Source of the DNA: Cardiobacteriaceae bacterium TAE3-ERU3
GTDB taxonomy: Bacteria > Pseudomonadota > Gammaproteobacteria > Cardiobacteriales > Cardiobacteriaceae
Assembly (NCBI GenBank): GCA_019218315.1
Contig: JAHUUI010000001.1
Location: forward strand, 355,722 to 419,721
Direction: 5' to 3'
Length of the DNA: 64,000 nucleotides
In this document: positions 1-64,000 of the stretch, piece by piece
Numbering within the stretch: position 1 is the first letter of the stretch
How the letters are laid out: each line of letters starts with the position of its first letter
Position numbers and translations under genes: made by a program
Notes under the pieces: model-generated
Databases searched by the model: none
What the model was told of the DNA's origin: nothing
The model's input: only the letters and a program-made list of their open reading frames with translations

Positions 1-89
1 TCGCTTACCGCTGCGGCTACCAATCGCACAGCCGCTTTAGCCAAACGTTCAAGGCCTACTTCGGCAAATCACCTGCTGATATTCATTGA
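1..89 (+). CDS. AraC-family regulator, C-terminal end only
   Basis: Reading from base 3, the first 84 bases encode the last 28 residues of an AraC/XylS HTH domain, ending at TGA 87-89. The visible signature is a GYQSHSRFSQTFKAYFG stretch followed by SPADIH. This is the second helix-turn-helix and the conserved F-x-x-x-F-K-x-x-F-G-x-S-P motif of the family. The effector domain lies outside the window, so its target cannot be inferred. It is not a close copy of the two AraC proteins at 25.5-27.4 kb. Confidence 0.8.
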   Translation, partial: AYRCGYQSHSRFSQTFKAYFGKSPADIH

Positions 90-160
90 GCTTGCAATTA
101 GCCATACGCGATTGACCGCTTTGGCACAAACATTGGCGCAATCGGCACAACCAATCAAAA

Positions 161-198
161 CTCCGTGTATATAATAAATATCCAATCAATATACGGAG
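161..198 (+). promoter_or_regulatory. Promoter -10 with dyad reaching the Shine-Dalgarno
   Basis: A TATAAT lies at 170-175, upstream of the PEBP gene start at 206, with no good -35 match. An imperfect dyad joins CTCCGTGTATAT (161-172) to ATATACGGAG (189-198), and its right arm contains the GGAG ribosome-binding site. If transcription starts upstream of 161 the dyad could hide the RBS. If the -10 shown is used, the left arm is not transcribed and the dyad is more likely an operator. Confidence 0.35.
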
Positions 199-205
199 AA
201 AAAAC

Positions 206-754
206 ATGCTTCAGACCAATCTAAAACGCAAACTATTGGCTACTTTTCTCAGCTTCGGCGCGATGTTCAGCGCGCACGCTTTTACCGTCAGTAGCGATGC
301 GGTCAAACCCGGCCATGCACTGCCTCATGCGCAAGTCTTTAACGGCTTTGGCTGCGAAGGCGACAATCATTCACCAGCGCTTAGCTGGCAGAACGCACCG
401 GAAGGCACAAAAAGCTTCGCTGTCACGCTCTATGATCCAGATGCGCCAACCGGCTCAGGCTTCTGGCATTGGATCGTCGTCGATATTCCGGCTGATACCA
501 GCGAACTCAGCGAAAATATTGCCGCACAGTTGCCTGAGCCTATGCGCCAAATCACCAACGACTACGGATTTAGCGGCTTTGGCGGCGCCTGTCCACCTGC
601 TGGTGACAACCCACACCGCTACCAGCTCAGCGTACACGCGCTCGACGTCGATAAAATCGACTTACCTGAAGACGCGTCACCAGCCGTCGTACGTTTTATG
701 ATTCACGCCCATCAGCTCGCCGTTGCCACAACCACCGGCTACTATCAGCGTTAA
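206..754 (+). CDS. YbhB/YbcL-type PEBP-family protein, exported
   Basis: A 182-residue protein with an N-terminal signal peptide (basic LKRK, then a hydrophobic run ending at AHA near residue 25) and one phosphatidylethanolamine-binding (Raf kinase inhibitor-like) domain. Family motifs are visible: SPALSWQNAPEGTKSFAV, DPDAPTGSGFWHWIV, and a GACPPAGDNPHRY block carrying the conserved GxCPP and HxY elements. Bacterial members are periplasmic or cytosolic proteins whose ligand is mostly unknown. The start is supported by a GGAG about seven bases upstream. The gene is monocistronic, with a terminator-like hairpin 30 bases after the stop. Confidence 0.88.
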   Translation: MLQTNLKRKLLATFLSFGAMFSAHAFTVSSDAVKPGHALPHAQVFNGFGCEGDNHSPALSWQNAPEGTKSFAVTLYDPDAPTGSGFWHWIVVDIPADTSELSENIAAQLPEPMRQITNDYGFSGFGGACPPAGDNPHRYQLSVHALDVDKIDLPEDASPAVVRFMIHAHQLAVATTTGYYQR

Positions 755-785
755 TCGAACCACACAGGGGCGAGGCATACTGCTT

Positions 786-810
786 CGCCTCTTGAGGCGT
801 GTTGGTTTTT
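786..810 (+). terminator. Intrinsic terminator after PEBP gene
   Basis: CGCCTC-TT-GAGGCG (786-799) forms a compact stem. After a short GTTGG spacer it is followed by a run of five T. It is well placed to end the PEBP transcript before selU. Confidence 0.5.
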
Positions 811-859
811 CAGGTCTTGCGCTATATCATGGCGACCTTGTCTTCCAGATCTACATCCC

Positions 860-1975
860 ATGACCCGACCCGATACTGACGACTACGCTGCTCTATTTCT
901 GCATGACACACCATTTATTGACCTGCGCGCACCGTTAGAGTTTGCCAAAGGCGCATTCCCGACCAGCACCAGCTTGCCGCTAATGGATGACCGCGAGCGT
1001 GCCAAAGTCGGTACTTGCTACAAGCGCGACGGGCAAGCAGCTGCAATCAAGCTCGGGCATCGGCTGGTCAGTGGTGAAATTAAAGCACAGCGCATCGCTG
1101 CATGGCTGGAATTTGCCAAGCAACACCCTAATGGTTACCTCTATTGCTGGCGCGGCGGCTTGCGCAGCCAAACCGTGCAGCAATGGCTTACTGAAGCAGG
1201 ATGCCAGTATCCGCGCGTGATTGGCGGCTACAAAGCCATGCGTCGTTTCCTGATTGACGAACAAATGCGCATTCTTGAGCAAACACCATTGCTCATCCTT
1301 GCCGGGCGCACCGGATGCGCCAAAACCGAGCTACTTAATCAACTACCCAATCACCTTGATCTTGAAGGCCTAGCCCACCATCGCGGCAGCAGCTTTGGCA
1401 AGCGCCCGGCCGGGCAACCGGCTCAGCTCGACTTTGAAAACCGCCTCGCCATCGCCTTATTACGCCAACACCATGCAGCCCCCGAAGCGACGCTGATTCT
1501 CGAAGATGAAAGTGGATTGATTGGCCGCTGCGCCCTGCCCCATGAACTACGCGACAAGATGGATCTCACCCCACTCGCCCTCATTGAATGTTCGCTCGAA
1601 GAACGCATCGAACACAGCTACCACAACTACATCCTCGACAAACTCGAAGAATGGCGGCAAACGGTCGGCGACGCACACGCTTTCAGCGCCTTCGCCAACG
1701 ACCTGCAGCAATCGCTGCACAACATCCGCAAGCGCCTCGGCGGCCTGCGCCATCAGCAGCTCACGGACATGATGCAGCAAGCACTGGAAGACCACCAACG
1801 CGGCAATCCTGAAAGCCACCGCGCATGGATTAAAATCCTGCTCACTGACTACTATGACCCAATGTATGACCATCAGCTGAGCAAAAAAGCTGACCGCATC
1901 GTCTTCCGTGGTAACCGCGAAGAAGTCCGGGAGTATCTCAATACCATCAGCACATCAGGCACAGAAATATTATGA
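860..1975 (+). CDS. selU: tRNA 2-selenouridine synthase
   Basis: A 371-residue enzyme (SelU/MnmH) that replaces sulfur by selenium at the wobble 2-thiouridine of certain tRNAs, using selenophosphate and a geranylated intermediate. The N-terminal rhodanese domain carries the catalytic cysteine in YCWRGGLRSQ (about residue 96). A C-terminal P-loop domain follows, with the Walker-like GRTGCAKTELL near residue 149. The length is normal for the family. The stop overlaps the next gene by four bases (ATGA), so the two are probably co-transcribed. Its presence implies that the cell makes selenophosphate, but no selD lies in the window. Confidence 0.93.
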   Translation: MTRPDTDDYAALFLHDTPFIDLRAPLEFAKGAFPTSTSLPLMDDRERAKVGTCYKRDGQAAAIKLGHRLVSGEIKAQRIAAWLEFAKQHPNGYLYCWRGGLRSQTVQQWLTEAGCQYPRVIGGYKAMRRFLIDEQMRILEQTPLLILAGRTGCAKTELLNQLPNHLDLEGLAHHRGSSFGKRPAGQPAQLDFENRLAIALLRQHHAAPEATLILEDESGLIGRCALPHELRDKMDLTPLALIECSLEERIEHSYHNYILDKLEEWRQTVGDAHAFSAFANDLQQSLHNIRKRLGGLRHQQLTDMMQQALEDHQRGNPESHRAWIKILLTDYYDPMYDHQLSKKADRIVFRGNREEVREYLNTISTSGTEIL

Positions 1976-2871
1976 ATATCGGTAAATCTATCCGCCTATT
2001 CCTCGCCAACGGCCATGCTTCAGGCGTTATCGTCGCTGAAATTCCTAACTGGACCGGCCATCTGATCGTCGCACCGCGCAATATGCTGCCAGATTTACTG
2101 CGCCGCGAAGAAAGCGCACGTACCGGAGTTTACTTTCTCATTGGGGAAAACCCTGAAAATCCTTACTTGCCAACCCTCTATATTGGCGAATCAGACAATA
2201 TTGGCAAGCGCCTACGCGACCACGACAGCAAAAAGGATTTTTGGGAAAAGGTCTGCATCATCACCAGTAAAGACAGCAACCTGACCAAAGGCCACGCCAA
2301 ATACCTTGAAAGTGCGCTAATTCTGCTCGCCAAGGATAACGGCCGCGCGGAATTGGAAAACCATCAGCAGGCTGAATACATTCAGCTGCCGGAAGCTGAC
2401 CGCGCTGATATGGACTACTTCCTTACGCAGCTAAAAATCATCCTGCCCGCACTTGGCTTCAACTTTCTCAAAGAAAGTACTCGCCGTTCAACGCTCACTC
2501 AGGCTCAAACCCTACCGCGCTTTATTCTCAAAGCCAAAGGCGATATTGTCGCGCATGCCGAAGAGCGCGATGGCGACTTTGTTGTACTGAAAGGCTCTCA
2601 TTGCAGAGAGGAATGGATCGGCGTAAAAGGTGGCTATCAGAAGCTATTTGAGCAATTAGAAGAAGAAGCCATCATCGCTAAAGAGCCATCAGGAAACCGT
2701 ATCTTTACCCGCGATTATGCATTTAATAGCCCCAGTGCCTCTGCAGCTGTTGTGCTTGGTCGTTCAGCCAATGGGCGGCAAGAATGGAAGACCCCCAGCG
2801 GGCAAACTTACGCTGAATGGCAAGACGCACAATTAAATGAAATCCCAAACGACGAGCTGCACCATGAATAA
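1972..2871 (+). CDS. GIY-YIG nuclease domain protein with DUF4357-like tail
   Basis: A 299-residue protein. The GIY-YIG core is seen as GVYFLIG (about residue 52), LYIGESDNIGKRLRDH (about 75-90) and a downstream E in KYLESALI. The C-terminal part ends with a GQTYAEWQDA motif, as in DUF4357 domains attached to such nucleases. Related stand-alone proteins are uncharacterised and often lie in variable regions. It overlaps selU by four bases and cutA by eight, so it is translationally coupled to both. A link to selenium tRNA modification is only positional. Confidence 0.8.
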   Translation: MNIGKSIRLFLANGHASGVIVAEIPNWTGHLIVAPRNMLPDLLRREESARTGVYFLIGENPENPYLPTLYIGESDNIGKRLRDHDSKKDFWEKVCIITSKDSNLTKGHAKYLESALILLAKDNGRAELENHQQAEYIQLPEADRADMDYFLTQLKIILPALGFNFLKESTRRSTLTQAQTLPRFILKAKGDIVAHAEERDGDFVVLKGSHCREEWIGVKGGYQKLFEQLEEEAIIAKEPSGNRIFTRDYAFNSPSASAAVVLGRSANGRQEWKTPSGQTYAEWQDAQLNEIPNDELHHE

Positions 2872-3184
2872 CCTAGAACCCTGCATCATCGAAACCACAA
2901 CTGCGACCCAAGAAGATGCCGAGCGCATTGCAGCTGCGCTGCTTGAGCAAAAGCTCGCTGCCTGCGTACAGCTCGAAAACGTACGCAGCCACTACGTCTG
3001 GCAAGGGAAAGTCGAAGATGATGAAGAAATTCGCTTGTCGATCAAATCCGCAGCGCACCTCTACGCACAAGTCGAAGCCGCAATCCTTGCGCTACATCCT
3101 TACGACTGCCCGCAAGTCCTGATGCTGCCCATCACAGCCATGTTGCCTGAATATAAGCAATGGCTGGCTGATGCGCTGACTTAA
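2864..3184 (+). CDS. cutA: CutA-type divalent-ion tolerance protein
   Basis: About 106 residues when started at ATG 2864, which matches the usual CutA length; an in-frame extension to 2837 is unlikely. Typical features are a first strand with ETTTATQEDAERIAAALLEQKLAACVQ, the YVWQGKVEDDEEIRLSIKS block, and HPYDCPQVLMLPI near the end. CutA forms trimers of ferredoxin-like fold and was linked to copper tolerance, although its true role is unsettled. It is the last gene of the selU operon. Confidence 0.9.
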   Translation: MNNLEPCIIETTTATQEDAERIAAALLEQKLAACVQLENVRSHYVWQGKVEDDEEIRLSIKSAAHLYAQVEAAILALHPYDCPQVLMLPITAMLPEYKQWLADALT

Positions 3185-3310
3185 CCAAAACCCCGACTGC
3201 TTCAAGCCCATAATTAAGCGCTGGCTCAGTGCCGCCCAAGCACGGGCTTACTTCCATTGAAACTTAAAAACATAAAGCACAGAATTACCAATTAAACTTA
3301 TTTATAAAAT

Positions 3311-3329
3311 AAGAATCAAAATCATTTAA
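3311..3329. promoter_or_regulatory. Weak Fur-like box in the cutA-DoxX gap
   Basis: The gap 3185-3530 holds no convincing gene. Its AT-rich centre contains a 19-base stretch with a core AAAATCATT that matches 12 of 19 positions of the classical Fur consensus. It lies about 200 bases before the DoxX-like gene. Given the local AT content this is suggestive only. The small open frames in this gap look like chance frames. Confidence 0.25.
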
Positions 3330-3530
3330 TTTTCTCGTAAAAAAGTTTACCATTGCGCTGGTTGATGCAGTTCTTCTACAAGGTTGATGAGGGCAACCGA
3401 AGAGAAACTGTAAAAAAATTGACCAAACCAATCGAGGCGGCCAGTTTATTTCAAATCCACATGCGAAATAATTTATGCAAATCAATGATTGGCCGCAAAA
3501 AACCATATAACGATGAAAATGGAGTGCCTT

Positions 3531-4574
3531 ATGAATCACCATCACCCACTGCGTTCAGTTAATGCATTGCTCAACTTGCGCTTCAAGCTTGCAGTGGCTA
3601 CTTGCCTCGGCCTGCTTTGTTCAGCCTCAGCCTATGCGCACGTCAAGTGGTTTATCGACCCCAATATGCCAGCACCACTTGATTACGTACCTTATTCATG
3701 GACGGAACCATACGTATTGGCATGGATTGCAATTGGTCTATGCTTGATTGGCGCTTCTATCTTCCTCGACGATAAATTCCCTGACCCTCCGATCCCAACG
3801 CACCGCTTCCGCCATGATGCTATCGTTATCTTGCGCGTATTTACCGGTATGTCGTTCTTTCTCACCGCCTACGATGGCAACCTGATCGCGCCACACATGC
3901 CAGCCTATGGCACATTTGGCATGATTCTGCTGTTCTTACAAGGCATCATTGGCCTGTTGTTTATTGCGGACCGCTTTATGTTCCACGCTGCGGCACTGAT
4001 TTTCGTCCTGCTTCTCGGCGTGCTCATTCAATACGGTTTCCTCAGCGTACTCGAGTACTGCAACCTAATCGGCATCGCGCTGTTCTTTATGTTCAATCAC
4101 ATGCCGTCACTCGCACTGTCTGAAAAATATAAGCCCTACTCCGTCGATATGCTGCGCATATTCACCGGGATTGCGCTGGCGACTCTCGGCGTGACTGAAA
4201 AAATCACCGGTGGTGCGCTTGGTCAGGCATTTATTGCTGAATACGGCTGGAACTTTATGCAGCTTGCCGGGTTTGATTTCTTTGATGATCGTCTGTTCGT
4301 ACTCTCGGCTGGCGTCATGGAAGTTATCTTCGGGATTATCCTTATTCTCGGTACGACCACACGCGTCAATACGCTGGTTGTCTCGTCTTTCATGCTTGCA
4401 TCCAATACCGTCTTCCTCGTGATTGGCGATAACCCATCTGCACTGATGGAACTCGTCGGGCATATGCCAATCATCGGCTCAGCATTAATTCTGATCTTGC
4501 TTGGCTACGGACAACGCCTAAAAATCACCAATCTATGGCGTAAAAAAGAACAATCAGGCATAGCTGCTCACTAA
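3531..4574 (+). CDS. DoxX-like multi-pass membrane protein
   Basis: The start at ATG 3531 is chosen because GGAG lies eight bases upstream, giving 347 residues. A signal-like helix ends at AYAHVKWF, then about eight hydrophobic helices follow. The repeated motif ILRVFTGMSF / MLRIFTGIAL, each followed by conserved small residues, resembles the DoxX/SURF4 membrane fold. No catalytic residues are recognisable and the function is unknown. The next gene, 54 bases downstream, encodes a His-rich membrane-anchored protein, so the pair probably acts together at the inner membrane, possibly with a metal. Confidence 0.65.
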   Translation: MNHHHPLRSVNALLNLRFKLAVATCLGLLCSASAYAHVKWFIDPNMPAPLDYVPYSWTEPYVLAWIAIGLCLIGASIFLDDKFPDPPIPTHRFRHDAIVILRVFTGMSFFLTAYDGNLIAPHMPAYGTFGMILLFLQGIIGLLFIADRFMFHAAALIFVLLLGVLIQYGFLSVLEYCNLIGIALFFMFNHMPSLALSEKYKPYSVDMLRIFTGIALATLGVTEKITGGALGQAFIAEYGWNFMQLAGFDFFDDRLFVLSAGVMEVIFGIILILGTTTRVNTLVVSSFMLASNTVFLVIGDNPSALMELVGHMPIIGSALILILLGYGQRLKITNLWRKKEQSGIAAH

Positions 4575-4628
4575 CTTTGAAGCCTGCACAAGCTCGCACT
4601 TGTGCAGGCACACCAACCGGAAAGCACC

Positions 4629-5123
4629 ATGAACATCAATCTGCGCCATCCACCGTTTATTTACTGGAGTATCGGCTGCATACTGGTTGGCGTATTGGCA
4701 GCGCCGCTGTTTTATGACGCCAAACCCGAAGACCACAGCACTCACTTCAACCACGATCACTCCATGGCACACGGCAATATTGAGGTTGACCCCAACTTGC
4801 CCATTCCGTCGCTCGATCTGGAAGTCACGCCTGATGCCATGTCTGGCTGGAATCTCACCGTCAATCCGCACAATTTCACGTTCACCCCGGAGAACATCAA
4901 TCGCCAGCCGATAGCGAACGAAGGCCATGCGCATATTTACATCAACGGGCAAAAGCTCACCCGCCTCTACGGCAAGCACTATCATCTCTCAACGCTGCTG
5001 CCTGGTGAATACGATATATCCGTCTCACTCAATGCCAACGACCACTCAACTTACACCCACAATGGCGAGCCGATCCAAGCCACCAAGCGCATCCGTCAGC
5101 TCATTACGCCACCATCAGGATAA
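4629..5123 (+). CDS. Membrane-anchored periplasmic protein with His-rich stalk
   Basis: About 164 residues from ATG 4629 (GGAAAG upstream). One N-terminal helix (FIYWSIGCILVGVLAAPLF) is followed by a His-rich linker, DHSTHFNHDHSMAHG, of the kind that binds metal ions. A compact beta-rich domain follows, with EGHAHIYINGQKLTRLYG, HYHLSTLLPGEYDISVSLN and NDHSTY. The repeated histidines on predicted strands suggest a cupredoxin-like or metal-chaperone fold, but no named family is assigned. It probably forms an operon with the DoxX-like gene. Confidence 0.6.
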   Translation: MNINLRHPPFIYWSIGCILVGVLAAPLFYDAKPEDHSTHFNHDHSMAHGNIEVDPNLPIPSLDLEVTPDAMSGWNLTVNPHNFTFTPENINRQPIANEGHAHIYINGQKLTRLYGKHYHLSTLLPGEYDISVSLNANDHSTYTHNGEPIQATKRIRQLITPPSG

Positions 5124-5234
5124 ATAGTTGTAGGTGCTGATAAATCACGCACTCTATTTTCAGCTATAATTGCGCTTTTTGTGTGCCGTAGCCACTGCGT
5201 ATCAGCACACATCGCCCAGCACAAAAGTAATTAT

Positions 5235-6470
5235 ATGCCTCAACCAATCATCACCACCGTTCCAGCCGCTTTTGGCGTCCTGATGGGCATCATCGGCCTG
5301 ATTTTCTATACTTCCGGTTTGCAAAGCCGCTTTTGGCAGCGTTTTTACGCCGTCATACCAGCCATTGTGCTGTGCTGCTTCATTCCAGCCGGGCTAAATA
5401 CCAGCGGCCTGATCGAGCCAGAAATAGGCAAAACCATTTACCGCTTTAGCGCCACCTGGCTATTGCCAGCGGCACTGTTTCTCATGACGCTCTCGATGGA
5501 CGTCCCGCGCTTGATGCGCCTCGGCTGGAAAGTACTGGCGATGTTCTTTGCCGCGAGCATTGCGATCATGCTGTGCGGGCCTCTTGCACTATGGACCTAC
5601 AAGCTGATTGATCCTTCCGCATTTACCGATGATACGCTGTGGCGCGGATTTTCCACCGTTGCAGGTAGCTGGATTGGTGGCGCAGCCAATCAGGTCGCGA
5701 TGAAAGAATTGTTCAACGTTGACGACAACCTATTCGGCACCATGATTTTGGTCGACACCACCAACGCCTCGCTGTGGCTGTTCGCCATTTTTATGATCGC
5801 CAAAAATGCACCGCGTATCGATCGCTGGCTGCGCGCGGATACCAGCACCATCGATCGCCTGATTGAAGAAGTGGAGAAAGACAGCCAAAATCACGCACGC
5901 CCAACCACCCTGCGTGATTTTATGCTCATCATAGGGCTAACCTTCTTCATCGCCGGTATTGCCGCAACCATCGGGCAAAGCATTGCCAGCTATTTTGCGC
6001 AAACCTCATGGGCTGCGCAGTACAGCTTTCACAGCACCTTTTTCTGGATGGTGATCGTCACCACGCTATGCGGCATCGGCCTATCCTTCACTCCAGCGCG
6101 GAAGCTTGATTACGTCGGCGCCTCAAAACTCGGCACCGTCTTTATTTATATATTGATCGCCGCTATCGGTATTCAAATTGACCTACGCGGCATCAGCGCA
6201 CACTGGCAATTATTGCTGGTTGGCACTGGCTGGATCGCGCTTCATGTTGCGCTGCTGTTCGTCATTGCGCGGATTATCCGCGCACCAGTGTTTTTCCTCT
6301 GCGTCGCGTCCAACGCCAATACCGGTGGTGCATCCTCAGCGCCAATTGTCGCCACCGCATTTCATCCATCACTCGCGCCAGTCGGCGTTTTGCTCGGGAT
6401 TCTTGGCTATGCGATCGGCACTTTTGGCGGCTATATCTCTACACAACTGATGCGTATCATGGTGCAATAA
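5235..6470 (+). CDS. DUF819-family membrane permease-like protein
   Basis: A 411-residue integral membrane protein with about ten helices, from the first ATG that leaves the usual DUF819 length; an upstream in-frame extension to 5181 would add 18 atypical residues. Diagnostic segments are STVAGSWIGGAANQVAMKE, which carries the family's glycine-rich GSWxGGxAN motif, and ASNANTGGASSAPIVA, its pseudo-repeat in the second half. The two inverted halves suggest a transporter fold. The substrate is unknown. A TATAAT at 5164-5169 may be its promoter. Confidence 0.8.
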   Translation: MPQPIITTVPAAFGVLMGIIGLIFYTSGLQSRFWQRFYAVIPAIVLCCFIPAGLNTSGLIEPEIGKTIYRFSATWLLPAALFLMTLSMDVPRLMRLGWKVLAMFFAASIAIMLCGPLALWTYKLIDPSAFTDDTLWRGFSTVAGSWIGGAANQVAMKELFNVDDNLFGTMILVDTTNASLWLFAIFMIAKNAPRIDRWLRADTSTIDRLIEEVEKDSQNHARPTTLRDFMLIIGLTFFIAGIAATIGQSIASYFAQTSWAAQYSFHSTFFWMVIVTTLCGIGLSFTPARKLDYVGASKLGTVFIYILIAAIGIQIDLRGISAHWQLLLVGTGWIALHVALLFVIARIIRAPVFFLCVASNANTGGASSAPIVATAFHPSLAPVGVLLGILGYAIGTFGGYISTQLMRIMVQ

Positions 6471-6492
6471 CTTTACCCTCATAGGAAAAAAC

Positions 6493-7021
6493 ATGAATAC
6501 AAGGCACATCATCGCCAGTCTGTTCTGCCTCGGGTTAACGCTATCAGCCCATGCCGATATGCATCCCGCACCGCTTCCTGAAGAAGCCACCCGCATTGAG
6601 AACATCAGCGAAGCCGACCTAATTGGCACGTGGAGCTTTGAAGAAGACATCCCCTACGCCAAGGTTATCAACTACAGCGAGATCCGCGCCGACCACACAA
6701 GCACCGACGACACGCTGGTCACCGCGCAAACCGGTGAGACCGTCAAAAGTCCTGCAAACATTTACTTGGGCGTACGATCCTGACACGCAAATATTCAGCC
6801 AGAGAGTAGAAGAACTGAAACAATCAGTTAACGGTGCTCCCTTTGAACAACTTCCTGTGGAAAACGAATACACACAACTGACACTAACCATGTGGCTGGT
6901 TGATGGTGAGCGCATACTCGGCCTGAGTGAAGAATATGGCGACACTCTCTACTACACGGAAGTGACCAAAGAAAATATGCCAAAAACCATAGAAGCCGCA
7001 TACATTGAAGCAGCGCAATAA
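6493..7021 (+). pseudogene. Frameshifted copy of the secreted lipocalin-like protein
   Basis: The first frame (6493-6783) encodes a signal peptide and the domain start LPEEATRIENISEADLIGTW. It then leaves homology at VKS and stops at 6783. The second frame resumes at TFTWAYDPDTQ and continues to 7021. Compared with the intact paralogue at 7044-7604, removing one C from CC at 6751-6752 joins TVKS to LQTFTWAY in perfect register. The copy also lacks about 25 residues between EEDI and IRADHT. It therefore looks like a recently broken duplicate, unless the extra base is a sequencing error. Confidence 0.75.
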
Positions 7022-7043
7022 TGGCAATGATCAACGGAACAAT

Positions 7044-7604
7044 ATGAGCATAAAACACATCCTTGTCAGCCTGTTCAGCCTTGCGTTGATCGCACCTACA
7101 CACGCAGAAACACTATCCGCACCACTACCAGAAAATGCAGTCCGAATTGAAAGCATTGGTGAGGCTGATCTGATTGGTCAATGGCGCCATGAAGAAGAAA
7201 TGGCTGATGTCGTCTCTATCGATCGCGATGGCCACATCCACACCGCCAGTAGATACATGGAAGCAGGCGTCTCTAACGCAACATATCTTGAAAACCTGAC
7301 CATCCGCGCCGACCATACCGCCACGGATAACATCACCGTCGATACTCAAATCGGTGATACGCTGAATAGTGAATTGGTATTCAACTGGGCATATAGCCCC
7401 GAAACGCATGAACTAACCATGTCCTCGGTATCATTTACTGAATCCGTCAACGGTGCGCCGAATCAGATGAAACCGCAGCCGCCTGAAACAACTGCCGAAA
7501 TCACGATGTCGATGCTTGACGACCTGCGCATCCTCGGTTTGAATCCAGAATATGGCAACACCATTTATTACACTGAAATAACTGATAATATCAAAGCCAA
7601 ATAA
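7044..7604 (+). CDS. Secreted protein, lipocalin-like, intact paralogue
   Basis: About 186 residues from ATG 7044. A cleavable signal peptide (LVSLFSLALIAPTHA) precedes a mature domain opening with SAPLPENAVRIESIGEADLIGQW. The DLIGxW segment recalls the first strand of lipocalin-like barrels, and the later strands alternate in the same way, but no catalytic motif is visible. Its broken sister gene sits 22 bases upstream, so the pair arose by tandem duplication. A bidirectional terminator follows. Function is unknown. Confidence 0.65.
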   Translation: MSIKHILVSLFSLALIAPTHAETLSAPLPENAVRIESIGEADLIGQWRHEEEMADVVSIDRDGHIHTASRYMEAGVSNATYLENLTIRADHTATDNITVDTQIGDTLNSELVFNWAYSPETHELTMSSVSFTESVNGAPNQMKPQPPETTAEITMSMLDDLRILGLNPEYGNTIYYTEITDNIKAK

Positions 7605-7613
7605 AATTCAGAG

Positions 7614-7651
7614 TAATGAAAAATGCCGGTCGAAACCGGCATTTTTCATTA
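7614..7651. terminator. Bidirectional terminator between lipocalin-like gene and ahpF
   Basis: AAAAATGCCGGT - CGA - ACCGGCATTTTT forms a near-perfect dyad with A and T tracts on both sides, extended by TAATG/CATTA. It can end the plus-strand transcript and also the minus-strand ahpF transcript. Confidence 0.85.
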
Positions 7652-7666
7652 CATAGCAAAAATAAT

Positions 7667-9229
7667 TTACAAACGAATCAGATAATCAAATGCAGACAGT
7701 GCGGCGGTTGCACCCGAGCCCATCGCAATGACGATTTGCTTGTAAGGCACCGTGGTCACGTCCCCACAGGCAAAAATGCCCGGTACGTTGGTCTCGCCTT
7801 TGGCATTGATTTCAATTTCGCCAAAGCGGGTCTTGCTCACGCCACTTTCTTCACCGACAAATTCACTGTTCGGCACCAAACCAATTTGTACGAAGACGCC
7901 GTCCAATGCGAGATCGGTATGCTCTTCGTTGTCACGGTTCTGGTATTTAAGTGCGACAACTTTGCCGCCTTCAGCCTTGATTTCCTTGGTTGCAGCGTTG
8001 GTGTACACGTCGATATTGTCGCGCTTTGCCATGGCATCGACCAAGACTTTATCAGCTTTCAGCTCAGGCATGAATTCAAATACACTGACGTGCTTGACGA
8101 TACCGGCCAGATCCAGCGCAGCTTCGACACCTGAATTACCACCCCCGATAACGGCAACGTGCTTGCCTTTAAAGAACGGGCCATCGCAGTGCGGGCAATA
8201 GGCAACGCCGTTACCGAGGTTCTCTTTCTCACCCGGTACGCCAAGCTCACGCCATTTAGCACCACTGGCAACAATAACCGTCTTAGTATCGATCTTTTCA
8301 CCGGTCTTGAGTACGATCTGATGCTGACCTTCGCCACGAATGAGCTTATCGACGCTGAGATTTTCGCGGATAGTGACCGGATAGGATTGCAAGTGGGTGT
8401 GCAGTTTTCCGGCAAGTTCAGGGCCGGTGGTTTTGGTCACAGAAATCAGGTTCTCAATATCCATGGTATCTTTAACCTGTCCGCCGATACGGTCAGCGAT
8501 CAAGGTCACTGCAAGGCCTTTACGCGCTGCGTAAATAGCCGCTGAGACACCAGCCGGGCCACCGCCGATAACAGTAACATCCTGCAATGGCAATGATGAT
8601 GCACTACTGCCGTAATCACGTACTTCCGGGTAGCGCTCAAGCAATTTATCAACCAGCTTGGCTGTGTCGATTTTGCCGTTGGCAAATGGTTCGCCGTTCA
8701 AAAATACCGCAGGGACGCCTTGAATATTATTGGCTTCGACCTGCTCTTGGAACAGTCCACCATCAATCATTTCGTTGCTGATGTTGTCGTTAAGTAATGC
8801 AAACTGATTCAGCGCCTGCACGACATCCGGGCAATTGTGGCAAGACAGCGAGACGTAAGTCTGGAACTTCAGCTCATGATCAATACCGGCAATCAGTGAT
8901 TGAATAGATGGATCGAGCTTGAGTTCACTGCCACCTGCTTGTAGCAGTGCAAGGATCAGCGAGCTGAACTCATGCCCACCAGGAATACCGCTGAATACGA
9001 TACCGGTATCGCCTTTTTCATTGTCCAAACGGAAGCTGACGCCACTCGGCAAGCTGATATCGCCGCTTTCATCGAGAATGATGTTGTCTGATACGCTGGC
9101 AATATCGCGTAGGAAAGCGAGCAGTTCATCGCGCTTTTCATGCGCGCCAGTGCCGGTCACAAGGGTAACGGGGGAAGTAATTCTTTCGGCGTATTGTTTT
9201 ACTGCGCCTAACGTTTCTTTATCTATCAT
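7667..9229 (-). CDS. ahpF: Alkyl hydroperoxide reductase subunit F
   Basis: A 520-residue flavoprotein that passes electrons from NADH to AhpC. The N-terminal double thioredoxin fold has the CxxC site SCHNCPDVV (about residue 130). The FAD-binding GGGPAGVSAAIYAARKG begins near 218. The thioredoxin-reductase redox site is AYCPHCDG, and the NAD(P) site is IGGGNSGVEAALDLAG. The length matches E. coli AhpF. It lies 149 bases downstream of ahpC on the same strand, with hairpins between them, so it is probably expressed at a lower level from the same transcript. Confidence 0.97.
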   Translation of the reverse strand: MIDKETLGAVKQYAERITSPVTLVTGTGAHEKRDELLAFLRDIASVSDNIILDESGDISLPSGVSFRLDNEKGDTGIVFSGIPGGHEFSSLILALLQAGGSELKLDPSIQSLIAGIDHELKFQTYVSLSCHNCPDVVQALNQFALLNDNISNEMIDGGLFQEQVEANNIQGVPAVFLNGEPFANGKIDTAKLVDKLLERYPEVRDYGSSASSLPLQDVTVIGGGPAGVSAAIYAARKGLAVTLIADRIGGQVKDTMDIENLISVTKTTGPELAGKLHTHLQSYPVTIRENLSVDKLIRGEGQHQIVLKTGEKIDTKTVIVASGAKWRELGVPGEKENLGNGVAYCPHCDGPFFKGKHVAVIGGGNSGVEAALDLAGIVKHVSVFEFMPELKADKVLVDAMAKRDNIDVYTNAATKEIKAEGGKVVALKYQNRDNEEHTDLALDGVFVQIGLVPNSEFVGEESGVSKTRFGEIEINAKGETNVPGIFACGDVTTVPYKQIVIAMGSGATAALSAFDYLIRL

Positions 9230-9256
9230 TTGTTTTACCTATCATATATACCTTTT

Positions 9257-9318
9257 AAAGCCGGTCATGGACCGGCTTTGAGTTGATTTGGGGCATTCTA
9301 AAATGCTGGTCAAACCAG
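9257..9318 (-). promoter_or_regulatory. Hairpins between ahpC and ahpF
   Basis: The 149-base gap holds two stems: AAAGCCGGTC/GACCGGCTTT at 9257-9279 and GCTGGT/ACCAGC at 9304-9318. There is no strong T tract on the minus strand. They could act as an attenuator or as an mRNA 3'-end stabiliser, making ahpC more abundant than ahpF. Confidence 0.5.
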
Positions 9319-9378
9319 CCAGCACCGCGGCTGTTGCCACGAAGGGCTGTTTGGCGATGCTGGTGGCTGAGCACAGAT

Positions 9379-9942
9379 TTAGATTTTACCGACCAGATCA
9401 AGGCTTGGCTTGAGGGTTTCCTGACCTTCTTCCCAAGCTGCCGGGCATACTTCGCCGTCGTTTTCACGAACGTATTGTGCTGCTTTGACTTTGCGAACCA
9501 TGTCTTTAGCGCTACGGCCGATGCCGCCATCGTGCAATTCAGCAACTTTGATCAAGCCATCAGGGTCGACGAGGAAAGTGCCGCGCTCTGCAAGGCCGTC
9601 TGACTCGATCATGACGTCAAAGCCGCGAGCGAGTACGCCAGTTGGGTCGCCAAGCATTGGGTAAGTAATTTTGCCGATTGCTTCAGAAGTGTCGTGCCAT
9701 GCTTTGTGTACGAAGTGAGTATCACAAGAGACAGAATAAACTTCTACGCCCAAGCTCTGCAGTGCGTCATACTGCTTAGCCATATCTTCCAATTCAGTTG
9801 GGCAAACGAAGGTGAAATCAGCTGGGTAGAAAATGAAGATTGCCCACTTGCCGAGCACGTCTTCATGGGTCACTGTTTTGAACTCACCATTGTGAAAAGC
9901 TTGAACAGTAAATTCTGGTATAGATTTATTAATGATGGACAT
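9379..9942 (-). CDS. ahpC: Alkyl hydroperoxide reductase subunit C (2-Cys peroxiredoxin)
   Basis: A 187-residue typical 2-Cys peroxiredoxin of the AhpC-Prx1 class. The peroxidatic cysteine is in [13 protein letters not shown] (about residue 47). The resolving cysteine is in [11 protein letters not shown] (about 166). It reduces H2O2 and organic peroxides and is recycled by the AhpF encoded downstream. It is divergent from oxyR across 165 bases of AT-rich DNA, the arrangement expected for OxyR control. Confidence 0.97.
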
Positions 9943-10107
9943 ATTTACACTCCGTTAAAATAAAAGTTATCATAAATTTCAAATTCATTATACGCTGATT
10001 TTTTGATGATAAAATTTCAAAGTATTTAAATCAGGATTTAATTTTTCTTATTATAGAAATAGAATGTTTTTTATCACCCTATTACTTTACTATTTTTGGA
10101 TGTCATC

Positions 10108-11031
10108 ATGATTACTTTACGTCAAATCCAATTCGCCCTTGCCGTCTCACGTCATCGCCATTTTAAGCGCGCTGCGGATGAATGCAAGGTATCCCAGTCT
10201 GCACTGAGCCTCGGCATTGCCGAGATGGAAAAAAACCTCGGTGTGATTATTTTTGAACGTAACAACAAGCAAGTCGTGATTACACCGATCGGTGCAGAGC
10301 TCCTTGAGCGCGCACAAAAGGTTTATCTCGATGCACAGCAGCTTGTTGAACGCGCCAAGGCCAGCGATGATGTGCTCAGCTTTGGTATGGCGATCGGATT
10401 TATCCCGACCGTTGCACCTTATCTATTACCTAAAGCACTGCCGGCCATTCGTGAAAACTACCCTGACTTCAATATGGATATTCACGAAGACCTCACCGAT
10501 CGCCTGCTTAACGACGTGCACAACGGCACGCTGGATGCTGCGGTTATTGCCCAGCCATATGACGTGCCCGGGCTGACCGCACTAGAATTTGCCGAAGAAA
10601 ATTTCTACGTGATGGTGCCGCGTAACCATCCATTGGCCGAGAAGGATCAGCTCACCAGCAGACAGCTGCAAAGTGCGGAACTACTGCTGCTTGGCGAAGG
10701 CCACTGCTTGAAAGACCAAATCATGGAAATTTGCAAATTCAGCAAAGAGCAGGGCAAGAGCCGCATTCGCCATGCCAGCCTCAATACCCTGATGCAAATG
10801 AGCTTGAATGATATGGGCCTGACGTTCGTACCAGAAATGGCGCTGCCTTACCTTAACCATATGAAAGACCGGGTTGCGTTTATTCCATTGTCCGTCAGAG
10901 GGCCTCATCGCCGCCTAGCACTGGTGACCCGCCCAAATTATCCTCGACTCAACGAGCTCGAGACTCTCGGCAAGCTGTTTAAAAACATACTGCGCCAGGA
11001 AGCCACAGCCCACCAAGAGACGGATGCCTAA
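10108..11031 (+). CDS. oxyR: OxyR-type peroxide-sensing LysR regulator
   Basis: A 307-residue LysR-family activator; ATG 10108 is preferred over an in-frame TTG at 10096. The N-terminal HTH reads ITLRQIQFALAVSRHRHFKR. The sensor loop GHCLKDQIMEIC keeps both redox cysteines with the spacing of E. coli C199 and C208. H2O2 oxidises this pair to a disulfide and switches the protein on. It is divergent from ahpC, and its stop codon overlaps the start of the CysZ-like gene (TAATG), so the downstream genes may share its transcript. Confidence 0.93.
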   Translation: MITLRQIQFALAVSRHRHFKRAADECKVSQSALSLGIAEMEKNLGVIIFERNNKQVVITPIGAELLERAQKVYLDAQQLVERAKASDDVLSFGMAIGFIPTVAPYLLPKALPAIRENYPDFNMDIHEDLTDRLLNDVHNGTLDAAVIAQPYDVPGLTALEFAEENFYVMVPRNHPLAEKDQLTSRQLQSAELLLLGEGHCLKDQIMEICKFSKEQGKSRIRHASLNTLMQMSLNDMGLTFVPEMALPYLNHMKDRVAFIPLSVRGPHRRLALVTRPNYPRLNELETLGKLFKNILRQEATAHQETDA

Positions 11032-11747
11032 TGCGAGCTTTATCAGCATTAGTAGAAGGTTTCTCTTGGCTCTCTCGCCCCGGCCTGCGCAAGTTTGTGT
11101 GGATACCGCTGACGATTAACGTACTCGTATTTGCCGGTGCAACATGGGGGTTCATCTACTATCTCGATAGTGTGATGGATCACTTCATGCCGGCCGAGTC
11201 GTGGCTGAACTATCTGCGCTGGATTTTATGGCCGCTGCTGGCTGTGATGTTTGGCATTATCGTGTTCTATACCTTTAGCCTGATTGCCAACATCATTGCC
11301 GCACCATTTAACGGCTTCCTCTCAGCAGCCGTCGAACGCATGGAAACCGGTATCGAGCCTGATTCAGGCATGAGCCTTGCGCAAGAAGCATGGGTCACTA
11401 TTGGTCAGGAAATTCGCAAGACGGTGTTTTTCCTTATCCGAGCCATTCCACTGGTCATTCTCAGCTTTATTCCGGTCATCAACATTGCTGCGCCATTTTT
11501 ATGGTTCGCCTACTCTTCATGGGTCAGCTACTTGCAGTATATGGACTACCCGATGGCCAACCACGGCATTCGCTTCGATGATCAGCGCCGGCGCTTGCGC
11601 GGTAAGCCTCTCGACACCTTCAGCTTTGGTGGCCTCTCAACCCTGATGATGATGGTGCCGGTACTCAATCTGTTTGCCATGCCTGTGTCCGTCATCGGAG
11701 CCACTTTGCACTGGTGCCGCAGTGTCCGCCATACATCCCCTTTTTAA
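11031..11747 (+). CDS. cysZ: CysZ/EI24-family membrane protein
   Basis: A 238-residue inner-membrane protein with about four long hydrophobic segments. The family patterns LSRPGLRKFVWIPLTINV at the start and IANIIAAPFNGFLSAAVER after the second helix are clear. E. coli CysZ is a sulfate permease feeding cysteine synthesis. It starts on the last base of the oxyR stop and ends 11 bases before grxB. The grouping with peroxide and glutathione functions suggests a link to thiol supply under oxidative stress; the substrate is assumed by homology. Confidence 0.75.
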   Translation: MRALSALVEGFSWLSRPGLRKFVWIPLTINVLVFAGATWGFIYYLDSVMDHFMPAESWLNYLRWILWPLLAVMFGIIVFYTFSLIANIIAAPFNGFLSAAVERMETGIEPDSGMSLAQEAWVTIGQEIRKTVFFLIRAIPLVILSFIPVINIAAPFLWFAYSSWVSYLQYMDYPMANHGIRFDDQRRRLRGKPLDTFSFGGLSTLMMMVPVLNLFAMPVSVIGATLHWCRSVRHTSPF

Positions 11748-11758
11748 GGAGCACGTAT

Positions 11759-12406
11759 ATGAAGCTTTATTACTATGATCATTGCCCATTCTGCACACGC
11801 GCACGCATGATATTTGGCTTCCGCAACATCCCGGTTGACAGTGAAATTCTTGCCAATGACGATGAAGAAACGCCAAACCGACTCATTGGCAAAAAAATGC
11901 TGCCTATCTTGGTGAAAGAAGATGGCACAGCCATGGGCGAAAGTCTGGATATCGTCAAGTACGTCAATCAATTGGCTGAACAACCCATTGATGAAGACGT
12001 CCGTCCAGCATTGAACGACCTACTCGATAAAATCAACAAATACGCTATTTACCTGATTTTGCCACGCAGTTCAAAAATTGACTTTGCGGAGTTTGCCACC
12101 CCATCTGCAGTGGACTACTACACCAAAAAGAAAACAGAAACTGTTGGCGACTTCGACGCGCAAATTGCGCGCAGCGATGAATACATTGCCAAACTTGATG
12201 AAGACCTCAAGGCGCTCGATGCCCTTATTCTTAGCACAGACGCAGCGAACGGCAAAGCGCCAAGCATGGAAGACATCCTCATTTTCCCTATCCTGCGTAA
12301 CTTGACTACGGTCAAAGGCATTAATTGGCCGGATGGCATCCGCGACTATCTGGATAGTATCAGCAGGCAAACAGCCATCTCACTGCTGTTTGATCACGCA
12401 ATCTAG
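11759..12406 (+). CDS. grxB: Glutaredoxin 2
   Basis: 215 residues from ATG 11759, preceded by AAGGAG; the upstream in-frame extension is dismissed. The thioredoxin fold carries the dithiol site DHCPFCTRAR at residues 7-16. An all-helical GST-like C-terminal domain follows, as in E. coli GrxB (215 residues). It reduces protein disulfides and glutathionylated proteins using glutathione. It is the third gene of the oxyR - cysZ-like - grxB run and is closed by a strong terminator. Confidence 0.92.
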   Translation: MKLYYYDHCPFCTRARMIFGFRNIPVDSEILANDDEETPNRLIGKKMLPILVKEDGTAMGESLDIVKYVNQLAEQPIDEDVRPALNDLLDKINKYAIYLILPRSSKIDFAEFATPSAVDYYTKKKTETVGDFDAQIARSDEYIAKLDEDLKALDALILSTDAANGKAPSMEDILIFPILRNLTTVKGINWPDGIRDYLDSISRQTAISLLFDHAI

Positions 12407-12426
12407 ACGAGCGCACTCAAAATACC

Positions 12427-12454
12427 AAGCCAACCCCACGGGGTTGGCTTTTTT
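12427..12454 (+). terminator. Intrinsic terminator after grxB
   Basis: AAGCCAACCCC - AC - GGGGTTGGCTT is an 11-base-pair stem followed by further T residues. It ends the oxyR-cysZ-grxB transcript. Confidence 0.9.
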
Positions 12455-12511
12455 GTTTCTGAGCACAGCTCACTCTGTAATGTTATTTTTGCATCATATG
12501 CTCATAACATC

Positions 12512-12529
12512 ATAATATTGTAATATCAT
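12512..12529. promoter_or_regulatory. AT-rich palindrome before the ygaV-like gene
   Basis: ATATT-GT-AATAT at 12515-12526, flanked by AT at 12512-12513 and 12528-12529, forms a dyad that ends about six bases before the regulator's start codon. AT-rich palindromes of this type are bound by BigR/YgaV regulators at their own promoters. No clear ribosome-binding site follows, so the start may be weak or leaderless. Confidence 0.45.
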
Positions 12530-12535
12530 ATATAA

Positions 12536-12868
12536 ATGAATAAAGATTCTACAATCAATGATATGAGTAATGACATCCCGGCCAAGGCGACAGAAGTAGC
12601 CAATCTATTGAAACTGATTAGCAATCCGCACCGTCTAACCGTACTTTGCGCGTTAACAGAGCAACCGATGAACGTCACCGCACTCACCGAGCTTGCCGAT
12701 ATCAACCAAACTGCAATGTCCAACCATCTGGCGCGGCTGCGCTCAGCCGGCATTATTGATTATCACCGTAAGCACCGTGAATTGATTTATGAATTGAGTG
12801 ACCCACGGGTAGCGAAAGTGCTGACCCTGCTGCATGACCTTTATTGTAAGGAGAATAATGATGAGTAA
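12536..12868 (+). CDS. ygaV: ArsR/SmtB-family regulator, YgaV/BigR type
   Basis: A 110-residue winged-helix repressor. The helix-turn-helix is visible at INQTAMSNHLARLRSAGII. Two cysteines, one in TVLCALTEQP and one near the end in LYCKEN, match the pair in BigR, SqrR and YgaV that forms a di- or tetrasulfide on reaction with sulfane sulfur. The next gene encodes a membrane rhodanese, exactly as in E. coli ygaV-ygaP, which strongly supports persulfide sensing. A second ATG at 12563 is possible. Confidence 0.82.
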   Translation: MNKDSTINDMSNDIPAKATEVANLLKLISNPHRLTVLCALTEQPMNVTALTELADINQTAMSNHLARLRSAGIIDYHRKHRELIYELSDPRVAKVLTLLHDLYCKENNDE

Positions 12869-13397
12869 CGTTCGGACAATTGATGCTTCATCTTTGGCTG
12901 AGAAGCTACAGCGCGGCGAAGTGCTGCTTATTGATGTGCGTGAAGCTGCTGAATTTGCCGAGTGCCACATACCCAATGCCATCTCATTGCCACTAACCAA
13001 CATTGAGCCACATTTTGTCCAGCTTTCAGGAGAAACGCGGACTTTGGTTTTCCAATGCCAAAAGGGCAAGCGTGGTGAGTTGGCCGCTGAACAAGCTCTC
13101 GTAAAAGTGCCCGGGAATAAAGAGATTTACAACCTGACTGGCGGCATCGAGGCTTGGCAACAAGCTGCATTGCCAGTCGTCTCCACTCAATCAGGCGGGA
13201 AAAAGACCTTGCCACTTAATCGTCAGGTATTTATCGCAGTGGGTAGCTTGATCTTTATCGGCTCATTGCTCGCCATTGCAGGGATAAAGGCCGGTGCAAT
13301 CTTGACGCTATTCGTTAGCTGCGGACTACTGGTTGCAGGCTTTACCGGCTGGTGCGGCATGGCACTGCTGCTGCAAAAAATGCCATGGAATCGCTAA
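12861..13397 (+). CDS. ygaP: Membrane-bound rhodanese (YgaP-like, DUF2892)
   Basis: 178 residues from ATG 12861, seven bases after AAGGAG; an ATG at 12858 is possible. The start lies within the end of the regulator gene, so translation is coupled. Residues 1-110 form a rhodanese domain with the active cysteine in VFQCQKGKRGE (about residue 61). Two C-terminal helices carry the DUF2892 pattern, ending at GWCGMALLLQKMPWN. YgaP transfers sulfane sulfur and is membrane anchored. It probably detoxifies or relays sulfide-derived persulfide under control of the upstream repressor. Confidence 0.88.
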   Translation: MSNVRTIDASSLAEKLQRGEVLLIDVREAAEFAECHIPNAISLPLTNIEPHFVQLSGETRTLVFQCQKGKRGELAAEQALVKVPGNKEIYNLTGGIEAWQQAALPVVSTQSGGKKTLPLNRQVFIAVGSLIFIGSLLAIAGIKAGAILTLFVSCGLLVAGFTGWCGMALLLQKMPWNR

Positions 13398-13411
13398 CTA
13401 CAGCAGCCCAT

Positions 13412-13439
13412 AAAAAAGCCAACCGTATCGGTTGGCTTT
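13412..13439. terminator. Bidirectional terminator between ygaP and DUF4282 gene
   Basis: AAAAAAGCCAACC - GTATC - GGTTGGCTTT forms a 10-base-pair stem, with an A tract to the left and T residues to the right. It serves ygaP on the plus strand and can also serve the DUF4282 gene that converges from the right. Confidence 0.85.
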
Positions 13440-13476
13440 AAAGTTAGCGGCTCCTATGAAATAGCAGCACCACTAA

Positions 13477-13758
13477 TTACAGCTTGTTTTTGTCGCGGAT
13501 TGCTTCGAGATTTTCATTGATACGGAAGAAAATCATGATTAATTCGCACCATACGCGCGCCATGATGATGCCTAAAATGATGGAGAATAAGCCAGAAAGG
13601 AATCCGGCAAAAGTAAACCCACCACCATAGCGGCTCCCCATACCTGAGAACATTAGGCCAATGCCTCCCAAGACGGAAAAGATAATGATCAGCCAGTAAA
13701 GTACGACAATAGCCCGCGGCGTAATGAATTTATCAAAAGTAAAGAGTGACTTAAGCAT
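13477..13758 (-). CDS. DUF4282-family small membrane protein
   Basis: A 93-residue protein with two transmembrane helices (VVLYWLIIIFSVLGGIGLMF and a glycine/leucine-rich second helix) separated by a short glycine-rich loop. The motif ARVWCELIMIFFRINENLEAI near the end is the hallmark of DUF4282. Function is unknown. It lies downstream of fbp on the same strand, 110 bases apart, with a pair of AAACGTTT sites in the gap. Confidence 0.8.
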   Translation of the reverse strand: MLKSLFTFDKFITPRAIVVLYWLIIIFSVLGGIGLMFSGMGSRYGGGFTFAGFLSGLFSIILGIIMARVWCELIMIFFRINENLEAIRDKNKL

Positions 13759-13782
13759 AGTATTTCCATATTAAATTGAAGC

Positions 13783-13832
13783 GAAACGTTTCTTGCAGCA
13801 CGTCCTTGGATCCAGCCACATAAAAACGTTTC
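13783..13832. promoter_or_regulatory. Pair of AAACGTTT operator-like sites
   Basis: A perfect 10-base palindrome GAAACGTTTC at 13783-13792 and a second AAACGTTTC at 13824-13832 have centres 40 bases apart, about four helical turns. The core resembles LacI/GalR-family sites, including the Cra (FruR) half-site pattern. They sit between the end of fbp and the start of the DUF4282 gene, so they would control the latter. The regulator is not in the window. Confidence 0.4.
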
Positions 13833-13868
13833 TCATTTTACTATAATTTAATCACCAAATTAACTGGA

Positions 13869-14873
13869 TTAATCCGGGAAATCACTCATAAATTTCATTG
13901 CATTTTCAACCATATTTTTAGAGCCGATAAACAGTGGTACGCGCTGGTGCAGCTCGGTTGGCTCTATATCGAGAATACGGCGGTAGCCATCGGTAGCCAT
14001 GCCGCCAGCCTGCTCAGCAAGAAATGCCATTGGGTTACATTCATAGAGTAGGCGCAATTTGCCATTTGGATAGCTGGTTGCAGACGGATAAATGTAGATA
14101 CCACCTTTAATCATATTGCGGTGAAAGTCCGATACCAAAGAGCCGATATAGCGCGATTTATACGGACGATCAGTAGCAGCATCTTCTTCCTGACAATACT
14201 TGAGGTATTTCTTTACCCCCAATGGGAATTTGAGGTACTGGCCTTCGTTGATTGAGTAAATGCTGCCATCTTCGGGAATATGTACCGCTTCTTGAGACAA
14301 GCCAAAAATGCCAACGGTTGGGTCGTACGTGAAGCTGTGAACACCATTGCCAGTGGTATAAACCAACATGGTTGAAGAGCCGTAAACGACGTAACCAGCC
14401 GCAACCTGACGGTTACCTGGTTGTAAAAAGTCCTCCAACGTGACCGGCCCACCAACTGGCGATAAGCGGCGATACACAGAGAAGATCGTACCTACCGCAA
14501 CGTTGACATCAATATTCGATGAACCATCCAGTGGATCAGTTAGGATAACGTACTTGGCATTGCGCCCTTTTTCACTCTCAAAGATAACGATATCGTCTTC
14601 TTCTTCCGAGGCAAATCCGGCAACATCATCGCGGGCAAGAAAAGCATTTTTCAGCGTATTGTGGGCAATGACATCCAGCTTTTGTTGCGCTTCCCCCTGA
14701 ACGTTATCTGATCCGGCTTCACCAAGAAAATCCTGAATCAGCCCGGCTTTGTTAATATCGCGATGCAGTACTTTTGCCGCGAGCCGTAAAGCGGATAAGA
14801 TGCCGGTTAGATCACCTTTGGCATCGGGATACTGGTTTTGCTTTTCAACGATAAATTCACCAAGACTTCTCAT
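13869..14873 (-). CDS. fbp: Fructose-1,6-bisphosphatase class I
   Basis: A 334-residue gluconeogenic enzyme that removes the 1-phosphate of fructose 1,6-bisphosphate with Mg2+. The metal and catalytic signature [19 protein letters not shown] is present near residues 111-129, and the substrate motif [19 protein letters not shown] and a C-terminal [12 protein letters not shown] complete the fold. The length is normal. It is a single gene reading away from the rhomboid gene; the 115-base gap between them carries both promoters. Confidence 0.96.
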
Positions 14874-14988
14874 TGCCCATGCTCCTAATTAGTTGCCAAT
14901 TGTGCTTATTGTAACGCCCATATACAAAAAGCAGCAATCTCTCAGCCTTGGTATTATGATGCAGCCAAAATATTTGACAGGAGACCTC

Positions 14989-15726
14989 ATGACCCTTGCC
15001 GAGTCTTTCAAGCGTGCACCGCTTGCCGTATCACTGGCTGGCAGCTTTGTATTGATCTTTGTGCTTCAGGTGCTAACCGGCATAGACATCAATGACCCGG
15101 CTCTTGATGATCTCGAACGCTGGGGCGCAAATGCATTTCCACTGACCATGGGTAGTGAGCCGTGGCGCTTGATTTCCAGCGCTTTTATCCATGCCGGGCT
15201 AACGCATTTGGTGTTTAATGCGCTGGCGATGTATGTCTTTGGTCTCGCAGCCGAGCCGTTATTCGGCCATGCGCGCTTTCTCGCCATATTCCTACTATCA
15301 GCGGTTGGGGGCGGGCTGCTCAATAGTTACCTAACTTGGCACGCGCTACTCGATGGCGAACCGTACTATATTGCCGTGGGTGCATCTGGAGGCATTATGG
15401 GGCTTGGTGCAGCTCTGACGCTGGCTGCTTTGAGTAAATTGCCACTCAAAGACTCGCAGCTCAATACCCGTGCATTAATTGTGCTGATGGGCATCAACAT
15501 TGGCTATGGCTTTTTAATGCCGGGGATCGATAACGCTGCGCATATTGGCGGCGCATTGACCGGCGCGCTGATCGCTTTGGCCTTCATCGCCGGATACAAA
15601 TTGCGTAATCAGTGGATAAGTTGGGTTGCCATTGCACTAACAGGCTTAGGCTTTTATTGGTACTGGCATAGCCTGCATGAAGAAATCGTCTCTGAATTAG
15701 CACGCTACGGACAAACATTAACATAA
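14989..15726 (+). CDS. Rhomboid-family intramembrane serine protease
   Basis: About 245 residues from ATG 14989, five bases after CAGGAG; the upstream in-frame ATGs lack such a site. There are six or seven membrane helices. The catalytic serine is in GASGGIMGLG and the catalytic histidine in NAAHIGGALTG, and the HxxxN oxyanion motif is seen in THLVFN. The active site is therefore complete, unlike inactive pseudoproteases. The substrate is unknown. mgsA follows after 52 bases. Confidence 0.9.
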   Translation: MTLAESFKRAPLAVSLAGSFVLIFVLQVLTGIDINDPALDDLERWGANAFPLTMGSEPWRLISSAFIHAGLTHLVFNALAMYVFGLAAEPLFGHARFLAIFLLSAVGGGLLNSYLTWHALLDGEPYYIAVGASGGIMGLGAALTLAALSKLPLKDSQLNTRALIVLMGINIGYGFLMPGIDNAAHIGGALTGALIALAFIAGYKLRNQWISWVAIALTGLGFYWYWHSLHEEIVSELARYGQTLT

Positions 15727-15778
15727 GCACCCGCACACATAACTTAAATCTATTCTGCTCATATAAGGAGAGAGAACA

Positions 15779-16189
15779 ATGGCATATTCCAATCCCCGTA
15801 TCGCATTGGTTGCCCACGATGCGCGTAAAGACGCCATGATTGAATGGGCGCGCAAGCACGAAGCATGGCTCAGCCAATGCCCGCTATTCACGACTGGCAC
15901 CACTGGCAAGCGTATTGAAGAAGCGACCAGTTTGAAAGTCACACGGATGCTTTCTGGCCCACTCGGCGGCGACCAGCAAATCGGTGCAATGATCGCAGAA
16001 GGTCGGCTCGACGTGCTGATTTTCTTTTACGATCCGCTATCAGCCGTCCCGCATGATGTAGACGTCAAAGCATTACTGCGCATTTCGACGGTCTATCATA
16101 TTGCTGTTGCCATGAATGAGCGTACTGCCGACTTGCTGGTACGCGGCTTGGCTGAGGAAAAAGGATTGCAGAGCAAGACAACCTGCTAA
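15779..16189 (+). CDS. mgsA: Methylglyoxal synthase
   Basis: A 136-residue enzyme converting dihydroxyacetone phosphate to methylglyoxal and phosphate, a bypass of lower glycolysis. Conserved blocks are [29 protein letters not shown] (phosphate site), and [17 protein letters not shown] with the catalytic aspartate. It is slightly shorter than E. coli MgsA (152), with the ends trimmed. An AAGGAGAG ribosome-binding site precedes the ATG. It converges on the helicase gene. Confidence 0.95.
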
Positions 16190-16250
16190 TCCCCAGCTAC
16201 AACGCATTCAAATAGAAAATGACGTTAAGCGCTTACTGTATAGATACTAT

Positions 16251-17924
16251 TTACTCGCCACGCCGTACACAAAACAATAAAGCACGCTTAATGTCATTAT
16301 AGCTATGCTCACCATTAAGGGCTTCATATAGAGGCTTGAGTCGCAGCGGTTCATCAGCAGGCTGCGCAGCAAGTAGCGGCTCAAGCTTGGCAACCAGCGA
16401 ATCATCACGTTGCACAAAGGTGGTCAGCTCTATCTCAGGATCATCTTTCAAATCATTGAGGTGGCCGATGATCGTGCCAATCTGAATACCTCGTTGCTCA
16501 GCAACCTCTTCAACGGTTTTGCCTTCAAGCAGCAATTTTTTGGTGATCATGTGGGTCGGGATTTTTTCCTGCTTCATTTTTGCTGCGGCAATCTTGCCTG
16601 GGTCAGTCTCTCCTCCGCTGCGGTGAATAAAGCCATCCCATTCATTTTGTAGTTCATGCAAAGGAAGCGCTGCATCGTGTTGCTCAGACAGCGCACGAAA
16701 GCGTTCATCAGCTTTAAGTGCCAATGGCTCAAGGGTCAGCGCCATATCATTCATGCCAAGCAGGCGTAGTCCATCGATATGTTTTAACCGCGACAACGCA
16801 ACATACCCTTGCCCACATTCAAAAGTCTTCGCCAAATCCACGCTCGCTTCATCCAGCGTCATACCTTGGCTTTTGTGTACAGTAATGGCCCATGCCAGGC
16901 GCAGCGGCACTTGCTCAACACTTGCCAAGACCTTGCCGCGCTCATCCTCAACCTGCCATTTTTCTGCATCAGCATAGACTTCACGCCCGTCGAGCAGGCG
17001 CACTCGCGCCACACCCTCACCATTAAAACCAATCACTTCACCAAGCGTACCGTTAAAGGTTTCTTTCTCCGGATTGTTTTTGACGAACATCACTTTCGCT
17101 CCAGCTTTCAAGGTCAGCTCTTCTGGTGCAAGAATATTGCGCGCCAAGGTATCAGCCAATACTTCATTGCCCTTTTTAACTGCAGTGTAGGTATGCGCTT
17201 CACCAACCATCGCAGCCAGTTCACGGGCGTTGATATTGTCCACATTGGCATTGTGCGGATAGAGGTGCGGGAAGTGCTCGGCAGCGGCCATGCCTTCATC
17301 CAATTTGCCTTGGATTAATGCTTGTGAGGCATCGGAAATGGATTGGTTGCGGATGTCGTTAAGTAAGCGGTTAAGCTGGTTATCTTCAGCACGGTGCTGC
17401 TCGGTTAGATAACACACCTGTGGGCTGGCCGCGACCCACGCACCGGACATAAAGCAAAACTTATCAGCCGCACGCTGCTCTTCACGGGTCACCGGCGGTA
17501 GCTGAAAAAAGTCACCGGAAAAGACCACTTGAATACCGCCAAATGGCAACTCGTTACCTTTGAAATGCTGCAATACCCGGTTAACCAACTCAAACTGACG
17601 GCGGTGCAGCATCGATATCTCATCAATGATCAAGACTTGCACCATATCCATTTTCTTGCGCATGTACTGCTTGTCGGATAGCGCTTTGAGCTGTGCATCA
17701 TTTAATGCATCGCGAATCCCGATGCCACTCCACGAATGAATCGTCATGCCATTCATATGCGTCGCGGCGATGCCCGTGCTCGCAGTAATCGCGACAGCGA
17801 CCTGCCGCTCCTGCAAGTAGTCGATGTACTGATTGAGGCAATAGGTTTTGCCGCTACCCGCCGAACCGGTCAGAAACACATTCCTGCCCGACTTCAAAAT
17901 CGCCAACGCTTTTTCTTGATTCAT
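16251..17924 (-). CDS. Pif1/RecD-like superfamily 1B DNA helicase
   Basis: A 557-residue protein. Walker A is LTGSAGSGKTYCLNQ near residue 20, Walker B is LIIDEISMLHR near 97, and there is a GxxxQLPPV motif III. The C-terminal helicase motifs HKSQGMTLDEASVDL and YVALSRL are also present. The last 130 residues form a winged-helix or HTH tail with LLLEGKTVEEVAEQRGIQIGTI, as in several bacterial Pif1 proteins. It probably acts on 5'-tailed duplexes or G-quadruplex DNA. It lies 56 bases after anmK on the same strand, though a functional tie to sugar recycling is unlikely. Confidence 0.87.
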   Translation of the reverse strand: MNQEKALAILKSGRNVFLTGSAGSGKTYCLNQYIDYLQERQVAVAITASTGIAATHMNGMTIHSWSGIGIRDALNDAQLKALSDKQYMRKKMDMVQVLIIDEISMLHRRQFELVNRVLQHFKGNELPFGGIQVVFSGDFFQLPPVTREEQRAADKFCFMSGAWVAASPQVCYLTEQHRAEDNQLNRLLNDIRNQSISDASQALIQGKLDEGMAAAEHFPHLYPHNANVDNINARELAAMVGEAHTYTAVKKGNEVLADTLARNILAPEELTLKAGAKVMFVKNNPEKETFNGTLGEVIGFNGEGVARVRLLDGREVYADAEKWQVEDERGKVLASVEQVPLRLAWAITVHKSQGMTLDEASVDLAKTFECGQGYVALSRLKHIDGLRLLGMNDMALTLEPLALKADERFRALSEQHDAALPLHELQNEWDGFIHRSGGETDPGKIAAAKMKQEKIPTHMITKKLLLEGKTVEEVAEQRGIQIGTIIGHLNDLKDDPEIELTTFVQRDDSLVAKLEPLLAAQPADEPLRLKPLYEALNGEHSYNDIKRALLFCVRRGE

Positions 17925-17980
17925 CGCTCTGCCGTGAAAAATATTGGCTTCATCTTAGCGGGTGCGCAGCGGTGTGTCGA

Positions 17981-19090
17981 TCACGCGGCCGGATAGAGTA
18001 CGCCAAGGACCGCCGGACGTGATGCGCCCGTTACTTCGGGCACGTTGCCCGGCAAGCGCTGCTCAAAGCGGTAAGCGAGCCATGCAAATGCCATTGCTTC
18101 CATATAGTCGCTACTGACGCCATGATCATCAGTACGCGAGACGTCCCAATCCGGCAATAGTTCGCGCAAGCGCTGCATCAGCAGTGGATTACGCGCGCCG
18201 CCACCGCACACCAGTATTTGCGCATGCTCGCCACTGTGCCACTGAGTAATCTGCGCAGCAATGGTCACCGCTGTGTACTCACACAAAGTGCGCTGCACAT
18301 CTGCAGCAGAAGTATCAATACCGTTTAATTGCGCAGCTAACCACGCCTTACTGAACAATTCACGGCCGGTACTTTTCGGCGCGGATCGTGCCAACCACGG
18401 TTCTTGCAGCAGCTTATCGAGCAATACTTGATTGACCTCGCCTTGCTGCGCTAGGTGCGCATCGCGGTCATAATGCTCGCCACTTTGCTGCTGATACCAG
18501 CTATCCATCAGCATATTGCCGGGGCCGGTATCGTAGCCGAGTACTGGCTGCCCAGGGCGCAATACGGTGATATTGGCAATGCCTCCTATATTGAGCACGA
18601 CCACGCTGGAATCAGGCGAGCCAAATAATGTGTGGTGAAAAGCGGGCACGAGCGGCGCACCCTGCCCACCTAAAGCGACATCTTTGCGGCGAAAATCAGC
18701 GACTGTATCGATGCCGGTACGTGCGGCGATGATATTGGCGTCACCAATCTGCATGGTGAATGGGTGCTCACCATCCGGCTGATGCCAGACTGTCTGGCCG
18801 TGACATCCGATTGCCCGTACGCTGTTGCGATCAATTTGATGCTCATCGAGTAGGTGATTAACCGCCGCTGCAAACAAGCAGCCGAGCGCTCGGTCAAGTT
18901 CGCCTACCGCTTGCAGCGACTGTGGCTCACCGCTGCAAGCTGCCAAAATGTCTGCCTTGAGTTCAGCCGGCATAGCGTATTCACTTTGCGCAACCAGCAC
19001 AGTTTGTCCGTCTGCCATATCGACCAAAACCACATCAACCCCGTCAAGGCTGGTGCCAGACATCACACCAATATAGTATTTCTGCACCAT
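17981..19090 (-). CDS. anmK: Anhydro-N-acetylmuramic acid kinase
   Basis: A 369-residue kinase that opens the 1,6-anhydro ring of anhMurNAc and phosphorylates it to MurNAc-6-phosphate. The opening motif GVMSGTSLDGVDVVLVD is diagnostic, with further conserved blocks IGCHGQTVWH, VLNIGGIANITVL and GYDTGPGNMLMD. The length equals E. coli AnmK. It is separated by three bases from the upstream symporter gene, in an operon with murQ and murP. Its product is the substrate of MurQ. Confidence 0.96.
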   Translation of the reverse strand: MVQKYYIGVMSGTSLDGVDVVLVDMADGQTVLVAQSEYAMPAELKADILAACSGEPQSLQAVGELDRALGCLFAAAVNHLLDEHQIDRNSVRAIGCHGQTVWHQPDGEHPFTMQIGDANIIAARTGIDTVADFRRKDVALGGQGAPLVPAFHHTLFGSPDSSVVVLNIGGIANITVLRPGQPVLGYDTGPGNMLMDSWYQQQSGEHYDRDAHLAQQGEVNQVLLDKLLQEPWLARSAPKSTGRELFSKAWLAAQLNGIDTSAADVQRTLCEYTAVTIAAQITQWHSGEHAQILVCGGGARNPLLMQRLRELLPDWDVSRTDDHGVSSDYMEAMAFAWLAYRFEQRLPGNVPEVTGASRPAVLGVLYPAA

Positions 19091-19093
19091 AGC

Positions 19094-20686
19094 TTATCCT
19101 TTGCTGTTGTACTGTATGCCTGCACTGTTGTTACCGGCAATACAGATCACAAATGCGACAAACGTACCGACACAAAGCTGATATGGGAAGGCGAGATAAT
19201 GCCCAGCCCACTCAGGATTAACGGCATTCATCACGCTGTCCCACACGTATGGCTGAAGCAGTAGCGTGGTCAAGAAACCAGCGATAAGCGCAATCAATAC
19301 TGATGTTTCGCTACCACGGCGAGTAAAGATAGCCGTGAAGTACACACCGAGCAGACCGGTATAAGCAAAGACCATAACGCTCAATGCAAAAGAAAGCAGC
19401 GACATATCACTATAGCGCTGCCAATAGAAGCACAGCACTGCCATACTGCCCAAAGCAATCGCTGCGATGGCCATGCCAATCCGCCCAGCACGGACGTAAT
19501 GCTCCTCTGCGTGGACTTTACCACGGTGTTCAGACCACGGACGGTAAATATCCTGTACGGCAACGGACGACATGGAATTGAGGCCAGAGTTCAGCGTGGA
19601 AAGCGTCGCCGCGACCACACCAACCGTGACTAATCCACGCAAGCCAGCCGGCATTTCATTGAGTACGTAGTACATAAAGATGGTGATTTTTTCACCGCTG
19701 AATGTCTGCTCCACTTCGCCACTACCAGTAATCCCCATCAATTCCGGGCGCTGATAGAAGATATAGAGCAGCAAACCGATGCACATGAACACCAAGACAA
19801 TCGGAATCGAATAGACGATCGAGTAGATCATCGCTTTAGAGCCTTCTTTGGCATCTTTACAAGTCAGCAAGCGTTGCGTCATGTCCTGATCCAGACCAAA
19901 AGCACCAATATTGAGCAAGACGAACCCGGTAATACACGCCCAGAAACTAAACGTACCTTTGGGGCTAAAATCGAGATTAAAGTCGAGCAGGGTCAGCTTT
20001 GATGCCTGGCCATTACCGGGATTTTGCAGCGCACTGACGATCTCGCTAAAGCTGGCCGGAATTTGAGTGTATAAATAAAACACCACCGCTACTGCCGCAC
20101 CGACGTAGACAATCAGCTGAATTAAATCACTCCAAATAACCGAACGAATCCCGCCCATATAGGTATAGGCGAGGCCGATGACCGTGATGATAGCAACCGC
20201 ACTCACCACGCTTGATGGAGAGATATTGCTGAACAAAATCATCGAAACCGCGATGGCCGCCATATACAAACGCGAACCGGAGGCAAACACGCGCCCGACC
20301 AAATACATGATCCCCGCACGGCGCTTTGAGCGCTCACCGAAGCGGGCTTCGAGCAGCTCGTAGACCGTTGCCGCACGCAATTGGTAAAAGCGCGGGATCA
20401 AAATCCACGCAACGAATAATGCGCCAAGAATACCGCCGATATTGGTCGCGAGGTAGGTCAGGTTACTGCGATAGCCGGAGTCCGGCCCACCGAGAAACGT
20501 TGCCGCTGACTGGGACGTCGCCAATACCGATACGGCAACGACCCACATCGGCATGCTGTTATTGCCCAAAAAGTAATCGCGCGTTGTGGTGATTTTCTTA
20601 CGGCTAAAGTACCAGCCGATATAAGCAATGAGTGCAAAGTAGGCGACAAAAACCACCCAATCTAACGTCGTAAACAGCGTATTCAT
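19094..20686 (-). CDS. Sodium:solute symporter (SSS family), in MurNAc operon
   Basis: A 530-residue transporter with about thirteen helices. SSS features include YFLGNNSMPMWVVAVSVLAT near the N-terminus, GPDSGYRSNLTYLATN, and the long VAVVFYLYTQIP region of the central helices. Relatives carry sialic acid, sugars or glucose analogues. It is sandwiched between murP (20 bases) and anmK (3 bases). An anhMurNAc, muropeptide-sugar or sialic-acid substrate is therefore plausible, but specificity cannot be read from the sequence. Confidence 0.85.
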   Translation of the reverse strand: MNTLFTTLDWVVFVAYFALIAYIGWYFSRKKITTTRDYFLGNNSMPMWVVAVSVLATSQSAATFLGGPDSGYRSNLTYLATNIGGILGALFVAWILIPRFYQLRAATVYELLEARFGERSKRRAGIMYLVGRVFASGSRLYMAAIAVSMILFSNISPSSVVSAVAIITVIGLAYTYMGGIRSVIWSDLIQLIVYVGAAVAVVFYLYTQIPASFSEIVSALQNPGNGQASKLTLLDFNLDFSPKGTFSFWACITGFVLLNIGAFGLDQDMTQRLLTCKDAKEGSKAMIYSIVYSIPIVLVFMCIGLLLYIFYQRPELMGITGSGEVEQTFSGEKITIFMYYVLNEMPAGLRGLVTVGVVAATLSTLNSGLNSMSSVAVQDIYRPWSEHRGKVHAEEHYVRAGRIGMAIAAIALGSMAVLCFYWQRYSDMSLLSFALSVMVFAYTGLLGVYFTAIFTRRGSETSVLIALIAGFLTTLLLQPYVWDSVMNAVNPEWAGHYLAFPYQLCVGTFVAFVICIAGNNSAGIQYNSKG

Positions 20687-20706
20687 CGAGTTATCTCCCC
20701 TAATTA

Positions 20707-22152
20707 TTATGATAGATCGACATTACGGCTGGCGAACAGCCATGTAATGGCAAAACCACTGATCCACGCAACGACCATACCGGTGATATACACGCCCATA
20801 CCGAGGAATACACCACTATTTGACGTCATCAATGGCAATGCCAGCAATCCCGAAGGACCAAATACGGTATTGAGGCCGACTGGGTAACCAAGCCAAGCAA
20901 TCAAACCAATAGTGAAGCCACCACACGCACCGCCCAAGCAGGCTGTGACAAACGGCTTGATGCGCGGCAGGGTAACGCCGTAAATCAGCGGCTCACCGAT
21001 GCCCAAAAATCCGGGGACAATCGCGCCGCGAATTTGCTGACGCAGCAGGCTATCTTTTGCAGCACGGGCATACAGCGCCAATGCAGCGCCAACTTGTCCG
21101 GCACCGGCCATTGCCAAAACGGGGAACAGTGCATTAAAGCCCTGACTTTCCACCAGTGCAAAATACACCGGCACAAAGCCCTGATGAATACCGAGCATTA
21201 CCGCAACGAGGAACAATCCAGCGAGAATGGCACTGCCGAATGGGTTACCATTGAGGTTGCTGAATAGCCACGACATACCCGTAAACAACACGCCACCCAA
21301 AGGCATAATCAATAAGAACGTGACGCATCCCATGATCAACAGCGTAATGGTAGAGGTCAGGATCATATCGAGGTTATCGGGGATAAAGCGGCGCACAAAC
21401 TGCTCAACTTTCGCGCCAACAATTGCGGCAATCAAAATACCAATGATGTTGCCACGCGGATCAATCGTGAAGCCAAAAAATTGCTCCATGCCGGAATAGA
21501 TGCCTTTGGTCGCTTCTGCGTCATAGCCGAGCACAAACAGCCCGGCGAGAATCGCACCGTGAACCCCAGTGCCACCAAATGCTTTCGCCGCGTTATAGCC
21601 GATCAGAATACCCAGGAAGCTGAACAGGCTTTTACCGAACACTTTCATATAGGCAATCAGGTCGCCCAGCCATGCCGAGCTGGCAAGCGTTTCTTCTCCA
21701 GCCACTTGCCCAATCAACGTTGCGATACCGAGCAACAAACCGGCGGCGATAAAGCCCGGAATCAGCGGCGTAAAAATCGTCGCGAAAGTACTGAAAAAAT
21801 TCTGCACACCACGATTTTGCCGCGCTTTGACGGCCTGCTTATTCTGTTTGGAAATATCGGCCAAATCCGGCTGTACTGGCTGCCCATCCACTTCTTCTGC
21901 AATCAGACTGCGCATGATTTCTGCTGCACGCCCGGACTTCCCCGCACCAAGCACCACCTGATGCTGCCCTCCGGCAACGACCAGCCCCAAAACCCATGGC
22001 AGCTGCTTAATACTCTCTGCATCGACGAGGCTTTCATCAGCAAGCTTAAGGCGCAAACGCGTCATGCAATTGCTGACTTCAGTAATATTATTTGCCCCAC
22101 CGAGCAAATCCATCAATGTGGTTAATGACTCACGGTTTATCGTATTAGCCAT
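20707..22152 (-). CDS. murP: PTS N-acetylmuramic acid transporter, EIIBC component
   Basis: A 481-residue glucose-superfamily PTS permease. The N-terminal EIIB domain carries the phospho-cysteine in [14 protein letters not shown] (about residue 28). After a linker the EIIC domain has about ten helices with [17 protein letters not shown], the typical substrate-loop motif. There is no EIIA domain, so it needs the EIIA-Glc-like protein encoded two genes upstream. It imports MurNAc as MurNAc-6-phosphate, and murQ ends two bases before its start. Confidence 0.92.
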
Positions 22153-22154
22153 GG

Positions 22155-23075
22155 CTATGCTCCTTGACTAGAAGAGGAAGAAACGGCATCAATCGCCGCA
22201 TGAGTGACGCCTTGATGAGTGGCGAGTAGCGCACGCGCTTTTTCGGCATCAAGCCCCAGCATCAGCATGATGATTGCCGTTTTGGCTTCACCATCTGCCT
22301 GCTGTAAGGCCTGACTGGCGGCCGCTTCATCACAGCCGGTCGCCGTACACACAATATTTTTCTGCCGCTGTACCAGCTTGGCATTAGACGGCTTTACGTC
22401 GACCATCAAATTGCGATACACCTTGCCGAGGCGAATCATCGTTGCCGTGGTCAGCATATTGAGCACCAGCTTTTGTGCTGTACCCGCTTTCATTCGCGTT
22501 GAGCCGGTCACAACTTCCGCACCGACCACCGGCGAAATCGCTATATCACAATGTGCCTGCATTGGATTCTCTTCAGTACAGGTAACGGCAATAGCCACGG
22601 CACCCAACGACTGCGCATACTGCAAAGCACCAATGACGTACGGCGTACGCCCACTGGCTGCAATACCGACCAGCACGTCATCTTGGCTAAAATGGATTTC
22701 TTTGAGGTCATCCACCGCCAATTCCGCATTGTCCTCAGCATTTTCAACTGAGCGGAATACCGCTTCACGCCCACCGGCAATCAAGCCGACAATCTGATCT
22801 GGATCGGTGCTATAGGTTGGCGGACACTCTGTGGCGTCCAAAATACCCAAGCGGCCAGAAGTTCCAGCACCGATGTAGATCAGCCGACCACCACTGCGCA
22901 ATGCACTGACGATCTTTTCTACTGCAGAGGTGATCTGCGGAATTTGGGTGGCAATTGCCGGCGCGACTTTTTGGTCTTCAGCATTGATGATACGCAAAAT
23001 GTCTTCCGTACTGCAGCGATCAATATCACTACTGGCTGAATTGGTGCGCTCAGTAGCCAGTTTACTCAAATCCAT
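22155..23075 (-). CDS. murQ: N-acetylmuramic acid 6-phosphate etherase
   Basis: About 306 residues from ATG 23075, which overlaps the crr stop (TAATG) and follows GGAGGT; an extension to 23096 is unlikely. The enzyme cleaves the lactyl ether of MurNAc-6-phosphate to GlcNAc-6-phosphate and D-lactate. The SIS domain is marked by [20 protein letters not shown], and VGSTRM-type residues are seen in [19 protein letters not shown]. It links the MurP and AnmK routes and supplies amino-sugar metabolism. Confidence 0.95.
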
Positions 23076-23596
23076 TACTGCACCTCCGGCTGCCAAACCA
23101 GCTCTTGATCACTGACGGTAATTTCTCCCCCTTCCACATTTGGGAAAAGAACGATGACTTCACTATTGGATAAGCGCTGCTTCAGTAGTGCAAAATCAAT
23201 ATCGACCAACGGATCGCCGATCTTGACTTGATCCCCTTCACGAACGTGCGGATGAAAACCTTCCCCTTTGAGATTCACGCTATCGAGGCCAATATGGATC
23301 AACACTTCAACACCTTCATCAGTCGTCAACCCAATTGCATGCCCACCTGGGAAAACAGCAGATACAGCGCCATTGATTGGGCTGCATAATGTCGGCGCAT
23401 CTGTATGGATAACAAACCCGGCCCCCATCATGCCTTTAGCAAAGACGGGATCGGGCAACCCTTTCAAGCTGGCAACTTCACCGCTAACCGGCAACGCCCA
23501 CGCGGATGGCAACCTGACGCCCCCTTCTTCCTCTGATTCGACCTCTACGACAGACTCATTCTTCTTTTTACCAAATAGGCTTTTCAACCATTGCAT
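23075..23596 (-). CDS. crr: PTS EIIA component, glucose type (Crr-like)
   Basis: About 173 residues from ATG 23596, seven bases after AAGGAG; an in-frame TTG two codons upstream is less likely. The phospho-histidine lies in VEVLIHIGLDSVNLKGEGF. Another conserved block is SPINGAVSAVFPGGHAIGL. It resembles E. coli EIIA-Glc, including a short N-terminal amphipathic stretch (WLKSLFGKKK) that can bind membrane. As first gene of the MurNAc operon it probably phosphorylates MurP, which has no EIIA of its own. The cell may have few other sugar PTS permeases. Confidence 0.9.
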   Translation of the reverse strand: MQWLKSLFGKKKNESVVEVESEEEGGVRLPSAWALPVSGEVASLKGLPDPVFAKGMMGAGFVIHTDAPTLCSPINGAVSAVFPGGHAIGLTTDEGVEVLIHIGLDSVNLKGEGFHPHVREGDQVKIGDPLVDIDFALLKQRLSNSEVIVLFPNVEGGEITVSDQELVWQPEVQ

Positions 23597-23707
23597 GATC
23601 AATACTCCTTTTCAAAAGCCATAACCGACGCATATCTAATGTTAGAGAGACAACGCCCAACCCAACATAAAATGGATAAAGTACTGCAAGTAACGACTAT
23701 TATTTGT

Positions 23708-23726
23708 AATAATGAAACTCATTTAT
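23708..23726. promoter_or_regulatory. Fur-like box upstream of the siderophore-type locus
   Basis: The 19-mer AATAATGAAACTCATTTAT matches 13 of 19 positions of the classical Fur consensus, including AATAATGA and CTCATT arms. It lies in the 298-base gap between crr (minus) and the membrane-protein gene at 23895 (plus), so it could control either. The iron-type content of the plus-strand locus favours the latter. Confidence 0.45.
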
Positions 23727-23782
23727 CTTTATCCTCAAATAAAGGCTCTTTGCTCTACTTTGTATATTTCCATGCAAGCTGA

Positions 23783-23917
23783 GAAAGCCTTCAATTAAAA
23801 ACACAGTTAGTTAAAGATCAGGATGGCTTTTATGTTGTATCTGCAGTCAACCCCAACCATATCGTTGAAGCAAATACTTTAACGAGTTTTCATTATGAAG
23901 CCAACAAAAAATATTAA
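23783..23917 (+). pseudogene. Possible gene remnant without start codon
   Basis: One frame stays open for 44 codons up to a TAA at 23915-23917 and reads like real protein, for example KDQDGFYVVSAVNPNHIVEA followed by SFHYEANKK. A TGA precedes it at 23780 and no start codon is usable. It overlaps the beginning of the gene at 23895 in another frame. It may be the 3' end of a lost gene, and no family was recognised. Confidence 0.25.
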
Positions 23918-24647
23918 AGCTTATAATATCCCTAAGTTAGCACTACTTGCAGGTATTTTTTCCGCCATCGCATGGTCGGTTGGCGACATGCTACTGGTCG
24001 GTTATGTCCCCGACCCCGAAGCCTATCCACTACTGAGCAAGACCCTTGCCGCCCACCTTGATAGCGATTTTGCATTGATGATGGTCGAAGGGCATAGTGC
24101 TATTCAGCGCTGGGGAATCTTCCTTGCTACCTTTACCGTCGCAGGCTATCTCTACGCCCTGCTTGCCATCCGTGCACTACTTGCTCCCGGAACCATGCGC
24201 ACAATCATCATCACCCTGCTGCTTTTCCATTACGCACTCTCGCCACTCGGTCATGCCGGATTTTACTTCGCTGGTGAAACATATAAGTTACTGCTCGCCT
24301 CATCGAGCACAAGTAGCAGTGCGATTTTGAAGATGGCCAACGACTTCTACACCATCTTGCTTTGGCACTGGAGTTGCTCACTGACCTGCGCAGCACTTGG
24401 CTGGCTACTGTTTGCCATACAGGTTTATAGACGACGCTCCATCCTACCGCGTTGGATGACATTGGTTAACCCGCTACCACTATCGCTGATCATCGCTGGT
24501 ATATGCAGCCTATTCCCGAGCAGCCAGCTTGCCACCAACATCGGCAGCGCAACATTTAACCTTGCCGCACTCATCTTTTTCACTGGCGTTTGGATGTTTG
24601 TCGTTAGTGGTCACGACATCACCACACCTCCGGAAACACAATCATGA
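23895..24647 (+). CDS. Multi-pass membrane protein of unknown function
   Basis: A 250-residue protein with about six transmembrane helices, starting with ALLAGIFSAIAWSVGDMLLVG and ending with a hydrophobic GVWMFVVSG before a polar tail. Family assignment is uncertain; it resembles DUF6796-type integral membrane proteins. It shares four bases (ATGA) with the methyltransferase gene and is the first gene of the siderophore-type locus, downstream of a Fur-like box. A role in transport or as a membrane partner of the methyltransferase is inference from position. Confidence 0.6.
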   Translation: MKPTKNIKAYNIPKLALLAGIFSAIAWSVGDMLLVGYVPDPEAYPLLSKTLAAHLDSDFALMMVEGHSAIQRWGIFLATFTVAGYLYALLAIRALLAPGTMRTIIITLLLFHYALSPLGHAGFYFAGETYKLLLASSSTSSSAILKMANDFYTILLWHWSCSLTCAALGWLLFAIQVYRRRSILPRWMTLVNPLPLSLIIAGICSLFPSSQLATNIGSATFNLAALIFFTGVWMFVVSGHDITTPPETQS

Positions 24648-25471
24648 AACAGCAAGCCAATTTAACCGGAGTACCCGAGACCATGCTGTGGACGCTGCAC
24701 AACCGTGCATCCGAAGCCATACGCGAAGACGGCTGCATTCGCGACCCGCATTGCCTCGATATTTACAACGCACTCGAATACGACTACGAGCGTCACTTTG
24801 GCAAAGCCGATGGTTCACATGGCGTACGCTCGATGCTCTTTGATGAATATCTGCGCGCATTCCTCGACAAACACCCCGACGGCGTCATCGTCAATCTCGG
24901 CGAAGGGCTAGAAACCCAGCGCTACCGCATCGACGCACCGCAAGCATTATGGTTCAGCATCGACCTGCCCGAAGCCATCGACATCCGCGAACGCTTCATC
25001 AAGCCCGATACGCAGCATATCCACATCCGCAAAAGTGCATTGGATATTAGTTGGTTTAGCGACATTCCCGCCGACCGCCCTGTATTCATCACCGCGCAAG
25101 GGCTATTCATGTACTTCAGCGAAGCACAAATGGCGACCTTCATCCACGCGCTTACCCGGCACTTCCCCGGAGCGCGCCTGATGTTCGACTACCTCAACAC
25201 TTTCCTCTCCAAGCGCAGTATCAGCGACAAAGGCTGGATGAAAACCCCGCACTACCGCACGCCGCCCATGCCGTGGGGCATCAACCGCCGTGACCTCACG
25301 CCAACTTTATCGCGCTGGATCGGGCAAGATATCAAGGTACACAACGTCACCTTCCTTTATCCGCGTGGTTTCAGGCGCTGGTTCGTGCCATGGGCAGAAA
25401 AATACCTCGGCGCATTGATCAACAAAGCTCCCGGCGTTTGCTATATCGACTTTCCCGAACAAAGCTTATAA
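24644..25471 (+). CDS. SAM-dependent O-methyltransferase, LCMT/TcmP-like
   Basis: A 275-residue protein of the leucine carboxyl methyltransferase (PPM1) superfamily. The SAM-binding strand-loop is VIVNLGEGLETQRYRID near residue 85, followed by an acidic WFSIDLPE (ribose-binding) and ITAQGLFMYFSEAQMATFI, the family's conserved helix. Bacterial relatives, such as TcmP, methylate carboxyl or hydroxyl groups of secondary metabolites. It overlaps the membrane-protein gene by four bases and is followed seven bases later by an AraC gene. Its substrate in an uptake locus could be a metallophore or its degradation product. Confidence 0.8.
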   Translation: MKQQANLTGVPETMLWTLHNRASEAIREDGCIRDPHCLDIYNALEYDYERHFGKADGSHGVRSMLFDEYLRAFLDKHPDGVIVNLGEGLETQRYRIDAPQALWFSIDLPEAIDIRERFIKPDTQHIHIRKSALDISWFSDIPADRPVFITAQGLFMYFSEAQMATFIHALTRHFPGARLMFDYLNTFLSKRSISDKGWMKTPHYRTPPMPWGINRRDLTPTLSRWIGQDIKVHNVTFLYPRGFRRWFVPWAEKYLGALINKAPGVCYIDFPEQSL

Positions 25472-25478
25472 ATCAATC

Positions 25479-26411
25479 ATGACCAACCAATATCTCAACT
25501 ACCTTTATTACGACAGCACAGACTGGCAAGTAGAAGTTCACGGTGACAAAGCAGCGGTTATGCACCCAAAACGCAACGGCTGGTCAGGCTATGGCGACTG
25601 CCGCCTACTCGACAACGGCATGATGCTTGGCCGTGCCCACATCACCACCGGTAGTGCAGCGCAAGAACCGCCGATGTCCATGCAATGCCACTTCGGCCTG
25701 CACATCATCTGCGAAGCCGGATACAGCCTATACAGCAATACCTTTGCTCACCCACTGCACGTCCATGCACCGCAAATCTGGCAGCGTTGCGGTGTATTCG
25801 AAGACATCGCGGCAGTCTGGCAAAACAATACCCGCAACCGTGTCCTCACCATTGACTTCACGCCCGAACTCATCGAACGTTGGCGCGAAGATTTTGCCTT
25901 GCCGTCATGGCTGACAATGCCAGCAAGCGACAATCCGCACCTCAAACAACACCACTTGCCGCAACAGCAGCGCATCATGGCACGCACGGCACAAATCATT
26001 GACCACCCCGTCATCACGCTGAACGACAAACTCGCGCTGGAAAGTATGACCCTTGCCCTGTGTAACGAACTATTTACCCTCCCCGAAGCAAAGCACCACT
26101 ACCCGCAAATTGACGATGTTATCGACATCATCCGCAGCGAATACAACCAGCCGCTCACTATTGCCATACTCGCACAACGCAGTGGCATCAATGAATGCTA
26201 CCTCAAGCAGCAATTCAAAGCGCGCACCGGCAAAACCATCGCCGCCTACATCCGCGATCTGCGCATGAAAGAAGCCATGCGCTTATTACTCGATGAAAAC
26301 AAAACCCTACAACAAACCGCATGGTACATCGGCTACCGCAGCCCAGCCAACTTCAGCAAAGTATTCAAAAAAACCTACGGCATCATGCCCACTGAACTGG
26401 TGCAACGTTGA
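25479..26411 (+). CDS. AraC-family regulator, PchR/YbtA-like (copy 1)
   Basis: A 310-residue regulator with an N-terminal ligand-binding domain (CHFGLHIICEAGYSLYSN region) and a C-terminal double HTH. The latter includes LAQRSGINECYLKQQFKARTG and AWYIGYRSPANFSKVFKKTYG. Such regulators sense a ferri-siderophore and activate its receptor. It is a clear paralogue of the next gene, with near-identical HTH blocks, and sits between the methyltransferase and receptor genes. The likely target is the direct repeat before the receptor gene. Confidence 0.85.
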   Translation: MTNQYLNYLYYDSTDWQVEVHGDKAAVMHPKRNGWSGYGDCRLLDNGMMLGRAHITTGSAAQEPPMSMQCHFGLHIICEAGYSLYSNTFAHPLHVHAPQIWQRCGVFEDIAAVWQNNTRNRVLTIDFTPELIERWREDFALPSWLTMPASDNPHLKQHHLPQQQRIMARTAQIIDHPVITLNDKLALESMTLALCNELFTLPEAKHHYPQIDDVIDIIRSEYNQPLTIAILAQRSGINECYLKQQFKARTGKTIAAYIRDLRMKEAMRLLLDENKTLQQTAWYIGYRSPANFSKVFKKTYGIMPTELVQR

Positions 26412-26443
26412 TCCGCAAATAGCGCACAAGGACACATCAGACC

Positions 26444-27382
26444 ATGACATGCAATATCAACTACCTCCAAGCCTTCGCATCCCTCAGTCATAAACACTGG
26501 CAAGTAGAGGCTTACAATAGCCACACACAGTTTCTGCGCGTCATCCCCACTCGTCCGGGCTGGTCCGGCCACGGAGAATACTGGCAGATAAGCAACGATA
26601 TTCTATTTTCTCGTGGTGATATCTACGCAGCTGACTACCATGAAGAAGTGCCCATATCCACGCAATGCCACTTCGGCATACAATTCACTCTCGATGCTGC
26701 TTATACCATCCACACCACGGCAATGCACAAACATATCGACATCCGCGCACGACAAATCTGGCAGCGCAGCGGCGATTTGGGTGAAGTCGCAACAACATGG
26801 TATGGCAACCAGCAAAACCGATTAATTTCACTTGATTTCAGCCCTGAAATCACAGCACGCTGGCAAGAAGAAGGCCTGCTCAGCACAGAGAATATTTATG
26901 GCAAAGCACCTCTTACCTCAGTAGCCCCAATCCCGACAAAGCGCATCTTCGCTCATGTCGCACGAATTATCGATCAGCCTGTCGTCACAATACACGACCG
27001 TTTGCTGTTGGAAAGCCAGATACTCGCTTTATGTGCCGACCATTTTGCCTACACCGCCCTTCCGCGAAAGGACAAAATTGATGGAGCTATCGACATCATC
27101 CGCAGCGAGTACCACTTGCCACTAACCATCACTGAATTGGCTCAGCGTATCGGGCTCAATGAGTGCTACCTCAAGCAGCAATTCAAAGTTCGTACGGGCA
27201 AGACCATTGCCAACTACATCCGTGATCTGCGCATGAATGAAGCCATGCGCCTATTGCTTGATGAGCACAAAACCCTGCAGCAAACTGCATGGCACGTTGG
27301 CTACCGCAACCCAGATGGATTTAGCCGAGCTTTTCGCAAGGCGTACGGCATTTCCCCCGCCACATTAGTGCGAAATCACTGA
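26444..27382 (+). CDS. AraC-family regulator, PchR/YbtA-like (copy 2)
   Basis: A 312-residue paralogue of the preceding gene. Both share the W-x-x-x-x-R-P-G-W-S-G-like opening, the CHFGIQFTLDAAYTIH effector-domain segment, and the C-terminal LAQRIGLNECYLKQQFKVRTG and AWHVGYRNPDGFSRAFRKAYG blocks. The gap between them is only 32 bases. The duplicates may recognise different ligands or form heterodimers. The receptor gene follows after 101 bases that contain an AraC-type repeat and a Fur-like box. Confidence 0.85.
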   Translation: MTCNINYLQAFASLSHKHWQVEAYNSHTQFLRVIPTRPGWSGHGEYWQISNDILFSRGDIYAADYHEEVPISTQCHFGIQFTLDAAYTIHTTAMHKHIDIRARQIWQRSGDLGEVATTWYGNQQNRLISLDFSPEITARWQEEGLLSTENIYGKAPLTSVAPIPTKRIFAHVARIIDQPVVTIHDRLLLESQILALCADHFAYTALPRKDKIDGAIDIIRSEYHLPLTITELAQRIGLNECYLKQQFKVRTGKTIANYIRDLRMNEAMRLLLDEHKTLQQTAWHVGYRNPDGFSRAFRKAYGISPATLVRNH

Positions 27383-27395
27383 ACGAATACAAAAA

Positions 27396-27430
27396 TTCCC
27401 GCCTGTACGTTTATTTTCCCTCGGGTACGG
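27396..27430 (+). promoter_or_regulatory. AraC-type direct repeat upstream of receptor gene
   Basis: Two 15-base copies, TTCCCGCCTGTACGT (27396-27410) and TTCCCTCGGGTACGG (27416-27430), agree at 11 of 15 positions. Their spacing is 20 bases, about two helical turns, which is the classical spacing of AraC-family half-sites. The second copy lies where a -35 element would be for an AATAAT -10 at 27446-27451, as in class II activation. Confidence 0.5.
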
Positions 27431-27445
27431 TATCGGTCATGGAAA

Positions 27446-27464
27446 AATAATGATTCACATTACT
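27446..27464. promoter_or_regulatory. Fur-like box at receptor promoter
   Basis: AATAATGATTCACATTACT matches 13 of 19 positions of the Fur consensus, with AATAATGAT and CATTA arms. It overlaps the proposed -10 and transcription start of the TonB-receptor gene and lies directly after the AraC-type repeat. This is the expected layout for iron repression combined with ligand-dependent activation. Confidence 0.55.
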
Positions 27465-27483
27465 TTTTCATAAAGGATGCGCC

Positions 27484-29670
27484 ATGGTCACTTTGCCCTC
27501 ACGCCAGTTACTTTCCATCACAATTGCTAGCCTGCTGTACAGCAGCCTGCCTGCCAGTGCCTACGCTAACAACACCACCGCATATCAGCTCGCCCCAATC
27601 ACTGTCACCGCACGCCACAGTCCCGAACAAGCTCTCGATCTCCCACTGACGGTCAATACCATCACGGACAGCACCATAGATAACCATGCCTTTGCCTCAC
27701 TGGAAAGCGTGCTGACGCAAACTCCCGGCGTCAATCTCAAATCCTATGGCGGTACCGGACAAGCGGCAATCAGAATGCGCGGTGTAGGCGCTCTGAATAA
27801 AGTCACCCTCGACGACTCATCAGTCGTTCTCTACCAAAACGGCATACCACTATCCCTGCTTCAAACTGGCAGCGATCTGTTTGACATGCAAAGCATCGAA
27901 ATTATCAAAGGTCCTCAAGGCACACTGTACGGACGCAATAGCGAAGCAGGTGTCATCAACCTCAAGCCCAACCAGCCCGAATTATTCAACGAATATCATA
28001 TTGGCGCAGAAATCGGCAACAACGGGCACTACCAAGGTGAAGCGGTATTCAATACCCCGATAAATGAGCAAACCAGCGCCCGCCTTGCCTTGCAATACCG
28101 CCATGATGAGCACCCTTATACCAATCATATTGACGGAAAGCCGCTAACGAAGCCCAATGCACTTAATGCTCGCCTCGGCCTGCGTTGGCAAGGCGAGCGG
28201 GACGATATTTTATTCAGCGGCGAGCACCACCGCTTACGCAACTTTGCCACGGCAAACAGCTTACTCGGTAACGAAGCCGTGATAGCGATAACGCCTGGGC
28301 TAATGGCAGACAACGCAAACCACAGCAACCTCAGCCTCAACTGGCATCACGAATTTGACAATTTCTACTTACACAGCACCACAGGCTGGGGCAAATACAG
28401 CAGTTCAAGCAGAATACCAAGCTATGACTGGCGCATATCTCACCGCATTTACGGCCAAGCATTGCATACAGAGACGCATGGCAAAGGCGACAAACAGCAT
28501 TGGTTTCAAGAGCTACGTATTGGTAGCAACGACGATGCACCATTTTTCTGGACTGCTGGCGTGAACTACGAGCACGGCAAACGCAGCACCTATTCCCGCG
28601 CAGGGAAAAGTAACGACCCGAACAGTGCCTATGACCCATTCAACGCACAATTTGACCACTACTTCCGCACCGATAGTGCAGCTGTATTTGGTGAACTCAC
28701 TTATCCAGTATTGGATAAACTCGACCTAACCGCCGGCTTGCGCTATAGCCATGAACACACAGACTATCAGGCTGACTGGACTCCTAATCCAACCTATCTC
28801 ATGCCGGGTGCCAGCGCACAGCAAGATGTGCAAAGCATCAGTGACAACGCGGTTACCGGTCGCCTTGGCCTGAGTTATGCCATCACCGACAACTGGCGCA
28901 GCTATGCCACTTACGCACGTGGTCATAAAGCTGGCGGTTTTAGCGACTGGGACACCAGCATCAGTAGCGGCCAGCCTGCTACACCATATAAACCCGCCAC
29001 TATCGACAGTTTCGAAATTGGTATCAAAGCAGATCTACCTGAGCAAGGCCTCAGTACCAGTGCTGCACTGTTTCACAACCGCACTAAAGGTGATCACCTC
29101 TACGTCTTGGTTGACCCGACAACATCCTATGCCTACACCACGGAAAACGTCGACACCCGTAGCCACGGTATCGAACTCGCGGCAAACTGGCGTGCTAACG
29201 ACAACCTCACTCTCGACGCCAACCTCGCATGGACGGATGCTACCATTACCGGTAAAACTGACAACAGTCGCTCACCGGATATTCGTATCGGCAACCGTAT
29301 ACCGGACGTCGCACGCCTGAGTGGCGGCATTTCTGCTGAATATCGCCAACCTGCGACCTTGCCGCTTGGGCTGGGACAGGGCAACTACACCGCGTTTATC
29401 AGCTATCAGCACACCGGTAAACGCGCTGCGGACGCGCAAAACCATTTCAATCTACCTGCACATAACCAAATTGATGCACGCCTCGGTATCGAAAGCGAAC
29501 ACCTCGACCTTTATCTCTACGGCACCAACCTACTCGGCAAGCGCAAAACCCTCAATGGCTACTATTTACCGGCCATACCCGTCACCTATGGCGGCAGTGG
29601 TGCAGATGCCAAAGCAGGTGCGCTTGGTGCAGGCCGCAGTGTTGGCGTTGGTTTCCGCTACCACTTCTAG
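27484..29670 (+). CDS. TonB-dependent outer-membrane receptor, siderophore type
   Basis: A 728-residue receptor. A signal peptide ends at ASAYA (about residue 27), and a TonB-box-like LAPITVTA follows near 36-43. The plug domain contains TPGVNLKSYGG, IRMRGVGA and IIKGPQGTLYGRNSEAGVINL. About 22 strands of barrel close with GVGFRYHF, whose terminal phenylalanine is the outer-membrane insertion signal. Neighbouring AraC, MFS and YbtPQ-type genes suggest a ferric siderophore of the yersiniabactin/pyochelin class. The true ligand is not readable. AAAGGATG precedes the start. Confidence 0.92.
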   Translation: MVTLPSRQLLSITIASLLYSSLPASAYANNTTAYQLAPITVTARHSPEQALDLPLTVNTITDSTIDNHAFASLESVLTQTPGVNLKSYGGTGQAAIRMRGVGALNKVTLDDSSVVLYQNGIPLSLLQTGSDLFDMQSIEIIKGPQGTLYGRNSEAGVINLKPNQPELFNEYHIGAEIGNNGHYQGEAVFNTPINEQTSARLALQYRHDEHPYTNHIDGKPLTKPNALNARLGLRWQGERDDILFSGEHHRLRNFATANSLLGNEAVIAITPGLMADNANHSNLSLNWHHEFDNFYLHSTTGWGKYSSSSRIPSYDWRISHRIYGQALHTETHGKGDKQHWFQELRIGSNDDAPFFWTAGVNYEHGKRSTYSRAGKSNDPNSAYDPFNAQFDHYFRTDSAAVFGELTYPVLDKLDLTAGLRYSHEHTDYQADWTPNPTYLMPGASAQQDVQSISDNAVTGRLGLSYAITDNWRSYATYARGHKAGGFSDWDTSISSGQPATPYKPATIDSFEIGIKADLPEQGLSTSAALFHNRTKGDHLYVLVDPTTSYAYTTENVDTRSHGIELAANWRANDNLTLDANLAWTDATITGKTDNSRSPDIRIGNRIPDVARLSGGISAEYRQPATLPLGLGQGNYTAFISYQHTGKRAADAQNHFNLPAHNQIDARLGIESEHLDLYLYGTNLLGKRKTLNGYYLPAIPVTYGGSGADAKAGALGAGRSVGVGFRYHF

Positions 29671-29684
29671 GCATACTTGATGGC

Positions 29685-29706
29685 ACAGGTTCATTATCTG
29701 ACCTGT
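29685..29706 (+). promoter_or_regulatory. Hairpin between receptor and MFS genes
   Basis: ACAGGT - ten bases - ACCTGT forms a six-base-pair stem in the 63-base gap. It has no T tract and is more likely an mRNA-processing or attenuation element than a full terminator. Confidence 0.3.
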
Positions 29707-29733
29707 TCCATCTCGACTTAATAGGGAAATACC

Positions 29734-30942
29734 GTGACTACATCACGTCCACTTTCACACTGGATGCTAATCATCAGCCTCTACACCACCCAACTCCTCG
29801 GCATGGGTTTTCTCATGGTCGCCGTGATTGCAATCTTGCGCGAGCGTGACACCAGCCTCGCTGATCTTGGATGGCTGTACCTGCTCGGCTTACCGTGGGG
29901 GCTAAAGTTTCTTTGGGCACCGCTGATTGACCGCTTCGCCATCCCTCGACTCGGGCATTACCGTGGCTGGCTGCTGATCTTGCAAGCACTCATGGTCATC
30001 ACGCTACTCATCATTGCCCCACAATCGCTTGATCAGAATTTAACCCTCATTGCAACCCTTGGCGCCATATTCATCACGCTTTCTGCCACACAAGACATCG
30101 CCACCGATGCACTGACCACTACCCTGTTCCATCATGATGAACGTGGGCTGGTCAACGGTATGCAAATGGCGGGAGGACAGCTCGGCAGCCTCATCGGGGG
30201 AGGCGGCGTACTCATGCTCTATCCTTTGATCGGCTGGCAAGGTTCGCTTTATCTGCTCGCCGCCCTGACCGCTATCTGTTGGCTACAACTGCTGTTCTTT
30301 CATGAGCCAGCACACTGCACCATTGAGAGCCCACAGACTATTCGCGATGTATTCATGCGTCTATTCAGCTTTTGGCGCGGGCGCAGTTTATGGTTCATCC
30401 TCAGTATTTTCTACCCATTTGGCCTATGTATGACCTACGCCATTCTGACACCAATGCTGGTTGATGGTGGATGGACACTTCCTGAAGTCGGCTTTGCCAC
30501 CAACATTCTCGGCGGCGTGATTGGCATCGCCACAGGGTTGCTCGGGGGCTGGCTAATACAGCATTGGGGGCGCAAGCGCTGCCTGATTGGATTTGCATTA
30601 CTACAAATCGTCGGGCTCGCCGCCATGCTGCCCGCCGCCTTTAGCGCAAACACGGTCAATGTTTATCTCGCTCTCACTGCTTATTATATTTTCTACCCTC
30701 TGGTCATTGCCGTACTTTACACCCTGATGATGGATAAAGCCGCCAAAGGCACAACCCCCGGCACTGATTACACCGTACAAATCAGCATCAACTTTATCGC
30801 TGTTGCCATTGGCGCTAGTGTGGCACTGCCGCTCGCCGAAGCCATTGGCTACCAAGGCGTTATCTTCACAGCCATTGTGATTGCCACTTTGGCCGCCATG
30901 CTCGCTTTCCGTTATAGCCACAATAGGCGACTCGGAAGATAA
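29734..30942 (+). CDS. MFS transporter, RhtX/FptX/AmpG-like
   Basis: A 402-residue, twelve-helix permease starting with GTG, supported by AGGG seven bases upstream; ATG 29764 is an alternative. The motifs LYLLGLPWGLKFLWAPLIDRF and TQDIATDALTTTL, with its D-x-x-T-D-A-L segment, are typical of the AmpG/RhtX group. That group includes inner-membrane importers of intact ferric siderophores (RhtX, FptX) and YbtX. It sits directly after the outer-membrane receptor gene and probably gives a second route across the inner membrane, or exports the stripped ligand. Confidence 0.85.
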   Translation: MTTSRPLSHWMLIISLYTTQLLGMGFLMVAVIAILRERDTSLADLGWLYLLGLPWGLKFLWAPLIDRFAIPRLGHYRGWLLILQALMVITLLIIAPQSLDQNLTLIATLGAIFITLSATQDIATDALTTTLFHHDERGLVNGMQMAGGQLGSLIGGGGVLMLYPLIGWQGSLYLLAALTAICWLQLLFFHEPAHCTIESPQTIRDVFMRLFSFWRGRSLWFILSIFYPFGLCMTYAILTPMLVDGGWTLPEVGFATNILGGVIGIATGLLGGWLIQHWGRKRCLIGFALLQIVGLAAMLPAAFSANTVNVYLALTAYYIFYPLVIAVLYTLMMDKAAKGTTPGTDYTVQISINFIAVAIGASVALPLAEAIGYQGVIFTAIVIATLAAMLAFRYSHNRRLGR

Positions 30943-31056
30943 TTTCACCGTTTCCTACTCACCAGCCAAAATTTCCCGATTAGACTCCACCTTATTATTG
31001 CGAACGATTGTTATCTGCAATAGCATAAATCCATCAATAACCGTACTGGTATCAAG

Positions 31057-32808
31057 ATGGATAAAAGCAGCAAAAAAAGCCCTTCTCACTGGCAAATCAT
31101 CGAGCCAATCAAGCCGCGTATTTACACTGCAATGGGTATCGCGGTTGGTGGTGTGGTGTGTTCACTACTGTCGATTCTGTCACTGGCATGGCTGGTGCGC
31201 GATACGATTGCTGCCGATGCAGTACAGTGGACATGGTTTTGGGTGGCACTGGTGTTTGCCATTGCCGCCTACATTCTGCGCGGTCTGTCATTCAGACAAT
31301 CACACTTGGCCGCATTTGCCCTTGAGCCAATTTTGCGCCAACAAATTATCAGCCATCTTGCCAAGCTGCCACTGGGTACGATTCAACAACAAGGTTCTGC
31401 GGGGCTGACCAAAGTGATTCAGGATGACGTGCGCGAATTGCACGTTTTTGTCGCGGATTCCACGCCACTTTATGCACGCTCTTTTGCCGCACCACTGCTG
31501 ACCTTTGTTATTTTGCTGTTCATCGACTGGCGATTGGCACTGATTGCTGCCGCTGTATTGGTGATTGGCATGACTATTCTTGGCATGGTAATGCGCAACA
31601 GTGGCGACATGAGCGAGCAATACAATCAATCGCGCGAAAAGGTCAATCAAGCGGTAATCGAGTTTGTGCAGGCGATGCCGGTGGTGCGTACCTTTGATGG
31701 CGGTAAAGCCTCATTCGGGCGCTATGAGACTGCACTCGACGAGTATCTCAATATTCTTACCGGCTGGTACAAACAATCTGGCCCCGCTGCACGCCTCTCA
31801 ATGATTATCCTCAATCCGATGCCGACCCTGCTCGCACTGCTGTGGGCGGGTGCGTACTGGCTGTGGCACGATAGCCTTGATTTTAGTGCATGGCTGGCCT
31901 GCTTACTGCTCGGCACCGGCATGGCTGAGGCGATGATGCCATACATGGCACTGTATCATTTGATTGAAAAAGCAAAAATCAGCGTGGCGCGTATCCTCGA
32001 AGTATTCGACCTCGTGCCACTACCGATTAGTAAACAACCACAACATCCGCAAGACGCCTCAGTCAGCTTTGAGCAAGTCAATTTCCGTTACGCTGAACGT
32101 AGCGACAATGCCTTGAGCGACATCAGCTTTACTGTGCCAAGCGGTAGCTTCACCGCATTGGTCGGTGCATCCGGTGCAGGCAAAAGCACCGTTGCCCGCC
32201 TGATTCCACGCTTTTGGGATGCGGACAGCGGCAGCATCAAAGTCGGCGGCGTGGATGTGCGCGACATTGCCCCCAATGAACTGATGCAGCAAGTCGCGTT
32301 TGTCTTTCAGGACAATTTCCTCTTTTCCGGCAGCATCACTGATAATATCCGCCTCGGCCTGCCCGACGCGACAATGGACGACGTGATTGCTGCCGCCAAA
32401 GCTGCACAGTGCCACGACTTCATCAATGAATTGCCCAACGGTTACGATACCGAAGTCGGCGAGCGTGGTGCAAGCTTATCCGGCGGCCAACGTCAGCGCA
32501 TTACCATCGCTCGTGCCATTCTGCAAAACCGCCCGATACTGGTGCTTGACGAAGCCACTGCCTTTGCCGACGCAGAGAACGAAGCACTGCTGATGAAAGC
32601 ACTCGCCAATCTGATGCAGGGCAAAACCGTGCTGATGATTGCGCATCGCCTCGCCACCATTCAAAACGCCGACCAAATCCTCGTCTTTGCTGACGGAAAA
32701 CTGGTCGAAGCTGGCGCACCACGCGAGTTGCTCGCACAAAACGGCGCATATGCCGAACTGTGGCAAGCGTATCAACAAGCGCAAAACTGGCAAATACGCA
32801 CCGCGTAA
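31057..32808 (+). CDS. ABC half-transporter, YbtP/IrtA-like
   Basis: A 583-residue protein with an exporter-type membrane domain (six helices, residues about 20-300) fused to an ATPase. Walker A is LVGASGAGKSTVARL, the signature LSGGQRQRITIARA, and Walker B RPILVLDEATAFAD. Members of the IrtAB/YbtPQ group look like exporters but import ferric siderophores and can release the iron. It pairs with the gene at 33490, although a methyltransferase gene lies between them, which is unusual. The 114-base gap before it shows no strong box. Confidence 0.9.
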   Translation: MDKSSKKSPSHWQIIEPIKPRIYTAMGIAVGGVVCSLLSILSLAWLVRDTIAADAVQWTWFWVALVFAIAAYILRGLSFRQSHLAAFALEPILRQQIISHLAKLPLGTIQQQGSAGLTKVIQDDVRELHVFVADSTPLYARSFAAPLLTFVILLFIDWRLALIAAAVLVIGMTILGMVMRNSGDMSEQYNQSREKVNQAVIEFVQAMPVVRTFDGGKASFGRYETALDEYLNILTGWYKQSGPAARLSMIILNPMPTLLALLWAGAYWLWHDSLDFSAWLACLLLGTGMAEAMMPYMALYHLIEKAKISVARILEVFDLVPLPISKQPQHPQDASVSFEQVNFRYAERSDNALSDISFTVPSGSFTALVGASGAGKSTVARLIPRFWDADSGSIKVGGVDVRDIAPNELMQQVAFVFQDNFLFSGSITDNIRLGLPDATMDDVIAAAKAAQCHDFINELPNGYDTEVGERGASLSGGQRQRITIARAILQNRPILVLDEATAFADAENEALLMKALANLMQGKTVLMIAHRLATIQNADQILVFADGKLVEAGAPRELLAQNGAYAELWQAYQQAQNWQIRTA

Positions 32809-32817
32809 GGAAGTAAC

Positions 32818-33480
32818 ATGAGTAAGCCCAATAATCCTCTCAGCCACTACGAACTGCAAGCCCTTGCAGCACAACTCGCCTGCCCGAGCGGTGAGCAAGC
32901 CGCACAAGTCGGCGACGCGATGGCGGACGGCAACCGCACCATGATTCATCACGCCATCGACCACCTGCAACTGCAAGCAGGGCAGCACGTCCTTGAAATC
33001 GGGCACGGCGGTGCAGACCACCTCGATTACCTGTTCACCCAACAACCCGACTTGTACTACAGCGGCTTGGAACTCTCGCCAGCCATGCACCAGCGCGGCG
33101 AACAGCAGCCACATGCCAATGCCACATTCTATTTATACGACGGCGACAACTTGCCTAATTTTCCGCAACCATTCGCGCGCCTGTTCAGCGTCAATACCCT
33201 GTATTTTTGGCCGCAACCCGCCGAATTTCTCAACGCCTTATCAGACATCCTTGCTACTGATGCACTGGTCTGCCTCACCTACGGCTGCAAAGATTTCATG
33301 ATCAGCCTGCCGTTCAGTCGCTACGGCTTCACCCTCTACGATGAAGCAGACATTGAGCGCCTCGTCGCGCAAACTCCGTTCACCGTACACGCTCACCACT
33401 ACGCAAACGACCACGTTATCAGCAAAAGCGGCGAACCCGTCGACCGCCAATTCTGCACCACCGTACTGCACAAAGCCTAA
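32818..33480 (+). CDS. Class I SAM-dependent methyltransferase between ABC genes
   Basis: A 220-residue Rossmann methyltransferase. Motif I is HVLEIGHGGADHLDYLF (about residue 60), and the ring GLELSPAMHQRGEQ provides the acidic ribose site. The motif-IV-like RLFSVNTLYFWPQPAEFLNAL matches small-molecule methyltransferases of the UbiE/Coq5 type. It starts nine bases after one ABC half and ends nine bases before the other, so all three are co-translated. It could methylate the imported chelator to lower its metal affinity or mark it for export; this is speculation. Confidence 0.85.
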   Translation: MSKPNNPLSHYELQALAAQLACPSGEQAAQVGDAMADGNRTMIHHAIDHLQLQAGQHVLEIGHGGADHLDYLFTQQPDLYYSGLELSPAMHQRGEQQPHANATFYLYDGDNLPNFPQPFARLFSVNTLYFWPQPAEFLNALSDILATDALVCLTYGCKDFMISLPFSRYGFTLYDEADIERLVAQTPFTVHAHHYANDHVISKSGEPVDRQFCTTVLHKA

Positions 33481-33489
33481 GGACAATCC

Positions 33490-35217
33490 ATGAACAGCAA
33501 AGCCTTCGCCAACCTGCCCCACATGATATTCAGCACTGCCGGCGAACAAGCACCGGCACTCAAGCGCAGTATGTTACTCGGCTGCATCACGGCGACACTG
33601 CGCGGACTGGTTTTTGCCTGTTTTATCCCCTTGTTTTATGCCGTCGCCGCACAGGACGGCCGCAGCATCGTCACATGGCTAATCGTCATGACTATACTCA
33701 TGCTCGTTGCCAGCATTGGCGACTGGTACAGCCGCGATTACGACTACAACGGCCACGCCGCCCGCGCCGGCAACGACCTTCGCCACCAACTCGGGCAACA
33801 TCTGCGCCGCATTCCCTTGCAAGACCTCTACCGCAGCCGCTCAGGCAACACCGCCGCGACCATAGCCGGCAACGTCGATGACGTCATCAACTACACCATG
33901 ACCGTATCTCTGATGCTCGTTGCCGCCATCGTCACGCCCACTGTCGTCGCACTCGTCGCCCTATTCTTTGACTGGCGACTGGGGCTTGCCTTGCTTATCC
34001 TCTTTCCCGCCGTCATCCCCATTTACCTGTGGGTACGCCCGATGATGACCCGCCACAAAGCAGAACAAGCTGCTGCCAGCAGTCACCTCAATGCCGAAAT
34101 CGTCGAATACACCCAAGGCTTGCCCGTCCTCAAAGCCGCCACCTGCGTTGGAGACAAATCCGCGCGTTTCATCAGCGCCGCCAAAGCCGTCGAAGACCTG
34201 CAAATCAAATCCCTGCGCGACGAATCCGTACCCAATTTACTACTCGCGTCTGCCATCGAAATCGGCATGCTGCTCGTCGTCGCACTTGGCCTATGGCAAG
34301 TCAGCCACGGCGACATATCGCTGATGCTGCTCACCGCCCTAATGGTCGCCATCATCCGCTTTGCCGAACCGCTCAGCGTCTTCCTCAGCATGATGAGCAT
34401 CTTTGAAATGGTGCATGCCGGCTACAACCGCCTGCAAGACCTGCGCGACATCGAACCCTTACCGCAAGCGCAACCCGTACAAACCCCAAGCCAATACCAC
34501 ATTGACTTCCACGACCTCAGCTTCACCTACGCCGGACAAAGTGACACCGCACTAGAGAGCATCAACCTGCACATCCCCGCCAACGCACTCACCGCACTCG
34601 TCGGCCCATCAGGCTGTGGCAAAACCACCCTCATCCGTATGCTGATGCGCTACGCTGACCCGCAACAAGGCAATGTAGCCATCGGCGGCATCGACATCCG
34701 CCACATCGAACCCGAAACCCTCAACCGCCTCATCGCCGTCGTATTCCAAGACGTGTACCTATTCGACGACACCATCCTCGCCAACATCCGCATGGGCAGA
34801 GCCGATGCCAGTGAAGCAGACATCATCGCCGCCGCCAGAGCCGCACAATGCCACGACTTCATCGAGCGCCTGCCCGATGGCTACCAAACCCGCGTTGGCG
34901 ACATCGGCAACAACCTATCCGGCGGCGAAAAACAACGCATCTCCATTGCCCGCGCCCTGCTCAAAGACGCGCCCATCATCATCCTCGATGAACCTACCGC
35001 CGCACTCGACACACACAGCGAACTCGCCGTCCAGCACGCCATCGATGCACTGGTACAAAATAAAACCGTCATCGTCATCGCGCACCGCCTATCAACCATC
35101 GTCGCTGCACAGCAAATCATCGTTCTCGACAACGGTCAACTCATCGAACAAGGCTCACATAGCGAATTACTGACGCAAAACGGACGCTACGCTAGACTGT
35201 GGCAAACGCAGCAGTAA
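33490..35217 (+). CDS. ABC half-transporter, YbtQ/IrtB-like
   Basis: A 575-residue partner of the gene at 31057. The N-terminal six-helix domain is followed by a nucleotide-binding domain with Walker A LVGPSGCGKTTLIRM, signature LSGGEKQRISIARA, and Walker B IIILDEPTAALDTHSE. The second half shows a complete catalytic glutamate, so both ATP sites of the heterodimer may be active. The locus ends here; the next gene is a foreign AT-rich one with its own promoter. Confidence 0.9.
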   Translation: MNSKAFANLPHMIFSTAGEQAPALKRSMLLGCITATLRGLVFACFIPLFYAVAAQDGRSIVTWLIVMTILMLVASIGDWYSRDYDYNGHAARAGNDLRHQLGQHLRRIPLQDLYRSRSGNTAATIAGNVDDVINYTMTVSLMLVAAIVTPTVVALVALFFDWRLGLALLILFPAVIPIYLWVRPMMTRHKAEQAAASSHLNAEIVEYTQGLPVLKAATCVGDKSARFISAAKAVEDLQIKSLRDESVPNLLLASAIEIGMLLVVALGLWQVSHGDISLMLLTALMVAIIRFAEPLSVFLSMMSIFEMVHAGYNRLQDLRDIEPLPQAQPVQTPSQYHIDFHDLSFTYAGQSDTALESINLHIPANALTALVGPSGCGKTTLIRMLMRYADPQQGNVAIGGIDIRHIEPETLNRLIAVVFQDVYLFDDTILANIRMGRADASEADIIAAARAAQCHDFIERLPDGYQTRVGDIGNNLSGGEKQRISIARALLKDAPIIILDEPTAALDTHSELAVQHAIDALVQNKTVIVIAHRLSTIVAAQQIIVLDNGQLIEQGSHSELLTQNGRYARLWQTQQ

Positions 35218-35229
35218 CAATATGAATTA

Positions 35230-35258
35230 TTGACCTAAATTTTATGCAAAGTTATAAT
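35230..35258 (+). promoter_or_regulatory. Strong sigma-70 promoter for the PIN-like gene
   Basis: TTGACC (35230-35235), a 17-base spacer and a perfect TATAAT (35253-35258) lie about 28 bases before the start codon of the AT-rich gene at 35287. Because the DNA is AT-rich, chance matches are common, but the spacing and position are ideal. Confidence 0.7.
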
Positions 35259-35286
35259 ATATTTCTTCCAAAACAGAGTATTAACA

Positions 35287-36531
35287 ATGAAATCAATGTT
35301 CCCCGAACACTTCAGTCTATCTGAAGAAGAAATTGAAAAATTATGGGATAACGCATTATTTGTTTTTGATACTAATACACTACTTAATTTATATAGATAT
35401 TCAGATAAAACAAAAAATGTCTTTTTGAAAATACTAGAAAAATTAAAGAAAAGAATTTGGGTATCAAATCATACAGCAAATGAATTTTTCACTAATAGAC
35501 TTACTGTTATATCTGAACAAAAAAAAGCTTATGAAAACGCCATACAGAAAATAGAAGAGATAAAAGGTATATTTGAAAAAGATAAATCACACCCTTTCGT
35601 TAGCAAAAAAAATTTTGATGCTTTTTCAAGCTGTGTGAAAAATATCTGTAATGAACTAAGAAGCAATGCAGAACAGCAAGGTAAAAAAATTAACAAAGAT
35701 GATACTTTAACAAGAATTGCTGAGTTATTTTCAAAAAATATAGGAGAACCACTAAATTTAGAAACCGTTGAAAAAATAGAAGAGGAAGGTAAAAATAGGT
35801 TTGAAAAGCAGATTCCTCCTGGGTATAAAGATAATAAAAAAAATGAAAATAATTTTGGAGATCTGATTATTTGGAATGAAATTATAGAGAAATCAAAAAA
35901 TGTTGAAATACCTATAATCTTCATTACTGATGATGAAAAAGATGATTGGTGGCATATTTTTGATGGTAAAACATTAGGGCCAAGAAAAGAACTAATAAAG
36001 GAATTTAAAGATAAAACAGGCCAACTTTTTCATATGTATAAATCCTATACATTTATAAAGCATGCCAGCAATTATCTCGAAGAAAAAATTGATGAAAAGA
36101 CTATTAATGAAGCAAGAAGTGTAGGCGAAATCCTTGAAAGAAGAAATAATGAAATAGAATTAACACAAAGAAAACGATCTCTTTTCTCTAATAAAATGAG
36201 ATTCAGAGAAAATGAAAACTTCAATGATCCTGATTTGGAAAAAAGATATTACTTTGAAAATAAACATAGGATAAGACTCTTAGAACTTGAAATCAGGGAA
36301 TTAAAAATGAAAAAAGATTTTTTAACGCAGAGATTTTTCCATTTAGAAAAAGAAATTGATAAATTAAATGAAACAGGAAATAATCGTGAAGCGGATGAAA
36401 AATACCGAGAAGTTACTACGATAAAATCAAGAATTTTTAGTATTGATAATAAAATCATGGATTGCAATGCAGAAATAAACAGAATTAATAACAATTCATT
36501 ATTTGAACGAAATAATCAAATATTGTTTTGA
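35287..36531 (+). CDS. PIN-like (PIN_8) nuclease with coiled-coil tail, AT-rich
   Basis: A 414-residue protein. The PIN-like domain (residues about 20-225) shows acidic positions in FVFDTNTLLNLYR (D28), NEFF (E66), FGDLIIWNEI (D192) and FITDDEKDDWW (D215/D216), the pattern of the PIN_8 family of predicted RNases. The last 150 residues are a charged coiled coil. Codons are extremely A/T-rich compared with all neighbours, so the gene was probably acquired recently. Such proteins occur in defence contexts; here it stands alone, with no partner antitoxin visible. Confidence 0.7.
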   Translation: MKSMFPEHFSLSEEEIEKLWDNALFVFDTNTLLNLYRYSDKTKNVFLKILEKLKKRIWVSNHTANEFFTNRLTVISEQKKAYENAIQKIEEIKGIFEKDKSHPFVSKKNFDAFSSCVKNICNELRSNAEQQGKKINKDDTLTRIAELFSKNIGEPLNLETVEKIEEEGKNRFEKQIPPGYKDNKKNENNFGDLIIWNEIIEKSKNVEIPIIFITDDEKDDWWHIFDGKTLGPRKELIKEFKDKTGQLFHMYKSYTFIKHASNYLEEKIDEKTINEARSVGEILERRNNEIELTQRKRSLFSNKMRFRENENFNDPDLEKRYYFENKHRIRLLELEIRELKMKKDFLTQRFFHLEKEIDKLNETGNNREADEKYREVTTIKSRIFSIDNKIMDCNAEINRINNNSLFERNNQILF

Positions 36532-36613
36532 ATGCATAAGTCAAGTTCTTCAGATAAGTACTGCTATATAAACCAAAAATTGCACCAAACAAATCACCAC
36601 CGACGAACTCGAC

Positions 36614-37018
36614 TTGGTTAGCGGGTTATTTTCCGGCTACCGCGACTTTTGTCAGGCAAGCGTTGACCCGCAAAAGGAACAAGCTTTTCTCGCGGAACGC
36701 CTGCAAAACAACGAATCCATCATCCTTTGCGGCTTACAAGATGACCAGCCTATTGCATTCGCACAAATTTACTTCACCTTCTCATCTGTTGGCTTAAGCA
36801 AGATGTGGGTTATCAATTACCTGTACGTTGCCAAAAGCCACCGCAACCAAGGCATCGGCAAAATTCTGCTGCAAGACATCGAGCAGCGTGCGCGAGATGC
36901 GGGTATTGCCGTATTGAAAATTTCTACCCAAGTCGGTAACGAAACGGGCAATCACTTGTACCCCGCACTGGGCTTTAACCTCAATACAGCATTCAATCAT
37001 TACGGCAAAAAACTTTAA
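36614..37018 (+). CDS. GNAT acetyltransferase, probably lacking its native start
   Basis: About 134 residues if TTG 36614 is used. The GNAT core is clear: MWVINYLYVAKSHRNQGIGKILLQ with the acetyl-CoA P-loop motif RNQGIGK, and LYPALGFN near the end. The frame stays open upstream to 36572, reading KQITTDELDLVSGLF, which is exactly the usual N-terminus of such enzymes (a short strand then a helix). No ATG or GTG lies there. The start was therefore probably lost when the neighbouring AT-rich gene was inserted. Confidence 0.6.
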   Translation: MVSGLFSGYRDFCQASVDPQKEQAFLAERLQNNESIILCGLQDDQPIAFAQIYFTFSSVGLSKMWVINYLYVAKSHRNQGIGKILLQDIEQRARDAGIAVLKISTQVGNETGNHLYPALGFNLNTAFNHYGKKL

Positions 37019-37028
37019 GGACAAACCC

Positions 37029-37430
37029 ATGCCTATACAACAAATGGCGTTTTACCAAGCCAAACTGAATTATGAAATGGACTCGTGGGATGTGTTTGTC
37101 GCGCTCAACGAGGGGCAAAATATCGTGGTTGTGGATGGACGCAGCAGTGAAGCCTTTGCCAAAGAGCATATTCCAGATGCCATCAACATTCCGCACCGCA
37201 CGATCTCGCAAGACACACCCGCACACCTCGACAAAGCACCGGTATATGTGACTTACTGTGACGGCATTGGTTGTAATGCCTCAACCAAAACCGCGATAAA
37301 AATGCTCGCGCTCGGTTTTCAGGTCAAGGAACTGATCGGCGGATTAGACTGGTGGAAACATGATGGCTACGCCACTTCAGGCGAAAAAGCACAATCAGGT
37401 ACGGTGGTTGACTGTGGCTGTGATGGCTGA
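37029..37430 (+). CDS. Rhodanese-like sulfurtransferase
   Basis: A 133-residue single-domain rhodanese. NIVVVDGRSSEAFAKEHIPD is the typical CH2A-like block. The active cysteine is in YVTYCDGIGCNASTKTA, where CDGIGC offers two cysteines in a six-residue loop. It ends with VVDCGCDG, adding two more cysteines that could take part in sulfur relay or metal binding. It follows the GNAT gene by ten bases, so they may be co-transcribed. The acceptor is unknown. Confidence 0.8.
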   Translation: MPIQQMAFYQAKLNYEMDSWDVFVALNEGQNIVVVDGRSSEAFAKEHIPDAINIPHRTISQDTPAHLDKAPVYVTYCDGIGCNASTKTAIKMLALGFQVKELIGGLDWWKHDGYATSGEKAQSGTVVDCGCDG

Positions 37431-37577
37431 TACAGCTGGCGCTTATATAGTGCCCTTTTGATTTTATCGGCAACTTTCAATATTTGCTCTATCACGCCCA
37501 CAAAGAATTGATATTCACATGGTATAGAATGCTTACACAATAAGTTAGCTCTCTAGAATTTATTGCAAGGATACTCT

Positions 37578-38213
37578 ATGCCACTTAATCCATTCTCTGC
37601 ACTTCCCGATCCCGATGGTTCTTTAGCGTATTTCGAGCAACTCAAAGAACTGAGTGAAGCATACTGGGCTGGAATGACTCTTGATCCAAATCTCTATGGC
37701 CTGCAAATCCAGCCCGGTACACGATGGCGTGATGGCCTCGATGAACAGTCGCTGGACGATTTCCAGCAAGCACTCGGTATGACTTTTCCCGAAGACCTGA
37801 AAAACTACTATCGCACCATGAACGGGCTGGATAAGCCGGCAATCAATCTTTACGGAACAGACGGCAGCTCGCCCATTTATCGCGCCCCGTTCTACGCCTA
37901 CCCTGACGATCTGGACACCATTAAATCCTATATTCACTGGATTTATGAAAGCAATGGAATTGATGGAAACCCATCAGCCCATCCTGACATTCCGCAAATT
38001 TTCCCTGTTTGCGGGCATCGCTTCCTCATTCTTGATGGCCGCGGGCAAGTGCTATCGATGTACGGCGACGACATCATTTTTTGGGCTGATAACATCTGTA
38101 AGCTGCTGGCCTGTGAAATATTTTCTGCATTCGTACCAGAGCCACGCTTCAATAGCGATCCACAGCGAGCCAAGTCTGTGCGCCACTGGTTGGAAAGTAG
38201 CACGCGCCGCTAA
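37578..38213 (+). CDS. SMI1/KNR4 (SUKH) family protein
   Basis: About 211 residues from ATG 37578, with AAGGAT upstream; an upstream TTG is unlikely. A SUKH-type core is seen as LDDFQQALGMTFPEDLKNYYRTMNG, the classic helix-turn-helix of SMI1/KNR4 domains. It is followed by beta-rich segments with YRAPFYAYPDDLD and a C-terminal helix. Many bacterial SUKH proteins are immunity factors for polymorphic toxins, but no toxin gene neighbours it, so it is an orphan. Confidence 0.75.
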   Translation: MPLNPFSALPDPDGSLAYFEQLKELSEAYWAGMTLDPNLYGLQIQPGTRWRDGLDEQSLDDFQQALGMTFPEDLKNYYRTMNGLDKPAINLYGTDGSSPIYRAPFYAYPDDLDTIKSYIHWIYESNGIDGNPSAHPDIPQIFPVCGHRFLILDGRGQVLSMYGDDIIFWADNICKLLACEIFSAFVPEPRFNSDPQRAKSVRHWLESSTRR

Positions 38214-38301
38214 AACGGTAATGAATATTATTCTTAAATATATTGCGTTCACACTTCTCCTGCTCTACCATCAACTTGCAAACTTTCCAAAGGAGAACAC
38301 A

Positions 38302-39036
38302 ATGAAAAAACGTAATCTAGTCCTCGCTGTATTGGCAACTGTTGCTACTCCACTGACTTTTGCTCATGGTACATGGGTCGCCGAGCGTATCGGTGAACCA
38401 ACCATTGTATTTGGTGAAGGTGCGAGTGATGATCCTTACAACCCCGATAACGTCGTCTATATCCAAGGTTTTGATGCGCTGGGCCAGGAAATCGATATCC
38501 CACTCAACAAGCATGAGAAAAACATCAGCTTTGGTGCAGGCGCAGAGTACGGCAGTGTGGCCTACGTTATGGATAATGGCTACTGGACCGAGCAAGCCGA
38601 TGGCGAGTGGGTCAACAAGCCAAAAAATGAAGTAGAAAATGCCAAGCGCGGCGGTCACTACATCAAAACAGCATTTAGCGTTATGGAAGAAGGCCAAATG
38701 CCGGATCTTAACCTGCTCAAAGAAGTTCCTTTGCTGATTGCACCGGATAGCGACGTACAGCACAGCAAAGCCGGCGACAAAGTCGACATCATCGTGTACT
38801 TTAATGGCGAGCCTTTGGCCAATGCCAAGGTTGAAAATGACTTTGTGAACGCCGAAGGTGAAGTAGTTGCCGAAACCGACAAAAACGGCAAAGCCAGTGT
38901 CGAAGTACGCAATAAAGGCCTAAACGTCTTCGCCGTCCACCACAGCATTGATGCGCCAAAAGACGAGCAGGACAAAGGTGAGAAAATTGGCTACACCGCC
39001 ACTCTGTCCTTTGTAAACGAGCATGCAGACCACTAA
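38302..39036 (+). CDS. DUF4198-family exported protein
   Basis: 244 residues from ATG 38302, five bases after AAGGAG. A signal peptide (VLAVLATVATPLTFA) precedes HGTWVAERIGEPTIVFGEGA. The later FNGEPLANAKVENDFVN and KASVEVRNKGLNVFAVHHS patterns are typical of DUF4198. That family is linked by genome context to periplasmic nickel or cobalt handling. A nickel-dependent enzyme (NiSOD) is encoded 14 kb away, which fits, but no nickel transporter lies beside it. A terminator follows. Confidence 0.8.
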   Translation: MKKRNLVLAVLATVATPLTFAHGTWVAERIGEPTIVFGEGASDDPYNPDNVVYIQGFDALGQEIDIPLNKHEKNISFGAGAEYGSVAYVMDNGYWTEQADGEWVNKPKNEVENAKRGGHYIKTAFSVMEEGQMPDLNLLKEVPLLIAPDSDVQHSKAGDKVDIIVYFNGEPLANAKVENDFVNAEGEVVAETDKNGKASVEVRNKGLNVFAVHHSIDAPKDEQDKGEKIGYTATLSFVNEHADH

Positions 39037-39053
39037 TTCAGTCTCGCTCTCTG

Positions 39054-39083
39054 AAGCCGTTGCCTACAAGCAGCGGCTTTTTT
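39054..39083 (+). terminator. Terminator after DUF4198 gene
   Basis: AAGCCGTTGC - CTACAA - GCAGCGGCTT with a tract of six T. One G-T wobble lies in the stem. Confidence 0.85.
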
Positions 39084-39088
39084 ACATT

Positions 39089-40666
39089 CTATTGATGGCT
39101 TTGCAAAATCTGTAGCAATGCGTAAGCATGCGCACGCGGCAAGTAGCGCAGCTGCATCGGTGCATTGAGCTTTGCCGCGCCAAGTGTGTCGGCGAGCAGG
39201 TTGGCCATTTTATAGTGCCGATCGAACGGATTACTGTTGATTTGCACCGCCTGAATGTGGGCTACATCAACCATATACCAGCGCCGCCACAGCCAGCCAT
39301 CCCGCTAAATTAACCAGCCATCACGCTCAAGTTGCCAACCGGCAAATGCAACGCGGCGACAAGCGGCAAAGTAGTTCAGGGGTAACAACGCTAACCATAG
39401 CCCAAATAGCGTCCAGTAGTAGATCACGCTGCCCTCATGCTCACCTTGAAAAAGCCACCACAAAAACGCAAGTGATGCCAGCATCACCAACCATAGCAAG
39501 CTATAGCGGATAAAAATGCGCCGATCAGCTTTAGGGTGCAGTGGATTGATTGCCCGCTCAAGTGGGTTGGTATGCGTCCAGCGCTTGAGTAACTCACCCA
39601 TCGTTTCCACGTCTGCAAGCGGTACCAACTCACGAATTCCTCGTGACCCACCGTTTTTTAGCTTCACAGCGGTGACCGCAGTATCAATGTGCAGCGCATA
39701 ACGTCGCAACCAGCGGTGAAATGGATTTTGTACGATACGCCAGCACTGGATTTTTTCACGTGGCACATGGCTTTCAACTTTAGTCAGCAAGCCGCGGCGC
39801 TGGGTGATATGGCTATCGCTGTCACTCAAATAAAAATGGCTATGCCCGAGAAAAGCGGCAAGAATGGTTGAGAACTTGCCAAGCAGCACAATAGTAGCGA
39901 CTACTACCAATGCGCTCAGCCACCAAAAGCTTGCCTGATGCCACAGCTCACCTTCAACGACCATCTTGGGCATATCATTACTCAGCCAATCATCAACCCC
40001 AAGCATCACCATCAACAGCGTCAGAAAGCCACCCCATGCCAGCCCTGCATTGCTGATTAGCCCATAACGCAGCACCTCCATATGCGACAGTGGCAATAGA
40101 TTATCGCTCTCCTGAGCACGCTCATCAGCATGATGATACTGCTCAATCAGGCGCTCAAACGCACGCGCATCATCAAGTGATAACACCCGCAGCAGTGCTT
40201 CCGAGCGCTTACCGTTACCCGCCGACTCAAGCCGCACTTCCGCAACACCAAGCCAACGGTGTAATAACGTACGGTGCAGAGTCACATTATGCACTTTGTG
40301 CAGTGGTACATAGCGCGTCATGCGGAACAGGATGCCATAGTGGATCACTACGTCACCATCGTGGATACAAAAACGGTAAGTGAGAAAATGAAGTACTGAA
40401 CCCAGCACAATGAACAAGCCAATCGCCACAACCACCCACAACGTCTGTACATTATGGAACTGCGACCACAATGCAATAGAAATAGGAAAAATCCACTGAA
40501 TCACCAGCCCCGTGAGGATAAACAGCCACGAATGCCGATGGAGGCGGCGCATATCATGCGCGCCCAGTACTGTCGCCAGATCATCCGAACAGATGTGGCC
40601 CGCAGTAGATACGCTTTCTTGCGGAGATTCATTCTGCTTGATATTAATGCCTTTAAGCACGATCAC
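39089..40666 (-). pseudogene. bPH_2 (YdbT-like) membrane protein split by in-frame amber codon
   Basis: Codons run from GTG 40666 through 453 residues to a TAG at 39305-39307. They then continue in the same frame for 71 more residues to a TAG at 39089-39091. The product contains repeated bacterial PH domains with membrane helices. The segment after the stop, RDGWLWRRWYMVDVAHIQAV, is exactly the second half of the last bPH_2 domain (compare GWQLERDGWLI before it). So the interruption is in a conserved domain rather than at a natural end. It overlaps the companion gene upstream by 14 bases, and the intact product would be about 525 residues. Confidence 0.7.
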
Positions 40667-41165
40667 GCTCGATCAATGTATAACGAATTTCTTCCGCACT
40701 TTCGAGTGACAAGCCAGCGAGTTTGATTGCGGGCAAAGCTGAACCAGAAGTAAACACGGTCAACGTGGCCAAGCCTAATCGCCGTGCCAGTGGCGAGCGC
40801 TGAATATCAACGTATTGCACCCGCGCACGGGTCACACGCGTATCATTACGCCAAAAGATGCCTGTACGCACAGCAAATACGTGTGCATTGAGCTCATATG
40901 TCGTATAACGATAGCGTAGCTTCGATAGCCCGATCCATAGCGCGACAAAGATGACTAGCTGAGTCAAGGCGACCAAAAGCGTATTGCGCAATAAGTCGGG
41001 CAAGTGATAAAAAATAAGCGCTATCAGCCAATACAGCGCTGTTAACAGCACAGGAACCAACAAAACAACGGGTAATAAAGCAATACGGATTTGCATCAGC
41101 GCTGCTTTGGGCAAAGCCTGAAAATCAAGTGAATGGGTTGGCATACGATATCCAGCAGTGAGCAT
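40653..41165 (-). CDS. bPH_2 domain membrane protein (YdbS-like)
   Basis: A 170-residue protein, or 163 if the second ATG (41144) is used; neither has a clear ribosome-binding site. Two N-terminal helices (ALLPVVLLVPVLLTALYWL and LLVALTQLVIFVALWIGL) precede a bPH_2 domain with YELNAHVFAVRTGIFWRND and QYVDIQRSPLARRLGLATL. YdbS and YdbT proteins are usually encoded together, but the second partner here is interrupted. Function is unknown; membrane-stress roles have been reported for B. subtilis homologues. Confidence 0.82.
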   Translation of the reverse strand: MLTAGYRMPTHSLDFQALPKAALMQIRIALLPVVLLVPVLLTALYWLIALIFYHLPDLLRNTLLVALTQLVIFVALWIGLSKLRYRYTTYELNAHVFAVRTGIFWRNDTRVTRARVQYVDIQRSPLARRLGLATLTVFTSGSALPAIKLAGLSLESAEEIRYTLIERDRA

Positions 41166-41242
41166 TTAATTTCAGCCTGCAGTCTATCGCAAAGCACCCT
41201 GAGTATTTATAAAGCATTAAAAAGGCGAGTCATCTCTCGATT

Positions 41243-41647
41243 TTAAATTTCATACAAGGCGCATTGATGCAGGCAGTACAGCAAGACAATACAACGATGT
41301 ATAAAGTTTAAAGGTGCAATTTCCTGAGTGGTACATGCCTTGCCAATGGCAAAGCTGATACGCATGCCGCCATTATCCATCACCTGCAACAGCCGGGTTA
41401 AAGTCGCCAATCCTGACCGAGCTTGCGCGACATCGCGGGTATCGAGATACTCCCCGAATGGATTGGTGACGATACGCATGGATTGCACGGTGTAGCCTTT
41501 GGCCTGCAAAGCAGTGGCTATACGCTGGCATTGCTGCTGCGCGTCAGCCAATACGTCTGCCCATGTGCCGTCATCTTTGCTCAATGTGATGAAAGTGGTG
41601 ATGATACGAACCCGACACAAGCCAGCGTCATGAATATTGCTGGTCAT
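41243..41647 (-). pseudogene. Truncated DUF711/UPF0210-like remnant
   Basis: A 134-residue frame whose first 95 residues resemble the start of DUF711-type proteins: VRIITTFITL, GYTVQSMRIVTNPFGEYLD and ISFAIG (compare the family's FSIG motif). Homology then stops, and the last 20 residues are unrelated hydrophobic and cysteine-rich sequence. A full family member is over three times longer, so this is a 5' fragment. Confidence 0.5.
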
Positions 41648-41691
41648 GACATTTCCGTGATTTGCAAATTATGGTTATTAATCGAGGATGA

Positions 41692-42333
41692 CTAGTGTGT
41701 GATGCGGAGATTTTGTGCAGTTTGCGGCAATATAACGAGCCCATGCCCCTGTTGCCAACCGATACTGACCTGCTCGGCTGCGCTGATATTGCGCGCAGCA
41801 AGTGCGGAAAAGGGTTGCAGGCCGTCAGCGGGGGCTTCCCAGCGTAAGCCGCTGTAGTGCATACCACTGAGTGGTGTGAGGGCAAAGACGCTGACTTTTT
41901 CACCCTCAGCCAGCTCGCAATCGAGTGTTGCGCTGTTCAAATAAGCGATATGCTGTACTTTTCCCCAAACCAATGCGGATAGACCAAAGTGTGGCAACAC
42001 CCACAGGTTGCCAAAGGTGTGATCGAGTTCACCACCCAAGCCGCCGATGACACTTAGCACTTCGGCCTGCGGATAGTTATTTTCGACAATCGCAAGTGCG
42101 AGTTCGAAGTCGGTAGCGTCTTTGTCTTCAGGATGGGTTTGCCGCGGCACGTCAGCATAGCGTTGCTGCAAATCCGTATCGGCGCTGTCGAAATCACCGA
42201 TCCATAAGTCCGGCATTACGCCCAAAGCAGCAGCGTGGCACATACCGCCATCAACCGCGATAACGATATCATGTTCAGCGACTGACCAGCTTGGCGCAGC
42301 ATAGTCACCAGCGAGCAGTAGCCAAACTTTCAT
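41692..42333 (-). CDS. thiN: Thiamine pyrophosphokinase
   Basis: About 213 residues from ATG 42333, ten bases after the hemF stop. It transfers pyrophosphate from ATP to thiamine to make the coenzyme ThDP. The substrate motifs are IAVDGGMCHAAALG, WIGDFDSAD (metal and ATP site) and DKDATDFELALAI, all intact. The N-terminal extension to 42423 runs inside hemF and is rejected. It is the last gene of a purF-rsmJ-hemF-thiN run on the minus strand. Confidence 0.9.
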   Translation of the reverse strand: MKVWLLLAGDYAAPSWSVAEHDIVIAVDGGMCHAAALGVMPDLWIGDFDSADTDLQQRYADVPRQTHPEDKDATDFELALAIVENNYPQAEVLSVIGGLGGELDHTFGNLWVLPHFGLSALVWGKVQHIAYLNSATLDCELAEGEKVSVFALTPLSGMHYSGLRWEAPADGLQPFSALAARNISAAEQVSIGWQQGHGLVILPQTAQNLRITH

Positions 42334-42343
42334 CGCAGGGTTT

Positions 42344-43981
<1,638 letters not shown>

Positions 43982-43982
<1 letters not shown>

Positions 43983-45499
43983 CAGTCGTTAGCGTTGTGT
44001 ATGTCGCTGGATTTATCCAACGGGCTGATACGGGCGCGCTTTTTATCTTTACGCGATTCAAGTAGGCGAGCGAGATACGCTTCGTCGATATCGCCCGTGA
44101 CGTAGCAGCCATTAAACACCGAGCAATCGAATTCTTCCGGCAAGCAATGCTTAGTTTCCATGCAGGCGTCGATCAGGTCGGGCAGGGTTTGATAAATCAT
44201 GCGGTCTGCGCCAATCGCCACCGCGACATCTGCTTCTTCGCGCTGCCATGCAATCAGTTCTTCATGGGTCGGCATATCGATACCGTACACATTAGGGAAG
44301 CGTACTGGTGGTGCGGCTGAAGCAAAATAGACTTTTTTTGCGCCGGCATCACGTGCCATCTGAATAATCTGCTCACTGGTGGTACCACGCACGATCGAAT
44401 CATCGACAAGCAATACGTTCTTGTTGCGGAATTCGAGGTTGAGGGCATTGAGCTTTTGGCGTACTGATTTTTTACGCTGAGCTTGCCCCGGCATGATAAA
44501 CGTACGCCCAATATAGCGGTTCTTCATAAAGCCTTCGCGGAATTTAACCCCGAGCGTGTTGGCGAGCTCCATTGCTGAGCTGCGGCTGGTATCAGGAATA
44601 GGCATGACGACATCGATATCGTGGTCCGGCCATTCTTTCATGATGCGTTCAGCGAGCTTTTCACCCATGCGCAGGCGCGCTTTATAGACGTTAATGCCGT
44701 CGATGGTTGAGTCAGGGCGCGCAAAATAAACATACTCGAAAATGCATGGCGCACGCCGGGTTTTTTCGGCACATTGCTGGGTAAACAGCTCGCCATCTTT
44801 GGTGATGATTACTGCTTCACCGGGGTCAACATCGCGCAGCAAACTGTAGCCCTGCGTGTGCAATGCAACGCTTTCCGAAGCAATCATATATTCTTTCTTG
44901 CCATTTTCAGCAACACGCTCACCGAACACCAATGGGCGAATACCATTAGGGTCACGGAAGGCAATCAATCCATAATCACTAATCAGCGCTATCGCCGCAT
45001 ATGCACCGCGTACACGCTGATGGGTTTTGCTGATCGCTTGGAAGACAACTTCTGGCGTCGGGCGGAATGATTGCTGTACTTGTAACTCGTGCGCCAGGAC
45101 GTTGAGCAGTGCTTCAGAATCCGAGCTGGTGTTGATGTGGCGAAAATCACTTTCGTAGATTTCCTTAATCAGCTCTTCAGTATTGGTCAGGTTGCCGTTG
45201 TGCGCCAAAGCAATACCGTAGGGGGAATTAACATAAAGTGGCTGTGCTTCAGCTGAGCTGGACGTACCTGCAGTCGGATAACGCACATGGCCGATACCGT
45301 AATGCCCGATAAGGCGCTGCATGTGCTTTTCGCGGAAGACGTCACGCACCAGCCCATTGCTTTTACGCAGATAGAAATGCCCTTGATCACAAGTCACAAT
45401 CCCAGCCGCGTCCTGTCCGCGGTGCTGCAGAACGGTCAGCCCATCATAGAGCGCCTGATTGACGTATCCCTGACCTACTATGCCAACAATGCCACACAT
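43982..45499 (-). CDS. purF: Amidophosphoribosyltransferase (purine step 1)
   Basis: 505 residues from ATG 45499, which places the catalytic Cys at position 2 (MCGIVGIVG) after Met removal; the 24-residue extension to 45571 is rejected. The N-terminal glutamine amidotransferase domain ([24 protein letters not shown]) is fused to a PRTase domain, with [17 protein letters not shown] as the PRPP loop. It converts PRPP and glutamine to 5-phosphoribosylamine. The length equals E. coli PurF (505). Confidence 0.97.
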
Positions 45500-45905
45500 A
45501 CCTGCTCCCGTACGCGAAAAAACGCAATTATAGCAACTGCTCTTTACTTGCGCACACCAACAATAAAACACATTTCAAAGCCTACCCAATTCATTGGCCT
45601 TAGCCCTTTGTGAACGGATCTTAATTAAATGATAAAGCGCCGTAAATACATCAATTAAGCACTACAAGAGCCGTCGTACGCTTAAAACTTCAGGTAGTGC
45701 GCTAACAAAAACCACGATCAGAAATCATCATGTTTACTTTTAGTTATATGGTGTTAAATTTTGTGAAAAACATCCTTGTTATTATCTAAATTTTTTATAA
45801 AATATGTGTAAATCATTTTGAGCTCGTGGCGAACCCTTGCTCACTCAGCGTGATTAAGACACGGAATTTTTATCAATAACGCTTAACAAAAGGAATACAT
45901 GCACC
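45500..45905. other. 406-base AT-rich divergent region purF-lctP
   Basis: This region carries the divergent promoters of purF (minus) and lctP (plus). It is rich in A/T runs, for example TTATAAAAT at 45796-45804. A TTGTTA at 45776 and a TATAAA at 45796 are 14 bases apart, too close for a good promoter. No open frame, tRNA or repeat was seen. Confidence 0.4.
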
Positions 45906-47504
45906 ATGTTCTCACCTACTTTTGATCCGTTAGATAACCTATGGCTATCCGCGGCCGTTGCCGCAGTGCCCATTGTTCTGTTTTTGCTTGGCCTGACGGT
46001 TATGAAAATGAAGGGCATCAACGCAGCATTAATGACGCTGGTAGTCACGCTTGCGCTCTCATTTGTACCGTTTCATATTCCTGCTGATGCAGCAATAGCA
46101 GCCGTCGTCCAAGGTGTCGTCCAAGGCATGTGGCCAATTGGCTATATCATCATTATGGCTGTGTGGCTGTATAAATTAACCGTCAACTCCGGTAAATTTG
46201 AAGTCATTAAAGCGAGCCTCGCCATGGTGTCTGCCGACCAGCGCGTACAGTTGCTGCTGATAGCTTTCTGCTTCGGCGCTTTCCTCGAGGGTGCAGCCGG
46301 TTTTGGTGTACCTATCGCGATTTGTAGCGTGATGCTCGCCGCACTCGGCTTCCATCCCCTCAAAGCTGCAATGCTGTGCCTGATCGCCAATGCAGCATCC
46401 GGTGCATTTGGTGCCATTGGTATTCCAGTCGCGATTATCGACACTTTCCATCTTGAAGGCGTCACCGCGATGGACGTCTCACGGACCACCAACACCACAT
46501 TGCCATTCATTACTGCGAGCTTGCCATTCCTGATGGTGTGGATTCTCGATGGCTTCAAAGGCATCAAGGAGATTTTTCCCGCGCTACTGGTTACTTCCGG
46601 CGTCTTTACCATCAGCCAGATGGCTGTGGTACAGTTCATGGGTCCTGAGCTGGCGGACATCTTGCCTCCGCTGTTGTCTCTGATTGCATTGGCTGCACTG
46701 TCTACCCAGTGGCAACCGGCCAATATCTTCCGCGTTGCCCCACAAAGCGAAGAAGAAAAGCAGCATGAGGCATATACATTTAAAGAAATCTTAAGTGCAT
46801 GGGCGCCGTTCTACATGCTCAGTGCATTCGTGATTATTTGGAGCTTGCCAGCGTTTAAAGCAATGTTCGCGCCCGGTGCGCCACTATCATTCACCAACCT
46901 CGGCTGGACACTGGCACAGCATGACGAAAGCCGTATTGCGATCAATTTAGGCCTGCTTAACTCGACCGGCACCGCGATTTTGCTCGCCGTCATTGCCACT
47001 ATCCTAATTTCTGGCAAAAATCTTGGCATCTCACAAGCATTGAGCGACCTTAAAAAGACCGTCAAAGAATTGTGGATTTCCATCGCCACTATTTCCTGCA
47101 TTCTCGCTATTGCCAAGCTTGAAACCTACACAGGCATGACTAATGCACTTGGTGAAGCAGTATCTGTCACTGGTAGTGTATTCCCGCTTCTCTCACCAGT
47201 ACTCGGCTGGATTGGCGTATTTATGACTGGTTCAGTAGTCAATAACAACACGCTATTCGCGCCGATCCAATCCATCGTCGCGCACAATTTGGCGATTGAT
47301 CCATCGCTGCTGGTTCAAGCCAATACCACCGGCGGCACCATGGCCAAGCTGGTTTCTCCACAATCTATTGCCATTGCAACCGCAGCTGTTGGGCAGTCCG
47401 GTCAGGAATCCAGCTTGCTCAAGATGACACTGAAATATAGTGTCGGCCTGCTGGTATTCGTGTGTATTTGGACATTCATTCTCGCCACATTCGTGTATCA
47501 ATAA
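45906..47504 (+). CDS. lctP: L-lactate permease
   Basis: A 532-residue, twelve-to-fourteen-helix permease of the LctP/LldP family. The GVPIAICSVMLAALGFHPLKA and NAASGAFGAIGIPVAIIDT blocks are diagnostic, as is SVVNNNTLFAPIQ near the end. It takes up lactate or glycolate with protons. No lactate dehydrogenase gene adjoins it. The start at ATG 45906 follows AAAGGAAT at 45889-45896. MurQ, encoded at 22.2 kb, releases lactate inside the cell. Confidence 0.93.
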   Translation: MFSPTFDPLDNLWLSAAVAAVPIVLFLLGLTVMKMKGINAALMTLVVTLALSFVPFHIPADAAIAAVVQGVVQGMWPIGYIIIMAVWLYKLTVNSGKFEVIKASLAMVSADQRVQLLLIAFCFGAFLEGAAGFGVPIAICSVMLAALGFHPLKAAMLCLIANAASGAFGAIGIPVAIIDTFHLEGVTAMDVSRTTNTTLPFITASLPFLMVWILDGFKGIKEIFPALLVTSGVFTISQMAVVQFMGPELADILPPLLSLIALAALSTQWQPANIFRVAPQSEEEKQHEAYTFKEILSAWAPFYMLSAFVIIWSLPAFKAMFAPGAPLSFTNLGWTLAQHDESRIAINLGLLNSTGTAILLAVIATILISGKNLGISQALSDLKKTVKELWISIATISCILAIAKLETYTGMTNALGEAVSVTGSVFPLLSPVLGWIGVFMTGSVVNNNTLFAPIQSIVAHNLAIDPSLLVQANTTGGTMAKLVSPQSIAIATAAVGQSGQESSLLKMTLKYSVGLLVFVCIWTFILATFVYQ

Positions 47505-47523
47505 ACCAGCTGAAACCGGTTGT

Positions 47524-47560
47524 AAAAAAGCCTGCAAGGTATACGCCTTGCAGGCTTTTT
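47524..47560. terminator. Bidirectional terminator lctP/cysS
   Basis: AAAAAAGCCTGCAAGG - TATACG - CCTTGCAGGCTTTTT: a ten-base-pair GC-rich stem with A and T tracts on both sides. It serves the converging lctP and cysS transcripts. Confidence 0.93.
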
Positions 47561-47582
47561 CATGGGCTGTACTTGAGGCTGA

Positions 47583-48968
47583 TTATTGATATTGCCAAGT
47601 TGTACCATCAACGCCGTCTTTAATCACCACACCAGCCGCATTAAGCTGGTCGCGGATCGCATCAGCGCGGGCAAAGTCCTTATTCTTCTTCGCTTCAGCA
47701 CGTTCATCAATCAGGGCTTCGATTTGTGCAGCATCCATACCGCCTTCACGCTGCTCACCTTTAAGCATTTCGGCCGGATCACGCTGTAACAATCCCAAAC
47801 GACCACCAAGCTGATATAAAGTCGCGGCTAGCATCTTTGCTTCCTCGCCATCAGCCTTGTTCAAAGCGCGTGCGAGATCGAATAAAACCGATAAAGCCTT
47901 GGGCGTATTGAAGTCATCATTCATTGCTGCGACAAATTCAGCTTGATGAGGCGCTGAAATCTTATCCACAAAGTTATCCACAGGGTGATTGAGTAGCGCT
48001 GTATACAGGCGAGTCAATGCACGCTTGGCCTCATTCAGCCCTGCATCGCTGTAATTGAGTGGCCCGCGGTAATGACTACCTAGCATGAAGTAGCGAATAA
48101 CCTCCCCATCAAATTGCTCAAGTACGTCACGTACGGTAAAGAAGTTACCCAACGACTTGGACATTTTCTCATTATCAATCTGCACAAATCCGTTATGAAT
48201 CCAATAGTTAACGGTTTCATGGCCGCAGTCGGCTTCGCTTTGTGCAATTTCGCATTCATGATGCGGAAATTTGAGATCCATGCCGCCACCGTGAATATCA
48301 AAACGCTCGCCCAAAGCATCAGAACTCATCACCGAACATTCGATATGCCAGCCTGGGCGTCCATTGCCCCAAGGTGATGGCCAACTTGGTTCATCAGGCT
48401 TAGCACTTTTCCACAGGACGAAGTCCAGCGGATCGCGCTTGTCGCTATTCACTTCGATGCGTTCGCCGGCGCGTAAATCATCGAGATTGCGATTGGACAG
48501 TTTGCCGTAGCCGTCGAAACTGCGCACGCTGTAATAGACGTCTCCATTGTCAGCTGCATAGGCATGGCCTTTTGCGATCAAGCGCTCAATCAGCGCGACC
48601 ATGCCGTCAACGTATTGCGTCGCACGCGGCTCAGCGTCAGGGGATTGGCAGCCCAGTGCAGCTTCATCTTCGTGCATCGCAACGATAAAGCGCTCAGTGA
48701 GTTCGCCGATGGTTTCATTGTTTTCCAATGCGCGCTTGATGATCTTGTCGTCAATATCGGTAATATTGCGGATAAAAGTCAGTTCGTAGCCCTCACTACG
48801 CAAATGACGCGCAATGGTATCGAAAACGACCATCACCCGTGCATGACCAATATGGCAGTAGTCATATACGGTCATTCCGCAAACATACATCCCGATTTTG
48901 CCGTCTTGTAGCGGGGTGAAGGTTTCTTTTGTTCGGGTCAGACTGTTATAAAACTGCAATGCGCTCAT
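47583..48968 (-). CDS. cysS: Cysteinyl-tRNA synthetase
   Basis: A 461-residue class I synthetase. [14 protein letters not shown] carries the HIGH motif, and the zinc-binding and editing-free core includes [23 protein letters not shown]. The KMSKS loop is seen as [16 protein letters not shown]. The length matches E. coli CysS (461). It stands alone between lctP and the divergent ppiA gene. Confidence 0.97.
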
Positions 48969-49068
48969 GGTGGCTCTCTGTAATCAAGATAGATTCTGCT
49001 AGTATAGCAAGCGTCAAAGCAGCCGGCACGGCTGTATCTATCACGTTAAAGGATTAGGATATAACCAT

Positions 49069-49668
49069 ATGCGCAAAATATTGCTCACTGCCTTACTCTT
49101 CGCAGGTCAAGCAGCCATTGCTTCGCCATGGGTCACCCTGCACACCAATCAAGGCGACATCGTACTCGAGCTCGACGAGGACAACGCACCGGCAACGGTT
49201 AATAACTTCGTCACTTACGTCAAAGACGGCTTTTACGATGGCACCGTCTTTCACCGTGTGATCCCCAATTTCATGATCCAGGGCGGTGGATTTGACGCTG
49301 CATTAGAGAAAAAGCCAACTCGCGCACCAATTGCCAATGAAGCGCATAATGGCCTCGCTAATGACCGTGGTACGATTGCCATGGCGCGCACCAGCAATCC
49401 TCACTCAGCCACCGCGCAATTCTTTATCAACGTCAAGGACAACAGCTTCCTTAATAAAGGCGCGAGTGATCCGTATGGCTATGCGGTATTTGGCAAAGTC
49501 ATCAAAGGGATGGACGTCGCCGATGCGATCAGCACAACGCCAACCGGTGCAAAAGGCCCATTCCGGCAAGACGTGCCACAGCAAACCGTCACCATTGAGT
49601 CAGCGGAGCTGAGCGAGACTGACCCACTCAATCCAGAACAAGATACATCCGAACAACCCACAACTTAA
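49069..49668 (+). CDS. ppiA: Periplasmic peptidyl-prolyl isomerase, cyclophilin type
   Basis: A 199-residue cyclophilin with a signal peptide ending ATG-proximal at AIASPW (about residue 19). The catalytic core is [16 protein letters not shown], and [17 protein letters not shown] supplies the substrate cleft residues. A short polar tail (residues 180-199) follows. The cytosolic paralogue lies 16 bases downstream, so the two arose by duplication and are co-transcribed. The PpiA name is by location and class. Confidence 0.9.
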
Positions 49669-49684
49669 ACTTAAAGGAAAAACC

Positions 49685-50176
49685 ATGATCCGTTTCCACA
49701 CCAATAAAGGCATCATCGACATCGAGCTGGATTTCGACAATGCACCTGTCACAGCCAAAAACTTCCAGCAGTACGCTGAAGACGGCTTTTACAACGGCAC
49801 CATTTTCCACCGCGTTATTCCGGGCTTCGTCCTGCAAGGTGGCGGCATGGAACCAGGCATGAAAGAAAAGCAAACTCGCGCGCCAATTGAAAATGAAGCT
49901 GACAACGGGCTTAAAAATGATCGCGGTACATTGTCCATGGCACGCACTCAGGACCCACATTCAGCCAGCTCACAGTTCTTCATCAACCTCGTGGATAATG
50001 CTTTCTTGAACCACAGTGGCAAGAATATCCAAGGCTGGGGCTACGCCGTTTTTGGTAAAGTCGTTGACGGTATGGACGTTGTCGACAGCATCGCCAAAGT
50101 CAAAACTGGCCGTTTTGGTATGCACAGCGACGTCCCAACTGAAGACATCGTTATCGAGCGTACTGAGATCATCTAA
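49685..50176 (+). CDS. ppiB: Cytosolic peptidyl-prolyl isomerase B
   Basis: A 163-residue cyclophilin without signal peptide. The catalytic arginine is in [17 protein letters not shown], the cleft residues in [16 protein letters not shown]. It matches E. coli PpiB (164 residues). An AAAGGAAAAACC ribosome-binding region precedes the start. It catalyses proline isomerisation during folding. Confidence 0.95.
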
Positions 50177-50224
50177 TTTCTCATCAGTGAAGAGCTGTAA
50201 CGGCTCTTCCTCTTTAGAGATAGT

Positions 50225-50266
50225 AAAAAGGCGGCCGTGATGGTGATCATCACGGCCGCCTTTTTC
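50225..50266. terminator. Bidirectional terminator ppiB/ushA
   Basis: AAAAAGGCGGCCGTGATG - GTGAT - CATCACGGCCGCCTTTTT is a 13-base-pair stem, GC-rich at the base, with A and T tracts. It is shared by the convergent ppiB and ushA genes. Confidence 0.95.
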
Positions 50267-50288
50267 ATTATAGTGAGTAAACTGGCTT

Positions 50289-51953
50289 TTATTGATAAAC
50301 GATCTCACCCTTCGGTGCATACTGATTCACGTCCAGTGGCGAGTGGCTTTCGATGTAGTCTTTCAGTACTTCAGCATCAACAAACCCGCTATTGACGTAG
50401 CCCGCATGCTGGCTGAGGTCAGGATAGCCATCACCGCCGACAGCATTAAAGCTCGGCACGCTGAAGCGATAAGTTTCGCCGTCCTGTAATGGCTTGCCGC
50501 CAATGCGTACGTTGCTTACACCATTTTTACCAACGGTCATCGCGATATTGGCAAACTGGGCATACGCTCCGGTATCAGTAGGCATCAAGGCAACCTCATT
50601 GAGGTAATCGCGTACTTCATCACCACGCATATCCACATAACCAACTGTGTTACCGAACGGCTGTACCTTGAGGACGTCTTTATAAGTCACGTCACCGGCT
50701 TCAATTGAGTCACGTACGCCGCCAGAATTCATTACCCCAAAATCGGCTTTGACGCGCTCCATTTGCGCTTTAGCAATCAAGTGAGCAAGGTTAGTCTGCT
50801 TAAAGCGTACCTGATCACGATCACCTTCGAGCTTGCCGTTGGTCTTGCCAATGACGGTGTTCAGTTCCGCCTGTCCCTTTTCCTGATACGGAGTGAGGAA
50901 AGCAAGCATTTCTTCATCAGCAGGAATTTCTTCTTCAATAAAGACGCGCTGCTTTTCACCATTTACCTCAACTTTCTTCTTGAGATTGACCGGAATCAGG
51001 CGATATTCAACCAGCGTCAGCTCACCGTCTTTAAAGGTGTAGTCCGCACGCCCAACGTATTTGCCCCATTCATGCGCTTGCACAATCCACGTCCCATTTT
51101 GCTGGTCTGGCTTGCAGTCAGCACCTGGCTTGAAGTTTGCATCGTAGCGGTGATTGTCACCCGGCTCCATACAGACCGGCTCTTGAGAGTGCCCACCAAC
51201 AATCATATCGAGTTTGCCCGGCGGCAATGCGCGTGCCAACGTCACGTCACCCGGTGCATTCACACCATGCTGCCCATCTTGATAATGCCCCATGTGGGTG
51301 ACGGCGAAAATCAAATCTGGCTTGACCTTGTCATCGAGCTCAACCAGCACTTTTTTCATTTCTTCGACAGGATTGCGAAACTCAACGCCGCTGATGTATT
51401 CAGGGTTACCAATTTTCTGCGTATCTTCAGTGGTCAAGCCAACCACCGCAATCTTGATGCCGTGCTTGTTGAACACATGATACGGCTCAAACATGCGCTT
51501 ACCGGTCTCGCGGTCATAAATGTTGGCTGAAAGTACAGGGAAACCGGCCCAATCAATTTGCTTGGCCAGCACCGATAAAGCATTATCAAATTCATGGTTC
51601 CCAATCGCCATCGCATCGTAACCAATGCGATTCATGCCTTTGAAATCAGGCTCAGCATCTTGTAAATCAGACTCTGGTACGCCGGTATTGATGTCACCAC
51701 CAGAGAACAGCAAAACTTCCCCGCCTTGCGCGGCAACTTCCTTACGGATACGGTCAATCAGTGTCTTACGCGCAGCCATCCCATATTCACCATGCTCATT
51801 GTGCCAAAAGCGGCCGTGGTGATCGTTTGTATGTAACACCGTCAGTTTATACGTCTCATCAGCTTGCCACTGCGGCGATGTCGCACAGCCTGTGCCGAGC
51901 AAAAAAGCCAATAATGCGCCACTTTGTAAAACCATAGTCTTCTTTATCGTCAT
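50289..51953 (-). CDS. ushA: 5'-nucleotidase/UDP-sugar hydrolase, lipoprotein form
   Basis: About 554 residues from ATG 51953 (AGAGG upstream). The lipobox LLGTGC near residue 24 suggests membrane anchoring, unlike soluble E. coli UshA. The metal site carries TVLHTNDHHGRFW, FSGGDINTGVPES and MAIGNHEFDNALSVL, and IVGGHSQEPVC adds the histidines of the calcineurin-like fold. The C-terminal nucleotide domain has GVMNSGGVRDSIEAGDVTYKDVLKVQPFGN. It degrades extracellular nucleotides for nucleoside and phosphate uptake. Confidence 0.93.
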   Translation of the reverse strand: MTIKKTMVLQSGALLAFLLGTGCATSPQWQADETYKLTVLHTNDHHGRFWHNEHGEYGMAARKTLIDRIRKEVAAQGGEVLLFSGGDINTGVPESDLQDAEPDFKGMNRIGYDAMAIGNHEFDNALSVLAKQIDWAGFPVLSANIYDRETGKRMFEPYHVFNKHGIKIAVVGLTTEDTQKIGNPEYISGVEFRNPVEEMKKVLVELDDKVKPDLIFAVTHMGHYQDGQHGVNAPGDVTLARALPPGKLDMIVGGHSQEPVCMEPGDNHRYDANFKPGADCKPDQQNGTWIVQAHEWGKYVGRADYTFKDGELTLVEYRLIPVNLKKKVEVNGEKQRVFIEEEIPADEEMLAFLTPYQEKGQAELNTVIGKTNGKLEGDRDQVRFKQTNLAHLIAKAQMERVKADFGVMNSGGVRDSIEAGDVTYKDVLKVQPFGNTVGYVDMRGDEVRDYLNEVALMPTDTGAYAQFANIAMTVGKNGVSNVRIGGKPLQDGETYRFSVPSFNAVGGDGYPDLSQHAGYVNSGFVDAEVLKDYIESHSPLDVNQYAPKGEIVYQ

Positions 51954-52188
51954 ACCAACCTCTGTAACTATCAATATAGTGCTGTCTCACAGCGCAGCCA
52001 GCATACGCAAAAAACATCACAAAACCCAGTCAGAAGAAGTAATTTTGCATAAAAAGTTTTGTATGAAATTACCTGCGCCTTTTCATAGTTGATGTACGAG
52101 TAATGAACGGTCTGAGATATATAGTATGAGTACACCCAAAATATACCAACCTATAACATAGATAGTATCTATATTTTTATTAAGCAAC

Positions 52189-52208
52189 GAATAATGTTAT
52201 TCTTGATA
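52189..52208. promoter_or_regulatory. Fur-family-like box upstream of NiSOD operon
   Basis: GAATAA-TG-TTATTC (52189-52202) is an inverted repeat, and the 19-mer from 52190 matches 13 of 19 Fur-consensus positions. It ends about 34 bases before the first gene of the sodN operon. Either Fur or its nickel-sensing relative Nur could bind. The DNA around it is AT-rich, which lowers the certainty. Confidence 0.4.
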
Positions 52209-52241
52209 ACTGGAATTATTTTCAAAATTAGAGGAGCCATC

Positions 52242-52454
52242 ATGAAATTAAAAGCATTAGCCACCGTGGCGACAACAACCATCACCAGCATTGCCTTTGC
52301 CCACCCTGGCCACGACCACAGTGACATCTCAGCTGTGCCAATTCATCTGGCCTATTATGGCAGCATCGCTGGTATCGTTGCCTTGGCAGCCTACGGCGTT
52401 TATTACATGCGCAAGAAAAGTGCCCAAAAAACCACTCGCAAAGACAGCGAATAA
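52242..52454 (+). CDS. Small His-rich membrane protein of the NiSOD operon
   Basis: A 70-residue protein from ATG 52242, after AGAGGAG. It has a cleavable signal or first helix (LATVATTTITSIAFA), then HPGHDHSD, a dense metal-ligand cluster. One helix (YYGSIAGIVALAAYGVYYM) with a basic RKKSAQKTTRK tail follows. A mature HPGHDHSD amino terminus outside the membrane could bind nickel. It starts the run that continues with sodN nine bases later and sodX eight bases after that. Confidence 0.6.
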   Translation: MKLKALATVATTTITSIAFAHPGHDHSDISAVPIHLAYYGSIAGIVALAAYGVYYMRKKSAQKTTRKDSE

Positions 52455-52463
52455 GGAGACCCC

Positions 52464-52955
52464 ATGTTATTCAACCTACTAAATAAGATCGACCAGCGCA
52501 TCGGCATCACAGAAGCCAGCGCACACTGCGATGTACCTTGCGGCATTTATGACCCAATGCCGGCACAAATTGCCGCCCTTTCTGTACTGCGCTTCCTGCA
52601 TCAGGCCACCGAGCTCAAAGGCGACAGCCTTGATGACCGCGCCAAGCTGGTTCGTGTCGTACAGATGAAGGAAGAACATGCCGAGAAGGTCAAGCACGAA
52701 ATCCGCATCATTTGGGGTGACTATATCAAAGGCGACATCCTTGAAAACAACCCTGAATTTACCGACCTTACCCACAATATCATGCTCGCAGGCTCTGCTT
52801 GCAAGCAGAATATGGCCGTAGAAAATGGTGAAAAGCTGGTTGATTTGGTCAACAAATTCGCCGAAAAATTCTGGGCAACCAAGAAAGTCGGCACTTATCG
52901 CGCCATTTGCCCTTACGAGCCAAAAGTAGAAACTGTTTATCCAAAGCTTGACTGA
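52464..52955 (+). CDS. sodN: Nickel superoxide dismutase, precursor
   Basis: A 163-residue precursor. Residues 1-20 are the leader, ending in TEASA. Cleavage exposes the nickel hook HCDVPCGIYDP, in which H, both C and the amino terminus bind Ni. The remainder is the four-helix bundle with VVQMKEEHAEKVKHEIRIIWGDY and WATKKVGTYRAICPYEPK. The leader is removed by the SodX-type protease encoded downstream. It dismutates superoxide in the cytoplasm and implies active nickel import. Confidence 0.97.
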   Translation: MLFNLLNKIDQRIGITEASAHCDVPCGIYDPMPAQIAALSVLRFLHQATELKGDSLDDRAKLVRVVQMKEEHAEKVKHEIRIIWGDYIKGDILENNPEFTDLTHNIMLAGSACKQNMAVENGEKLVDLVNKFAEKFWATKKVGTYRAICPYEPKVETVYPKLD

Positions 52956-52963
52956 ACTTCGAG

Positions 52964-53269
52964 ATGAATATGTGGCGTTTACGCTGCTATAAAATCAGGG
53001 GGCATAGTATGTCCCCTGATTTTTTGCCCGGAGACTTCGTTATTGCATATCGACATCCGTGGCAACACTTGAACATTGGCGACGATGTCGTCATTAACCA
53101 TGCCATATACGGCATCACCATCAAGCGCATCTGCGCCATTCAAGAACAAGGCTACAGCCTCACCGGCCTGCACCCCGATAGCGTCACGCCGCGCGAAATC
53201 GGCATCCAACCCAAAGAAGCCATTCTTGGCAAAGTGCTTTATCACGTCCGCCAGCCACGACAAAGCTGA
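52964..53269 (+). CDS. sodX: NiSOD maturation protease, SodX-like S26 peptidase
   Basis: A 101-residue signal-peptidase-like protein. The catalytic serine is in KIRGHSMSPDFLPGDFVIAY and the catalytic lysine in GITIKRICAIQEQGY. There is no long membrane helix, as expected for the soluble enzyme that trims the NiSOD leader. The start lies eight bases after sodN, so the genes are coupled. NWRLRC-like first residues have no signal sequence. Confidence 0.9.
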   Translation: MNMWRLRCYKIRGHSMSPDFLPGDFVIAYRHPWQHLNIGDDVVINHAIYGITIKRICAIQEQGYSLTGLHPDSVTPREIGIQPKEAILGKVLYHVRQPRQS

Positions 53270-53305
53270 TAAAATGCCAGCGACAATTTCATTATTCATA
53301 TAGCC

Positions 53306-53977
53306 ATGACCAAAGCCGAAAAAGTCCAGTTCATCATCGATAAGCTGGAAGAAATCTACCCGGATATGCCTATTCCGCTTGATCACAAAGATCCATATAC
53401 TTTGTTAATTGCTGTGCTGCTCTCGGCGCAAAGTACTGATGTCCGCGTTAATCAGATTACCCCACTGCTGTTCGCCAAAGCCGATAATCCGTATGACATG
53501 ATCAAGCTTTCTGTCGAAGAAATTCGCGAAATCATCAAGCCCGTAGGCCTATCACCGATGAAAGCCAAAGGCATTCACGGGCTTTCACATATTTTGATAG
53601 ACGAACATGATGGTGAAGTCCCAGCTGATTTTGCCGCACTCGAAGCACTACCCGCGGTTGGGCATAAAACTGCCAGCGTGGTCATGAGCCAAGCATTTGG
53701 TATTCCGGCTTTCCCAGTCGATACCCATATTCACCGCTTGCTGTATCGCTGGGGATTGTCATCAGGTAAAAGCGTGGTGCAGACCGAACGCGATGCAAAG
53801 CGCCTGTTCCCGAAAGACAAATGGAACAAGCTACACCTGCAGCTGATCTGGTACGGCCGTGAATACTGCCCGGCACGTGGCTGGAAGATCGAAAAGGACG
53901 TCATCTCGCAACAAGTCGCACGCAAAAGTGTACTTAAAGAGCTGGAAAGCAGCAAAACCAAAAGTCGCAAAGTATAA
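53306..53977 (+). CDS. nth: Endonuclease III, iron-sulfur cluster ligands missing
   Basis: A 223-residue DNA glycosylase. The helix-hairpin-helix and catalytic lysine are in ALPAVGHKTASVVMSQAFG, the catalytic aspartate in FPVDTHIHRLLYRWG, both intact. The C-terminal end has only GREYCPARGWKIEKDVI, one cysteine, where most family members have C-x6-C-x2-C-x5-C for a [4Fe-4S] cluster. It still should remove oxidised pyrimidines, but without the cluster. A terminator follows. Confidence 0.9.
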   Translation: MTKAEKVQFIIDKLEEIYPDMPIPLDHKDPYTLLIAVLLSAQSTDVRVNQITPLLFAKADNPYDMIKLSVEEIREIIKPVGLSPMKAKGIHGLSHILIDEHDGEVPADFAALEALPAVGHKTASVVMSQAFGIPAFPVDTHIHRLLYRWGLSSGKSVVQTERDAKRLFPKDKWNKLHLQLIWYGREYCPARGWKIEKDVISQQVARKSVLKELESSKTKSRKV

Positions 53978-54006
53978 AAAAAGCCCACCATTTGGTGGGC
54001 TTTTTT
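53976..54006. terminator. Bidirectional terminator nth/mscL
   Basis: AAAAAAAGCCCACC - ATT - TGGTGGGCTTTTTT forms a nine-to-ten-base-pair stem with A and T tracts. It is shared by the convergent nth and mscL genes and overlaps the last bases of nth. Confidence 0.93.
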
Positions 54007-54021
54007 CAGTTCGCGTACGCT

Positions 54022-54414
54022 TTAGAGTGTGCGATTCTGATTTTTCAATTGATCGCGAATTTCACGCAGCAACAAAATTTCTTCTGATGGCTGTGCTGGT
54101 GCCTTATCTTCTTCTTTCTTCATGCGCTCACTGAGCTTGTTCATCGGGATCACGACAAACAGATAAATCGCAATAGAAACGAGGAGGAACTTGACCAATG
54201 CAGTGATGATCTGTCCAACTGGGAACAGTACACCGTTCAGCGTAAAGCCAATATCGTCGAAGTTTGGCTCACCGACAGATGCCGCAATCAGTGGATTGAT
54301 GAAGCTATCAACCAGTCCAGTAACAACAGCGCCAAAAGCAGCACCCATGACCACACCAACCGCGAGGTCAATCGCGTTGCCACGTGCAATGAATTTTTTA
54401 AACCCTTGAAGCAT
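54022..54414 (-). CDS. mscL: Large-conductance mechanosensitive channel
   Basis: A 130-residue channel that opens on membrane tension to release solutes after hypo-osmotic shock. The N-terminal FKKFIARGNAIDLAVGVVMG is the pore helix, and the second helix reads VKFLLVSIAIYLFVVIPMNKL. The C-terminal bundle ends ILLLREIRDQLKNQ. The length is typical (E. coli 136). Confidence 0.97.
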   Translation of the reverse strand: MLQGFKKFIARGNAIDLAVGVVMGAAFGAVVTGLVDSFINPLIAASVGEPNFDDIGFTLNGVLFPVGQIITALVKFLLVSIAIYLFVVIPMNKLSERMKKEEDKAPAQPSEEILLLREIRDQLKNQNRTL

Positions 54415-54721
54415 AGTATTTCTTGTCCATTATTAAAAAAAAGAAATATAGCAGTATTCCATGATACTGGCAATAAGTATTACCTAATGATCTGTATCGC
54501 ATATTTTTTATAGATTATTTTCCTAAAATGCTGTTATTACCCCCCAATAATGCACAGATAGATTGACTACAATATTCTGAGTATAAAATTCTTATATAAT
54601 ATCTATTTTTATAAATTTTATGATATGATCGAACAGAGATAGAACATTACTGATGCTTCATTCTCGATGTGTTTCAACAACACATAACCACCTTTGTTTG
54701 ATAATTATTAAGGATCGCTAG
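54415..54721. other. AT-rich gap before ATP-grasp gene
   Basis: The 307-base divergent gap (mscL minus, ATP-grasp plus) holds A/T runs with a TTGACT at 54563-54568, a TATAAA at 54582 and a TATAAT at 54595-54600. None of these pairs is correctly spaced. Promoters for both genes must lie here, but they cannot be fixed. No ORF or repeat was recognised. Confidence 0.35.
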
Positions 54722-56026
54722 ATGTCACAAAAAACCCATATTGGTTTCCTTGGTCCGCAGCCCTATATGAAGGCTGCTATTGATACCATGAATGAACACT
54801 TGGTCGTACATGAACTGAATCCAAAAACTTGGTCTGATGAAGAAATGGACGCCATGGCACAAACCTGCTGCGATGAAGGTATCAGTGCTGTTGCCGGCTT
54901 CGCACAGAAAGATGCATTCCACCATATTCTGATCAATGAACGTTTGGGCAATACTGTGCCATCACGCCTTGCCTTCCTTTATTGCATGAACAAATACCTA
55001 ATGCGGACGCTGGAAGCCAACCCATTCTGGTTTGACTACGTTGATCCGATGAACGAAAGCGATGAAGAAATTATTGCCAAAATTACCGAATGGCCTTTCA
55101 TGCTGAAAAACACTTCGTTGTCCCTTGGTCGTGGTATTTTCAAAATCAAAAATGAAGACGACCTGCGTTCAGTACTGAAGAGCTATCGTGAGGACAAAGA
55201 ACTTCAAGACCTGATTGCCTATCAAAATGCGGAATACATGAAAGGCATTCCTGAAGACAAACTACCTCCAGTGATCCCGCCTTTCATTGCCGAGCATATG
55301 GTCGATATGAATACGGCAGTTGAATACTGCTATGAAGGCTACATTACCGCTGATGGCGAAATCGTACATTATGCGCTCACTGAAGAAGTCTATTTCTCGA
55401 ACCACCAAGCGCTGGGGTATGTCACTCCACCAATCAGCATTGATGCAGATACTGCGGCCAAGATTGAAGCATGGGTTGATGACTATATGGGCCGCTTTGC
55501 TGAGCTGGGCTACGTCGGGCAGTTCTTCAATCTTGAATTCTGGATCATGCCGGATGGCACTATTGCCTTGACTGAGATTAATCCTCGTGCAGCACATAGC
55601 TATCACTACAACTACCTATATTCCTTCGGCAATTCACTGTATGAAGACAACCTCAAGCTCGCAGCAACCGGCAAGCGACTTGAAGAAAAAACGCCGTGGC
55701 AAAAATGGCGTGATGGTGATGATTTCATCTATACCCTGATTATTCTGCTCACTGCGAACAAGACTGGTAAAGTCAGTGATATTCTCGACTATGACTACGT
55801 CCGTCAGCTTGAGGAAGATGAAGGCGTCCTGATTCGCCACACTCGCCAAGCCGATGATGTGCTGACTGAAAACGACATGACAGCCGCAGGCGTGATGTTG
55901 CAGCAAATGTGGGTAACCGGCAAAACCAAGCGCGATGTCATTGCCCGCGAGCATGAAGTCCGTGAAAAAATCTTCCGCGATGCCAACGTAGAAGGCCGCG
56001 ATTACCCGCCGTACTGGTCACTCTAA
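54722..56026 (+). CDS. ATP-grasp ligase-like protein of unknown substrate
   Basis: A 434-residue protein with an ATP-grasp fold. ATP-binding elements are FMLKNTSLSLGRGIFKI (near residue 129, with the phosphate-holding loop) and FNLEFWIMPDGTIALTEINPRAAHS (near 275, with Mg-binding E and the N of the NPR motif). The first 100 residues resemble a preATP-grasp Rossmann domain. Such enzymes ligate a carboxylate to an amine, and dipeptide, carnosine-type and gamma-amino acid ligases are candidates. The gene next to it is IclR, then gabD/gabT-like. Confidence 0.8.
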   Translation: MSQKTHIGFLGPQPYMKAAIDTMNEHLVVHELNPKTWSDEEMDAMAQTCCDEGISAVAGFAQKDAFHHILINERLGNTVPSRLAFLYCMNKYLMRTLEANPFWFDYVDPMNESDEEIIAKITEWPFMLKNTSLSLGRGIFKIKNEDDLRSVLKSYREDKELQDLIAYQNAEYMKGIPEDKLPPVIPPFIAEHMVDMNTAVEYCYEGYITADGEIVHYALTEEVYFSNHQALGYVTPPISIDADTAAKIEAWVDDYMGRFAELGYVGQFFNLEFWIMPDGTIALTEINPRAAHSYHYNYLYSFGNSLYEDNLKLAATGKRLEEKTPWQKWRDGDDFIYTLIILLTANKTGKVSDILDYDYVRQLEEDEGVLIRHTRQADDVLTENDMTAAGVMLQQMWVTGKTKRDVIAREHEVREKIFRDANVEGRDYPPYWSL

Positions 56027-56068
56027 AGAACAACGGGCCAATAGAAATATTGCCCTGCACATGACCAA

Positions 56069-56100
56069 CCCCACCTTTGCCCGGCAAAGGTGGGGTTTTT
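56069..56100. terminator. Terminator after ATP-grasp gene
   Basis: CCCCACCTTTG - CCCGG - CAAAGGTGGGG is an 11-base-pair stem followed by TTTTT. It ends the ATP-grasp transcript and separates it from iclR on the opposite strand. Confidence 0.93.
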
Positions 56101-56125
56101 AACTGCCCATTTTCATAGCTTATTG

Positions 56126-56887
56126 TTAATTGCCCATTAACGAACTATTGAGTTGCGCCGCAATATGCTGCAATGCCTCACCACAGCGCTGCAACTCGTC
56201 CTTGCTTGCTTCATGCTCCAGCATACTCACCGCAATGCCATAGTTACTTCCAGCACCTGCTGTAGACACTGCAACGCCAACACAAAACATACCGGCACGA
56301 ACTTGCCCATTATCAAGTGAGTAGCCAGCTGTGCGTACCATATCGAGTTCTTTGTGCAGCGCGGCTTGATCAGCAACAGCGTGTATTGTCAGCGGTGCAG
56401 GCCATGGATGCTGCTGTAAAAATACTTCGAGAGTGGCACTATCGAAAGTGGCAAGCATTGCCTTACCGGTTGCCGTATAGATGGCTGGTAAGCTCATACC
56501 TAGGCGAAATGTAAACCCCAATGGCGCAAAGCTCTCCCGGCAAGCAAGATAGACGACTTCATCACCTTTGAGCATGGTCAGCGTTAACGTGTATTGTTCC
56601 AGCGCCTGCACGTTTTCCATGACTTCATTGAAGCAAACGACAATATCGCGTTGTAGCGGCACAGCTTGCGCCCATGCAAGTAATTTATGACCCAAACGAT
56701 AGCGATTTGCCGAGTTCCGCGTCAGCCAGCCAAGCTCGGTAAGCGTCTGCAGCAATGCATGCAAGCTGCTTTTTGCCATGCCCAATGCAGCACCAATTTC
56801 ACCTGCATTTGGAGGCTCCACACAGCCCGCAACATAGTCAATCACACGTTCAGCACGTTGAATTGCAGGTACTTTTATGGCATTCAT
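56126..56887 (-). CDS. IclR-family transcriptional regulator
   Basis: A 253-residue regulator. The winged HTH is PPNAGEIGAALGMAKSSLHALL, and the effector domain has GMSLPAIYTATGKAMLATFD, ending in the EHEASKDELQRCGEALQHIA helix. It is divergent from a gabD-like gene across 100 bases that hold a strong promoter and a 22-base palindrome. It therefore probably represses the gabD/gabT-like genes until its ligand appears, for example GABA or a similar acid. Confidence 0.88.
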   Translation of the reverse strand: MNAIKVPAIQRAERVIDYVAGCVEPPNAGEIGAALGMAKSSLHALLQTLTELGWLTRNSANRYRLGHKLLAWAQAVPLQRDIVVCFNEVMENVQALEQYTLTLTMLKGDEVVYLACRESFAPLGFTFRLGMSLPAIYTATGKAMLATFDSATLEVFLQQHPWPAPLTIHAVADQAALHKELDMVRTAGYSLDNGQVRAGMFCVGVAVSTAGAGSNYGIAVSMLEHEASKDELQRCGEALQHIAAQLNSSLMGN

Positions 56888-56911
56888 GCAATTTTATATC
56901 CTTATATTTTC

Positions 56912-56940
56912 TTGACCATACTATCAGTCTAGCTTACTAT
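56912..56940 (+). promoter_or_regulatory. Promoter of the gabD-like gene
   Basis: TTGACC (56912-56917), a 17-base spacer and TACTAT (56935-56940) form a good sigma-70 promoter. The operator palindrome begins at its last base, so bound repressor would block RNA polymerase. Confidence 0.65.
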
Positions 56941-56978
56941 TAGTTCTTTATAAAGAACTAAGTTCATTATTTGGAACT
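56940..56978. promoter_or_regulatory. Palindromic operator for IclR-type regulator
   Basis: A perfect 22-base palindrome (56940-56961) has half-arm TTAGTTCTTTA. Immediately after it, sharing the base at 56961, AGTTC - eight bases - GAACT (56961-56978) forms a second dyad with the same AGTTC/GAACT half-sites. Together they give four half-sites between the -10 and the ribosome-binding site. Confidence 0.65.
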
Positions 56979-56987
56979 GGAGTGCAT

Positions 56988-58433
56988 ATGGTTGACCTTA
57001 AAGACAAGAAACTGTTTCGCGAAGCTTGCTACATCAACGGCAAATGGGTAGAGAGTAAAGAAACCATCGATGTGTTCAATCCCTTTGATGGCAAGCGTAT
57101 TGGCCATATCCCAGCAATGAGCAAGCAAGATATTACACAAGCCATCGACGCTGCCGAAAAAGCACAAAAAGACTGGGCAGCGAAAACGGCTGCTGAGCGT
57201 AGCAAAGTGCTGCGTCGCTGGTTTGAGTTAGTCATGGAACATCAGGACGACCTCGCCAAGTTAATGACCATAGAGCAAGGCAAACCACTCAAGGAAGCTC
57301 AAGGCGAAATCGCCTATGCTGCAAGCTTTATGGAATGGTTTGCCGAAGAAGCCAAGCGTATTTACGGCGATACTATCCCCAACAAAGCGCCGAATACTCG
57401 CATCACGGTAATCAAACAACCCGTCGGCGTATGCGCTGCAATTACTCCATGGAACTTCCCTTCCGCGATGATTACCCGTAAAGCTGCCCCAGCACTCGCA
57501 GCAGGCTGTGCCATGATCGTCAAACCTGCAACCCAGACTCCGTTCAGCGCTTTGGCACTTGCCGAGCTTGCAGAACGCGCTGGCGTTCCAGCTGGTATTT
57601 TCAGCGTCATCACTGGTGAATCTGCACCACTGGGCGAAGCGCTGTGTGAGAGTCAAAAAGTACGCAAGCTGTCCTTCACTGGCTCGACTAAAGTCGGCAG
57701 CATTTTAATGAAGCAATGCGCGGATACGGTCAAGCGACTGTCGATGGAACTCGGCGGCAACGCCCCGTTTATCGTCTTTGACGATGCAGATCTTGACCTC
57801 GCAGTTGACGGCCTGATTGCGAGCAAATACCGCAACGCAGGGCAAACCTGTATTTGCGCCAACCGTATTTATGTTCAAGATAGCGTGTACGACGAGTTTG
57901 TTAGTAAATTTAAAGACGCTGTCGCTAAACTCAACGTTGGTAACGGCCTGGATGACGGCACAGACATCGGTCCACTGATTGACGACAATGCAGTAGAGAA
58001 AGTCTCCAGCCTGATCAAAGACGCACTTGATAAAGGCGCAAACTGCATCGCGGGCGGCAAGGCTGATGAACAAAGCAAACTCACCTTGCAAGCAACTATC
58101 TTGACGGACATCAAAGACAATATGGATATTGCCCATGAAGAAATCTTTGGTCCGGTTACCGCGATCCAGCGCTTTAGCAGCGAAGAAGAAGTCATCAAGC
58201 GCGCCAACGATACTCCATTCGGCCTTGCTTCATATTTTTATAGCGAAGGCGCGCGCCGCTCAATTCGCGTCATGGAAGGATTGGAATACGGCATGGTTGG
58301 GCACAATACCGGCTTAATTTCCAATGAAGTCGCACCGTTTGGTGGCGTCAAGCAATCCGGCTTTGGTCGCGAAGGATCAAAATACGGCATTGATGAATAC
58401 ATCAGCATTAAATACTGCTGTAGTGCGGTGTAA
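56988..58433 (+). CDS. gabD: Succinate-semialdehyde dehydrogenase (GabD-like)
   Basis: About 481 residues from ATG 56988 (CTGGAG upstream). The glutamate general base is in [19 protein letters not shown], and the catalytic cysteine in [14 protein letters not shown]. Cofactor binding is seen in [20 protein letters not shown]. The length matches GabD of NADP-dependent type (482). It oxidises succinate semialdehyde to succinate, pairing with the transaminase 142 bases downstream. A related aldehyde is possible. Confidence 0.87.
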
Positions 58434-58449
58434 TTCCCCCACATTATCC

Positions 58450-58557
58450 ATGTATCCATTCAGTAAAAGATGCCCAAGGCAAAGCCAACAGATTATGGAT
58501 GAAGAACTCGAACATTTGAAAGCCGAGCAGCGCCAAGACGCCACTCAGCCAGACTAA
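58450..58557 (+). CDS. Possible 35-residue protein between gabD and gabT
   Basis: An ATG at 58450 opens a 35-codon frame, with PFSKRCPRQSQQ then DEELEHLKAEQRQDATQPD, that ends 18 bases before gabT. It has no clear ribosome-binding site. It could be a small cytosolic protein or spacer DNA; a second ATG at 58495 gives 20 residues. Only conservation in relatives would decide. Confidence 0.25.
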   Translation: MYPFSKRCPRQSQQIMDEELEHLKAEQRQDATQPD

Positions 58558-58575
58558 CTCAAACTGGAGACAAAC

Positions 58576-59844
58576 ATGACAACCAATCAGGCACTACAGC
58601 AGCGCAAAGAAGCCGCCGTTCCACGCGGCCTTGGCATTGCTTTTCCGTTTTACGCCGAAAAAGCTAAAAATGCCGAGTTGTGGGATGTAGAAGGCAATCG
58701 CTACATTGATTTCATCGGTGGTATTTCCGTACTCAATACGGGTCATTCCCACCCAAAGATCACAGCCGCCGTGCATGCGCAAATCGACAAGTTTTCTCAT
58801 ACTGCGGCGCAAATTGCCTGCTATGAAATTTATGTCGAGCTTGCGGAGCGACTCAATGCCGCAGCCCCCGGTAGTACGCCGAAAAAAACCGTGTTTTTCA
58901 ACTCCGGTGCTGAAGCCGTCGAAAACGCAGTGAAAATTGCCCGCGCATATACCGGTCGCCATGGTGTAATAGCCTTTGATGGCGGCTACCACGGTCGTAC
59001 CGTGTTCACGCTCGCACTGACTGGCAAAATGACCCCGTACAAGCAAAAATTTGGGCCAATGCCGGGCGGTATTTTCCGCATTCCTTACCCTGCTGAAGTG
59101 CTGGGCGTCAGTGAAGAAGAGTCGCTCAAAGCGCTGAAAATGCGCTTCAAGACAGATATTGATCCGTCACAAGTGGCCGCAATTATTTTTGAACCAGTGC
59201 AAGGTGAAGGTGGCTTCCATGCCATGAGCCCTGAGTTTGCACAAAAACTGCGCAAAATCTGCGACGAACACGGCATTATGTTGATTTGTGACGAAGTACA
59301 ATCCGGCTTCGGGCGTACCGGCACGCTGTACGCCACTGAGCAACTTGGTATCGAGCCAGACCTGCTCACCACAGCAAAAAGCCTTGCTGGTGGCTATCCA
59401 CTTTCCGGTGTAATCGGCAAAGCCGAAGTCATGGATGCACCAGATCCGGGCGGCTTGGGCGGTACGTACACTGGTAGCCCGATTGCGGTTGCGGCTGCAT
59501 TGGCGGTCATGGACGTATTTGAAGAAGAAAACCTGCTCGAGCGCAGCAAGCAAATCGGTGAACGGATTGCTGCATTCCTGCAAGAACAGAAAGAAAGCGG
59601 CATCAGTATTATTGGTGATATTCGCTATAAAGGTGCGATGCTCGCATTCGACATCATCAATGCTGACGGAGAAGCCGATGCAGACAAGACCAAAGCACTG
59701 ATCGCACATGCTAAAGACAATGGCTTGATGCTTGCCAGCTGCGGTATGTACGGAAACACCATCCGTATCATGGTGCCCCTGACGGTCGAAAATGAAATCC
59801 TTGAAGAAGGGCTGGAAATCATCGCCAAGGCTTTGAATGCTTAA
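58576..59844 (+). CDS. gabT: 4-aminobutyrate (GABA) aminotransferase, class III
   Basis: A 422-residue PLP enzyme. The N-terminal GIAFPFYAEKAKNAELWDVEG and NSGAEAVENAVKIARAYTGR are typical. The PLP lysine lies in LLTTAKSLAGGYPLSGVIG, and the coenzyme aspartate in LICDEVQSGFGRTG. It moves the amino group of GABA, or another omega-amino acid, to 2-oxoglutarate to give the semialdehyde that the upstream dehydrogenase oxidises. A GGAGACAAAC ribosome-binding site precedes the ATG. Confidence 0.9.
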   Translation: MTTNQALQQRKEAAVPRGLGIAFPFYAEKAKNAELWDVEGNRYIDFIGGISVLNTGHSHPKITAAVHAQIDKFSHTAAQIACYEIYVELAERLNAAAPGSTPKKTVFFNSGAEAVENAVKIARAYTGRHGVIAFDGGYHGRTVFTLALTGKMTPYKQKFGPMPGGIFRIPYPAEVLGVSEEESLKALKMRFKTDIDPSQVAAIIFEPVQGEGGFHAMSPEFAQKLRKICDEHGIMLICDEVQSGFGRTGTLYATEQLGIEPDLLTTAKSLAGGYPLSGVIGKAEVMDAPDPGGLGGTYTGSPIAVAAALAVMDVFEEENLLERSKQIGERIAAFLQEQKESGISIIGDIRYKGAMLAFDIINADGEADADKTKALIAHAKDNGLMLASCGMYGNTIRIMVPLTVENEILEEGLEIIAKALNA

Positions 59845-59874
59845 GTCTTGACGGCTTAAATACCCTTTATACCT

Positions 59875-59908
59875 AAAAAAAGCACCGATCTAGCCGGTGC
59901 TTTCTTTG
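59875..59908. terminator. Terminator gabT/permease
   Basis: AAAAAGCACCG - ATCTAGC - CGGTGCTTTCTTT forms a nine-base-pair stem with A and T tracts on both sides. It separates gabT from the convergent permease gene. Confidence 0.85.
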
Positions 59909-59916
59909 CAAAGTAA

Positions 59917-61161
59917 TCAAGGTGCATACGTTGGGACAACACCAAACTGTACGAGGAAATGTGCTGCAATATTGAGTAATCCGAAGAGCATAATAATGGC
60001 GACAGTGACATTGCCGCCCGGCACTCGAAAACCACCATTTCCAAAGCGCTTACGCGCAACATAAACCATCATGGCTGGAATAATTGCCACCCAAATTGTC
60101 GCCGCTAATCCGGCATAGCCAATGGCGCTGACAAATCCATATGGCTTCCATAAGCAGAATAAAAATGGTGGCAAAAATGTCACTGCAGCTGTCTTCGCCT
60201 TATCTTTTGCACCGTTATGCCAACCAAACACATCCGCAATAAAGTCAAATAGCCCCAGTGTGACGCCGAGGAAAGAAGTTGCAATAGCCAAATAACTGAA
60301 TAACGACAGAAACGCCAAAGCATCTGCTGCACGCTCATCACTGGCAACGGTATGGATTAATAAAGAAAGCTGGCCATCAGCAGCGATCACTGGTGCAAAT
60401 GCCGCACGTGAAACGTTACCTTGCACCGCAATCTGCCACAAAATATAGATCACCAATGCAATCAAGCTACCGGCAAGCACTGATATGGCAACCGGCTTGG
60501 CACGCCCGGCAAAGTATTTACGCAAGCTTGGGACATTGCCATGAAAGCCAAAAGAAGCCAATGCCACTGGCAATGCAGGCCAAACATACACCCAGCTACC
60601 GCCCAGATCACCAGTAGCAAACAAATTAGCACTTGAGGTCGTACCAAGCATACCGCCACACGCCATAAAGAACGTCAAAACCATACCGCCAATCAATACA
60701 GCATTAAAGCGCGTCACCCATTGCGTCGAAAACCAAACCAATCCGGCAAGAACGAGAAAGAATAACGTCTGCCCGGCCCAAAATGGCACACTATCTGTAC
60801 CAAGTAGTGAGTTAAGGTTACTGCGCGTTAAATCACCGCCGCCAGCAATATAGGCGTAGGTCAAAATATAGAGCACAAAAGCTAAGGCAAAGCCATTGAG
60901 TGCATGCCAAAACGGCCCCAGCAGATCGCGCACCATCGTGGCAAAGCTTGCCTCTTGCGCATAGTGCATATTCGTCTCAAGAATCAGCAAGCCAGAGGTC
61001 ATCATGCACAGCCAAGTCAGGCTTAACACAATAACTGATGGCAAAAACCATATCCCAGCCATTGCTGTAGGGATAGCAAGCATACCGGCGCCCATAATCG
61101 TACCGGTAATAATCAAAGTACCACCACCAACACGTAGTACAGATGCATTCGGAACTGCCAT
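59917..61161 (-). CDS. Aromatic amino acid permease (HAAAP/ArAAP family)
   Basis: A 414-residue, eleven-helix transporter. The start ATG follows GGAG. GGGTLIITGTIMGAGMLAIPTAMAG is the family's substrate and sodium or proton site, with SFGFHGNVPSLRKYF and FDFIADVFG following, as in TyrP/Mtr. The substrate may be tryptophan, tyrosine or a related amine. It is divergent from a MetR-like gene over a symmetric dyad and lies beside the gabD/gabT-like genes. Confidence 0.85.
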   Translation of the reverse strand: MAVPNASVLRVGGGTLIITGTIMGAGMLAIPTAMAGIWFLPSVIVLSLTWLCMMTSGLLILETNMHYAQEASFATMVRDLLGPFWHALNGFALAFVLYILTYAYIAGGGDLTRSNLNSLLGTDSVPFWAGQTLFFLVLAGLVWFSTQWVTRFNAVLIGGMVLTFFMACGGMLGTTSSANLFATGDLGGSWVYVWPALPVALASFGFHGNVPSLRKYFAGRAKPVAISVLAGSLIALVIYILWQIAVQGNVSRAAFAPVIAADGQLSLLIHTVASDERAADALAFLSLFSYLAIATSFLGVTLGLFDFIADVFGWHNGAKDKAKTAAVTFLPPFLFCLWKPYGFVSAIGYAGLAATIWVAIIPAMMVYVARKRFGNGGFRVPGGNVTVAIIMLFGLLNIAAHFLVQFGVVPTYAP

Positions 61162-61211
61162 ATAAACTCCAAACTATTAATAAAAAGATATTGTAACGTT
61201 TATATTCCTGA

Positions 61212-61251
61212 TTGGCATGCTAATCCTCATACAATTGAGGCATAATGCCAA
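61212..61251. promoter_or_regulatory. Nested dyad between permease and MetR-like genes
   Basis: TTGGCAT (61212-61218) and ATGCCAA (61245-61251) frame an inner CCTCA/TGAGG pair (61225-61240) around almost the same centre. The 118-base gap is divergent, so a shared operator for the LysR protein fits. No match to the E. coli MetR site (TGAA-N5-TTCA) was found at the centre. Confidence 0.45.
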
Positions 61252-61279
61252 ACACCTTAAAATTACAGCAGTAAACGTC

Positions 61280-62167
61280 ATGCTCGAACGACACCACCTT
61301 GCCATTATCCGTGCTGTAGTCGAACACGGCACTTTAACCAAAGCCGCAGAATCGCTATTCCTTACTCAGTCAGCACTCAGCCATACAATCAAGAAAATTG
61401 AAGAGCAGTTGGGTATTGCCTTATGGCACAAAGAAGGCCGACGCTTGCGCTTAACTCAAGCTGGCTGGCGTTTACACGATGTTGCCTGTCGTTTATTGCC
61501 ACAATTTGAATTTGCTGAAGATGAATTACGCGGGTTTGCAGAAGGACGCAGAGGCAGTTTACGCATCGGTATGGAGTGCCATCCTTGCTATCGCTGGCTG
61601 CTCACAGTAGTCAATCCATTTTTGCACGACTGGCCCGAGGTTGATGTTGATGTGAAGCAACAATTCCAATTCCAGGGTATTGCCGCATTGATTAACCATG
61701 AAGTCGATATTCTGATCACCCCCGATCCTGTCCAGAAAGAAGGCTTAATATTTAGCCCTGTATTCGCTTTTGAGCAAAAACTGGTCGTCAGCAAAGATCA
61801 CCCACTCGCGGCGAAAAAAATGATTGAGCCTGACGACCTAACTGACGAAACGCTTTTTTCCTATCCTGTACCGACAGAGCGGCTGGATATCTTTAATCAG
61901 TTTCTGAGGCCTGCAAATGCTTCTGTCGCCAAACACAAAACCATTGAAACCAGCGAAATCATGCTGGAACTGGTTGCTGCTGGACGGGGTGTTGCCGCAT
62001 TACCGGGTTGGCTCGTTGAGCAACAGGCCGCACATATAGAAGTAACCTGCTTACAGTTGGGTAAAAATGGCATTCATAAACACATCCACGTCGGCATCCG
62101 TGAGCAAGATAGCGAGATAGATTATCTATGTGGCTTCATTGAGCTTGCAGGGAAAAGCCAACGGTAA
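61280..62167 (+). CDS. MetR-like LysR-family regulator
   Basis: About 295 residues from ATG 61280; a 21-residue in-frame upstream extension is unlikely. The N-terminal HTH is HGTLTKAAESLFLTQSALSH. Effector-domain blocks GMECHPCYRWLLTVVNPF, FAFEQKLVVSKDHPLA and VPTERLDIFNQFLRP resemble E. coli MetR, which responds to homocysteine. The neighbouring aromatic permease, not met genes, is the likely target, so the gene name MetR is not assigned. Confidence 0.82.
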   Translation: MLERHHLAIIRAVVEHGTLTKAAESLFLTQSALSHTIKKIEEQLGIALWHKEGRRLRLTQAGWRLHDVACRLLPQFEFAEDELRGFAEGRRGSLRIGMECHPCYRWLLTVVNPFLHDWPEVDVDVKQQFQFQGIAALINHEVDILITPDPVQKEGLIFSPVFAFEQKLVVSKDHPLAAKKMIEPDDLTDETLFSYPVPTERLDIFNQFLRPANASVAKHKTIETSEIMLELVAAGRGVAALPGWLVEQQAAHIEVTCLQLGKNGIHKHIHVGIREQDSEIDYLCGFIELAGKSQR

Positions 62168-62256
62168 AGCGTGCTTGTGGGCAAAAATAAATTGGGGATT
62201 ACTTCGATACCATAGCTGCACTACTGATAATATCTACTCGATAGAAATTCATTAAT

Positions 62257-62284
62257 AAAAAGCCCGCAGGATAGCGGGCTTTTT
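62257..62284. terminator. Terminator regulator/LEA-like gene
   Basis: AAAAGCCCGC - AGGATA - GCGGGCTTTT is a perfect stem with flanking A and T, shared by the convergent MetR-like and LEA-like genes. Confidence 0.93.
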
Positions 62285-62306
62285 GGTAGTACTAATCTGA
62301 TATTTA

Positions 62307-63209
62307 TCAGTTAGTAGTCGTAGAGCTAGGCTCAGGAGTAGTTGCAGTTACTGGTTTATCAGCACTTTTATCAACTGCACCTACCTGATCAACTGGGACA
62401 ACAGGCTTCGCTGAGTTTTGTGTTCCACGCAATTTTTGGTCAGCTGCTTTGGTTACTTCGTCTAACTTATCACCTGCTGCTGCCGCAGCTGCTGCAACTT
62501 CATCCTTGGCATCTTTTGCAACTTCTTCAGCTTTATTCAAAGCAGCTTGTACTTTATCGCCTGCTGTTTCTTTGGTTTCAACAGCGCTATCAGCAGCCTC
62601 TTGCGCCTTTACTTCGGCCTCTTTCTTAGCCTCAGCTGCCGCTTCTTTAGCTTTATCTGTAGCAGCCTCAGCATCACGCTTTGCTTCTACTGCGGCTTCA
62701 GTACTTTCGGTCTTAACTTCAGCTGCTATCTCATTTGCATTGGCTTTTGCTTCCGCAGCTGCCTGAGATGCTTTTTCTGCTGCTTCGTTAGCTTCGGCTT
62801 TTACTTCGCTGGCTGCTTTTTTAGTCTCATGAGCAGCATGATCAGTAGCGTTATCGATCTTTTCTCCAGCAGCATTCAAGCCTTCTTTGATGTCTTGACC
62901 AAGTTCAGCTGTGCTTTCTTTCAGGTCTTCTGCTGCATGAGATGCTTTCTCTGCGACAACGTCAGCAGCTTCACTGATTTTCTGACCAGCTTTATCAGCG
63001 GCTTCTTTAGCATCTTGAGCCAATTCAGAAGCTTTGTCTTTAGTAGCCTGAGCAGCTTCTTTAGTTTCTGCTGCTGCTTTGTTAGTTGCAGCTTTAACGT
63101 CTTCACCCGCAGATTCTGCTGCCGCTTTACTCTTCTGCTCAGTTTCCTCTGAACATGCAGTTAACAAGCCAGCTGCGACCAATACTGCATACATTAATCC
63201 TTTCTTCAT
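62307..63209 (-). CDS. LEA-like / apolipoprotein-like repetitive lipoprotein
   Basis: A 300-residue protein with a lipobox ending in LLTACSEE, so the mature protein starts at a lipidated Cys19. From about residue 25 to 260 it is almost all A, K, E, D in 11-residue-like repeats (patterns such as AAEAKKEAEVKAQEAADSAV), predicting a long amphipathic helix as in group-3 LEA proteins and apolipoproteins. The last 35 residues are a proline, threonine and serine tail. It may shield the envelope in desiccation or osmotic stress; this is inference. Confidence 0.75.
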   Translation of the reverse strand: MKKGLMYAVLVAAGLLTACSEETEQKSKAAAESAGEDVKAATNKAAAETKEAAQATKDKASELAQDAKEAADKAGQKISEAADVVAEKASHAAEDLKESTAELGQDIKEGLNAAGEKIDNATDHAAHETKKAASEVKAEANEAAEKASQAAAEAKANANEIAAEVKTESTEAAVEAKRDAEAATDKAKEAAAEAKKEAEVKAQEAADSAVETKETAGDKVQAALNKAEEVAKDAKDEVAAAAAAAGDKLDEVTKAADQKLRGTQNSAKPVVPVDQVGAVDKSADKPVTATTPEPSSTTTN

Positions 63210-63290
63210 CGTGTATCTCCTTAATGGAACATGAGTTATGAAAACGAATTAATACTAGCACAGATATTGTGCAATCCAATGATGCTTAAG

Positions 63291-63617
63291 TTAATTTTTT
63301 GTTGGGAATGGTTTTATTTTGGCTACTTCTGAAGGCTGATTGTCAATACGAGATTCCCCAGCTCTGCTAACTTGGTCAATTCTCTGAATCTGGTGATAAG
63401 GAATAAAAGCCGTTTCTACATTGGAAAACTCATTGCGTAATTTTTCACTACGTGGATCAATTAATAATTGACTTTCCTCATTAAACACGAAATCTTCAAG
63501 GCAGATGAAGCCAGCCATATCAGCTGGGTAGACATGGCGAACATAAAGATCGTAATGACTATCCTTAGCTTGAAACTGTACCCGATAAATGACATTTTTA
63601 TGACGTTCGTTGCTCAT
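63291..63617 (-). CDS. DUF1820 family protein
   Basis: A 108-residue protein. The opening NVIYRVQFQAKDSHYDLYVRHVYPAD and the FICLEDFVFNEESQLLIDP block are the hallmarks of DUF1820 of gammaproteobacteria; function is unknown. It ends with a basic tail of KIKPFPTKN. The PolB-type exonuclease gene ends three bases before its start, so the two are co-transcribed. Confidence 0.88.
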   Translation of the reverse strand: MSNERHKNVIYRVQFQAKDSHYDLYVRHVYPADMAGFICLEDFVFNEESQLLIDPRSEKLRNEFSNVETAFIPYHQIQRIDQVSRAGESRIDNQPSEVAKIKPFPTKN

Positions 63618-63620
63618 GAC

Positions 63621-64000
63621 CTATCCATTGCTCAACGCAGCCCATGCCTGTAGGAAATATTGCAAATGCTCAGCTTCGCTGCGAGAAAGCAATTCTTGCA
63701 CTTCTCCAATTGCACGCTGACATTCATGTTCAGAAATCTGGCCGCGCAGTAACTCAAAGCGCAAATAGACCAAATAGGTATTTAGTACATCTGTTTCGCA
63801 ATAATGGCGAATATCACTAATATTACCCTCATCCCACATCGTTTGAACGGCGGAGCCATCTATATCCAGCTTCCCAGGAAATCCACATAATTTGGCAATA
63901 TCACTCAAGCTTGCGCTTGCTCGTGCCTGAAAGCCAGATAGAACGTCCATCATGTCAATATGTCGCCAGTGGAAGCGGGAGAGATAATTGTTATAGCGGA
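63621..64000 (-). CDS. PolB-type 3'-5' exonuclease, C-terminal part
   Basis: The gene runs off the right window edge and its 126 visible residues form the C-terminal end. Family marks are RHIDMMDVLSGFQ, LCGFPGKLDIDGSAV and the exonuclease III-like HYCETDVLNTYLVYLRF, where the final acidic residue binds metal. The first catalytic D-x-E lies beyond 64000. It belongs to the predicted PolB-like exonuclease group, with a DNA repair or RNA role. Confidence 0.88.
   Translation of the reverse strand, partial: RYNNYLSRFHWRHIDMMDVLSGFQARASASLSDIAKLCGFPGKLDIDGSAVQTMWDEGNISDIRHYCETDVLNTYLVYLRFELLRGQISEHECQRAIGEVQELLSRSEAEHLQYFLQAWAALSNG

Follow-up and report, generated by a model that had tools for sequence, protein, structure and literature searches.

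The gene that separates the two half-transporter genes of a predicted siderophore importer in Cardiobacteriaceae bacterium TAE3-ERU3 encodes a class I SAM-dependent methyltransferase. This enzyme is a lineage-specific, swappable extra and not a subunit of the transporter. The reading that we tentatively favour, at somewhat less than an even chance, is that it is an accessory enzyme which modifies the ligand, encoded in an operon for xenosiderophore import. The window analysed here is a 64,000-nucleotide stretch of this genome, and the genes of the importer run are listed in Table 1.

Table 1. Genes and junctions of the importer run in the window.
Feature	Position	Strand	Evidence or remark
DUF6796 protein	23895..24647	+	Overlaps LCM gene by 4 nt
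LCM-type (leucine-carboxyl-methyltransferase) SAM methyltransferase, second methyltransferase in the run	24644..25471	+	PF04072
AraC-family regulator 1	25479..26411	+	AraC family; in tandem with regulator 2
AraC-family regulator 2	26444..27382	+	47% to regulator 1
TonB-dependent receptor, FyuA (pesticin/yersiniabactin receptor)-like	27484..29670	+	Best solved relative 4epa, E 3.5e-30
RhtX/FptX/AmpG-type MFS permease, YbtX position	29734..30942	+	TIGR02718 E 3.7e-48, under curated cut-off; MFS_1
YbtP-like ABC half-transporter, membrane and ATPase domains, 583 aa	31057..32808	+	648 bits to YbtP (6p6i_A)
Junction ybtP/methyltransferase, 9 nt	32809..32817	+	AAGGA ribosome-binding site overlapping ybtP stop codon (sequence)
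Class I SAM-dependent methyltransferase, 220 aa	32818..33480	+	ATG start; between ybtP-like and ybtQ-like genes
Junction methyltransferase/ybtQ, 9 nt	33481..33489	+	AAGGA ribosome-binding site overlapping methyltransferase stop codon (sequence)
YbtQ-like ABC half-transporter, 575 aa	33490..35217	+	568 bits to YbtQ (solved structures)

Results

The importer is of the YbtPQ type and lies in a genome without condensation domains

An earlier note on this DNA had described a methyltransferase gene with nine-base gaps on both sides between the two halves of an importer, and we confirmed its coordinates and spacing; all three open reading frames are on the plus strand. The same note had likened the importer to both IrtAB and YbtPQ, and it is the second likeness that held up. 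The YbtP-like half is 53% identical to Salmonella YbtP and scores 444 bits to its best non-Ybt match among solved structures, and the YbtQ-like half is 46% identical to YbtQ of Klebsiella/E. coli. Both halves have the exporter fold, and each is closest among solved proteins to its namesake, as expected of a YbtPQ-type importer. The mycobactin importer IrtAB is likewise an exporter-fold heterodimeric siderophore importer, but the score to IrtA is much lower (316 vs 648 bits) and the extra N-terminal domain of IrtA is absent here. A receptor and a permease for the same ligand class adjoin the two halves, the TIGR02718 match of the permease lying below the curated cut-off. Between the permease gene and ybtP there is a gap of 114 nt, and the gene run may comprise more than one transcript.

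This arrangement resembles the yersiniabactin locus of Enterobacterales (fyuA, ybtA, ybtP, ybtQ, ybtX) in that a FyuA-like receptor, an AraC regulator, the YbtP/YbtQ halves and an MFS permease occur in one run. Unlike that locus, it has a methyltransferase gene splitting ybtP from ybtQ, which overlap in Salmonella, it includes a duplicate of the AraC regulator along with an LCM methyltransferase, and it lies in a genome in which we found no NRPS condensation domain. In pyochelin uptake by Pseudomonas aeruginosa, too, an MFS permease acts together with a heterodimeric ABC importer that is built in the same way (fptX with pchHI; PMC10846271), but there pchHI belong to the biosynthetic operon pchEFGHI and the bacterium makes its own ligand.

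The biosynthesis search was limited to the condensation domain; it was positive in control genomes and found no such domain in this genome or in that of its congener, so that irp1/irp2-type NRPS/PKS synthases of the yersiniabactin locus were not found. The open reading frame and domain listing of the gene run likewise held no synthase-like gene. Given the types of receptor, permease and half-transporters, and the lack of a condensation domain, the operon likely imports a yersiniabactin/pyochelin-like metallophore that is made by others and not by the cell itself. It is very unlikely that the inserted enzyme instead helps to make or finish a small metallophore without an NRPS, in an operon for both production and uptake. 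The run does contain two methyltransferases, its half-transporters have the exporter fold and the search covered the condensation domain only, but no gene in the run resembles a synthase and the halves are closest to the importers YbtP and YbtQ.

Several further features of the region were noted. A second, paralogous receptor-permease-AraC set that is devoid of an ABC pair is found elsewhere in the same genome (contig C3, L054), with identities of 51% for the AraC regulator, 52% for the FyuA-like receptor and 50% for the permease. Directly after the operon lies a gene for a PIN_8-domain protein (35287-36531), whose GC content is 26.5% against 53-58% for its neighbours and which is likely, on this compositional evidence, a recent acquisition; PADLOC gave no match for it. 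A strict Fur-box pattern was not found, and a weak candidate with 3 mismatches before the receptor gene (27443-27461) is not clearly above chance, nor was the outcome of the promoter scan. Rfam returned nothing in the window, and there was no phage match.

The inserted gene retains SAM-binding motifs and shows signals of coupling

The methyltransferase (hereafter the slot methyltransferase, after the ybtP-ybtQ junction that it occupies) passes the Pfam cut-offs marginally, with 27.6 bits against 27 for Methyltransf_25 and 21.3 against 21.2 for Methyltransf_11. Its homologues elsewhere, at 33-38% identity, match Methyltransf_11 strongly and far above the cut-off, and these matches together identify it as a real gene. 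Its SAM-binding motifs are kept: motif I (VLEIGHGG), the acidic residue after strand 2 (within GLELS) and YDGD are all present, and E60, G62 and G64 of the E-x-G-x-G motif are invariant across the family members compared. An AlphaFold model built from the single sequence without an alignment had a mean pLDDT of 39, which is too poor for reading the fold. The GC content of the gene (56.5%) is close to that of ybtQ (58.0%; ybtP, 53.5%), and so gives none of the sign expected of a very recent insertion.

At both junctions, the TAA of the preceding gene is followed by GGA (TAAGGAAGTAACATG and TAAGGACAATCCATG), which places a Shine-Dalgarno-like AAGGA over the stop codon. This overlap supports termination-reinitiation coupling, short of proof, and the suggestion of the earlier note that the three proteins are likely translated together gains from it; we infer from these signals that the slot methyltransferase is co-translated with the importer. 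Tight coupling is also the sole point in favour of the idea that the enzyme methylates the transporter or a regulator and thereby tunes import. We consider this idea scarcely credible, as the family matches of the enzyme are of the small-molecule type (BioC, fatty-acid O-methyltransferase, UbiE-like) and not protein methyltransferases.

The ybtP-ybtQ junction is filled differently in different lineages

We scanned 84,980 species genomes and obtained 80 YbtP loci, of which 76 have both halves; several of the loci are connected with one another through descent or transfer, and the counts are therefore not independent. The halves are adjacent in 69 of the 76 complete loci, at most 243 nt apart and mostly overlapping or separated by no more than 50 nt, which bears out the assumption of the earlier note that half-transporter genes normally lie side by side. 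They are also adjacent in four relatives at the order level. Something lies between them in the remaining 7 loci. In five near-identical loci from Zoogloea, Acidovorax, Roseateles and Thauera it is an RhtX/FptX-type permease. Ottowia sp. oral taxon 894 has a tandem pair of DUF1963 genes there (L116:10797-12622), and a Neisseria sp. MAG an OsmC gene within the reversed order ybtQ-OsmC-ybtP (L110:2620-7018). An apparent N-terminal extension of 440 aa on YbtQ in Zoogloea/Thauera proved to be a wrong-frame open reading frame over the separate permease gene.

None of the 76 loci has a methyltransferase between the halves, and the gene order ybtP-methyltransferase-ybtQ is not conserved. In the one congener genome compared (G001, kinship by genome search; ybtP 73%, ybtQ 68%), the exact same slot holds an unrelated alpha/beta hydrolase gene that joins ybtP and ybtQ with 0 and -1 nt, and no relative of the slot methyltransferase was found in that genome. 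On this survey we reject the idea that the slot enzyme is conserved as part of the importer. The earlier note had named related genomes that usually lack the methyltransferase but keep transport as a finding that would count against it. By gene content this is largely what we see, as the importer occurs with no such methyltransferase between its halves in 76 of 76 loci and in the congener. Since permeases, DUF1963, OsmC and a hydrolase fill the junction elsewhere, close spacing by itself is no proof of a common substrate for the slot enzyme and the importer, although the earlier note had drawn that conclusion from it.

Another genome of the same family (G004) has a single half-transporter gene (L048:8671-10425) that encodes a YbtQ-YbtP chimera, YbtQ-like as far as midway through the ATPase domain and YbtP-like beyond. 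It looks as though a deletion had fused two homologous ATPase domains. A GST gene lies 44 nt upstream, preceded in turn by a transposase-like gene that inspection assigns to the IS30 type. The GST was considered as a third slot enzyme, a candidacy weakened by the chimeric ABC gene, the transposase-like gene and the presence of related GSTs elsewhere in relatives.

Relatives of the slot enzymes occur within and outside metallophore loci

An initial contig scan with the slot methyltransferase alone as query returned no relative. Within the 80 YbtP loci it has one, in Pollutimonas bauzanensis (33% identity), whose gene lies 13 nt past a FyuA-like receptor gene, the last in an MFS-YbtP-YbtQ-TonB run. 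The family occurs in 12 of 398 sampled genomes of the phylum (about 3%), and we estimate that chance would place about 0.01 such neighbours near 80 loci, assuming 20 kb per locus, genomes of about 4.5 Mb and this same frequency of about 3%. Another relative lies downstream of the genes for a TonB receptor and HmuY, and at L165:2862-5719 in genome G588 the gene of a relative shares 4 nt with the end of a gene for a heavy-metal P-type ATPase. For most of the remaining relatives, no metal-transport gene lies next to them. The relative in G011, a genome of the same taxonomic family, lies between pntA and pntB (L005:2041-2709), which encode transhydrogenase subunits; here again the insertion separates genes whose products are partner subunits.

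The congener's slot hydrolase (L043:12628-13434) has an intact nucleophile elbow, G-I-S-A-G, and no relative in the other genomes of the family. When 72,556 plasmid records were searched, it matched best to one domain of a thioesterase-type protein (131 bits), encoded in an NRPS cluster of Halomonas sp. KG2 (L185) together with a YbtP (46%) and a YbtQ (41%). The best match in 369 sampled genomes of the class reached 84 bits, a rough comparison given that the two scores come from different programs. The Pollutimonas and Halomonas links, each spotted after the fact, make a metallophore role for the slot enzymes plausible, and they lend partial, circumstantial support to the earlier proposal that the cargo is the substrate of the methyltransferase.

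The main rival to our reading is that the slot methyltransferase is a passenger: an ordinary enzyme of the small-molecule type, with a role that is general or has no connection with the importer, which profits from the expression of an operon whose junction tolerates insertions. This is nearly as likely as the accessory ligand-modifying reading. It accounts well for a slot whose filler differs by lineage, from the hydrolase of the congener through DUF1963 in Ottowia and the permease in Zoogloea, Thauera, Roseateles and Acidovorax to OsmC in the Neisseria MAG, and for relatives that sit in unrelated operons (pntA-pntB) and in contexts with no metal theme. It fits less well with two of the slot fillers being parts of siderophore systems or having homologues in such systems, and with coupling signals that are tight at both junctions.

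A second methyltransferase of the run recurs at YbtPQ loci

Of the two methyltransferases, it is the LCM-type enzyme, omitted by the earlier note, that turns up repeatedly at YbtPQ loci. It matches PF04072 with 33.8 bits (cut-off 22.3), and its TIGR00027 score is below the cut-off (52.2 vs 93.55). Of the 80 YbtP loci, 10 contain homologues, which are variously placed. Two Lautropia genomes have the gene immediately upstream of ybtP (65-66% identity), and two Marichromatium genomes have it immediately downstream of ybtQ; it precedes the receptor gene in the Zoogloea/Thauera group (also Roseateles and Acidovorax), and a Rhodocyclaceae MAG and Pseudothauera carry it as well. Besides transport, receptor and regulator genes, this is the sole enzyme cluster with a recognised family to recur so widely among the neighbours, the other multi-locus clusters being mostly wrong-frame open reading frames or genes of close relatives. 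In a tree of 15 rows, the locus-linked LCM proteins group together, and the copy of the congener, although its gene is unlinked from the importer, falls inside this group.

The lusichelin cluster is a related system, in that it too combines an LCM methyltransferase, LusM, with ABC, MFS, TonB receptor and AraC genes. The methyl ester at the terminus of these yersiniabactin-like metallophores has been proposed to be the work of LusM (PMC12210259); that cluster is biosynthetic, whereas only import genes are present here. It is a real possibility, if not quite a probable one, that the LCM enzyme is the actual cargo modifier, esterifying a metallophore carboxylate, and that the slot enzyme is secondary or irrelevant. 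This possibility is compatible with the other readings, and its probability is additional to theirs. The recurrence at YbtP loci, the grouping in the tree and the LusM methyl ester all argue for it, but the gene is unlinked in the congener, about 70 of the 80 loci are without it and the role of LusM is itself only proposed. If a methyltransferase of the locus acts on the cargo, comparative evidence makes the LCM enzyme a better-supported candidate than the slot enzyme.

Discussion

Returning to the accessory ligand-modifying reading, the FyuA-like receptor, the RhtX/FptX-like permease and the YbtP/YbtQ heterodimer would bring in a foreign yersiniabactin/pyochelin-like metal complex, and the slot methyltransferase, co-translated with the importer, would most likely act in the cytoplasm, O- or N-methylating the chelator on its arrival or a fragment derived from it. 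Methylation may then weaken metal binding or tag the spent ligand for disposal. A metallophore role of this kind is supported by the types of importer, receptor and permease, the lack of a condensation domain, the junction signals, the kept SAM-binding positions, the neighbours in the Pollutimonas, TonB/HmuY and Halomonas loci, and the permeases found in the slot in five loci. It is weakened by the count of 0 of 76 pairs with the enzyme, its absence from the congener, the relative between pntA and pntB and the mostly non-metal contexts of the family, and also by the junction being filled elsewhere by DUF1963 and OsmC, which have no evident siderophore tie.

A broader proposal would treat the ybtP-ybtQ junction as an exchangeable slot for lineage-specific ligand-processing enzymes, a methyltransferase here and a hydrolase in the congener, which would be co-translated with the importer and alter the metallophore on arrival such that metal is released in a non-producer. 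We regard this generalisation as unlikely.

To our knowledge, the mechanism by which metal is removed from yersiniabactin-like chelators after import is not settled, and we know of no methylation step in the use of siderophores by a non-producer. Both methyltransferases of the run are small soluble enzymes and can be tested directly. If neither acts on the ligand, the locus would serve as a warning that tight spacing in a transporter operon does not equal a shared substrate. If either acts on the imported ligand, this would amount to a novel means of freeing the metal from a stolen siderophore or of disposing of it.
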